A stretch of DNA of 37,599 nt from Bacteroidota bacterium (GTDB lineage Bacteria > Bacteroidota > Bacteroidia > Sphingobacteriales > Sphingobacteriaceae): assembly GCA_029851965.1 (NCBI GenBank), contig JARKUW010000143.1:1-37599 (forward strand). Direction: 5' to 3'. Numbering within the stretch: position 1 is the stretch's first letter; every line of letters begins with the position of its first letter. The notes beneath the pieces are model-generated. The model saw only the letters and a list, made by a program, of their open reading frames with translations, did not search any database and was not told the DNA's origin. Below are positions 1 through 37,599 of this stretch, one piece after another. The translations under genes and the position numbers were made by a program.

Positions 1-348
1 ATAGCGATTCCATGTCGCCAGCTGCGCGGTTTCAGTCAGATATAAATACATTTGTTGAATTGGGCTGTACAGCCCCTGAGAATCCTACATGTTATGACAA
101 CAGCAGGCCTGCATGCACATGGGTGCGGTAAGGTAAGCTTGTTTGAATACTTTCTGGTTTAAATTTGAATTTCTAGCCTTTTCCATCACAATCGAATTTA
201 CATATACTCAGGTTCCGCTTTTCAGGTTGTTTTCGCTGAGGCATGGAAGATGATGTATATTTTTCTGCGAATATAGCGCAAAAACTAAATAGTCTATAGA
301 CTTCGTAGATTTTTTTATTCAAATGACAATCTTATTCCATTTGAAGGC
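1..348. other. Left-edge non-coding stretch with two perfect palindromes
   Basis: No convincing gene is seen in the first ~380 bases. Two perfect palindromes stand out: GGGCTGTACAGCCC (62-75) and AGTCTATAGACT (291-302). The second lies about 47 bases before the candidate -7 element of the TlpA-like gene and could be an operator; the first could be a small hairpin or a regulator site. No riboswitch or tRNA fold was recognised. A minus-strand gene could begin just off the left edge, but nothing supports it. Confidence 0.4.
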
Positions 349-356
349 TATCTTTG
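349..356 (+). promoter_or_regulatory. Candidate -7 promoter element of the TlpA-like gene
   Basis: TATCTTTG matches the Bacteroidota -7 consensus TAnnTTTG. It lies 27 bases before the chosen ATG (384) and overlaps the TTG used as start by the ORF track, which argues against that upstream start. No clear TTTG was found at the -33 position, so the match is one-sided. Confidence 0.45.
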
Positions 357-383
357 GGGAATTATCTACAGACATATCATCCA

Positions 384-1643
384 ATGAAGAGAATAACAAA
401 TATTTTAGCACTGACCGCAGTTGTTGTATTTCACAGTATAGGAGCCCAGGCCCAGCGGAAACAAGCCCCTGCTAGCACTACCGCTGCTGTTGCTCCAGCC
501 GGAAAGTGGCGTGGTGTATTTAAACTTAGACCAGGAGTCCAGGTGCCTTTTAACTTCGAAATCGCGGGAGAAAGTCCGGATAAACAACATATCGTGTTTC
601 TGAACGCAGAAGAGCGCCTTGAAGGCGGGCGTGTGATCAGCAAAGGCGATTCACTGTTCGTGAAGTTAGATCAATTTGATAATGAGTTTGCTTTTAAGGT
701 ATATAAGGATTCCCTGTCCGGCGTATTGAGAAAGCAGGACGGAACAGGCAAACCATTATCTGTTGTTGCGGAGCCCGGAAAGAGCTACCGCTTTCAGCCG
801 GGCAGCAAAGCCCCGGAAGCAGATTTTTCAGGTAAATATGATGTCGTATTTAAAGGCCAGAATGGGAACGATGAAAAAGCCGTGGGCGTATTCAAACAGG
901 AAGGCAGCAAGATTACCGGAACCTTCCTGAGGGTTACGGGTGACTCCCGTTATCTGGAAGGTGTTGTTGATGGTAATAATTTCTCCCTTTCCAGCTTTAT
1001 TGGTTCCAGTCCCTCTTATTTCAGTGGCAGCTTTTCTAAAGATGGGACCCTCACCGGGAATGTGATTGGTCTGAGAGGAAATCAACCCTTCAGCGGGGTG
1101 CTAAATGCAGAAGCTTCTCTGCCCGATGCGGACAAATTAACCTTTCTGAAGGACGGCTATAAGACTTTGGATTTCTCTTTTCCGGATGTTAATGGGAAGA
1201 AGATCTCACTAAGCGACGAGAAGTATAAGAACAAGGTGGTTATATTGACCATTACTGGAACCTGGTGCCCGAACTGTATGGATGAAGCAACGTTCATTGC
1301 ACCATGGTATAAGGAAAACCGGGACCGTGGTGTTGAGGTTATTGGAATTCACTATGAACGGCAGACAGATCCGGAATATGTAAAGAAAGTGCTGGGACGC
1401 TTCCGTGAGCGGTTTGACATCCAGTATGACCAGGTCATCGCAGGAACTACAGACAAGAATGTGGTCGCGAATTCGCTTCCGGCATTGAAGAACTTCATAT
1501 CGTTCCCAACGACGATTATCATCAATAAGAAAGGGGAAGTGGCTAAGATCCATACTGGCTACAGCGGACCGGCAACGGGTAAATATTATACAGAGTACGT
1601 CGAAACGTTCAACAAGGAAATTGATGAGCTGCTGAAGCAGTAA
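384..1643 (+). CDS. TlpA-like secreted thioredoxin-fold protein
   Basis: Predicted exported protein of 419 residues. The ORF track starts at a TTG (354); I prefer the ATG at 384 because it gives a standard signal peptide (MKRITNILALTAVVVF..., cleavage after AQA) and avoids the promoter-like element at 349. The first ~265 residues are a beta-rich region of unknown role. The last ~150 form a TlpA/AhpC-TSA-type thioredoxin domain with the redox motif WCPNC (Trp294, Cys295, Cys298) and a later cis-Pro-like FPTTIIINKKGEV segment. Related Bacteroidota proteins are periplasmic or membrane-associated thiol:disulfide oxidoreductases. The substrate cannot be read from the sequence. It appears monocistronic; the pirin gene follows after about 90 bases with its own -7 match. 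Confidence 0.85.
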   Translation: MKRITNILALTAVVVFHSIGAQAQRKQAPASTTAAVAPAGKWRGVFKLRPGVQVPFNFEIAGESPDKQHIVFLNAEERLEGGRVISKGDSLFVKLDQFDNEFAFKVYKDSLSGVLRKQDGTGKPLSVVAEPGKSYRFQPGSKAPEADFSGKYDVVFKGQNGNDEKAVGVFKQEGSKITGTFLRVTGDSRYLEGVVDGNNFSLSSFIGSSPSYFSGSFSKDGTLTGNVIGLRGNQPFSGVLNAEASLPDADKLTFLKDGYKTLDFSFPDVNGKKISLSDEKYKNKVVILTITGTWCPNCMDEATFIAPWYKENRDRGVEVIGIHYERQTDPEYVKKVLGRFRERFDIQYDQVIAGTTDKNVVANSLPALKNFISFPTTIIINKKGEVAKIHTGYSGPATGKYYTEYVETFNKEIDELLKQ

Positions 1644-1704
1644 GTTTAAGCGCGGGACCCGAGCTTTCTTATCATAGATCATTAATTTCTGGTGGCTGGA
1701 AGTA

Positions 1705-1712
1705 TAACTTTG
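1705..1712 (+). promoter_or_regulatory. Candidate -7 promoter element of the pirin gene
   Basis: TAACTTTG fits TAnnTTTG and lies 20 bases before the pirin ATG. The -33 half is not evident. Confidence 0.4.
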
Positions 1713-1732
1713 GTTAACTAAAAAGATTTGAT

Positions 1733-2647
1733 ATGCTCGATATCGTAATAGAATCCCGAAACGCGGAGATCATGCCGGGCTTCGCCGTAAAACGCATTCT
1801 CCCATTTCAACTTCGCAGGATGGTGGGGCCCTTTATCTTTATGGATCATGGTGGTCCGATCAGTATGCCGGTAGCTGCGGCGAGCAACATCGATGTTCTT
1901 CCACACCCGCATATCGGTTTGTCGACCGTAAGCTACCTGTTCAGCGGTAAGGTAACCCATCGGGACAGTCTCGGTGTCGAGCAGCTGATTAAGCCGGGGG
2001 AGGTGAATTGGATGACTGCCGGGAAGGGAATTGCGCATAGTGAACGGTTCGAAGATCCGGCAATGCTTGCCGGTGGTGAACTCGAAATGATTCAGACCTG
2101 GGTAGCGCTACCCGAGAAAGATGAGGAGGTCGATCCATCGTTTAAAAACTATAAAGCAGAACAACTGCCGGTATTTACGGATACCGGAGTTTGGATGCGT
2201 TTGATCGCAGGTGATGCTTTCGGCTTGAAAAGCGATGTTCAGGTAAGTTCCCCCTTATTTTATTTGCACGTTGTACTGGATGAGGGTGCCCGGTTTGGTC
2301 TTCCCAGGGGTTATAGTGAAAGAGGTGTATACATCGTAAAGGGCAGTCTGGAAGTCAACGGAATTACCTATAGCGCCGGAAAATTACTCGTGTTCACGAG
2401 CGGAGTCGACCCGCTGATTATTGGGAAGGAAAACAGCACGCTGATGATGCTGGGTGGGGAACACCTGGGAAACCGGTACATCTGGTGGAACTTTGTGTCC
2501 AGCCGTAAAGAACGGATAGAACAGGCGAAGGAAGACTGGAAGCAAGGCCGCATTATTCTGCCGCCCGCGGACAATACCGAATTTATTCCGCTGCCGCTGG
2601 ATCGTTCCCGGCCAGCAGGGGGGCCGCCTCCCGGGGCGCTCTCCTAA
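1733..2647 (+). CDS. Pirin family protein
   Basis: A 304-residue bicupin of the pirin family. The diagnostic N-terminal cupin stretch is present: HPHIGLSTVSYLF, a later H in GKVTHRDSLG, and the MTAGKGIAHSER segment that completes the metal site. The C-terminal pirin domain (about 170-285) includes the conserved GEHLGNRYIWWNFVSS block. The last ~15 residues are a Pro/Gly-rich tail (RPAGGPPPGALS). Bacterial pirins bind iron-type metals; some act as quercetin dioxygenases and others modulate regulators or metabolic enzymes, so the role here is open. It sits between a thioredoxin-fold protein and a flavin oxidoreductase, consistent with an oxidative or xenobiotic setting. The ATG start is well supported by the family N-terminus. 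Confidence 0.92.
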   Translation: MLDIVIESRNAEIMPGFAVKRILPFQLRRMVGPFIFMDHGGPISMPVAAASNIDVLPHPHIGLSTVSYLFSGKVTHRDSLGVEQLIKPGEVNWMTAGKGIAHSERFEDPAMLAGGELEMIQTWVALPEKDEEVDPSFKNYKAEQLPVFTDTGVWMRLIAGDAFGLKSDVQVSSPLFYLHVVLDEGARFGLPRGYSERGVYIVKGSLEVNGITYSAGKLLVFTSGVDPLIIGKENSTLMMLGGEHLGNRYIWWNFVSSRKERIEQAKEDWKQGRIILPPADNTEFIPLPLDRSRPAGGPPPGALS

Positions 2648-2716
2648 GCAATACACCTAAAAGAATCTTCCCGTTTTCGGGTCTAATCGATCAATTAAAA
2701 GCTTTACAAAAATAGT

Positions 2717-3736
2717 ATGGAAATTGGAGTAGATAGTTTTGCATCGGCCATGTACGGTCGCAATGCCCTGAGTAGCGTTGATGCCATGGAGCAGTTACTG
2801 GACAGGATCGTATCGGCTGATGAAGCCGGGCTTGATGTATTCGGCATTGGCGAGCATCATAAAAAGGAGTTTTTGGATTCTGCTCCGGCGGTTATCCTGT
2901 CTGCTGCCGCTGCCCGCACCAAACGTATACGGCTTACGAGTGCTGTTACGGTGTTGAGTACCTCAGACCCGGTGCGTGTGTACCAGAATTTTGCCACCTT
3001 AGACCTGATTTCCAAAGGGCGCGCAGAGCTTGTCGTTGGACGTGGCTCAGCCATTGACGCGTATCCGCTGTTTGGATTTGATCTGAAGGATTATGACGCA
3101 CTGTTCAAAGAGAAGCTGGAACTGCTGCTGCAGATTCGCGATCAGGAGTTTGTTACCTGGTCGGGGCGATTCAGACCAGCATTACAAAACCAGCCGGTTT
3201 ATCCCAGATCCATGCAGGAGAAATTGCCGGTCTGGCTGGGTGTCGGCGGTACGCCGGAATCGTTTGTCCGCGCCGGATCGCTGGGCTTACCTTTGATGGT
3301 AGCGATTATCGGTGGTGAAACGGAGCGTTTTCGTCCTTTGGTTGACCTTTACCGGGAAGCGGGCGCACGGTCCGGTTTCACTCCGGATCAGCTAAAGGTT
3401 GGATTGCACTCACCGGGTTATGTGGCTGCTACTGCAGCGCAGGCCGTGGAAGATTATTATCCGGGCTATGCGGAACTGTGGACGAAGTTGGGAAGGGAAC
3501 GGGGCTGGCCGCCGGTGACCAGAACGCAGTTCAACAACCTTCTGGGTCCTAAAGGTGTGCTGGTTGTCGGCGGGCCAGAGCAGGTGGCTGAAAAACTGTT
3601 AAGACACAGTGCAGCATTGGGTGGTGTGGATCGCTTTACTTTTCAGATGGACAATGCCGGGCTAAGTCATAAACAATTGTTGCAATCCATTGAATTGATC
3701 GGTAAGCAAGTCATGCCGCTTATCAAAAACGCATAA
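2717..3736 (+). CDS. LLM-class (luciferase-like) flavin-dependent oxidoreductase
   Basis: A 339-residue TIM-barrel oxidoreductase of the bacterial luciferase superfamily. Typical blocks are EAGLDVFGIGEHHKKEF near residue 35-50, TSAVTVLSTSDPVRVYQNFATLDLISKGRAELVVGRGS near 75-115, and the C-terminal GGPEQVAEKLLRHSAALGGVDRFTFQMD. Members use FMNH2 or F420; Bacteroidota lack F420, so FMN is the likely cofactor. The substrate is unknown. It ends at a bidirectional hairpin shared with the convergent GIN-domain gene A. It may be read with the pirin gene (69-base gap), but no promoter was recognised to decide this. Confidence 0.9.
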   Translation: MEIGVDSFASAMYGRNALSSVDAMEQLLDRIVSADEAGLDVFGIGEHHKKEFLDSAPAVILSAAAARTKRIRLTSAVTVLSTSDPVRVYQNFATLDLISKGRAELVVGRGSAIDAYPLFGFDLKDYDALFKEKLELLLQIRDQEFVTWSGRFRPALQNQPVYPRSMQEKLPVWLGVGGTPESFVRAGSLGLPLMVAIIGGETERFRPLVDLYREAGARSGFTPDQLKVGLHSPGYVAATAAQAVEDYYPGYAELWTKLGRERGWPPVTRTQFNNLLGPKGVLVVGGPEQVAEKLLRHSAALGGVDRFTFQMDNAGLSHKQLLQSIELIGKQVMPLIKNA

Positions 3737-3741
3737 AACGA

Positions 3742-3769
3742 AAGCAGCTGCCTTGATGGGCAGCTGCTT
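3742..3769. terminator. Bidirectional terminator between the LLM gene and GIN gene A
   Basis: An 11-bp perfect stem AAGCAGCTGCC / GGCAGCTGCTT around a 6-base loop, with T-rich sequence on both sides (TTCTTT on plus, TTCGTTTT on minus). It serves the convergent LLM and GIN A genes. The core stem CAGCTGCC/GGCAGCTG is reused at 9619-9641 beyond GIN gene B. Confidence 0.85.
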
Positions 3770-3809
3770 CTTTATGGATCGGCTAATCTACTATTCAGCG
3801 GCTAATTTT

Positions 3810-4421
3810 CTATTTTGCTAAGGTCATTGCAGTTTGGTCTGCATTCATGATTGCTTCAGAAGCATATGATTCTGATTTTCTACTTGAAAAGTCTGCGGAC
3901 TTTATGCTCTTGCGGTTGCTTGCTACCATGGTGCTTTGTTCTGCAGTACCGTTAAGTTTCAGAACGGCATCATCCTTTACTATTGTATACAGGCTTTTTG
4001 CGGTTGTTTTAACTTTTACATTGGCTGTTTGGCCAAGGAACAACTGAAGATTTTCTACATCGAAGTTATTGCTCGTAACGACCTCGGATTGTCCGTAAGC
4101 TTCCACCCTTTGTAAGTCTTTCAAGGTAATGTTCAGTGTAACCTGTCCGGATTCCAGTGAGTTGATGTACAGTGTTTGTCCGTTGCTGGTTACTGATGTT
4201 TTTAATGCATTGTAGTTGTCTGCACCCACTACACTTTGCTGATCACCCTGTGTCAATACGATCTTCACATTTCCGCTTACCCAGATCCTGTTGATGCTTG
4301 ACGCAGAACGAGGCGTTACTTCTGATTTTACGGGCTCAGCGGCAAAGGTTGTTGCTACTGAAGATGTTACTACTACTGCTGCTAATGCTACTGCGAATAC
4401 TGTTTTGGCTAGAGTTTTCAT
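3810..4421 (-). CDS. Secreted GIN-domain (DUF2807-like) protein, copy A
   Basis: A 203-residue exported protein with a clear signal peptide (MKTLAKTVFAVALAAVVVTSS..., cleavage after TFAA, residue 28). The mature part begins with the hallmark NRIWVSGNVKIVLTQGD and continues as repeating beta strands (TLYINSLES, VTLNITLKDLQRVEAYG, LQLFLGQTANVKVKTTAKS) typical of the putative auto-transporter adhesin head GIN domain, probably a right-handed beta-helix. No enzymatic residues are known for this family. It is one of three same-length paralogues in the window (A, B, C) and aligns to them without gaps. It is transcribed alone from an ECF-type promoter (4461-4489) and ends at a strong hairpin. Function is unknown; an envelope-stress or surface role is inference only. 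Confidence 0.85.
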   Translation of the reverse strand: MKTLAKTVFAVALAAVVVTSSVATTFAAEPVKSEVTPRSASSINRIWVSGNVKIVLTQGDQQSVVGADNYNALKTSVTSNGQTLYINSLESGQVTLNITLKDLQRVEAYGQSEVVTSNNFDVENLQLFLGQTANVKVKTTAKSLYTIVKDDAVLKLNGTAEQSTMVASNRKSIKSADFSSRKSESYASEAIMNADQTAMTLAK

Positions 4422-4460
4422 GGCTTTATGGTTTTAAGATTATTTGTTGTTTTTTGTAAT

Positions 4461-4489
4461 TAAGACGCCATCACAGCAGAAACGTTTCA
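4461..4489 (-). promoter_or_regulatory. ECF-sigma-type promoter of GIN gene A
   Basis: Read on the minus strand: TGAAACGTTT, 12 bases, CGTCTTA. The AAC and CGTC cores are separated by exactly 16 bases, the spacing known for many ECF (group 4) sigma factors. The same arrangement stands before GIN gene C. The predicted leader is about 30-35 bases. No ECF sigma gene lies in the window, so the cognate factor is encoded elsewhere. Confidence 0.65.
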
Positions 4490-4521
4490 CTCAAAACCGG
4501 GGTAATATACCAGCACGAGGA

Positions 4522-4556
4522 GCCTTTAGACCAACGCCTGTAATCTCTCGACGAAC
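4522..4556. repeat. 35-bp perfect repeat, copy 1 (upstream of GIN A)
   Basis: Identical base for base to 11012-11046, in the same orientation and at the same distance (about 100 bases) before its GIN gene. It begins GCCTTTAGACC and ends CTCGACGAAC. The sequence between repeat and promoter is less well conserved than the repeat, so it may be a regulator site rather than passive duplication. Right of the repeat the two loci diverge abruptly. Confidence 0.9.
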
Positions 4557-4570
4557 GGATTCATCCCATA

Positions 4571-4589
4571 AGCGTTGTCGACCAACGCT
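4571..4589. repeat. Inverted repeat AGCGTTG-N5-CAACGCT
   Basis: A 7-bp perfect inverted repeat just right of the 35-bp repeat. Its right arm with flank (GACCAACGC) repeats a word found inside the 35-bp repeat, hinting at a related protein-binding site. There is no T-run, so a terminator is unlikely. It is absent from the second GIN locus. Confidence 0.35.
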
Positions 4590-4685
4590 GCCATCCACTT
4601 GACTCAATTTAGCTACGAGAAACCTCAATTCGGTTATATGCGCTTGCGGTGAGTTGGCCACCTTTGGGATCTAATAAAAAGAATA

Positions 4686-4940
4686 ATGAATATAATAGGT
4701 GAAGCCATAGGTATGCCGGATCTAAAATGGAACGTAATCGCTGAGGAGCAAATGCTTAAGGGGATGTTGGCTGCAGGTATGAACGAATGGATTGCTAATG
4801 GTTTCGTAGCCATGCAGGCTGCCCAGAGCAGTGGCGCTTTATACGAAGATTTTTACCAGCATAAACCTGAATTGGGCAAAACCAAATTTAGGGACTTCGT
4901 AAAGGAATTTGCGCAGGTATATAATGAGGGTACGAAGTAG
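4686..4940 (+). pseudogene. C-terminal remnant of an NmrA/QOR2-like NAD(P)-binding protein
   Basis: The 84-codon ORF matches only the C-terminal end of NmrA-like NAD(P)H-binding proteins: GEAIGMPDLKW, then EEQMLKGMLAAGMNEWIANGFVAMQAAQSSGALYEDF, then the closing KPELGKTKFRDFVKEFAQVYN. Full-length relatives are about 290-310 residues with an N-terminal Rossmann fold (GATGxxG); that part is missing and is not found in the ~130 bases between here and the GIN A cassette. It is best read as a 5'-deleted gene whose front was lost next to the duplicated cassette. The frame is intact, so a short peptide could still be made from the ATG, but it could not bind the nucleotide. It precedes AraC gene 1 by about 60 bases. 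The intact NmrA-like gene at 6424 belongs to a different subfamily by its C-terminus. Confidence 0.75.
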
Positions 4941-5003
4941 GACAATGAAGAACCCGTCTATTATCCACTTGGTAAATTATTCACGATAACGTAAGTTTAA
5001 GCA

Positions 5004-5921
5004 ATGAAAAAATCAGGAAGTTCAGTCTATAAACTTGACTCTTTAACCGACTTTCACCGGATGTTTGGACTTCCAAAGCCCAAACATCCCCTGATCAGCT
5101 TCATGGATATCAGCCAGATGCAATTTGCACCAGAAACGCTGCCGCGCCTGCTGTCGATGGATTTCTACAAAGTGGCTTTTAAGACCAATACATGCGGAAA
5201 AGCGAAATATGGGCAGAGCTATTATGACTTTGGCGAGGGAGGGCTTGTTTTTACTTCACCTGGTCAGGTGTTTGAAAGCCCGGATAGGTCTGCTGTTACC
5301 GGCAATATTCTATTGTTTCATCCGGATCTTCTGCTTGCTTATCCACTGTCAAGAAAAATAAAACAGTATGGCTTTTTCTCCTATGCTGCAAACGAAGCGT
5401 TGCAATTGTCAGATCAGGAAAGAGGGACGATCATGAATGTATTCAGCATCATTGATGAGGAATTAAACAGCCGGATAGATGACTTTAGCCAGGACGTGAT
5501 TGTCTCGCAATTGGAGCTGCTGCTCAACTACAGCAATCGCTTTTACAAGCGGCAGTTTATTACCCGTAAGGCTGTTAACAATGACCAGTTGCAGAAGCTG
5601 GAAGAAATTTTGGATGATTACTTCCGTGAGGAAAAAGCGATCACGGCGGGCGTTCCTACGGTTCAATACCTTGCAGAGCGGTTGAACCTGTCTCCAAGTT
5701 ATCTGAGTGATATGTTGCGTACGTTAACCGGTCAGAATGCACAACAGCTTATTCATCACAAACTGGTTGAAAAGGCAAAGGAGATATTGTCGGCTTCAGA
5801 ATTATCGGTTGCTGAAGTCGCCTATCAACTGGGCTTTGAACATCCTCAATCCTTTAGCAGGCTGTTTAAAGCGAAAACGGAGCAGTCGCCACTTGAATTT
5901 AGAGCTTCCTTTAGCCGTTAA
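5004..5921 (+). CDS. AraC-family transcriptional regulator, copy 1
   Basis: A 305-residue regulator. The N-terminal ~185 residues are a cupin-like sensor region of a type common in Sphingobacteriaceae (DFHRMFGLPKPKHPLISFMDIS near the start, LLFHPDLLLAYPLSRKIKQYGFFSY in the middle). The C-terminal ~100 residues carry two helix-turn-helix motifs, with PTVQYLAERLNLSPSYLSDMLR and the signature SVAEVAYQLGFEHPQSFSRLFKAKTEQSPLEFR. It is a clear paralogue of the regulator at 8683-9600, with long shared stretches throughout. It lies downstream of a broken NmrA-like gene, which may have been its original target or partner. Its stop codon lies in one arm of an inverted repeat shared with the convergent HxlR gene. 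The effector is unknown. Confidence 0.92.
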   Translation: MKKSGSSVYKLDSLTDFHRMFGLPKPKHPLISFMDISQMQFAPETLPRLLSMDFYKVAFKTNTCGKAKYGQSYYDFGEGGLVFTSPGQVFESPDRSAVTGNILLFHPDLLLAYPLSRKIKQYGFFSYAANEALQLSDQERGTIMNVFSIIDEELNSRIDDFSQDVIVSQLELLLNYSNRFYKRQFITRKAVNNDQLQKLEEILDDYFREEKAITAGVPTVQYLAERLNLSPSYLSDMLRTLTGQNAQQLIHHKLVEKAKEILSASELSVAEVAYQLGFEHPQSFSRLFKAKTEQSPLEFRASFSR

Positions 5922-5942
5922 GGATTTCAGCGTTCCTTAACG
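5916..5942. terminator. Inverted repeat spanning two convergent stop codons
   Basis: CGTTAAGGA, a 9-base loop, TCCTTAACG. One arm contains the AraC TAA, the other the TAA of the minus-strand HxlR gene. It could fold in both transcripts, but it lacks a T-run, so termination is uncertain. Confidence 0.4.
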
Positions 5943-6311
5943 CATACTTTTCAGGGCTTCCACCCTGTGCATCATTCCCCAATCAATCATGGAGTCTATG
6001 ACATCAGCGATGCTTTTGCCGGAAGGCGTCAATTCATACTCGATCAGAACGGGCGATTGAGGGTATACCTTCCGCATGACGATGCCGTTGATCTCCAACT
6101 CTTTTAATTCTTTGGACAACATGCGGGGCGTAATCTTTTCTATATTCTCCAGTAAGTCCTTAAACCTGACCTTATCATGCAGCAGCGAAGCGATAATCGG
6201 CAGCTTCCATTTACCGCTCATTACGTTCAGGGTGTCTGTCAGGGCGAGAACATAATGTCGTGGGCACTGCTGCACTTTATCCCGGTCTATTAACTGCTTG
6301 AAATCACTCAT
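5937..6311 (-). CDS. HxlR-family transcriptional regulator 1
   Basis: A 124-residue winged-helix regulator of the HxlR/MarR-like DUF24 family. The diagnostic LNVMSGKWKLPIIASLLHDKVRFKDLLENIEKITPRMLSKELKELEINGIV block spans about residues 30-80, followed by the wing (VLIEYELTPSGKSIADVIDSMIDWG). A Cys (QQCPRHYVL) lies before the helices, where redox- or electrophile-sensing members (YodB, HypR, QorR) have their reactive Cys; sensing by this residue is inference. It is divergent from the NmrA/QOR2-like reductase at 6424, the arrangement known for qorR-qorB-type pairs, and the shared intergenic region carries two similar palindromes, so it probably represses itself and that gene. Confidence 0.92.
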   Translation of the reverse strand: MSDFKQLIDRDKVQQCPRHYVLALTDTLNVMSGKWKLPIIASLLHDKVRFKDLLENIEKITPRMLSKELKELEINGIVMRKVYPQSPVLIEYELTPSGKSIADVIDSMIDWGMMHRVEALKSMR

Positions 6312-6335
6312 GTTGGTTGGTTTTCATTTTTGTTG

Positions 6336-6351
6336 GTATACAAATGTATAG
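6336..6351. promoter_or_regulatory. Candidate HxlR operator 1
   Basis: GTATAC-AAAT-GTATAG, an inverted repeat of TATAC/GTATA. It overlaps the -7 element of the HxlR promoter on the minus strand. A near copy lies 35 bases away. Confidence 0.55.
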
Positions 6352-6371
6352 TGCTTATTCTGAATAACAAA
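6341..6371 (-). promoter_or_regulatory. Promoter of HxlR gene 1
   Basis: On the minus strand TTTG (6371-6368), 19 bases, TACATTTG (6348-6341): a full match to the Bacteroidota consensus TTTG-N19-21-TAnnTTTG. Operator 1 overlaps the -7 element and operator 2 begins next to the -33 element. Confidence 0.7.
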
Positions 6372-6386
6372 GTATACTTCGTATAG
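6372..6386. promoter_or_regulatory. Candidate HxlR operator 2
   Basis: GTATAC-TTC-GTATAG, the same half sites as operator 1 with one base less in the centre. It lies between the expected -33 and -7 positions of the plus-strand reductase promoter. Confidence 0.55.
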
Positions 6387-6395
6387 TAATAACAG

Positions 6396-6403
6396 TAGGT
6401 TTG
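6396..6403 (+). promoter_or_regulatory. Candidate -7 element of the NmrA/QOR2-like gene
   Basis: TAGGTTTG fits TAnnTTTG and lies 20 bases before the ATG at 6424. No TTTG is seen at -33; operator 2 covers that area. Confidence 0.45.
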
Positions 6404-6423
6404 AATCTATAAAAGAAACATAT

Positions 6424-7302
6424 ATGATTTTAGTTACAGGTGCCACAGGTGAATTTGGGTCGAAAGCCATCGGCCATTTATTAGAAAAAGGTGTTCGTCC
6501 GTCTGAGATTTCAGCATTGGTCAGAGACGTCTCGAAAGCCAAAGATCTGGAGGATAAGGGAGTTGAGTTGAGGGTAGGCGATTATACAGATCCAGCATCG
6601 CTTGCGAAAGCATTCCAGGGCATAGACAAGCTGTTGCTGGTTTCCAGCAATGATAAGCAGGCCATCGAAAACAGAACTGCACAACATAAAAATGTGATCA
6701 ACGCGGCAAAGGAAGCTCGGGTTAAGCATACCATTTATACCTCATTCGTCCGGAAGCCACATTCTGAGGATACTGCTATAGCCGCATTTCAGCATTCGCA
6801 TGTACAAACGGAAGACGCCTTAAAGAACAGCGGTATGAAGTACACGATACTTCAGAATGGCATTTACCTGGAGATGATCCCGATCTTTACGGGACAGAAA
6901 GTCGCGGAAACAGGCATGATATTTTTTCCCGCTGCGGAGGGTAAGGCAAGCTTCGTGCTTCGTGAAGAATTGGCTGAAGCTGCGGCGCATGTACTGGTAA
7001 CGGAAGGGCATGAAAATAGGATTTATCAGCTGACCAACACCGCGTCGGTATCCTTTGCTGACATCGCAAATGCACTATCTGATACCTTTGGGAAGGACAT
7101 AAAATACCAATCGCCAGCAGTTGACGAATTTGAGTCTGTAATGAAAAACGCTGGAGTACCGGACTTATACATCGGCATGTTCTCCATGTGGGCGAAAGCG
7201 ATAGAGGAGGGTGCAATGGATGTAGCGGATAACACCCTGGCGGATTTTCTGGGAAGAACGCCAACAACAATGCCGCAATTTATCAATCCGGTTTACGGCT
7301 AA
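6424..7302 (+). CDS. NmrA/QOR2-like NAD(P)H-binding oxidoreductase
   Basis: A 292-residue atypical SDR of the NmrA/quinone oxidoreductase 2 (YtfG) group. The Rossmann glycine motif is at the N-terminus (ILVTGATGEFGSKAIGHLL), followed by the DxxD-like GVELRVGDYTDPASLAKAF and the LLLVSSND strand. Relatives reduce quinones or act as NADPH sensors. It is divergent from HxlR gene 1 with two shared palindromes between them, which suggests induction by electrophiles or quinones through that repressor (inference from known qorR-qorB and yodB systems). Its 3' end overlaps the convergent HxlR gene 2 by 4 bases. Confidence 0.88.
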   Translation: MILVTGATGEFGSKAIGHLLEKGVRPSEISALVRDVSKAKDLEDKGVELRVGDYTDPASLAKAFQGIDKLLLVSSNDKQAIENRTAQHKNVINAAKEARVKHTIYTSFVRKPHSEDTAIAAFQHSHVQTEDALKNSGMKYTILQNGIYLEMIPIFTGQKVAETGMIFFPAAEGKASFVLREELAEAAAHVLVTEGHENRIYQLTNTASVSFADIANALSDTFGKDIKYQSPAVDEFESVMKNAGVPDLYIGMFSMWAKAIEEGAMDVADNTLADFLGRTPTTMPQFINPVYG

Positions 7303-7640
7303 ATCATCTGGCTTTTTTTAATGGTTCGTTGTCTGAATTCGACGGACCATTGTTTCATTTGATCAATAACAGGTTTCAGGGTTAACCCGTCTTTGGTCAA
7401 GCTGTATTCAACAGTGATGGGAACGGTATTGAATGTTTGTCGTTTCAGTATGCCGATCGCTTCTAAGTCTTTAAACTCCTTGATGAGCATCTTAGGTGAA
7501 ATTCCTTTCACTTCCCTTTCCAGTTCTTTGAATCTTTTTTTACCAAAGTACAGGTTTGTTAGGATGTGAAGTTTCCACTTGCCGCCCAATACTTTCATTA
7601 TAAACTGCATGTCGTCGATATGTGTTCCGCAAATTTCCAT
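7299..7640 (-). CDS. HxlR-family transcriptional regulator 2
   Basis: A 113-residue HxlR regulator: FIMKVLGGKWKLHILTNLYFGKKRFKELEREVKGISPKMLIKEFKDLEAIGIL is the winged-helix core, and VTVEYSLT-like wing and TLKPVIDQMKQW complete it. An N-terminal Cys (MEICGTH) is in place for redox sensing as in other family members, which is not proven here. Its stop overlaps the NmrA-like gene by 4 bases, tail to tail. It is divergent from the SDR gene at 7890; a long-spaced inverted repeat (7695-7726) in the intergenic region may be its operator. Confidence 0.92.
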   Translation of the reverse strand: MEICGTHIDDMQFIMKVLGGKWKLHILTNLYFGKKRFKELEREVKGISPKMLIKEFKDLEAIGILKRQTFNTVPITVEYSLTKDGLTLKPVIDQMKQWSVEFRQRTIKKSQMI

Positions 7641-7694
7641 AAGGTGTATTCTTGTGTGTATTGATTTACAGTAAGCTATATAATCCTATGTTAA

Positions 7695-7726
7695 TATACT
7701 TTCCGGTAACTGCTTGCTAAAGTATA
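7695..7726. promoter_or_regulatory. Candidate operator between HxlR gene 2 and the SDR gene
   Basis: TATACTTT, 16 bases, AAAGTATA: perfect 8-bp arms. The TATAC core is the same as in the operators beside HxlR gene 1. No convincing TAnnTTTG was found in the remaining ~190 bases before the SDR gene. Confidence 0.4.
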
Positions 7727-7889
7727 GTGTTGGATTTACATTCACAAACAATGCCTGATATTGGAGGATGGTAAAGTTAAAGAAGCAGTATACGGCCTTT
7801 CATTTTGGTTACAGATGTCCTTGATTTGGTTATCGGGGAGCGGCTCTGGTTTGTGAGATTTGGTTTATTCATTTACTAAATCAAAAATT

Positions 7890-8663
7890 ATGGAAAGTCA
7901 GATTGAATCATCAGCCAATCAGCCGCTTGTGGCCCTTGTAACGGGTGCCAACCAGGGCGTAGGATTTCAGACTGCAAAAGCGCTTGCAGGTAATGGTTAT
8001 CGGGTATATATCGGGTCCCGTAACCTGGGCAACGGCGAAAAGGCAGCCGCCGGGATTGGCGCAAATGCATATGCCATCCAACTTGATGTTACACAGCAAG
8101 CGAGCATTGATGCTGCAGTCGCACGCATACAAGAGGAGCAAGGTCGTCTGGACCTGCTCGTGAACAATGCAGGCATAGCCCATGCGGGTAAACCAGGCCG
8201 CACATTAGAAGAGATCATGGAAGATGGGCGCGCCGTTCATGCAGCTCTGGATGAGGTACGGGCGGTCTGGGAGACCAACGTGTTCGGTGTTATTGCAGTT
8301 ACACAGGCGACGCTGCCCTTGCTCAGAAAATCGTCGGCAGCACGTATTGTTAATGTTTCCAGCGGCCTGGGGTCACTCACCTGGATAGCTGATCCGGCTT
8401 GCTGGGCGAGGGAACATTTCGGTGTGGTTTATGCCGCTTCGAAAACAGCACTTAACGCCGTCACAATGGCCTTTGCCATAGAACTGGAAAAGGAAAATAT
8501 TAAGGTTAATGCGGTGAGTCCCGGGTATACGGCTACGGCGTTGAACAACTTTCAGGGCACCGATTCACTGGAGACAGGCTCCCGTGAACCGATCCGTGTG
8601 GCATTGGAAACAAATGGCCCTACGGCTACTTTCACCGGTCCGGATGGCCCGCTTCCCTGGTAG
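7890..8663 (+). CDS. Short-chain dehydrogenase/reductase (SDR)
   Basis: A 257-residue classical SDR. The start is set at the ATG at 7890; the ORF-track extension from 7860 adds a non-conserved leader. Motifs in order: TGANQGVG nucleotide-binding turn, LVNNAGIAH, the catalytic Ser region (RIVNVSSGLGSL), YAASKTALN with the YxxxK pair, and VNAVSPGYTATALN. It resembles carbonyl reductase-like SDRs, so NADPH-dependent reduction of a carbonyl is likely; the substrate is unknown. It is divergent from HxlR gene 2 and followed after 19 bases by AraC gene 2, so these two may be co-transcribed. Confidence 0.92.
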   Translation: MESQIESSANQPLVALVTGANQGVGFQTAKALAGNGYRVYIGSRNLGNGEKAAAGIGANAYAIQLDVTQQASIDAAVARIQEEQGRLDLLVNNAGIAHAGKPGRTLEEIMEDGRAVHAALDEVRAVWETNVFGVIAVTQATLPLLRKSSAARIVNVSSGLGSLTWIADPACWAREHFGVVYAASKTALNAVTMAFAIELEKENIKVNAVSPGYTATALNNFQGTDSLETGSREPIRVALETNGPTATFTGPDGPLPW

Positions 8664-8682
8664 TTAATTGTTATCTTTAGTT

Positions 8683-9600
8683 ATGAAAAGTGAAATGCAG
8701 AAAATCAGTAAACTGGAGTCCATACCGGAAATGCACCGTATGTTGGGGATTTCCGGCCCTGTTCATCCATTGATCACGCTGATCGATCGTGCGAACGGGC
8801 AGATCGACATGTCCCGCCTACCAGCGAGCTATGTTTCCGGTTTCTATAAGATCTCTTTTATTTCTAAACTGGGCGGAAAGTTCAAGTATGGCCAGGGCTA
8901 CTATGATTTCAATGAAGGCAGTCTTTTGTTCACGGCACCAAACCAGGTTGTAGGCGGTGTGGGAAGCTACCGGGATAGTGAAGGTTATTCGCTGATCTTC
9001 CATCCGGATTTCCTGCAGGGCTATCCATTGGCGAGGAAGATTAAGAATTACGGCTTTTTTTCTTATGCGATCAATGAGGCGCTGCACCTATCGGAACAGG
9101 AAAGATCGACTATGCTGGCGATCTTTAGCATTGTAAGGGAAGAGTTAAACAGCCGGCTTGATGATTTTAGCCAGGAGGTGATTATCTCCCAGATTGAGTT
9201 GCTGCTGAGTTATTCCAAACGTTTTTACAAGCGTCAGTTCTTGACGCGGCAGGCTGTTGCCAGTGATCTGCTTCAGCAACTGGAAGATCTGCTAAATGGC
9301 TATTTTGAAGAGGAGGCGGCTGCTACACATGGCATACCGACGGTACAATACCTTGCAGACCGGTTGAACTATACGCCCAATTATCTAAGTGATATGCTTC
9401 GTTCGGTTAGCGGACTGAATGCGCAACAGCATATCCATTTAAAGCTGATTGAAAAATCCAAGGAGCTGCTGTCCGGCACCAACATGACCATCAGCGAAGT
9501 TGCATATGAATTGGGCTTTGAACATCCGCAATCCTTCAGCAGGCTTTTCAAATTGAAAACGCAGGTGTCGCCAGTGCAATACAGATCCGCTTTCATTTGA
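8683..9600 (+). CDS. AraC-family transcriptional regulator, copy 2
   Basis: A 305-residue AraC regulator paralogous to the one at 5004. The ORF-track start (8668) is TTG; the ATG at 8683 gives the same length as copy 1. Shared blocks include IPEMHRMLGISGPVHPLITLID near the N-terminus, LDDFSQEVIISQIELLLSYSKRFYKRQF in the middle, and the HTH region PTVQYLADRLNYTPNYLSDMLR plus ISEVAYELGFEHPQSFSRLFKLKTQVSP. It sits directly downstream of an SDR gene, as copy 1 sits downstream of an NmrA-like remnant, so each regulator accompanies an oxidoreductase and abuts a GIN cassette. The effector is unknown. Confidence 0.92.
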   Translation: MKSEMQKISKLESIPEMHRMLGISGPVHPLITLIDRANGQIDMSRLPASYVSGFYKISFISKLGGKFKYGQGYYDFNEGSLLFTAPNQVVGGVGSYRDSEGYSLIFHPDFLQGYPLARKIKNYGFFSYAINEALHLSEQERSTMLAIFSIVREELNSRLDDFSQEVIISQIELLLSYSKRFYKRQFLTRQAVASDLLQQLEDLLNGYFEEEAAATHGIPTVQYLADRLNYTPNYLSDMLRSVSGLNAQQHIHLKLIEKSKELLSGTNMTISEVAYELGFEHPQSFSRLFKLKTQVSPVQYRSAFI

Positions 9601-9618
9601 TTGGATCTGAAACAAGAA

Positions 9619-9641
9619 CAGCTGCCTTGTAGGGGCAGCTG
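9619..9641. terminator. Bidirectional terminator between AraC gene 2 and GIN gene B
   Basis: CAGCTGCC, 7-base loop, GGCAGCTG. The stem core and part of the flanks (CTTTATG) match the hairpin at 3742-3769, so it looks like part of the duplicated GIN unit. T-runs are weaker than in the first copy. Confidence 0.7.
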
Positions 9642-9663
9642 CATCTTTATGTGGAATTGTGTG

Positions 9664-10275
9664 CTAGTTCGACGCGGTCATTACAGCTGGATCTGCTTTC
9701 ATCATTTCCTCGGAAGCATATGATTCTGATTTCAAGCTGGAGAAGTTACCTGTTTTCAGGTTTTTCATGTTGCTGGCCACCAGGGTACTTTGATCTGCAG
9801 TACCGTCCAGTTTCAATATCGCATCATCTTTTACGACGGTATATAAACTTTTTGCCGTTGTCTTGATCCTGGCGGATGCGGTATGGCTTAGAAACAACTG
9901 AAGGTACTTAACATCGAATTTGTTGCTGGTTACGACCACTGAGCCCCCGTACGCTTCCACTCTTTCCAAATCTTTCATTGTGATGTTTAGCGTCACCAGT
10001 TCTGATTCTGCAGAGTGGATGTAGAGTGTTTTTCCGTTTGTCACTACAGATGTCCTAGAGGGATTGTAGTTTTCTGTGCCAAATACGTTCTGCTTGTCAC
10101 CTTGCGTTAATACAATCTTCACATTTCCACTTACCCAGATTCTGTTGAAGGTAAGAGCGGGACGAGGTGTAACCTGGGATGGTACAGGCTCCGCTGCGAA
10201 GGTTGTTGCCACTGATGAGGTTAGTATTACCGCTGCTACTGCTGCTGCGAATAATGTTCTGGCTAGGTTTTTCAT
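9664..10275 (-). CDS. Secreted GIN-domain (DUF2807-like) protein, copy B
   Basis: A 203-residue paralogue of GIN A and C, aligning without gaps. The signal peptide (MKNLARTLFAAAVAAVILTSS..., cleavage after TFAA) and the NRIWVSGNVKIVLTQGD hallmark are present. It is the most diverged of the three in the middle (HSAESELVTLNITMKDLERVEAYGGSVVV). The gap to GIN C upstream is only 25 bases with no promoter, so it is read as the second gene of a C-B operon and ends at the hairpin 9619-9641. Function unknown. Confidence 0.85.
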   Translation of the reverse strand: MKNLARTLFAAAVAAVILTSSVATTFAAEPVPSQVTPRPALTFNRIWVSGNVKIVLTQGDKQNVFGTENYNPSRTSVVTNGKTLYIHSAESELVTLNITMKDLERVEAYGGSVVVTSNKFDVKYLQLFLSHTASARIKTTAKSLYTVVKDDAILKLDGTADQSTLVASNMKNLKTGNFSSLKSESYASEEMMKADPAVMTASN

Positions 10276-10300
10276 GTCTTTATAGATTAAAACTGATTTT

Positions 10301-10912
10301 CTATTTTGATGCCGTCATTGCAGTTTGATCGCCATTCATGATCGCTTCAGAGGCGAACGATTCATGCTTAAGGCTTGCAAAATCATTTAACTTGATGTTT
10401 TTCATGTTGCGGGCCACCATCGTGCTTTTATCTGCAGTACCATTAAGTTTCAATATGGCGTCATCCTTTACGACGGTATACAAACTTTTGGCGGTGGTTT
10501 TAATTTTTACGTTGGCGCTGTGGCTCAGGAACAACTGAAGATTCTTAACATCGAAGTTGTTGCTCGCTACGACAACCGACTTTCCGTATGCTTCAATTCT
10601 TTCCAGATCTTTAACGGTGATGTTTAGTGTCACCTGGTTTGATTCCAGCGAGTTGATGTAGAGGGTTTGTCCATTGCTCAATACCGATGTTTTTGACGCA
10701 TCGTAGTTGTCGGTACCCACTACGCTCTGTGTATCTCCTTTTTTCAATATGATCTTCACGTTTCCGCTTACCCATATCCGGTTTACGCTTTTCATTGAAG
10801 AAGGTGTTACTGTTGTGGTAACCGGCTCAGCAGCGAAAGTTGTTGCTGCTGAAGATGTTAATACTGCGGCTGCTATGGCTGCTGCGAATAATGTTTTGGC
10901 TAGATTTTTCAT
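10301..10912 (-). CDS. Secreted GIN-domain (DUF2807-like) protein, copy C
   Basis: A 203-residue exported GIN-domain protein, first gene of the C-B operon. The signal peptide (MKNLAKTLFAAAIAAAVLTSS) is followed by the domain hallmark NRIWVSGNVKIILKKGD and the shared FDVKNLQLFLSHSANVKIKTTAKSLYTVVKDDAILKLNG block. Its end (AIMNGDQTAM) and 3' flank resemble GIN A more than GIN B. It is driven by the same type of ECF promoter as GIN A and carries the same 35-bp upstream repeat. Family proteins are secreted or surface beta-helical proteins of unknown role. Confidence 0.85.
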   Translation of the reverse strand: MKNLAKTLFAAAIAAAVLTSSAATTFAAEPVTTTVTPSSMKSVNRIWVSGNVKIILKKGDTQSVVGTDNYDASKTSVLSNGQTLYINSLESNQVTLNITVKDLERIEAYGKSVVVASNNFDVKNLQLFLSHSANVKIKTTAKSLYTVVKDDAILKLNGTADKSTMVARNMKNIKLNDFASLKHESFASEAIMNGDQTAMTASK

Positions 10913-10950
10913 GGCTTTATGATTTTAAGGTTTTTGTTGTTTTTTGTTAT

Positions 10951-10979
10951 TAAGACGCCTTCCCACGAAAAACGTTGCA
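10951..10979 (-). promoter_or_regulatory. ECF-sigma-type promoter of the GIN C-B operon
   Basis: On the minus strand TGCAACGTTTT then CGTCTTA, with AAC and CGTC again exactly 16 bases apart. The leader ACAAAAAACAACAAA and the CATAAAGCC before the ATG are also shared with GIN A. Confidence 0.65.
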
Positions 10980-11011
10980 GGCAAAAAGGAGATAATATAC
11001 GATCATGAGCG

Positions 11012-11046
11012 GCCTTTAGACCAACGCCTGTAATCTCTCGACGAAC
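11012..11046. repeat. 35-bp perfect repeat, copy 2 (upstream of GIN C)
   Basis: Identical to 4522-4556. Its right end marks the point where similarity to the GIN A locus stops; the next bases belong to a gene tail with coding character (11034-11135). Confidence 0.9.
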
Positions 11047-11135
11047 TGGATCTCTTTGCGAAGGGACGTGGATATCAGAAGGCTGAGGAACTGGCTTTCT
11101 TGTTTAAGGAAAAGTTGCAAATGCTTAACAATTAG
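11034..11135 (+). pseudogene. Possible 3' tail of a lost plus-strand gene
   Basis: After an in-frame TAA at 11031 the frame reads SLDELDLFAKGRGYQKAEELAFLFKEKLQ..., ending at TAG 11133-11135. The composition is that of an amphipathic C-terminal helix and looks like real protein, but there is no start codon except a late Met, and the left part lies in the 35-bp repeat. I do not recognise the family. It may be a gene whose 5' part was replaced by the GIN cassette, parallel to the NmrA remnant beside GIN A. A chance reading is possible. Confidence 0.35.
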
Positions 11136-11215
11136 GTGTTAAGGGGTCTTTGTTTGCGAGAGAACAGTCCTTTTTAGCCCATCCCTCTTCTTCCTTTTTT
11201 TACTGAATTTTCGTC

Positions 11216-11246
11216 TTGTTTTAATACCTATAATTAATTAGCTTTG
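11216..11246 (+). promoter_or_regulatory. Promoter of the MarR/beta-oxidation operon
   Basis: TTG (11216-11218), 20 bases, TAGCTTTG (11239-11246), a good match to the Bacteroidota consensus. It lies 20 bases before the MarR ATG at 11267. Confidence 0.7.
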
Positions 11247-11247
11247 T

Positions 11248-11259
11248 TATGCAAGCATA
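11248..11259. promoter_or_regulatory. Candidate MarR operator
   Basis: TATGC-AA-GCATA, a perfect inverted repeat immediately after the -7 element, at the expected transcription start. A second palindrome TAATTAATTA (11231-11240) overlaps the spacer. Binding there would block transcription of the operon. Confidence 0.5.
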
Positions 11260-11266
11260 GTAATTG

Positions 11267-11725
11267 ATGAAACAGCAGGAAACAATAGATTATTTTTTGA
11301 AAGTAGTTTGGCAGAATGTGTCCAACGTGTACAACCAGATTGCATCAGGCTTTGGCATTACGCAGTCTATTGGTTACGTGTTGATTAACATTGATAAGGA
11401 GGGCACTGCAGTTTCCCAGCTTGCGGCCCTGCTTGCCGTAAAAGCGACGAGTCTTTCCAGGATGCTGAATAACATGGAGGAGCTTGGACTGATCTACCGG
11501 GAGGCATCTTCCGGCGACCGGCGTTCTGTAAAAGTGTTCCTTACGGAGTTCGGAAAAGAGAAGCGGCAGGTTGCAAGGGACGTCGTGGTTTCTTTTAATG
11601 AATACCTGAATGAAAATCTGACGGTGCAGGAAAAGAATAATCTGGTCGCCACTTTGCAAAAATTGAACAAACTCACATTAGCATATACAAGCACGATAGA
11701 AAATGATGAACAAAAGAATAAATAG
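11267..11725 (+). CDS. MarR-family transcriptional regulator of the beta-oxidation operon
   Basis: A 152-residue winged-helix regulator. The track start at 11264 is TTG; the ATG at 11267 is preferred. The MarR core is visible: GITQSIGYVLINIDKEGTAVSQLAALLAVKATSLSRMLNNMEELGLIYREASSGDRRSVKVFLTEFGK, with the recognition helix around TSLSRML and the wing DRRSVKV. It is the first gene of the operon and overlaps the next gene by 23 bases, indicating translational coupling. By position it likely senses an acyl-CoA or fatty acid and represses the operon, as FadR/FabT-like regulators do elsewhere; the ligand is inference. Confidence 0.92.
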   Translation: MKQQETIDYFLKVVWQNVSNVYNQIASGFGITQSIGYVLINIDKEGTAVSQLAALLAVKATSLSRMLNNMEELGLIYREASSGDRRSVKVFLTEFGKEKRQVARDVVVSFNEYLNENLTVQEKNNLVATLQKLNKLTLAYTSTIENDEQKNK

Positions 11726-14066
11726 GGTTGCAGTATTGGGCTCCGGTATAATGGGGTCGAGGATCGCCTGTCATTTTGCGAATATTGGCGTAGAGGTATT
11801 GTTGCTGGACATTTCGCCAAAGGAAGGTCCGCGGAACAGCATCGTTGATGCTGCTTTACAAAATGCGATTAAGAGTAATCCCTCGCCGGTGTACTCGAAG
11901 AAAGTTGTTAAGAAGATCACGACAGGAAATTTTGAGGATGACATGGCCCGGATTGCCAATTGCGACTGGATCATTGAGGTTGTTGTAGAGAATTTAGATA
12001 TTAAGAAGAAAGTTTTTGACCAGGTAGAGCAGTTCCGCAAAGCGGGTACGCTGGTGACCTCGAATACTTCCGGAATACCGATACATCTGATGGCCGAAGG
12101 AAGGTCTGAGGACTTTAAAGCGAATTTTTGTGGCACGCACTTTTTCAACCCGCCGCGTTATCTGAGGCTGCTGGAGATCATTCCGACGCCTTTTACAAAC
12201 CCAGAACTGGTGGATTTCCTAATGCACTATGGCGACAAGTTTTTGGGAAAAACGACTGTATTGTGTAAAGATACACCGGCATTTATAGCCAACCGGGTGG
12301 GCGTGTATTCCATTATGGCTTTATTGCATCTGGTGGAGAAAATGGACCTTACCGTGGAGGAGGTAGATAAGTTTACCGGCCCTGCGTTGGGACGGCCGAA
12401 GTCGGCCACCTTCCGCACCACGGATGTGGTTGGCCTGGATACGATGATTAAAGTTGCCAAGGGGCTGTATGACAACTGTCCGGAGGATAAGGCACACGAG
12501 CTTTTCAAGCTTCCGGCCTATGTAGAAAAGATGGAGGCCAACAACTGGCTGGGTGATAAAACCAAGCAGGGCTTCTACAAGAAAACCAAAACTGCCGAGG
12601 GGAAGACGGAGATTCTGGCGCTGGACCTGAAAACATTAACCTATCGTCCGCAGGAGAAAGTAAAGTCGCCTACACTGGAGCTGACCAAACCCATTGAAAG
12701 TGTAAGGGACCGGATGAAGGTGTTTGCTTCCGGAAAGGATAAAGCTGCTGAACTGTTCCGGGCTTCGTCATTTGGCTTGTTCGAGTACGTTTCAGACCGG
12801 ATACCGGAAATCTCGGATGAGCTTTACCGCATAGACGATGCGATGCGTGCAGGCTTCGGCTGGGACCTTGGTCCGTTTGAGCTTTGGGATGCCGTGGGTC
12901 TGCAGGAATCCTTAACCGGTATGGAAGCTTATGGCCATCAGCCTGCGGCCTGGGTACGTGAAATGCTTGATGCAGGACATACCGCCTTTTATAAAGTTGA
13001 AGAAGGCATAAAAAAATACTACGACATTCCAACGAAAACCTATAAGGCGTTGCCAGGGTCTGAAGCCTATATTGTGTTGGACAACATCCGGGCGAATAAA
13101 ACCATCTGGAAGAATTCAGGTGCTTCAATTATTGACCTTGGCGACGGAATACTCAATGTGGAGTTTCATTCTAAGATGAATACAATAGGTGGCGATACGC
13201 TTCAGGCGATCAATAAAGCCATTGATCTTGCGGAAAAGGAATACCGCGGACTGGTCATCGGAAATGACGGCGCCAACTTCTCCGCTGGTGCGAATGTGGG
13301 TATGATCTTCATGATGGCCGTCGAGCAGGAATGGGATGAGTTGAATATGGCGGTCAAACTGTTTCAGAATACGTCCATGCGGATCCGCTATTCTTCTATT
13401 CCCGTGGTGGTAGCGCCGCATAACCTGACTTTGGGTGGTGGCTGTGAATTCAGCCTGCATGCCGATCATGTGCAACTGAATGCAGAAACCTATATGGGGT
13501 TAGTGGAATTCGGCGTTGGTGTAATACCCGGTGGTGGTGGAACCAAAGAATTTGCCTTGCGCGCATCTGATGCCTACAAAGATGATCAGATTGTGCAGAA
13601 TGCTTTAAAGGAGCGTTTCCTGACCATTGGAATGGCGAAAGTATCTACCTCTGCCGTTGAAGCATTTGAGCTCGGTTATCTGGAAGCAGATAAGTTCTCC
13701 ATTTCGATGAACCGGAGCCGCCTGATCGCCGATGCGAAAGCAAAAGCCATTGAGCTTGCGGAAGCCGGATATACACAACCGGTTCGGCGCAAGGACATCA
13801 AAGTTCTTGGAAAGCAAGGTCTGGGGATTGTTTACGCAGGTGCAAACTCGATGTACGCCGGTCATTTTATTTCAGAACACGATAAGAAGATCTCCGAGAA
13901 ACTGGGCTGGGTATTGTGTGGCGGGGACCTGTCTACACCAACCGAAGTTACGGAGCAGTACCTGCTGGATCTGGAAAGAGAAGCGTTTCTATCCTTATGC
14001 GGAGAGCGTAAAACTTTAGAGCGGATTCAGAGCATTGTAACCAAGGGAAAACCTTTAAGAAACTAA
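11703..14066 (+). CDS. 3-hydroxyacyl-CoA dehydrogenase / enoyl-CoA hydratase fusion
   Basis: A 787-residue bifunctional beta-oxidation enzyme. The N-terminal half is the NAD-binding 3-hydroxyacyl-CoA dehydrogenase (VAVLGSGIMGSRIACHFA with GxGxxG; CGTHFFNPPRYLRLLEIIPTP with the catalytic His; DTPAFIANRVG), followed by the helical C-domain (LGRPKSATFRTTDVVGLD, WLGDKTKQGFYKK). The C-terminal ~300 residues are an enoyl-CoA hydratase/crotonase fold (VIGNDGANFSAGANVGMIF and GGGCEFSLHADHVQ..., EFGVGVIPGGGGTKE). The order is reversed relative to E. coli FadB, which has hydratase first. It hydrates enoyl-CoA and oxidises the product to 3-ketoacyl-CoA for the thiolase next door. The ATG at 11703 lies within the MarR gene; a second ATG follows at once (11706). 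Confidence 0.95.
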   Translation: MMNKRINRVAVLGSGIMGSRIACHFANIGVEVLLLDISPKEGPRNSIVDAALQNAIKSNPSPVYSKKVVKKITTGNFEDDMARIANCDWIIEVVVENLDIKKKVFDQVEQFRKAGTLVTSNTSGIPIHLMAEGRSEDFKANFCGTHFFNPPRYLRLLEIIPTPFTNPELVDFLMHYGDKFLGKTTVLCKDTPAFIANRVGVYSIMALLHLVEKMDLTVEEVDKFTGPALGRPKSATFRTTDVVGLDTMIKVAKGLYDNCPEDKAHELFKLPAYVEKMEANNWLGDKTKQGFYKKTKTAEGKTEILALDLKTLTYRPQEKVKSPTLELTKPIESVRDRMKVFASGKDKAAELFRASSFGLFEYVSDRIPEISDELYRIDDAMRAGFGWDLGPFELWDAVGLQESLTGMEAYGHQPAAWVREMLDAGHTAFYKVEEGIKKYYDIPTKTYKALPGSEAYIVLDNIRANKTIWKNSGASIIDLGDGILNVEFHSKMNTIGGDTLQAINKAIDLAEKEYRGLVIGNDGANFSAGANVGMIFMMAVEQEWDELNMAVKLFQNTSMRIRYSSIPVVVAPHNLTLGGGCEFSLHADHVQLNAETYMGLVEFGVGVIPGGGGTKEFALRASDAYKDDQIVQNALKERFLTIGMAKVSTSAVEAFELGYLEADKFSISMNRSRLIADAKAKAIELAEAGYTQPVRRKDIKVLGKQGLGIVYAGANSMYAGHFISEHDKKISEKLGWVLCGGDLSTPTEVTEQYLLDLEREAFLSLCGERKTLERIQSIVTKGKPLRN

Positions 14067-14102
14067 GCATTGGGAGACCGAAGATTTAAATTGAAGAACA
14101 TT

Positions 14103-15278
14103 ATGGAAGCATATATTATAGCAGGATATCGTACAGCGGTGGGGAAAGCCCCACGCGGCGTATTTCGTTTCACAAGAGCAGATGATCTTGCCGCGGAAGT
14201 GATCAGGGAACTGGTGGCCGCTGTTCCGAACCTGGACAAAGAACAAATTGATGACGTTATTGTGGGTAATGCTACACCTGAAGCGGAACAAGGCCTGAAT
14301 ATCGGTCGGATGATATCGCTGATGGGCCTGGATACGGAGAAGGTACCGGGTGTAACGGTAAACCGGTACTGTGCGTCCGGACTGGAAACCATTGCCACGG
14401 CAGTGGCTAAGATTCGCAGTGGTATGGCAGATTGTATCATTGCAGGTGGCGTAGAAGTAATGTCGGGCATGCCATTCGGTGGGTGGAAGCTCGTGCCGAA
14501 TCCGGAGGTTGCCCGCAAGAATCCAGACTGGTACTGGGGAATGGGGCTAACCGCCGAGGCCGTAGCAACCGAATATAAAGTGAGCCGGGAAGACCAGGAT
14601 GAATTCGCTTACCAGTCCAACATGAAAGCGGTAGACGCGATCCGGAACGGCCGTCTGCAAGCTGGTGTGCTGCCGATTACGGTGAACGAGACGTACCTGG
14701 ACGAGAACATGAAGAAGCAGACGCGCAGTTACGTGGTGGATACCGATGAGGGACCGCGTGCGGACACTTCCATAGAGAAACTTGCCAACCTGAAGCCTGT
14801 GTTTGCAGCTGATGGATCGGTCACTGCAGGGAACTCCTCACAAACCTCCGATGGCGCGGCTTTCGTGCTGGTGGTTTCCGAGAAGAAGATGAAGGAGCTT
14901 GGTGTAGAGCCAATTGCAAGACTGGTGAGTTACAGTGTTGCCGGCGTTCCGCCAAGGATCATGGGAATTGGCCCGATTGCAGCCATTCCGAAAGCATTGG
15001 AAATGGCTGGGATGACTTTGGATCAGATTGACCTGGTTGAATTGAACGAAGCGTTTGCTTCGCAGTCGCTTGCCATTGTACGTACACTCGGTCTGGATGT
15101 CGATAAGCTGAACGTAAATGGAGGTGGAATTGCTTTAGGGCATCCACTCGGTTGTACTGGTGCGAAGCTATCCGTGCAACTGTTCAATGAGCTGAAAAGA
15201 AGAGATCAGAAGTATGGCATGGTCACCATGTGCGTTGGAACCGGACAAGGGGCAGCGGGTATATTTGAAATGCTTTAA
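14103..15278 (+). CDS. fadA: Acetyl-CoA C-acyltransferase (thiolase)
   Basis: A 391-residue thiolase. The ORF-track start at 14070 is TTG; the ATG at 14103 opens with the family's [19 protein letters not shown]. The nucleophilic Cys90 is in [14 protein letters not shown], the His region is [17 protein letters not shown], and the second Cys is in [15 protein letters not shown]. It cleaves 3-ketoacyl-CoA with CoA to give acetyl-CoA and a shortened acyl-CoA. It follows the hydratase/dehydrogenase gene by 36 bases, forming the usual multienzyme pair. The symbol is by function and position; degradative use is favoured by the operon. Confidence 0.93.
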
Positions 15279-15323
15279 CATAATTAGACAATTAACGAGC
15301 CTGGCTCAACCAAATATTAGCGT

Positions 15324-17114
15324 ATGGAAACGACAGATAAAAAATCTATAAAAGGCGGTGAATTTCTGATCAAGGAAACACAATACCAGGATGTTTTTAT
15401 TCCTGAAGAGTTTGATGAAGAACAAAACATGATTGCACAGACCTGCCGGGACTTTCTTTCTACAGAAGTGTTCCCGAACCTGGACCGTATAGATGCCCAG
15501 GAGGAAGGTTTAATGGTTTCTTTACTGACCAAGGCAGGTGAACTTGGAATATTGGGCGTATCAATTCCGGAAGCCTATGGTGGTTTTGGAAAGAACTTCA
15601 ATACTTCGATGCTTGTTGCCGATGTGATCGGTGCAGGACATTCCTTTGCCGTGGCACTTTCGGCGCACACGGGCATTGGAACATTGCCAATCCTGTATTA
15701 TGGGAATGAGGAGCAGAAATCAAAGTATATCCCCAAACTGGGCACTGGTGAATGGAAGGCGGCGTATTGCCTGACAGAGCCGAACTCCGGATCTGATGCC
15801 AATGCGGCACGGACAAACGCAAAGCTTTCTGCAGATGGAAAACATTATGTCATCAACGGACAGAAAATGTGGATTACCAATGGTGGCTTTGCGGACATTT
15901 TCATTGTATTTGCGAAGATTGACGATGATAAAAATCTGACCGCCTTTATTGTGGAGCGTGAGTTTGGCGGGATCACCATGAACCCGGAAGAACACAAGAT
16001 GGGCATCAAAGGATCGTCAACACGGCAGGTGTTTTTTAATGATTGCCAAGTGCCGGTGGAGAATATGCTTTCTGAACGTCAGAATGGATTCAAGATTGCG
16101 GTTAATATTTTGAACATTGGCCGGATTAAGCTGGCAGCGGCTGCGGTTGGCGCTTCTAAGGCGGTGATCGACAGAGCGGTGAATTACTCCAACGAGCGTA
16201 TCCAGTTTGAGCGTCCGATTTCGAAATACGGCGCGATCCGCTATAAACTCGCGGAAATGGCCGCTAAGGTGTACGCTGTTGAGTCTGCAAATTACCGTGC
16301 AGGGCAGAACATTGATGACGCTTTCGAAACATTGGTTGCCTCCGGGATGGATGCGAGCAAGGCGAAATTAAAATCAACAGAACAGTTTGCCGTAGAATGT
16401 GCCATATTGAAGGTTTTTGGCTCTGAGGCGCTGGATTATGTAGTGGACGAGGGTGTGCAGATCTACGGTGGTATGGGTTTCTCTGCGGAGGCGCCTATGG
16501 ACCGTGCTTACCGCGATGCCCGCATCAACCGGATATTTGAAGGCACGAACGAGATCAATCGCTTGCTGACTGTGGATATGATGTTAAAACGTGCAATGAA
16601 GGGTGAGCTCGACTTGATGACACCTGCGACAGCTATCGCGGGTGAGCTGATGTCTATTCCGGATTTTGCCGAACCAGATGATACCTTGTTTGCTGCAGAA
16701 AAGAAAATTATTCAGAACCTGAAAAAGGCTACTTTGATGGTTGCAGGTGCTGCGGTTCAGAAATTGATGATGAGCCTGTCTAAGGAGCAGGAGATTTTGA
16801 TGAACATCGCTGATATGGCTGGTTATATTTATGTTGCGGAATCCGCTATGCTGCGCACAGAGAAGCTGGTGAGTTTAAAAGGGGAAGCAGCCTGCGAAGG
16901 TCAGATCAACCTGATGCGCATCTATTTTGTTGAAGCCGTTGATGCGGTGAACAAAGCGGGTAAAGAAGCACTTTGGGCGTTTGCTGAAGGCGATGAGCAG
17001 CGCATGATGCTGGTGGGCCTACGCAGATTTACAAAGATGGATCCTTTTAACGTTAAAGAGACCAGACAGAAAGTGGCGCAACAGTTGATTGCTGCTAATA
17101 AATATTGCTTTTAA
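15324..17114 (+). CDS. Acyl-CoA dehydrogenase
   Basis: A 596-residue FAD acyl-CoA dehydrogenase that starts beta-oxidation by forming trans-2-enoyl-CoA. The core spans residues ~30-420: AYCLTEPNSGSDANAARTNAKL, MWITNGGFADIFIVFAKI, HKMGIKGSSTRQVFFNDCQVPVENML, QIYGGMGFSAEAPMDRAYRDARINRIFEGTNEINRLL, which holds the catalytic Glu region. The extra C-terminal ~170 residues form a helical extension also found in the long VLCAD-like class, fitting a 596-residue length. It is the last gene of the operon; a strong hairpin follows. The electron acceptor (ETF) is not in the window. Confidence 0.95.
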   Translation: METTDKKSIKGGEFLIKETQYQDVFIPEEFDEEQNMIAQTCRDFLSTEVFPNLDRIDAQEEGLMVSLLTKAGELGILGVSIPEAYGGFGKNFNTSMLVADVIGAGHSFAVALSAHTGIGTLPILYYGNEEQKSKYIPKLGTGEWKAAYCLTEPNSGSDANAARTNAKLSADGKHYVINGQKMWITNGGFADIFIVFAKIDDDKNLTAFIVEREFGGITMNPEEHKMGIKGSSTRQVFFNDCQVPVENMLSERQNGFKIAVNILNIGRIKLAAAAVGASKAVIDRAVNYSNERIQFERPISKYGAIRYKLAEMAAKVYAVESANYRAGQNIDDAFETLVASGMDASKAKLKSTEQFAVECAILKVFGSEALDYVVDEGVQIYGGMGFSAEAPMDRAYRDARINRIFEGTNEINRLLTVDMMLKRAMKGELDLMTPATAIAGELMSIPDFAEPDDTLFAAEKKIIQNLKKATLMVAGAAVQKLMMSLSKEQEILMNIADMAGYIYVAESAMLRTEKLVSLKGEAACEGQINLMRIYFVEAVDAVNKAGKEALWAFAEGDEQRMMLVGLRRFTKMDPFNVKETRQKVAQQLIAANKYCF

Positions 17115-17137
17115 GCGAAAATATGCTTTCAGATTGT

Positions 17138-17169
17138 ACCGCCTGAGTAATTCATCAGGCGGTTTTTTT
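17138..17169 (+). terminator. Terminator of the beta-oxidation operon
   Basis: ACCGCCTGA, 8-base loop, TCAGGCGGT followed by a run of seven T. A textbook intrinsic terminator 24 bases after the acyl-CoA dehydrogenase stop. The ORF-track start of the next gene (TTG 17168) lies in its T-run and is rejected. Confidence 0.92.
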
Positions 17170-17196
17170 GTGCCTATTGTTAAAATTAGTTAAAAA

Positions 17197-17227
17197 TTGT
17201 TGTAACCCTTTTAAAAGACTATTTTTG
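17197..17227 (+). promoter_or_regulatory. Promoter of the FKBP lipoprotein operon
   Basis: TTG (17197-17199), 20 bases, TATTTTTG (17220-17227). Only 6 bases separate the -7 element from the ATG at 17234, so the mRNA may be leaderless or nearly so. Confidence 0.65.
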
Positions 17228-17233
17228 TGCGAT

Positions 17234-17737
17234 ATGTTAAAAAACGCAGGTTTTTTTTGTCTTTTGTTCGCTGCTATGGTGTTGATATCCTGTGCAAAAG
17301 ACGAGGATACTTACGATCGTGCGGCACAGTTGAAGCTTGATGTTGAAGCTATAGAAAAGTTTGTATCCAGCAATAGAATAGGCGCTACCAATGATGGAAC
17401 CGGTTTGTATACCCAGGTTTTTAAACCGGGCAGCCAGCAGAAGGGTTGGGCGAAGGTAGACTCCGTGACGGTACTGTATACCGGACGTTTGCTGAACGGA
17501 GCTGTTTTTGATAAGCCTTCCTTGCCGGTGAGGCTCTTGTATTCCGGTTTGCTGGAAGGCTGGCAGAATGGTTTGAAAAAGATACAGGAGGGTGGAAGCA
17601 TACGGTTGATCATTCCTTCAACAATGGCGTATACGGACGTGCAGGTGGGCATTATCCCGCCGAACTCCAATCTGGACTATACGATTGAGCTTCTTAACAT
17701 TGACACGACAATAACCAAAACAGAAATTAAAAAATAA
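17234..17737 (+). CDS. FKBP-type peptidyl-prolyl isomerase lipoprotein 1
   Basis: A 167-residue predicted lipoprotein. The ATG at 17234 is chosen because MLKNAGFFCLLFAAMVLISC gives a lipobox (LISC) and sits correctly behind promoter and terminator; the track start is inside the terminator. The FKBP domain fills the C-terminal half: VTVLYTGRLLNGAVFD, GLLEGWQNGLKKIQEGGSIRLIIPSTMAYTD, IIPPNSNLDYTIELLNI. It should isomerise prolyl bonds in proteins outside the inner membrane. The usual AYG loop reads AYTDVQVG, a mild variation. It is followed after 7 bases by a two-domain FKBP, so both are one operon. Confidence 0.9.
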   Translation: MLKNAGFFCLLFAAMVLISCAKDEDTYDRAAQLKLDVEAIEKFVSSNRIGATNDGTGLYTQVFKPGSQQKGWAKVDSVTVLYTGRLLNGAVFDKPSLPVRLLYSGLLEGWQNGLKKIQEGGSIRLIIPSTMAYTDVQVGIIPPNSNLDYTIELLNIDTTITKTEIKK

Positions 17738-17744
17738 CAGACAC

Positions 17745-18632
17745 ATGCTTAAAAAGTTATCCTTGTACACGCTGGCCTTCTTGGGGGCAATTATGCTCCT
17801 TAGTTCCTGCGAAAAGGAATATGAATCTATTGAGAACATTGACGAAACACGACTTCAGCAATATTTAAAGACCAGTAATCTGCAGTTTGAGAAAGACTCA
17901 TCTGGATTTTACTACCTGGTGGACACTGCTGGTGTTGGAAACAACTTCACTGACAAGGATTCTGTATTGTATAACATCACGGTAAAATCGCTTGGTGGCG
18001 GTACCGAGTATTACAACACGGCGACTTATTCAGCGAATCTTGCTACACTTGTCGGCTATTCGGGTGTGTTGGTGTCAAAAGATATACCAGCAATTCGTAC
18101 GGCAATACTTGCAATGAAACCAGGTGGAACAGCTAAAGTATTGTTGCCGTCTTATCTTGCTTTTGGCAAAAACGGTTTGAGCAATATCAATGTCCCGTCT
18201 AACGAGCCGATTGAATTGACCATTGTTACCTATCCGGAAAGGTCACAGGCTGCATTGGATAACCGGATTATCCAGCAGTTCCTGGCGAAAAATAATCTGA
18301 CTGCAGATAAAGACTCCTCTGGAGTGTACTACAACATTGATGTGGTTGGAGCCGGTACGGACATCATTAACAAATCGTCTACGATAACAGTAAAGTATAA
18401 GGGCCGTTTGTTAAATGGAACCGAGTTCGACTCCTCTGGCGACACGACCAGTACAACTGTGTTAAATAACTTCATACAAGGCTGGCACAAGGTATTGCCT
18501 AAAATGAGAACCGGTGGTAAAGCAAGAATGTTTGTCCCATCGGGATTGGCTTATGGTTCATCGGCATCGGGAACTATTCCTCCAAACTCTGTACTTGACT
18601 TTGATGTAGAAGTCGTAGGTGTAAAAAATTAA
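17745..18632 (+). CDS. Two-domain FKBP-type peptidyl-prolyl isomerase lipoprotein
   Basis: A 295-residue predicted lipoprotein with lipobox LSSC (MLKKLSLYTLAFLGAIMLLSSC). Two FKBP-like halves can be seen: residues ~30-165 (DSVLYNITVKSLGGG..., MKPGGTAKVLLPSYLAFGKNG, NVPSNEPIELTIVTY) lack the YxGxLxxGxxFD strand and look degenerate, while ~170-295 is canonical (ITVKYKGRLLNGTEFDSSG, FIQGWHKVLPKMRTGGKARMFVPSGLAYGSS, TIPPNSVLDFDVEVVGV). The first half may bind client protein without catalysis. It is the second gene of the FKBP operon. Its stop is 2 bases from the convergent photolyase stop; the likely terminator lies inside the photolyase gene (18683-18717). Confidence 0.9.
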   Translation: MLKKLSLYTLAFLGAIMLLSSCEKEYESIENIDETRLQQYLKTSNLQFEKDSSGFYYLVDTAGVGNNFTDKDSVLYNITVKSLGGGTEYYNTATYSANLATLVGYSGVLVSKDIPAIRTAILAMKPGGTAKVLLPSYLAFGKNGLSNINVPSNEPIELTIVTYPERSQAALDNRIIQQFLAKNNLTADKDSSGVYYNIDVVGAGTDIINKSSTITVKYKGRLLNGTEFDSSGDTTSTTVLNNFIQGWHKVLPKMRTGGKARMFVPSGLAYGSSASGTIPPNSVLDFDVEVVGVKN

Positions 18633-18634
18633 TA

Positions 18635-19942
18635 TTAAGTATTTAGAGCTTCTTTAAATACCTTTAATACCCTTTCTCTGGCAAAAGCATGTTCAACAAT
18701 CGGTTGAACATGCTTTTCTTGTTTATACTCCGGGGCCCAGCGATAGATGTATTCGTTTTTTGGATCGAACTTCTTTGCCTGAAGTTCCGGATTGAAGACA
18801 CGGAAGTATGGAGAAGCATCATTGCCAGACCCGCATGCCCATTGCCAGCCGCCGACATTGCTGGCCATATCGTAATCCAGCAGCTTCTCCGCAAAGTAGG
18901 CTTCACCCCACCTCCAGTCAATTAAAAGATGTTTGGTGAGAAAACTAGCGACGATCATGCGTACGCGGTTGTGCATATACCCGGTCTGGTTGAGCTGGTT
19001 CATGCCGGCATCTACGATCGGGTAGCCGGTTTTTCCATTGCACCAGGCTTTAAATTCGGTTTCATTATTTCTCCAGCGGATCTTGTCGTATGCGGGCTTA
19101 AACGACTGGTTTCTGGTGTGCGGAAAATGCCAGAGGATCATCATGTAGAAATCCCGCCAGGCCAGTTCAGAAAGCCACTTGTACGCTTTCGCCGCCCAGG
19201 CCGCCTGAGCGGCCTGCCGGATGCTGATGGTACCGAATCTGAGGTGCAGCCCGATGCGGGTTGTTGCATCATCAAAAGGGTAGTCCCGTCTCTGCTCATA
19301 TTCAGCCAGTCTGACTTCAAAGTTCTTTTCGGGAAATATTTGTCCGGATGGTATAAAACCGATTTCGTTGAGGGTGGGTAAAGGAAGCGGGGGTATTTGC
19401 AGGAGGTTTTTGAAATATTTCGGCGTCGGATAGCTGCTGATGTAGAAGGTGTTTAGCTTGGCCATCCATTGCTTAAAATAAGGGCTGTAAACTGTATAGG
19501 GGCGGCCATCTGATTTTAGGATCTCATCCCTCTCAAACAACACCTGGTCTTTGAAAGTCCGGAAAGCGATGTTTTTGCTTTTAAGCAGATCTGCAATTCC
19601 CGTATCCCTTTTTAGCGCATAAGGCTCGTAGTCCTGATTCGTAAAAACACTTTCCACGGCATATTCCTTGAGGATTTCGTTCTCCCAGATATCTGCAGGG
19701 ATGCCACATTTGATCAGAATGGAGGTGCCGAGGCTGCTGAGCTGCAGGTGAAGTGGGGTTAGTGTTTGATGGATGAATGTCACCCTTGGATCCTGTTTGT
19801 TGGGCAGCTGGTGGAGGATATCTGTATCAAAAATAAAAAGCAGCAACACCGGACGACCAGATTTTAACGCATGATATAGTGCGGCGTTGTCGTTAATTCT
19901 TAAATCCCGGCGGAGCCAGCAGATCGAAATGGGTTGTTTCAT
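18635..19942 (-). CDS. phr: Class I deoxyribodipyrimidine photolyase
   Basis: A 435-residue cryptochrome/photolyase family protein, probably a CPD photolyase. The start is set at the ATG at 19942; the track start (19963) is TTG and overlaps the upstream gene. The N-terminal antenna domain begins with ICWLRRDLRINDNAALYHAL. The FAD domain has TRIGLHLRFGTISIRQAA, LAWRDFYMMILWHFPHTRNQSF, GYPIVDAGMNQLNQTGYMHNRVRMIVASFLTKHLLIDWRWGEAYFAEKLLDYDMASNVGGWQWACGSGNDASPYFRVFNP, with the conserved Trp and Asn/Asp contacts. It uses blue light to split UV-induced pyrimidine dimers. The upstream TIGR01777 gene ends 17 bases before it, so the two are an operon. Confidence 0.95.
   Translation of the reverse strand: MKQPISICWLRRDLRINDNAALYHALKSGRPVLLLFIFDTDILHQLPNKQDPRVTFIHQTLTPLHLQLSSLGTSILIKCGIPADIWENEILKEYAVESVFTNQDYEPYALKRDTGIADLLKSKNIAFRTFKDQVLFERDEILKSDGRPYTVYSPYFKQWMAKLNTFYISSYPTPKYFKNLLQIPPLPLPTLNEIGFIPSGQIFPEKNFEVRLAEYEQRRDYPFDDATTRIGLHLRFGTISIRQAAQAAWAAKAYKWLSELAWRDFYMMILWHFPHTRNQSFKPAYDKIRWRNNETEFKAWCNGKTGYPIVDAGMNQLNQTGYMHNRVRMIVASFLTKHLLIDWRWGEAYFAEKLLDYDMASNVGGWQWACGSGNDASPYFRVFNPELQAKKFDPKNEYIYRWAPEYKQEKHVQPIVEHAFARERVLKVFKEALNT
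18683..18717. terminator. Perfect 15-bp hairpin inside the photolyase 3' end
   Basis: AAAAGCATGTTCAAC, loop AATCG, GTTGAACATGCTTTT. The arms are perfect and flanked by A and T runs, so each strand reads as an intrinsic terminator. On plus it sits 50 bases after the FKBP operon stop and is the likely terminator of that operon. On minus it encodes KHVQPIVEHAF near the photolyase C-terminus. Confidence 0.75.
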
Positions 19943-19959
19943 GAGGTATATAACTGAAA

Positions 19960-20865
19960 TCAAGAAGCGTAAATATCGGACAGGGCTTCGGGAAGCTGTG
20001 TAAATTGAAAGGTAAATCCGGCATCAAGGATCTTTTGGGCAGAAGTATTGGTGCTCATCAAGGCAATAACGGCCATTTCGCCAAGAATAAGTTTTATGAG
20101 TTCAGCTGGAACAGAGAACGGCCAAATGGGTCTTCTAAGTGTATCTGCGATTGATCTGGTTAGCGTTTTGTTGGTTACCGGGTAAGGTGCACAGGCATTG
20201 AATGTACCCGTAAAGGTGTTTTCCAGTGCAAAGATATACATGTTGACCATATCATCGAGGTGAATCCATGGAACCCATTGTTTGCCGGACCCAAGTGGTG
20301 CTCCTGCAAACCACTGTACAGGCTTCGCCATAGCGGGCAGCGCTCCTTCCTTTTCGGCCAGGATAACGCCGGTGCGGAACTTGACAATGCTCAGTCCGAG
20401 CTCTTCGCCACGATCCACCGCAGATTCCCATTTCAGACAACAATCTGCAAGAAAACCAGTTCCATTCCCGCTTGTTTCTGTTAAGATCTCGTCACCACGG
20501 TCGCCATAAAAGCCGGTCGCTGAAGCGGAGACGATACGCTGTACGGTGTGTGCCGTTCTTTTAAGGGTGTTGTAAAGCAGCTGTGTGGACAGGACCCGGC
20601 TGTCTATGATCTCCCGTTTGCGGGAATCCGTCCATTTGCCTTTTGATACATTTTCGCCGGCGAGGTGAACAATGGCATTTACCCCATTGACACAGTTGCT
20701 GTCAATAAGTTGCCTGTGGGGCTCCCATTTGAATACCTGAACGTTTGGAATAAACCGGGGATGGGTAGAGAGAATTGAGATCGTGTAATTTTTTTTAAGC
20801 AAAGCCTGCACCAAGGCCTTCCCGATCATTCCGGTCGCACCGGTTATTAAAACATGCTTTTCCAT
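19960..20865 (-). CDS. TIGR01777-family epimerase-like SDR protein
   Basis: A 301-residue extended SDR of the TIGR01777/YfcH family. The ATG at 20865 opens the Rossmann fold directly (MEKHVLITGATGMIGKALVQALL); the track extension to 20919 is not conserved-looking. Other blocks are AIVHLAGENVSKGKWTDSRKREIIDSRVLST, SASATGFYGDRGDEILTE and the C-terminal DUF1731-like LTRSIADTLRRPIWPFSVPAELIKLILGEMAVIALMSTNTSAQKILDAGFTFQF. The biochemical role of the family is unknown. In Bacteroidota it commonly sits with photolyase/cryptochrome genes, as here (from memory). It is divergent from the DASH gene across ~210 bases. Confidence 0.9.
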   Translation of the reverse strand: MEKHVLITGATGMIGKALVQALLKKNYTISILSTHPRFIPNVQVFKWEPHRQLIDSNCVNGVNAIVHLAGENVSKGKWTDSRKREIIDSRVLSTQLLYNTLKRTAHTVQRIVSASATGFYGDRGDEILTETSGNGTGFLADCCLKWESAVDRGEELGLSIVKFRTGVILAEKEGALPAMAKPVQWFAGAPLGSGKQWVPWIHLDDMVNMYIFALENTFTGTFNACAPYPVTNKTLTRSIADTLRRPIWPFSVPAELIKLILGEMAVIALMSTNTSAQKILDAGFTFQFTQLPEALSDIYAS

Positions 20866-21041
20866 TTTTGATTTCCGTAATACTCCTCGTAACGAAATAC
20901 ACTCACTACAGTTTAACAACTTCTTTTTAGCGGATTGGTTTTAAAGATCGCCTTAATATTCAATTATGGTCAAATATGACGGGGTTTGTTGTGATTGTGT
21001 AAATATTACGCTATCAATTAGAAGGACCATGAAAAATCGTA

Positions 21042-21049
21042 TATTTTTG
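21042..21049 (+). promoter_or_regulatory. Candidate -7 element of the DASH cryptochrome gene
   Basis: TATTTTTG fits TAnnTTTG, 29 bases before the ATG at 21079. The -33 half is not obvious. A small inverted repeat GTAA-ATA-TTAC lies upstream at 20999-21009. No matching promoter was found for the divergent TIGR01777 gene. Confidence 0.45.
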
Positions 21050-21078
21050 TGAGAATCGAATAACAGCCTTCCATTTAA

Positions 21079-22341
21079 ATGAAATCCAAGAGAATATTAG
21101 TTTGGTTTAGAAACGACCTTCGCCTGCATGATAATGAGATGTTGGTGGAGGCGATTGCTAAATCCGATGCTATTCTGCCTGTTTACTTTTTTGATCCAAG
21201 GCATTTCGATGCGGATCAGGTGAACAGGTCGGGATTCCTGCGTACAAAGTTTCTTATCGAGAGTGTTGATGCGCTGCGCAAGGCATTTCAGAAGTTGAAT
21301 GGCGACATCCTGATTGTACGGGGAAAGCCTGAGGAGCATATTCCAGGGCTGGTGGAGCAATATGAGATTTCAGAAGTATACCACCACCGGGAGGTGGCTC
21401 CGGCGGAAACCCATGTTTCGGCAGAAGTGGAAGACCGGCTGTGGAAGTTAAAGGTAAACTTAAAGCATTTCATCGGGCATACGCTTTACAACAAAGAAGA
21501 TTTACCCTTTCCGATTAAGGATATTCCAGATGTGTTTACCCAGTTTAAGAAGAAAACCGAACGTGATGCGATTGTAAAGCCCTGCATTGAAACCCCTGTT
21601 CACGTGGACTTTGTGGAAAGTGATGACTGGGGAGCGCTGCCGTCCTTAACGGAGTTGTTCCCGGATGAGCCTTTGGGTGGAATGCCTCACGGACATGGGA
21701 TTACAGGCGGTGAGGAAGCAGGTGTAGCGCAGCTGACTGAACTGTTGTCGGAACATTCCGTCATCTATCTGAAGCCTTCCGCAAAAGATCGTTCAGGGAA
21801 ATCGTCGAACCTTTCAGCCTGGTTATCCCTGGGCTGCTTGTCGCCACGTAAGGTCTATTGGGCTGTCAAAGCTGCTGAAGAACGCTTTGGAACTAACCCA
21901 AACTTCAACCATCTCATTCTTGGCCTGCTTTGGCGTGATTACTTCCGTTTCATGTTTAAGAAACACGGGGCACGCTTTTTAGAGGAGTCTTCGCTAAAAG
22001 CTGAACTTGCTGCTGAACCGGAGGAAGATCTCATTTTTGAAGGTTGGAAGAACGCCCGTACCGGGCATTTGCTCATTGACAGGTTGATGAAGGAATTGAA
22101 TTGTACTGGTTTCCTTCCGTACAGTTCCAGAATTCTTGTCGCGACGTTCCTGATACATGTTCTTAAGGTAAACTGGATGAAAGGCGCAGTCTATTTTGAA
22201 GAGCGGCTGATTGACTACACAACCGCAAGCAACTGGGGGAACTGGGCCAGCATCGCAGAAGGTGGGAAAGCGGCGAAATCCAAGCACGCTTTTGATATCG
22301 ACAAACAGCTGGAGTTGCTGAGAAGCAGTGCGCTGGTCTGA
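21079..22341 (+). CDS. DASH-family cryptochrome with atypical C-terminus
   Basis: A 420-residue photolyase/cryptochrome of the DASH type. N-terminal antenna domain: ILVWFRNDLRLHDNEMLVEAI, LPVYFFDPRHFD. FAD domain: AKDRSGKSSNLSAWLSLGCLSPRKVYWAV, LGLLWRDYFRFMFKKHGARFL, GHLLIDRLMKELNCTGFLPYSSRILVATFLIHVLKVNWMKGAVYFEERLIDYTTASNWGNWASIAEGG. DASH proteins bind FAD and MTHF and repair single-stranded or looped CPDs, or act in light signalling. After ASNWGNW the usual GVGNDPR-type loop is replaced by SIAEGGKAAKSKHAFDIDKQLELL and the protein ends early. No frameshift to a longer reading was noticed. It is followed by the CarH-like regulator. Confidence 0.9.
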   Translation: MKSKRILVWFRNDLRLHDNEMLVEAIAKSDAILPVYFFDPRHFDADQVNRSGFLRTKFLIESVDALRKAFQKLNGDILIVRGKPEEHIPGLVEQYEISEVYHHREVAPAETHVSAEVEDRLWKLKVNLKHFIGHTLYNKEDLPFPIKDIPDVFTQFKKKTERDAIVKPCIETPVHVDFVESDDWGALPSLTELFPDEPLGGMPHGHGITGGEEAGVAQLTELLSEHSVIYLKPSAKDRSGKSSNLSAWLSLGCLSPRKVYWAVKAAEERFGTNPNFNHLILGLLWRDYFRFMFKKHGARFLEESSLKAELAAEPEEDLIFEGWKNARTGHLLIDRLMKELNCTGFLPYSSRILVATFLIHVLKVNWMKGAVYFEERLIDYTTASNWGNWASIAEGGKAAKSKHAFDIDKQLELLRSSALV

Positions 22342-22400
22342 GCGAAATGCTTGAGAAAAAATCGGATTACATAAAAATATTTCCTGGAAACTAAGGGACC

Positions 22401-22414
22401 TTGTTTATAAACAA
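22401..22414. promoter_or_regulatory. Palindrome before the CarH-like MerR gene
   Basis: TTGTTTATAAACAA is a perfect 14-bp palindrome 26 bases before the GTG start. Its position suggests autoregulation by the downstream MerR protein. A GTTGTT-type direct repeat follows. No TAnnTTTG was found in this gap. Confidence 0.45.
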
Positions 22415-22440
22415 AGTTGTTGAACGGTTGTTGTTAAATC

Positions 22441-23319
22441 GTGAGGAACTATTCAATAAGCGATATAGAAGGTCTGATCGGGATAAAAGCCCACACGATC
22501 AGGGCTTGGGAGGTCCGGTACAATCTAGTTCCGCCCAAGCGCACGCCTACGAACATCCGTTTTTACGATGAGGACGATCTTAAGATGCTTCTGAATATTG
22601 TTGCGCTGAACGAAAACGGCTACAAGATAAGCAGGATTGCGCAAATGAATAAAAAGAAGATCCTGGATCTGGTTACGCAGCTTAAAACCGACTGGGGCAA
22701 TGATGCGGTGCAGATGCTGAACCTCTCAAATGCAACACTGAATTACGATGAAGTAGCCTTTTCTGATATTCTGGGAAGTTGTATCCGCGAGATGGGACTG
22801 ACGAAGACAATGGATCAGGTGCTGTTCCCCTTCATGAAACGTATTGGTATGCTGTGGCAGACCGGTACCATCGAACCATCACACGAACACTTTGCGTCGA
22901 ACCTGATCCGTGAAAAGATTATTGTGGAGATCGATCGTGTCGACAAGCCTGAGCACAAGTCGCCGAAACGTTTCCTTTTATTTCTCCCGGAAGGGGAGAT
23001 GCATGAAACAGGCTTGCTTTTTGCGAGGTACCTCTTGAAAAAATGCGGGCATGACACCTTGTATCTTGGACAGGAAATACCATATTCGGACATCAGGAAG
23101 GTTATCGAGAGTTACAAACCGGACTTCGCTTTTATTGTCCTTACCTCCCTGAACTTAGGTAAAGACATCAATAAGATCATCTCCAAAGTAATGGAAAATT
23201 TAGACGTGCCGTTGATTGTAGCGGGTAGTTTAATCTCTGAATTCGACATACTTCTGAAGGATCAGCTTAAACCGTTGAAGAATGTATGTGATATCGAGGA
23301 ATTCCTTGAAGAAATATAA
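22441..23319 (+). CDS. MerR-family regulator with cobalamin photosensor domain (CarH/LitR-like)
   Basis: A 292-residue regulator with a GTG start, set by the MerR N-terminus (YSISDIEGLIGIKAHTIRAWEVRYNLVPPKRTPTNIRFYDEDDL, residues ~3-48). The middle helical domain carries the W-x9-EH signature (Trp139; Glu149-His150) and the C-terminal Rossmann domain the cobalamin motif ExHxxG (EMHETG, His188). In CarH, adenosylcobalamin binds between these domains; His in ExHxxG ligates cobalt, and light breaks the Co-C bond, releasing DNA and derepressing photoprotection genes. All key residues are present, so B12-dependent light sensing is a well-founded inference. The neighbours (DASH cryptochrome, photolyase) are plausible targets. 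It may be read with the DASH gene (99-base gap). Confidence 0.92.
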   Translation: MRNYSISDIEGLIGIKAHTIRAWEVRYNLVPPKRTPTNIRFYDEDDLKMLLNIVALNENGYKISRIAQMNKKKILDLVTQLKTDWGNDAVQMLNLSNATLNYDEVAFSDILGSCIREMGLTKTMDQVLFPFMKRIGMLWQTGTIEPSHEHFASNLIREKIIVEIDRVDKPEHKSPKRFLLFLPEGEMHETGLLFARYLLKKCGHDTLYLGQEIPYSDIRKVIESYKPDFAFIVLTSLNLGKDINKIISKVMENLDVPLIVAGSLISEFDILLKDQLKPLKNVCDIEEFLEEI

Positions 23320-23324
23320 AGAAG

Positions 23325-23358
23325 TTTGCCTATTCTTATTGGTAAAATTCTAATTTTG
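23325..23358 (+). promoter_or_regulatory. Promoter of the sucAB operon
   Basis: TTTG (23325-23328), 22 bases, TAATTTTG (23351-23358). The -7 match is full, the spacer is slightly long. It lies 25 bases before the sucA ATG. Confidence 0.55.
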
Positions 23359-23383
23359 CAACACTTAGAGCAATTGAAACATA

Positions 23384-26179
23384 ATGGATAATTTATCTTA
23401 TCTCAGCGGAGAAAACGCAGAATATATTGATTCCCAATACCAATCTTTTAAACAAGACCCACAGTCGGTAGAATTCGGCTGGCAGAAGTTTTTCGAAGGC
23501 TTTGATTTTGGAAGAGAATCTTCCGGAGCCTCGGTAAGTGCAGAAGCCCCAGAACACTTTTTAAAAGAAATTAATGTTTTAAATTTAATAAATGGATACA
23601 GGCAGCGGGGACATTTGTTCACCAAGACAAATCCGGTACGCGAACGCAGGAAACATCTCCCTACTTTAGACCTGGAGAATTTTGGGTTAAGTGATGCTGA
23701 CCTGGACACCGTGTTCAATTCAGGCGTTGAAATTGGTATAGGTGCCGCCAAACTTTCGGACATTGTTGCCTTTTTAACGCAAACCTATTGTGGTTCTGTA
23801 GGTGCCGAATACAAGTATGTCCGTACACCAGAAGTTGTTCAATGGATTGAACGTAAGATGGAAAGCGTGCGCAATACGCCGAATTTTTCTGCAAATGAAA
23901 AGAACAGAATCCTTGTTAAACTGAACGAAGCCGTTGGATTTGAAAACTTCCTTGGTACTAAGTTCCTTGGTCAGAAGAGATTTTCATTGGAAGGTGCGGA
24001 AGCGTTAATTCCTGCACTGGATTCTGTTATTGAGAAAGGTTCAGCACTGGGCATTGAGGAGTTCGTTATCGGGATGGCCCACCGTGGCCGTTTGAACGTG
24101 CTTGCGAATATTATGCAAAAGTCTTACAAAGACATTTTTGCAGAGTTTGAAGGTAAAGGGTACAGTGCAAGTTCTCCATTTGGAGGGGACGTTAAATACC
24201 ACCTCGGTTATTCTACTGACGTAACCACAAACAGTGGAAGCAATGTCCACTTGAGTTTATGCCCGAACCCTTCGCATCTGGAAACGGTGAACGGTGTGGT
24301 TGAAGGTATGACCCGCTCGAAAATTGATTTTAAGTATGATGGCGATAATTCCAGAATTGCGCCAATTTTGATACATGGTGATGCCTCCGTTGCCGGGCAG
24401 GGTATTGTTTACGAAGTAATACAAATGGCTGGTCTGGAAGGTTACAAGACCGGTGGTACCATCCACCTGGTCATCAATAACCAAATCGGATTTACCACGA
24501 ATTATAAAGATGCCCGTACCAGTACCTACTGTACGGACATCGCTAAAGTTACCCTTTCTCCGGTTTTCCATGTAAATGGAGATGATGTTGAAGGGTTGGT
24601 TTATGCGATCAATCTGGCCATGGAGTATCGCCAGAAATATAGAAATGATGTTTTTATAGACATCTTGTGCTACCGGAGATTTGGACATAACGAGTCTGAT
24701 GAACCGAAGTTCACTCAGCCGTTATTGTATAAAATCATTGAGAAACACGCCAATCCGAGAGATATTTATATTGACCAGTTGATCAAGGAAGGACACCTTG
24801 ATGCAGACAGGGCTAAGGCACTTGAAAAAGAGTTCCGTGGTACCTTGCAGGAGCGCCTGAACGAAGCGAAGGAGTTGACATCAACTTATCAGGATGTTAA
24901 GTTTGGTGGTGCCTGGGTAGACATGCGTATTGCAACCGGCCAGGATTTCGAAAGTTCGCCAAATACGGCTGTAAAAGAAAGTACCTTGCTGGAAGTTGCA
25001 AAAAGGATCAGTACCCTGCCGTCGGATAAGAAATTTTTCAAGAAAATTGAAAAGTTGTTCGAGGAACGTAGTAAAATGGCCACAACGACCCACGTTTTTG
25101 ATTGGGCGATGGGAGAGCAACTTGCTTACGGTACTTTGCTTTCTGAAGGTAAACGTGTTCGTGTGAGTGGGCAGGATGTAGAACGTGGAACGTTTTCACA
25201 CCGTCATGCGGTGTTAACGCTTGAGAATTCTGAGGAAGAATATATACCGTTGGCTAATATCTCTGATCAGCAAGCAGCATTTGACATCTACAATTCACAC
25301 CTATCTGAATACGGCGTTCTTGGATTTGAATATGGATATGCAATGGCCAATCCAAATGCATTGACGATCTGGGAAGCGCAATTCGGAGACTTTGTTAATG
25401 GTGCGCAGATTATTGTGGATCAATATATCGCAAGTGCAGAGACAAAATGGCAAAGGGAAAACGGATTGGTGCTGTTGTTGCCTCATGGTTACGAAGGACA
25501 AGGGCCGGAGCATTCTTCTGCACGTATTGAACGGATTATGGAGCTTTGTGCGGACTATAACATGCAGGTATTAAATTGCTCTACGCCGGCAAACTTCTTC
25601 CATGCACTACGCAGGCAGTTTAAACGTGATTTCCGTAAGCCACTGGTTGTCTTTACGCCGAAGAGCTTGTTGCGCCACCCTAAATGTGTGTCGCCACTGG
25701 CAGACTTCACAGAGAACAAATTCCAGGAAGTTATTCCGGATGTAAATGTTAATCCTGCGGATGTTAGCCGCGTCCTTTTCTGTTCAGGTAAGATCTATTA
25801 TGAGTTGCTTGAAAAGCAACAAACAGATGGAATTAAAAATGTTGCTATTGTTCGTGTAGAGCAGTTGTATCCAACACCTCTTGCGCAAATGGAAGCTGCT
25901 TACAACAGTTTTGAGAATGCCACCGAAGCGGTTTGGGTTCAGGAAGAGCCTGAAAATATGGGTGCATGGCCTTATATGTTGCGTAAGCTGAGAAAAACAG
26001 TTTTCAACAACATGGAGGTGATCTCCAGAAAGGAAAGCAGCAGTACAGCTTCAGGTTTTGCAAAACAGCATTCCGATCAGCAGGCCTATATCCTCGCAAA
26101 ATCCTTTGAAGTTCCGGTAACGGAATCGGCTAAAGACATCGCGGAAAAGTCAGTGCAACAAGAATTCAACGTAGATTAA
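23384..26179 (+). CDS. sucA: 2-oxoglutarate dehydrogenase E1 component
   Basis: A 931-residue thiamine-diphosphate decarboxylase of the TCA cycle, of full family length. The N-terminal E2-binding segment (NAEYIDSQYQSFKQDPQSVEFGWQKFFEGF) is typical. Key blocks are GMAHRGRLNVLANIM with the active-site His, SHLETVNGVVEGMTRS, HGDASVAGQGIVYE, VINNQIGFTT, CYRRFGHNESDEPKFTQPLLY and the C-terminal LLPHGYEGQGPEHSSARIERIM. It passes the succinyl group to the E2 encoded 18 bases downstream; the E3 is at 33440. No odd features were seen. Confidence 0.97.
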   Translation: MDNLSYLSGENAEYIDSQYQSFKQDPQSVEFGWQKFFEGFDFGRESSGASVSAEAPEHFLKEINVLNLINGYRQRGHLFTKTNPVRERRKHLPTLDLENFGLSDADLDTVFNSGVEIGIGAAKLSDIVAFLTQTYCGSVGAEYKYVRTPEVVQWIERKMESVRNTPNFSANEKNRILVKLNEAVGFENFLGTKFLGQKRFSLEGAEALIPALDSVIEKGSALGIEEFVIGMAHRGRLNVLANIMQKSYKDIFAEFEGKGYSASSPFGGDVKYHLGYSTDVTTNSGSNVHLSLCPNPSHLETVNGVVEGMTRSKIDFKYDGDNSRIAPILIHGDASVAGQGIVYEVIQMAGLEGYKTGGTIHLVINNQIGFTTNYKDARTSTYCTDIAKVTLSPVFHVNGDDVEGLVYAINLAMEYRQKYRNDVFIDILCYRRFGHNESDEPKFTQPLLYKIIEKHANPRDIYIDQLIKEGHLDADRAKALEKEFRGTLQERLNEAKELTSTYQDVKFGGAWVDMRIATGQDFESSPNTAVKESTLLEVAKRISTLPSDKKFFKKIEKLFEERSKMATTTHVFDWAMGEQLAYGTLLSEGKRVRVSGQDVERGTFSHRHAVLTLENSEEEYIPLANISDQQAAFDIYNSHLSEYGVLGFEYGYAMANPNALTIWEAQFGDFVNGAQIIVDQYIASAETKWQRENGLVLLLPHGYEGQGPEHSSARIERIMELCADYNMQVLNCSTPANFFHALRRQFKRDFRKPLVVFTPKSLLRHPKCVSPLADFTENKFQEVIPDVNVNPADVSRVLFCSGKIYYELLEKQQTDGIKNVAIVRVEQLYPTPLAQMEAAYNSFENATEAVWVQEEPENMGAWPYMLRKLRKTVFNNMEVISRKESSSTASGFAKQHSDQQAYILAKSFEVPVTESAKDIAEKSVQQEFNVD

Positions 26180-26197
26180 AAATATAACACAGCAGAT

Positions 26198-27430
26198 ATG
26201 AGTATAGAAATAAAAGTTCCACCAGTAGGAGAATCGATTACTGAAGTTGTTTTATCCCAATGGTTGAAAAACGATGGTGATGTAGTAGAGATGGATGAAG
26301 TTATAGCAGAGCTGGAATCTGATAAAGCAACTTTCGAACTGACTGCAGAGCAGGCTGGAACTTTAAGAACAGTAGCAAACGAGGGGGATACCCTTGAAAT
26401 TGGTGCTGTCGTTTGTAGAATTGAAGAAGGTGGTGCAGCTGCACCGAAGGCACCTGAAGCCGCTGGCGAGCAGAAGCCAGCTGTTGCGGCAGAAACGAGT
26501 GTTTCTCCGGTAGCGGAAAAGCAAGGTGAATCTTATGCCACTGGTACACCTTCTCCAAGTGCAGGCAAAATATTAGCTGAGAAAGGTGTAGATGCTGGTT
26601 CTGTAAAAGGTTCTGGTGTAGATGGCAGAATTACGAAGGAAGATGCTTTGAAAGCAGAAAAACCTGCTGCCAAAGCTGCTGCACCTGCAAGCAAACCACA
26701 GGCTGCTGCTGAAGCACCAGTTGCGGGTTCAAGAGGTGAACGCAGACAGAAGATGACGCCTTTGCGCAAAACAGTTGCGAAGCGCCTGGTTGCGGTGAAG
26801 AATGAGACTGCAATGTTAACGACTTTCAATGAAGTTGACATGAAGCCGATCATGGACCTTCGTGGGAAATACAAAGAGCAGTTTAAAGAGAAGCACGGTG
26901 TGGGTTTAGGTTTCATGAGTTTCTTCACTAAAGCAGTTTGTGAAGCAATGAAAGATTTTCCTGCAGTGAACGCACGTATAGATAACGAAGAAATTGTTTA
27001 CAATGATTTTGTAGATGTTTCTATCGCTGTTTCTGCACCTAAGGGCTTGGTTGTACCTGTGATCAGAAATGCAGAAAGCTTAACGCTCGCACAGATTGAA
27101 AAATCAGTAATTGAACTGGCTACAAAAGCACGTGATAACAAGTTATCTATCGAAGAAATGACTGGTGGAACATTTACAATCACAAATGGTGGTGTATTTG
27201 GATCCATGATGTCTACACCAATCATCAATGCCCCTCAGTCTGCAATTTTAGGTATGCACAATATCATTCAAAGACCAATTGCAGAGAACGGTCAGGTAGT
27301 TATTCGTCCGATGATGTATCTGGCTTTGTCATACGATCACCGGATTATCGACGGTAGGGAATCTGTAGGCTTCCTGGTTCGTGTTAAACAATTATTGGAA
27401 GATCCAGCACGTTTGTTGTTGGGCATCTAA
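26198..27430 (+). CDS. sucB: Dihydrolipoyllysine-residue succinyltransferase (E2 of 2-oxoglutarate dehydrogenase)
   Basis: A 410-residue E2. Residues 1-77 are the lipoyl domain with lipoyl-Lys43 in [11 protein letters not shown]. An Ala/Pro-rich linker leads to the E3-binding domain (~115-150, [33 protein letters not shown]), then a second Ala-rich linker and the catalytic domain (~185-410) with [38 protein letters not shown] and the active-site HRIIDGRE. It transfers the succinyl group to CoA. It is the second gene of the sucAB operon and ends at a long hairpin. Confidence 0.97.
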
Positions 27431-27484
27431 AAAGGAATGCATATACGCCCCTTTGAAATGAATGTGGGCAGGAGTAATATAAGA

Positions 27485-27512
27485 GCGGCCGGTTATGTGA
27501 ATAACCGGCCGC
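27485..27512. terminator. Terminator of sucAB, facing the M1 peptidase gene
   Basis: GCGGCCGGTTAT, loop GTGA, ATAACCGGCCGC, then TTCTTTTG. A perfect 12-bp stem between convergent genes; it may act in both directions. Confidence 0.88.
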
Positions 27513-27552
27513 TTCTTTTGTTTGTCTATATTAGATTTGAAGATTATAGATT

Positions 27553-29241
27553 TTAGCTATCGCCTTTTTTGATGTTGATGTAGAAATCAGGATCGGCTTT
27601 AAAATTCTCCGCAGTGATTTGCTTGTCAATTTTAACTTGCTTCCACCTGGTGCCTGGATAGATCAGGGAATAACCTTTTCCTTGTGTAGAAACCCTGACC
27701 GGCATATCGAAGTCTTTCACGTCTGCAACCCACCTGTAGGATAATGTATTGTTCTTTATGTTATACTCCAGGGTCGGTATTTTCGCGTTGCGCAGATACT
27801 GGTCAAAGACTTTGTCCAATTTGATACCACTTTCCTTGCTTATATACGCTTCTACCTCTGAGGTAGTAACCGTCTTATGGTAAAAAGTCTTATTCAAACC
27901 CCTCAGACTGGATTTAAACTTATCATCGTTATTGATCAGCTGCCTGATGGTGTGGATCATATTTGCCCCTTTGTAATACATATCGCCTGAACCTTCTTTG
28001 TTTACATTGTAAGGTCCAATGATTGGCCGGTCATTCTTAATGTTTGCACGTATTCCCCTTACGTATTCGGCGCCTGCTTCTTTGCCGGACTGGCATTGGG
28101 TAAACAACGACTCCGAATAGTTTGTGAAGCTTTCATGTACCCACATGTCTGCAATATCCCTGGAAGTTATATTGTTGCCAAACCATTCATGGCCACTTTC
28201 ATGGATAATGATGAAGTCAAATTTCAATCCGTGTCCGGTATGGGACAGGTCTTTACCCATGTAGCCTTTCTTAAAGCCATTGCCATAAGCGACTGCACTC
28301 TGGTGTTCCATTCCCAGATGGGGTGCTTGTACCAGTTTGTATCCATCTTTGTAAAAAGGGTAGGGGCCGAACCAGTCTTCGAAGCACTTTAACATAGGCT
28401 TTACGTCCACATCCCAATGGGCCCTGGCCTGGGCACTATCCTGTGTTAACGACCAGTAATCGATCGTTAAAAGTCCGTCTTCACCCTGCATCTGGTCTGT
28501 CCAGTGTGAATACTTGCCGATGTAAAAGGAAACATCATAATTGTTGATCGGATTGCTCACAAACCAATTGTGTTGGGTGTAGCCGTTGCCTTTCGGAACA
28601 ATACTTCTTAATCTGCCATTAGATACTTCCTGCAAGTTTTTAGGGACAGATATGCTGATCAGCATGCTGTCCACTTCATCACTTTGATGATCTTTATTTG
28701 GCCACCAACTGCTTGCCCCAAGACCCTGGCAGGCTACAGAAACCCATGGGTCCCCGTCTTTGTCTTTACTGTAAATAAAACCTCCATCCCAGGGTGGTGT
28801 CTTCGCTACAACCGGACTTCCGGAATAAAAAACCGTGAATTTCTCCTTTGCTGCTTTTTTAATCTGCTTTGGAAAAGTCACAAACACGGCGTTGAATTCC
28901 CGGGTATAAGGCAGTTCCTTGCCTTCATATACAACCCGGTCTACCTTTAAATTCGCAAAGAGATCGAACTGAAGTTTAGTGAAGTCATCTTTCGCTGTGA
29001 ACTGGAATTCATTGCTTCCACTGATGGATTGCTGATCGATATCGATCTTGAGGTCTAAATGGTAGTAGTTGATGTCATAACAGGTCCTGAGGGGCGTTAA
29101 CATCCCCCTTAAGCTATCTGCTCTTGAATGTTGAGCTGCAGGTTTCAGCAATTGTGCTTTGGCCGAGAACGAGAAGGAAACGAGTGACAATATCAGCACC
29201 CGGTAGAGTAGTTTATTAAACATATTGGTTTTATTGAACAT
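27553..29241 (-). CDS. Secreted M1-family metallopeptidase
   Basis: A 562-residue exported aminopeptidase-like protein. Two ATGs compete (29241 and 29223); MFNKLLYRVLILSLVSFSFSAKAQ from the second is the cleaner signal peptide. The N-terminal beta domain leads to the exopeptidase-type motif LGMEHQSAVAYGNGF and the zinc site HESGH-x18-E (HESGHEWFGNNITSRDIADMWVHESF) around residue 345. A Tyr-containing segment DMYYKGANMIHTIRQLI follows, as in the family. It lacks the long C-terminal helical domain of PepN, which is usual for Bacteroidota members. It should cut N-terminal residues from peptides in the periplasm or outside the cell. It lies directly after the CocE-like gene (2-base gap at the first ATG), so they are an operon. 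Confidence 0.93.
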   Translation of the reverse strand: MFNKTNMFNKLLYRVLILSLVSFSFSAKAQLLKPAAQHSRADSLRGMLTPLRTCYDINYYHLDLKIDIDQQSISGSNEFQFTAKDDFTKLQFDLFANLKVDRVVYEGKELPYTREFNAVFVTFPKQIKKAAKEKFTVFYSGSPVVAKTPPWDGGFIYSKDKDGDPWVSVACQGLGASSWWPNKDHQSDEVDSMLISISVPKNLQEVSNGRLRSIVPKGNGYTQHNWFVSNPINNYDVSFYIGKYSHWTDQMQGEDGLLTIDYWSLTQDSAQARAHWDVDVKPMLKCFEDWFGPYPFYKDGYKLVQAPHLGMEHQSAVAYGNGFKKGYMGKDLSHTGHGLKFDFIIIHESGHEWFGNNITSRDIADMWVHESFTNYSESLFTQCQSGKEAGAEYVRGIRANIKNDRPIIGPYNVNKEGSGDMYYKGANMIHTIRQLINNDDKFKSSLRGLNKTFYHKTVTTSEVEAYISKESGIKLDKVFDQYLRNAKIPTLEYNIKNNTLSYRWVADVKDFDMPVRVSTQGKGYSLIYPGTRWKQVKIDKQITAENFKADPDFYINIKKGDS

Positions 29242-29243
29242 AA

Positions 29244-31115
29244 TTATGGATTCAAAACGGTCACCGAGACCGATGAAGGATGCTGTGCGTCATGATAGAT
29301 GCGGTGTGTTGCTTTCTGGAAATCCGTCTCGTCGGCACTATAGATATCCATAAACTTCTGTGGATTGCGGTCTGCCAGCGGGAACCAGGAGTTCTGAACC
29401 TGGATCATGATTTTGTGGCCTTTCTTAAACGTATGGCCGACGTCTGGCAGAGTGTATTTTACTTCGGTTATCTTTCTGGGAATAAATGGCTCAGGCTTAG
29501 AGAGACTGTTGCGAAACTTCCCACGCATGATTTCGCCCCGTACCAGCATCTCATATCCGCCCATGACAGCGCCCGGGTTCTGAGGACTAACTTCTTTGGT
29601 ATCTTCCGGATATACGTCAATGAGTTTGACTACGTAATCTGCGTCCGTACCTGTTGTGGAAACCTTAAGGTTGGCTAACAGGGGGCCTGCAAGTGTAACA
29701 TCTTCCGTCAGTGCATCTGTCTGGTACACCATTACATCAGGCCTGCGGGCGGCAAAACGCTGATCATCGATCATGTATTCCCGCGTTCGGCTGGTTTGTA
29801 TGCCAGCCTGATGAGGAACAGGATTGTTTGGATCGCTTTCATATTCGTCGAAACTTGCTGTTGCTGCTGGTGCCGTAAAACTAAGTTTACCATCCGGCTG
29901 AAAGAATAGCGTTTTCTGTTCGGTATCCTTCGGTGGCCAGCTGGAAAATTTCTTCCACTCGTTGCTTCCGGTCAGGAAAATGGTTGCTTCCGCCAGATCC
30001 GTACTGGGCCCATCCTTTAAGTAGTGCATGAAAAATGGATATTCGACGTTCTCCTGGTACCAGGTACTTGTCGGCTGACCGAAGTTGATGTCTCCAAAGT
30101 TTTCTCCAGTGCTTCTCGCCCAGCCACCATGGAACCATGGCCCCATAACCAAGTTGTTCTTTGCAGTTGGATTTTGTTTTTCGATGGCCTGATAGGTGGC
30201 AAATGTACCGAAAGCATCCTCTGCGTCGAAGAAGCCGCCGACGACCAATACTGCCGGCTTCACCTTCGTTACATGTGGTAGAATTTCCTTCGCTTGCCAG
30301 AATGAATCATAAGTTCCATGTGCCATCAGATCATTCCAGAACCGTATGCTATCCCCGAAGTACTTTGTTTTTACGTTTTTCAACGCACCAAGCTCCAGAT
30401 GGAAGCGATAGTTGTCTTTTATAGGGAAATCAAACGGTTTCGGACCCTTGTCCGGAGTAATCGGTTTTGGCCGGGGCACCCCGAAAGTTGAATAGAATTT
30501 GAATGCATCGTTCAGGAATAATGCACCGTTGTGATGAAAGTCGTCTCCCCGGAACCAATCTGTAACTGGCGCCTGTGGTGAAACGGCTTTTAACGCAGGG
30601 TGGGCGCCAGGCAGGGCTGCTGTCGAGTAAAATCCCGGATAGGAGATACCGTAAATTCCCGCCTTACCATTGTTGTTGGGAATGTTTTTAACCAACCAGT
30701 CTATCGTATCGTAAGTATCCGAGCTCTCGTCTATATCTTTTTTTGTTTTCTTTTTGTTGTTGTGTGGACGCACGTCCACAAACTCGCCCTCGCTCATCCA
30801 CTTTCCTCGGACATCCTGGTAGACGAATATAAATCCCGCTCTTAACAACAGGGGGGAGGGGCCCAGTGTGGTTTTGAAGTTGTCTGCTCCATATGGAGAC
30901 ACCGTATACGGCGTACGATTAATCAGGAACGGAAACTTGCCGCCTTCTTTTGGGATGTAAATTGAGGTAAACAGTTTAACCCCATCCCGCATGGGGATGC
31001 TGCGTTCTATTTTTGTGTAATGTTCGCGTACGTAAGCAGAATCTGTTTGCTGTGCAATAGAGTGGCATGCACAGAATAGAACCAGTAAAATGGTGAGGAA
31101 TTGTATGCGCTTCAT
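29244..31115 (-). CDS. CocE/NonD-family secreted hydrolase (X-Pro dipeptidyl-peptidase-like)
   Basis: A 623-residue exported alpha/beta-hydrolase. The signal peptide is MKRIQFLTILLVLFCACHSIAQQ. The N-terminal catalytic domain begins IPMRDGVKLFTSIYIPKEGG and holds the nucleophile elbow GISYPGF (Ser near residue 155). The cap region precedes VLVVGGFFDAEDAFGTFATYQAI with a catalytic Asp candidate and MGPWFHGGW with the catalytic His. The C-terminal beta-jelly-roll (X-Pro dipeptidyl-peptidase C-domain; DVTLAGPLLANLKVSTTGTDADYVVKLIDVYPED) fills the last ~230 residues. The family includes acyl-ester hydrolases, dipeptidases and beta-lactam acylases; paired with an M1 peptidase, peptide breakdown is plausible. 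It is first in its operon. Confidence 0.92.
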   Translation of the reverse strand: MKRIQFLTILLVLFCACHSIAQQTDSAYVREHYTKIERSIPMRDGVKLFTSIYIPKEGGKFPFLINRTPYTVSPYGADNFKTTLGPSPLLLRAGFIFVYQDVRGKWMSEGEFVDVRPHNNKKKTKKDIDESSDTYDTIDWLVKNIPNNNGKAGIYGISYPGFYSTAALPGAHPALKAVSPQAPVTDWFRGDDFHHNGALFLNDAFKFYSTFGVPRPKPITPDKGPKPFDFPIKDNYRFHLELGALKNVKTKYFGDSIRFWNDLMAHGTYDSFWQAKEILPHVTKVKPAVLVVGGFFDAEDAFGTFATYQAIEKQNPTAKNNLVMGPWFHGGWARSTGENFGDINFGQPTSTWYQENVEYPFFMHYLKDGPSTDLAEATIFLTGSNEWKKFSSWPPKDTEQKTLFFQPDGKLSFTAPAATASFDEYESDPNNPVPHQAGIQTSRTREYMIDDQRFAARRPDVMVYQTDALTEDVTLAGPLLANLKVSTTGTDADYVVKLIDVYPEDTKEVSPQNPGAVMGGYEMLVRGEIMRGKFRNSLSKPEPFIPRKITEVKYTLPDVGHTFKKGHKIMIQVQNSWFPLADRNPQKFMDIYSADETDFQKATHRIYHDAQHPSSVSVTVLNP

Positions 31116-31213
31116 GAGCTAGTTTTTTGACCCATAAACCTACAAAAAATAGCAACAAAAGCACAATTGTCTTACGTTTGTGCTACATCAGTCCTTAAAA
31201 TTAAAAATGATCG

Positions 31214-31221
31214 TAACTTTG
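31214..31221 (+). promoter_or_regulatory. Candidate -7 element of the GtrA gene
   Basis: TAACTTTG fits TAnnTTTG, 19 bases before the ATG at 31241. The -33 half is not obvious. A small inverted repeat ATACG-CTT-CGTAT follows at 31226-31238. Confidence 0.45.
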
Positions 31222-31240
31222 GCGCATACGCTTCGTATAT

Positions 31241-31687
31241 ATGGGTAAAAACAACTTCAGTTTTACGTATCTGCTTTCACTTTTGCCTTTCCGGTTTATA
31301 TCGCTTGTCAAATTTGGGATAACGGGATTCTCCGGGTTGCTAATCGATTTCTCTCTGACCTGGTTCTTTAAAGATGAGCTGCACTTGAACAAGTTCGTGG
31401 CCAACGCCATTGGATTTACGGCCGCCGTGATCAGCAATTATTTCATAAACCGCTTCTGGACATTCAGTGAACGGGACAAAGTTAAAGTCGGCCGCCAACT
31501 TGCCTCTTTTGCGGCCGTTTCTATCGTCGGGTTGCTGCTAAATTCCTGCTTCATCTACGTCTTGAATGAGCTATTCTTGTTGAACTTTTACGTCAGCAAG
31601 GCGATCGCGGTGTTACTTGTTTTCTTTTGGAACTTTACCGCCAATTACTTCTTCGTCTTTAAGTTTAAGAAACCTGATCAACTCTAA
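31241..31687 (+). CDS. GtrA-family membrane protein
   Basis: A 148-residue protein with four predicted membrane segments and the family opening FRFISLVKFGITGFSGLLIDFSLTWFF, then NAIGFTAAVISNYFINRFWTFSER and FFWNFTANYFFVFKF. GtrA proteins are thought to help move polyprenyl-phosphate-linked sugars across the inner membrane for cell-surface glycan decoration. The next gene (14-base gap) is a membrane glycosyltransferase that would use such a donor, so the two form a functional operon. Confidence 0.93.
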   Translation: MGKNNFSFTYLLSLLPFRFISLVKFGITGFSGLLIDFSLTWFFKDELHLNKFVANAIGFTAAVISNYFINRFWTFSERDKVKVGRQLASFAAVSIVGLLLNSCFIYVLNELFLLNFYVSKAIAVLLVFFWNFTANYFFVFKFKKPDQL

Positions 31688-31701
31688 TAACATTCACATT
31701 T

Positions 31702-33360
31702 ATGGAACAAAGGTCCAGTAACAACAACCAGTGGCTTTATATATTTATTGCACTTGCCGTTGCCGTCAATTTTTCAGGGTTGTTTGTGACGATCATCGGA
31801 CCTGATGGCACGTTGTATGCGTCCATTGCCAAAACGATGGTGTGGAAGAACAACTATGCAGATCTATTCGTAAATGGACAGGAATGGCTGGATAAACCAC
31901 ATTTTCCATTCTGGGCGGCAGCCCTGTCTTTCAAGATCTTTGGGATAAGCACCTGGGCATATAAGCTTCCTGGTGTACTTTTCGTGATGCTGGGAGCCTG
32001 GTATACTTATAAATTCGCCGTCGAGGTTTACAACAAGCAGATCGGGCTGTGGTCTGTACTCATATTACTGACTTCAGAGCACCTGATCATCTCGAACAAT
32101 GACGTCAGAGCCGAGCCTTACCTGACTGGTCTGATCATCGCCAGTGTGTATTACTTCTATAAAGCACTTGGACAGCGATGGTTCTGGAACATTATCCTTG
32201 GCGCTTTGTTCGCAGCATGTGCCGTTATGACCAAGGGGATTTTTGCTGTCATTCCGGTTGCCGGCGCCATCTTTGGGCATCTTATCATCACTAAGCAGTG
32301 GAAATTGATTTTTCACATCCGTTGGCTCCTCGCGATCATTGCAGGATGTATTTTTATCCTTCCGGAGTTGTGGTGTTTGTATATGCAGTTTGACGTTCAT
32401 CCCGAGAAGGTGGTTTTTGGGCGAACGAACGTATCCGGGCTGAAGTTCTTCTTCTGGGACAGCCAGTTCGGGCGGTTCTTCAATGACGGGCCGATTAAGA
32501 AAGCAAACGGGGACCCATCGTTCTTTCTTCATACCACCCTCTGGGCTTTCCTGCCCTGGTCTATTATGCTGTATGTGGGTATCGTTCAGTTCTTCCGCAA
32601 CAAAGGGCTTCAGGTGAAACAGAAGGAATGGTTTTGCATCTGTGGAGCCGGATTAACCTTTCTCATCTTTTCTTTATCGAAGTTCCAGCTGCCGCACTAC
32701 ATCACCATCATCTTTCCTTTTTTCGCCATACTAACTGCTCAGTACTTCTACGGAATTGACCTGAAATCCGCGCGAATCATGAAATTCGTCCAGCTGTTTG
32801 TGATCACTGCAATGGTGCTGATCATCGGGGCACTGCATTACTTCTTTCGTCCGGAAAACACAGCCACTTCAACAACAGTCATAGTTCTGTTCTCGGCAGC
32901 GCTTGCTGTTTTCGTATGCTATCGTATCTCCGGAAGATATCAGATCCTGTATCTGGCCTGTGTAGCTGCATTTTTCGTCAATCTGTACTTCAACCTGGTT
33001 TATTATCCGAAGCTGGTGCAATATCAGGCCGACTGCATGGCGGCTTTTTACATCAACACGCACAACAAAGCCGGCCTCCCGGTTGTGCAAATTGAAAATG
33101 GAACCTCCCACGGGCTGGACTTTTACCTCAACCAAACCGCCGCGTCTTATGTCCCTGAGGATGTAAAACCTTTGCCAAAGGGTCCTTACTTGCTATTTGG
33201 AGATACGGAAGCAATTGAGCAGCTGAAGAAAAAAGGCTTGCAGGTACAGCCGCTAAAATCCTTTGAGCGTTTCCGGATCACGTTGGTCAATAAGAAATTC
33301 CTCAACAACGCTACCCGCCAGGAAGTTATTCAGTCTTCTGAACTGGTACTGGTAAAATAA
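31702..33360 (+). CDS. GT39/ArnT-like membrane glycosyltransferase
   Basis: A 552-residue integral membrane protein with about 10-12 predicted membrane helices and a soluble C-terminal part (~440-552). The first periplasmic loop after helix 1 carries the acidic site in GPDGTLYASIAKTM, followed by WLDKPHFPFWAAALSFKIFG and a DVRAEPYLTGLIIA segment, matching the ArnT/PMT (GT39/GT83) pattern. The family transfers a sugar from a polyprenyl-phosphate donor to lipid A or protein. The donor and acceptor cannot be read here. The first acidic pair is D-G rather than the common D-E, a mild variation. It forms an operon with the GtrA gene. Confidence 0.9.
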   Translation: MEQRSSNNNQWLYIFIALAVAVNFSGLFVTIIGPDGTLYASIAKTMVWKNNYADLFVNGQEWLDKPHFPFWAAALSFKIFGISTWAYKLPGVLFVMLGAWYTYKFAVEVYNKQIGLWSVLILLTSEHLIISNNDVRAEPYLTGLIIASVYYFYKALGQRWFWNIILGALFAACAVMTKGIFAVIPVAGAIFGHLIITKQWKLIFHIRWLLAIIAGCIFILPELWCLYMQFDVHPEKVVFGRTNVSGLKFFFWDSQFGRFFNDGPIKKANGDPSFFLHTTLWAFLPWSIMLYVGIVQFFRNKGLQVKQKEWFCICGAGLTFLIFSLSKFQLPHYITIIFPFFAILTAQYFYGIDLKSARIMKFVQLFVITAMVLIIGALHYFFRPENTATSTTVIVLFSAALAVFVCYRISGRYQILYLACVAAFFVNLYFNLVYYPKLVQYQADCMAAFYINTHNKAGLPVVQIENGTSHGLDFYLNQTAASYVPEDVKPLPKGPYLLFGDTEAIEQLKKKGLQVQPLKSFERFRITLVNKKFLNNATRQEVIQSSELVLVK

Positions 33361-33410
33361 GCAAGCCCGCAAGAAACAGATATCCACATGCTATATTTGT
33401 TTTGAGGTTT

Positions 33411-33418
33411 ATTAACTT
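33411..33418 (+). promoter_or_regulatory. Candidate -7 element of lpdA
   Basis: TAACTTTG matches TAnnTTTG, 21 bases before the ATG. A TTTG lies upstream, but with a spacer of only about 13 bases, so the -33 half is not convincing. Confidence 0.45.
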
Positions 33419-33439
33419 TGTTCAACAAAAAACTTGATT

Positions 33440-34843
33440 ATGCAATACGATGTAGTTGTTATAGGTTCTGGTCCTGGTGGTTATGTTGGCGCAATTAGAT
33501 GTGCTCAATTAGGCTTAAAAACAGCAGTTATAGAAAAGTACAAAACCTTTGGTGGTACCTGCTTAAATGTAGGTTGTATCCCTTCAAAAGCATTGTTAGA
33601 CTCTTCCGAGCATTACCACAATGCGGCTCATTCTTTTACCCAGCACGGTATAGACCTAAGTGATCTTAAGGTAAACATGCCTCAGATGATCGCCAGGAAG
33701 AATGATGTTGTCGCACAGAATACAGCTGGTATTACTTACCTGTTCAAGAAAAATAAAATAGATAGCTTTCAGGGCGTCGGATCATTCGTTGATAAAAACA
33801 CCATTAAGATCACAAAGGAGGACGGTACATCAGAGACCATCACTGCAAAAAATGTGATCATTGCTTCAGGCTCGAAGCCTACTTCATTGCCGTTTCTTCC
33901 GGTTGATAAAAAACGCATCATTACCTCGACAGAGGCATTGGAGATCAATGAAGTTCCTAAGCACCTGGTTGTGATCGGAGGCGGTGTCATCGGTCTGGAG
34001 CTCGGTTCTGTATATGCCCGTTTAGGTGCTAAAGTATCCGTAATTGAATTCCTTCCTTCCATCATTGCCACGATGGATGCCGGTCTCGGAAAAGAACTGC
34101 AGCGCGTACTTAAGAAATCCTTGGGCATGGAGTTCTATATGAATCATAAAGTTACTGGTGCTACTGTAGCTGGTGAAACGGTTACTGTTACTGCGGAGAA
34201 TGCCAAAGGAGAACAGGTTAATTTCGATGCAGACTATTGCATCGTGGCCGTAGGCCGTACCGCCTATACAGAAGGACTTGGATTGGAGAACATCGGAATT
34301 CAAACGGAAAGAGGAAATAAGATACCGGTTAACGAACATTTGGAGACCACGGTACCGGGCGTATATGCTATTGGCGATGTGATTACAGGTGCAATGCTGG
34401 CACACAAGGCAGAAGATGAAGGTACCTATGTTGCAGAACGTATTGTAGGACAAAAGCCGCACATCAATTACAATTTGATCCCTGGCGTTGTATATACCTG
34501 GCCAGAGGTTGCTTCTGTCGGATTTACTGAAGAACAGCTTAAAGCAAAAGGAGCGAAGTACAAGACAGGATCATTTCCATTTAAAGCCAGTGGCCGTGCA
34601 AAAGCCAGTATGGATACAGATGGTTTCGTGAAAGTGCTTTCAGACGCCACAACAGATGAGATCCTGGGCGTTCATATGATTGGACCCCGTGCGGCAGATA
34701 TGATCGCAGAAGCGGTTGTCGCCATGGAATTCCGTGCTTCAGCAGAGGATATTGCGCGCATTTGTCATGCACATCCAACCTATACAGAAGCATTCAGAGA
34801 AGCTGCTATGGCAGCAACAGAAAATAGGGCTATACACATTTAA
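33440..34843 (+). CDS. lpdA: Dihydrolipoyl dehydrogenase (E3)
   Basis: A 467-residue FAD enzyme. The track start is TTG; the ATG at 33440 opens MQYDVVVIGSGPGGYVGAIRCAQLG, the FAD-binding motif. The redox disulfide is in GGTCLNVGCIPSK, the NAD motif is VIGGGVIGLELGSVYARLGAKV, and the C-terminal catalytic His-Glu is in HAHPTYTEAFREAAM. It reoxidises the lipoyl group of the E2 proteins, here most directly SucB. A TAACTTTG element (33411-33418) lies 21 bases upstream. It is alone on its transcript and ends at a good hairpin. Confidence 0.96.
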   Translation: MQYDVVVIGSGPGGYVGAIRCAQLGLKTAVIEKYKTFGGTCLNVGCIPSKALLDSSEHYHNAAHSFTQHGIDLSDLKVNMPQMIARKNDVVAQNTAGITYLFKKNKIDSFQGVGSFVDKNTIKITKEDGTSETITAKNVIIASGSKPTSLPFLPVDKKRIITSTEALEINEVPKHLVVIGGGVIGLELGSVYARLGAKVSVIEFLPSIIATMDAGLGKELQRVLKKSLGMEFYMNHKVTGATVAGETVTVTAENAKGEQVNFDADYCIVAVGRTAYTEGLGLENIGIQTERGNKIPVNEHLETTVPGVYAIGDVITGAMLAHKAEDEGTYVAERIVGQKPHINYNLIPGVVYTWPEVASVGFTEEQLKAKGAKYKTGSFPFKASGRAKASMDTDGFVKVLSDATTDEILGVHMIGPRAADMIAEAVVAMEFRASAEDIARICHAHPTYTEAFREAAMAATENRAIHI

Positions 34844-34861
34844 GCGATAGCTTACTAAAAT

Positions 34862-34892
34862 AAAAAACCCGGTATCACTACCGGGTTTTTTT
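34862..34892. terminator. Bidirectional terminator between lpdA and the RND gene
   Basis: ACCCGGTA, loop TCAC, TACCGGGT, flanked by A and T runs that extend the pairing on both sides. It fits both convergent genes. Confidence 0.92.
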
Positions 34893-34907
34893 ATGCATTG
34901 GCGAATG

Positions 34908-37599
34908 TTAATGTTGGTGATCCAACTCGTATTCTTTCACTTCTTTATGTTCGTACGGTTCAACCATCAGTTCTTCTATGGTGATTCCTTTTTTATTGTA
35001 ACCCATACGATCCAGTAGCCTGTCGAATATCAGATACATTACCGGAACAATAATCAGGGTAAGAAACAACGAACTTAATAGCCCCCCGATAATTACCCAG
35101 GCTAGTCCATTTTTCCATTCTGCACCAGCACCACTGGCTAGCGCAATTGGTAGCATACCAATAACCATCGCAATGGTCGTCATCAGGATTGGACGCAAAC
35201 GTGCGTGGTTAGCCAAAATCAAGGCTTCAACCGTGTCCTTACCTTCTGCTTTCATCTGGTTTGTAAAATCCACCAGGATGATCGCATTCTTTGCCACCAA
35301 TCCAATCAGCATGATCAATCCCAGAATGGTAAAGATGTTCAAGGCATTATTCGTTAGTGCCAAAGCAAGCAGGGCCCCGATAACGGATAGCGGAATCGAG
35401 AACATGACCACGAATGGATAAACAAAACTGTCGTATAGAGTTACCATGATCAGGTAAACCAGCAAAATTGACGATAGTAGAGCGATACCTAAAGTACCGA
35501 ATCCTTCTCCCTGATTTTCGGCATCTCCACCCCAGACATAACTTACACCGATCGGTTTCTTCAAGGTACCGTCAGCCTCCTTTTTTTCCAGCGCTTCCTG
35601 GAATTCTGCAACGATGGTACCAGTAGGGCGTCCGATGGACTGTGCCTGCACAGATACCGAAGTACTCTTATCGCGGCGCTCCAACTGACTTGGTCCGGAT
35701 CCCTGACGGATGTCTGCAAACTGTGACAACTTTACTTGCTGCCCGGTATTGTTGATGAAAATCAGGTTTCTTACGTCATCAATATTCTCGCGGTTAAATG
35801 CCTGATATTGTATGTTGATGTCGTATTCATATTCACCCTTCCGGAATTTACCATCCGTGTTACCACTGAAAGCAGTTTGCATCGTAACACCAACGGTTTG
35901 AAGCGTCAGCCCCAATGCAGCCATCTTATCGCGGTCTACCTGAACATTAATCTCCGGACTACCCGTTTCCACAGATAACTTGATCTCGGCAGAACCTTTA
36001 ATTCCGGCAAGCACATCTTTTGCTGCATTTGCATATTTCATGGCACTATCCAGGTCAGATCCCATTACTACCAGTTCTATAGGGGCATTTTCTGCGATAC
36101 CCAAAATACTGATCGGAACGGTCTTCACTTTTACGCCAACCAGATATTTCGCGAGTTCGCGGCTGACTTTCGTTGCGTATATACTTGCGTCATCGGCACG
36201 GTCCTTCCGGTCCACGAGACGAACGTTAATCTCCGATTTGTAAGCAGTTGCCTGAGTTGCCCCGAAGTTACCGCTGGCCTGTCCTACAGTGGTGATCATT
36301 TGAGTGATCTCCGGCTTTTTAGTTAAGAAAGCCTCTGCTTTCTGAGTGGCCAGGTTGGTCTGCTCAATGGATGCATCTTTTGGAAGCTCCAGTTGTACCA
36401 GGAATTCCCCTTTATCACTCTTCGGAAAGAACTCTGTACCAATGTAACCTGCAGGAATCAACCCGCATGATCCAAAGAACATCACCAGTACGATCAGGAT
36501 CGTCTTGCCTTTGTTCGCCAGAGACCAGGTCAAAATACCCGAGATCCAATTGGTGAACTTATGCAGTTGTCTTTCGAACCACAAGATAAATCGGCCGAAA
36601 ATGTTTTTTCCTTCAATGCGTTCCAGCTTTCCGAAACGGGAGGAGAGTAGAGGTACAATGGTAAAGGAAGCAACGAGTGACAATAAGGTCGCCATGATCA
36701 CGACCACACAGAACTGCCTCAAAATATTCGATACCAACCCGGTAGTGATGGCAATTGGAAAGAACACGACAACAATCACGAGGGTGATGGAAACGACCGT
36801 AAACCCGATCTCGGCCGTTGCATCATAAGCCGCTCTAACCCGGTTCTTGCCCATTTCCATGTGCCTGTATATGTTCTCGAGTACCACAATGGCATCATCC
36901 ACCAGGATACCAACGACGAGTGATAGCCCTAATAGAGACATGAGGTTCAGCGTAAAGCCAAACATTTCAATTCCTATAAAAGTGGCAATCAAAGATGCAG
37001 GAATGGATACCATTACAATTAACGCGTTCCGTAAACTGTGTAAGAAGAACAGCATCACGAATGCAACGAGAATAATCGCAAGTATTAAATCGTGTATTAC
37101 CGCGTCTGCAGACTCCAGTGTAAATATGGAGCTGTCATTAACCACGCTGATGTTCAAGTTGTTCGCCTTGTAGTCGTTCATCAGGGTCGTGATGGTTTTA
37201 TGCACACCCTCGCTTACCTCCACCGCATTCGCGTCAGATTGTTTGATAATTTGAATTGCGATTGCTCCCTTCCGGTCTACTCGCGCAAGTTTGTCCACCT
37301 CTTTCTGCCTGTCTTGTACATCTGCAACATCCTGCAGCCTGATCTGAGCGCCGTCTGCACCGGTGCTTACCACCAGGTTCCGGAGCTCTTCAACACTTTG
37401 GTATTTACCAGACAAACGGATCAGGATATCCTGATCGTGGGTTTTCACGCTTCCTGTAGGGAAGTCCAGGTTAGATGATAAAATTGCCTGCTGAACCTGC
37501 GGGATGGATAGGTTATACCCCTGAAGCCGGTCCGCAATCAGCCCAACCTGAATCTCACGTTCCTGACCACCAACAAGGTTCACCTGTGCGACCCCGTTT
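34908..37599 (-). CDS. RND efflux permease (HAE1/AcrB-like), partial at right edge
   Basis: The frame stays open through the right edge (codons before the track's GTG read NGVAQV), so the true start is outside; about 896 codons are present and roughly 160-170 N-terminal residues are missing compared with a typical ~1050-residue pump. The permease helices show the proton-relay motif GILVDDAIVVLENIYRHM and the Lys in GLVAKNAIILVDFTNQM, both typical of the HAE1 drug-efflux class rather than metal pumps. Porter and docking loops (IRLQDVADV, VKLSQFADIRQG) are intact. The protein ends in a charged His-containing tail (EPYEHKEVKEYELDHQH). The periplasmic adaptor and outer-membrane channel are expected upstream, beyond the window; the substrate is unknown. 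Confidence 0.95.
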   Translation of the reverse strand, partial: NGVAQVNLVGGQEREIQVGLIADRLQGYNLSIPQVQQAILSSNLDFPTGSVKTHDQDILIRLSGKYQSVEELRNLVVSTGADGAQIRLQDVADVQDRQKEVDKLARVDRKGAIAIQIIKQSDANAVEVSEGVHKTITTLMNDYKANNLNISVVNDSSIFTLESADAVIHDLILAIILVAFVMLFFLHSLRNALIVMVSIPASLIATFIGIEMFGFTLNLMSLLGLSLVVGILVDDAIVVLENIYRHMEMGKNRVRAAYDATAEIGFTVVSITLVIVVVFFPIAITTGLVSNILRQFCVVVIMATLLSLVASFTIVPLLSSRFGKLERIEGKNIFGRFILWFERQLHKFTNWISGILTWSLANKGKTILIVLVMFFGSCGLIPAGYIGTEFFPKSDKGEFLVQLELPKDASIEQTNLATQKAEAFLTKKPEITQMITTVGQASGNFGATQATAYKSEINVRLVDRKDRADDASIYATKVSRELAKYLVGVKVKTVPISILGIAENAPIELVVMGSDLDSAMKYANAAKDVLAGIKGSAEIKLSVETGSPEINVQVDRDKMAALGLTLQTVGVTMQTAFSGNTDGKFRKGEYEYDINIQYQAFNRENIDDVRNLIFINNTGQQVKLSQFADIRQGSGPSQLERRDKSTSVSVQAQSIGRPTGTIVAEFQEALEKKEADGTLKKPIGVSYVWGGDAENQGEGFGTLGIALLSSILLVYLIMVTLYDSFVYPFVVMFSIPLSVIGALLALALTNNALNIFTILGLIMLIGLVAKNAIILVDFTNQMKAEGKDTVEALILANHARLRPILMTTIAMVIGMLPIALASGAGAEWKNGLAWVIIGGLLSSLFLTLIIVPVMYLIFDRLLDRMGYNKKGITIEELMVEPYEHKEVKEYELDHQH

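Follow-up and report, generated by a model that had tools for sequence, protein, structure and literature searches.

The secreted GIN proteins of Pedobacter are probably transcribed from a composite promoter, in which a regulator of the LytTR class would bind tandem half-sites and act on an ECF-type promoter lying at a fixed distance downstream. Read from sequence, this genus-wide LytTR/ECF site, which would control both the secreted GIN family and a putative small RNA, is a new combination of parts whose kinds are known. The preliminary description of this DNA did not recognise the combination as a described regulon, and we likewise found none in the literature open without subscription on GIN/DUF2807, on LytTR in Bacteroidetes, on the ECF consensus in Bacteroidetes and on Pedobacter sRNAs.

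The window, that is, the whole stretch of 37,599 nucleotides analysed, is contig C194 of a Pedobacter MAG (3.37 Mb, 79% complete). Its three GIN proteins score 46.4, 41.4 and 50.1 bits (GIN A, B and C) against the profile PF10988 (DUF2807, 'head GIN domain'), for which the curated cut-off is 24.2 (Table 1). DUF2807 has been brought together with other models under the name Toastrack, a domain with recurrent links to genes of two-component systems, LytTR proteins and sigma factors (PMC11237479). The Toastrack domains of phage-shock-like systems are sub-membrane domains fused to transmembrane parts, whereas the Pedobacter proteins stand alone and have a signal-peptide-like start. The GIN A and GIN C loci are duplicates (75% protein identity). 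Because GIN B follows GIN C so closely and has upstream of it no promoter of the GIN A/C kind, the two genes appear to form a single operon. Between the GIN loci lie two paralogous AraC-type regulator genes (5004–5921 and 8668–9600) with ~76–80% DNA identity in parts, and these may have been duplicated together with the GIN loci.

Table 1 Features of the two GIN loci in the window (positions are those of the window)
Feature	Positions	Strand	Basis
GIN A, secreted DUF2807 (head GIN domain), 203 aa	3810–4421	-	PF10988 E 4.9e-12; signal-peptide-like N-terminus (from sequence)
ECF-type promoter, GIN A, TGAAACGTTT...CGTCTTA (AAC 4486–4484, CGTC 4467–4464; AAC-N16-CGTC core 4486–4464)	4461–4489	-	genus-wide conservation
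Degenerate third repeat, GIN A, GCTGGTATA, in phase 21 bp after repeat 2	4506–4514	-	conserved at +42 to +51
35-bp block, GIN A (half-sites 1 and 2 with spacer)	4522–4556	-	same as 11012–11046
LytTR-like half-site 2, GIN A, GTTGGTCTA	4527–4535	-	sequence
LytTR-like half-site 1, GIN A, CCGTTCGTCGA, AlgR core CCGTTCGTC inside	4548–4558	-	AlgR core from PMC4064291
Extra out-of-phase half-site GCGTTGGTCGA, GIN A only; short palindrome GCGTTGGTCGACAACGC (4573–4590), 30 bp upstream of block	4578–4588	-	sequence
GIN B, second gene of C-B operon	9664–10275	-	PF10988 E 1.6e-10; 25 bp after GIN C
GIN C, DUF2807, 203 aa	10301–10912	-	PF10988 E 3.6e-13
ECF-type promoter, GIN C, TGCAACGTTT...CGTCTTA (AAC 10976–10974, CGTC 10957–10954; AAC-N16-CGTC core 10976–10954)	10951–10979	-	sequence
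Degenerate third repeat, GIN C, GATCGTATA	10996–11004	-	position by phase
35-bp block, second copy	11012–11046	-	sequence comparison
LytTR-like half-site 2, GIN C, GTTGGTCTA	11017–11025	-	sequence
LytTR-like half-site 1, GIN C, GTTCGTCGA	11038–11046	-	sequence

The identical 35-bp block reported earlier upstream of GIN A and GIN C is the same at all 35 of its 35 bases. It forms a sharp island, since its flanks match far less well: the stretch between the block and the -35 element (4491–4521 at GIN A) matches at 21/31 bases, so that it has indeed drifted more than the block, and the 64 bases upstream match at 16/64, near chance. Within the host assembly, 79% complete at 3.37 Mb, the 35-mer was located at the two GIN loci and at no third place, so it is not a widespread unrelated repeat, the outcome that had been named as telling against its role.

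Going beyond what had been described, the sequence identifies the block as a direct repeat of the LytTR/AlgR type, GTTCGTCGA-N12-GTTGGTCTA, with an exact period of 21 bp and a degenerate third copy. Counted on the minus strand, 5' to 3', from the first G of half-site 1 as 0, GTTCGTCGA is at 0, GTTGGTCTA at 21, the degenerate GCTGGTATA at 42, the AAC of TGnAACgTTT at 70, GTCTTA at 90 and the ATG at ~134. A set of 40 homologous GIN genes was gathered by protein similarity alone and the upstream regions were then read. The half-site pair at period 21, which is the LytTR-operator arrangement of 9-bp direct repeats ~12 bp apart, is found in 37 of the 40 promoters (shuffled mean 0.02); the other periods from 14 to 29 each gave between 0 and 4.

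Across GIN paralogues with 24–38% protein identity the half-sites and their exact period are constant and the bases between them drift, which upholds the proposal that the block is a conserved regulator site and not leftover duplication. It is hardly credible that the identity of the block is a mere trace of the recent duplication of the GIN locus: GIN A and GIN C are duplicates, and outside the motif the 35-mer does include bases whose identity is peculiar to this pair, but the genus-wide constancy of half-sites and spacing among such distant paralogues refutes this explanation for the half-sites; for the remaining bases of the 35 it may be correct.

The third place of the repeat bears on a different alternative, that of two independent promoters in tandem, one sigma70-like, with TGGTATAAT as extended -10 and the second repeat in the place of the -35, and the other the ECF promoter, 25 bp downstream. 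TGGTATAAT does resemble an extended -10, ~19 bp after half-site 2. We nevertheless consider this very unlikely, as TGGTATAAT keeps the 21-bp phase expected of a third repeat; the third place is a true GTTGGTCTA or CATGGTCTAAT in other promoters, and elsewhere a full GTTGGTCTAA or TGGTCTAATG; the ECF core shifts by exactly 21 bp when the third repeat is missing; and a fixed offset of 25 bp would be needless for two independent promoters. The sigmaA of Bacteroidota, moreover, prefers TAnnTTTG to TATAAT. The extended -10 was thus set aside, and the full repeats in other promoters together with the 21-bp movement of the core argue that TGGTATAAT is a degenerate third repeat, which would be bound by the regulator and not serve as a -10 box.

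The ECF-type core (AAC-type -35 and CGTC-type -10, ~16 bp apart) is present in 39 of the 40 protein-selected homologues, and a reversed-pattern control gave 0 matches. In an alignment of 87 sites, conservation is strong at TGcAACnTTT and GTCTTA but not in the spacers; the columns of these two elements had no part in choosing the sites, which was done on columns 0–6, 21–27 and 45–50, where conservation is no evidence. The two-part promoter of ECF form that had been proposed therefore finds support genus-wide in columns unused for site choice. The AAC-N16-CGTC core ascribed to both loci is present at each, but its distance from the ATG, given as equal, is 65 bp for GIN A and 64 bp for GIN C. The distance from half-site 1 to the AAC is nearly invariant: an ECF core is recognised at 120 of the 140 distinct sites, and there the distance is 70 bp in 112, 69 bp in five, 71 bp in one and 49 bp in two. 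The two sites at 49 bp (70 - 21) are without the third repeat, and the last repeat remains 28 bp from the AAC.

These observations support, at the level of sequence, the reading of an ECF promoter plus activator site, and from the shared elements a single ECF factor is likely to serve both GIN loci, as had been suggested. No ECF gene was found under an ECF-type promoter of its own; the MAG has 16 Sigma70_r4_2 genes and the 12 examined have no strong promoter match nearby. An ECF core without the repeats precedes GIN-like secreted proteins of a second family, ~243 aa in length (L111, which is on the host's own contig C121, L112, L115, L117 and L121).

When the genus was scanned for the repeat together with GGTATA, 45 of 61 Pedobacter genomes proved to have sites, and the reversed pattern had no match. 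The full pattern occurs in 12/14 Pedobacter genomes against 0/107 genomes of other Sphingobacteriaceae, where a diverged form is possible. In four genomes (loci L346, L347, L348 and L351), tandem GTTsGTCGA repeats without an ECF core stand before a gene for a small membrane protein, which by sequence resembles DUF2752, followed by a TM2-like gene.

The repeat also recurs before a LytS/LytTR operon, as well as before the small RNA considered below; neither was part of the earlier account. On host contig C231, genes for a His_kinase (PF06580) protein and a Response_reg-LytTR protein form an operon preceded by GTTCGTCGG-N12-GTTCGTCGA. Orthologues of this core operon are found in 60 of 61 Pedobacter genomes at 63–89% identity, with the next paralogues at no more than 41%; the remaining genome (G021) has pieces only. 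Upstream of it, GTTsGT(A/C)GA-N12-GTTsGT(A/C)GA with a score of at least 17/18 is present in 50/50 genomes, confined to period 21 save for one exception at period 20, whilst the 20 paralogous kinase operons all fall below it, some of them having a 21-bp variant of their own, such as GTTGGGATA. In the complete genome G009, the single GIN-like site at the 20 LytTR loci examined is that of the core operon.

Sequence thus makes the core operon the best candidate for the regulator of the GIN block. It stays a candidate because its sites are often GTTGGTAGA, with A at position 7 where the GIN sites have C, and given this difference the GIN genes could be regulated by another LytTR paralogue. A regulator encoded beside the GIN genes was considered and rejected: LytTR genes do adjoin GIN genes in a few genomes, but they are paralogues of the core-operon gene. 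Another LytS-like kinase operon (L412, L419–L423) has its own 21-bp tandem site, similar to GTTGGGATA-N12-GTTTGGAATA, and such variants suggest that LytTR half-sites in Pedobacter may be paralogue-specific.

The closest known parallel is in Pseudomonas aeruginosa, where AlgR, a LytTR regulator, acts with the ECF sigma AlgU at algD (PMC4064291). The 9-bp AlgR core, CCGTTCGTC, is identical in the distal half-site of GIN A, a match to a proven LytTR site (PMC4064291); GIN C has CAGTTCGTC. In both systems a LytTR regulator and an ECF sigma would meet on one promoter with the regulator operon tied into the circuit, although on the Pedobacter side this is predicted. The geometry differs: the AlgR sites at algD are far apart (-470, -394 and -45) and are thought to loop (PMC4064291), whereas the Pedobacter GIN promoters have two or three sites in strict 21-bp tandem at a fixed distance from the -35. 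The Pedobacter regulator operon also departs from the AlgR circuit in having the repeat and lacking the ECF core.

LytTR repeats elsewhere have the form 9 bp-12 bp-9 bp and are often autoregulatory (PMC6193735). HdrRM, AgrA, ComE and PlnC share with Pedobacter the 9-bp direct repeats 12 bp apart upstream of the -35 and, by prediction on the Pedobacter side, autoregulation through the same repeats (PMC6193735); they differ in having housekeeping promoters, where Pedobacter has an ECF-type target and a possible third repeat. The promoter-proximal repeats of AgrA are centred near -60 (PMC4227749), close to the position of the Pedobacter repeat. Counting against the comparison, the usual repeat-to--35 distance of LRS promoters is 10 bp, unlike the ~18–21 bp of the Pedobacter GIN promoters.

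The LytTR identity of the binder is one that we infer, and the repeat might instead serve a repressor as its operator, or a regulator outside the LytTR class that likewise has tandem sites two turns apart, the ECF sigma alone switching the promoter on; the GIN-like genes that have the ECF core and no repeat indicate that the core may suffice. We regard this as rather unlikely in view of the match to the AlgR core, the 9-12-9 architecture, the copy of autoregulatory type at the LytTR operon and the placement of the repeat upstream of the -35 (about -100 to -50), which is typical of activators. In the activation mechanism that we prefer, the protein bound to the two or three half-sites would be a LytTR response regulator in its phosphorylated form, most likely the one encoded by the C231 operon. 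The half-sites are GTTsGTC(G/T)A, and their recurrence every 21 bp, or two helical turns, would set the regulators on one face of the DNA. The final half-site, 28 bp before the AAC of the ECF-type promoter (TGCAACgTTT / CGTCTTA), would allow contact with the ECF sigma–RNA polymerase, and this contact would raise transcription of the secreted GIN (DUF2807) proteins, presumably in response to an envelope-related signal.

Some repeat/ECF sites have no ORF downstream and lead instead into a stretch of ~120 nt (loci L142, L133, L155 and L123 among them), variable in its 5' part and with an invariant AGTTTAGTTTTAGTTAATGAT and a terminator hairpin at the end. Twenty promoter-bearing sequences have the features of a terminated small RNA, namely a promoter of their own, conserved sequence, a hairpin with a T run and no ORF. 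In 27/27 genomes compared, one and the same ABC-F gene follows the element on its strand at a distance of 179–436 nt; the host genome as assembled (3.37 Mb, 79% complete) lacks the element. Rfam yielded no family at E 1, the one match being weak, unrelated and at chance level. The anti-seed ATTAACTAAAACTAAAC is not enriched in G009 (10 matches, and 18 for the reversed pattern); one match with 1 mismatch lies upstream of a SusC-like gene, too little for a target claim.

Six genomes differ in that this promoter and the RNA element are separated by a GIN ORF, which makes the promoter-to-element distance ~780–798 nt, compared with 151–236 nt without the ORF. For this reason the putative RNA appears to be the 3' end of an mRNA that has been retained. 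Other GIN genes, too, have related elements at their 3' side; GIN A and GIN B of the window have no such end. The ABC-F gene tree requires six changes between ORF-bearing and ORF-less states; at least two of these are imposed by well-supported branches, whereas many forks are weak and the ORF-bearing rows are short. The simplest reading of these sequences is repeated loss of the ORF with the RNA kept, a direction that we infer. Quite possibly, then, the 3' end of the GIN mRNA is a regulatory RNA of the LytTR/ECF response that has several times become a free-standing sRNA, in place beside the ABC-F gene, by loss of the ORF between a shared promoter and terminator. Like known 3'-UTR-derived sRNAs, the putative RNA retains a single-stranded conserved stretch and the terminator hairpin of the mRNA; unlike them, it is without the ORF in most genomes and stands free under what would be the old mRNA promoter.

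The orphan family of secreted GIN/DUF2807 proteins would thereby become the predicted output of a defined circuit, made up of a kinase/LytTR operon, an operator, an ECF-type promoter and a partner RNA. The arrangement suggests a joint of fixed geometry between LytTR activation and ECF polymerase, otherwise known mainly from algD, and the ABC-F locus apparently catches in the act a path from the 3' end of an mRNA to a free-standing sRNA.
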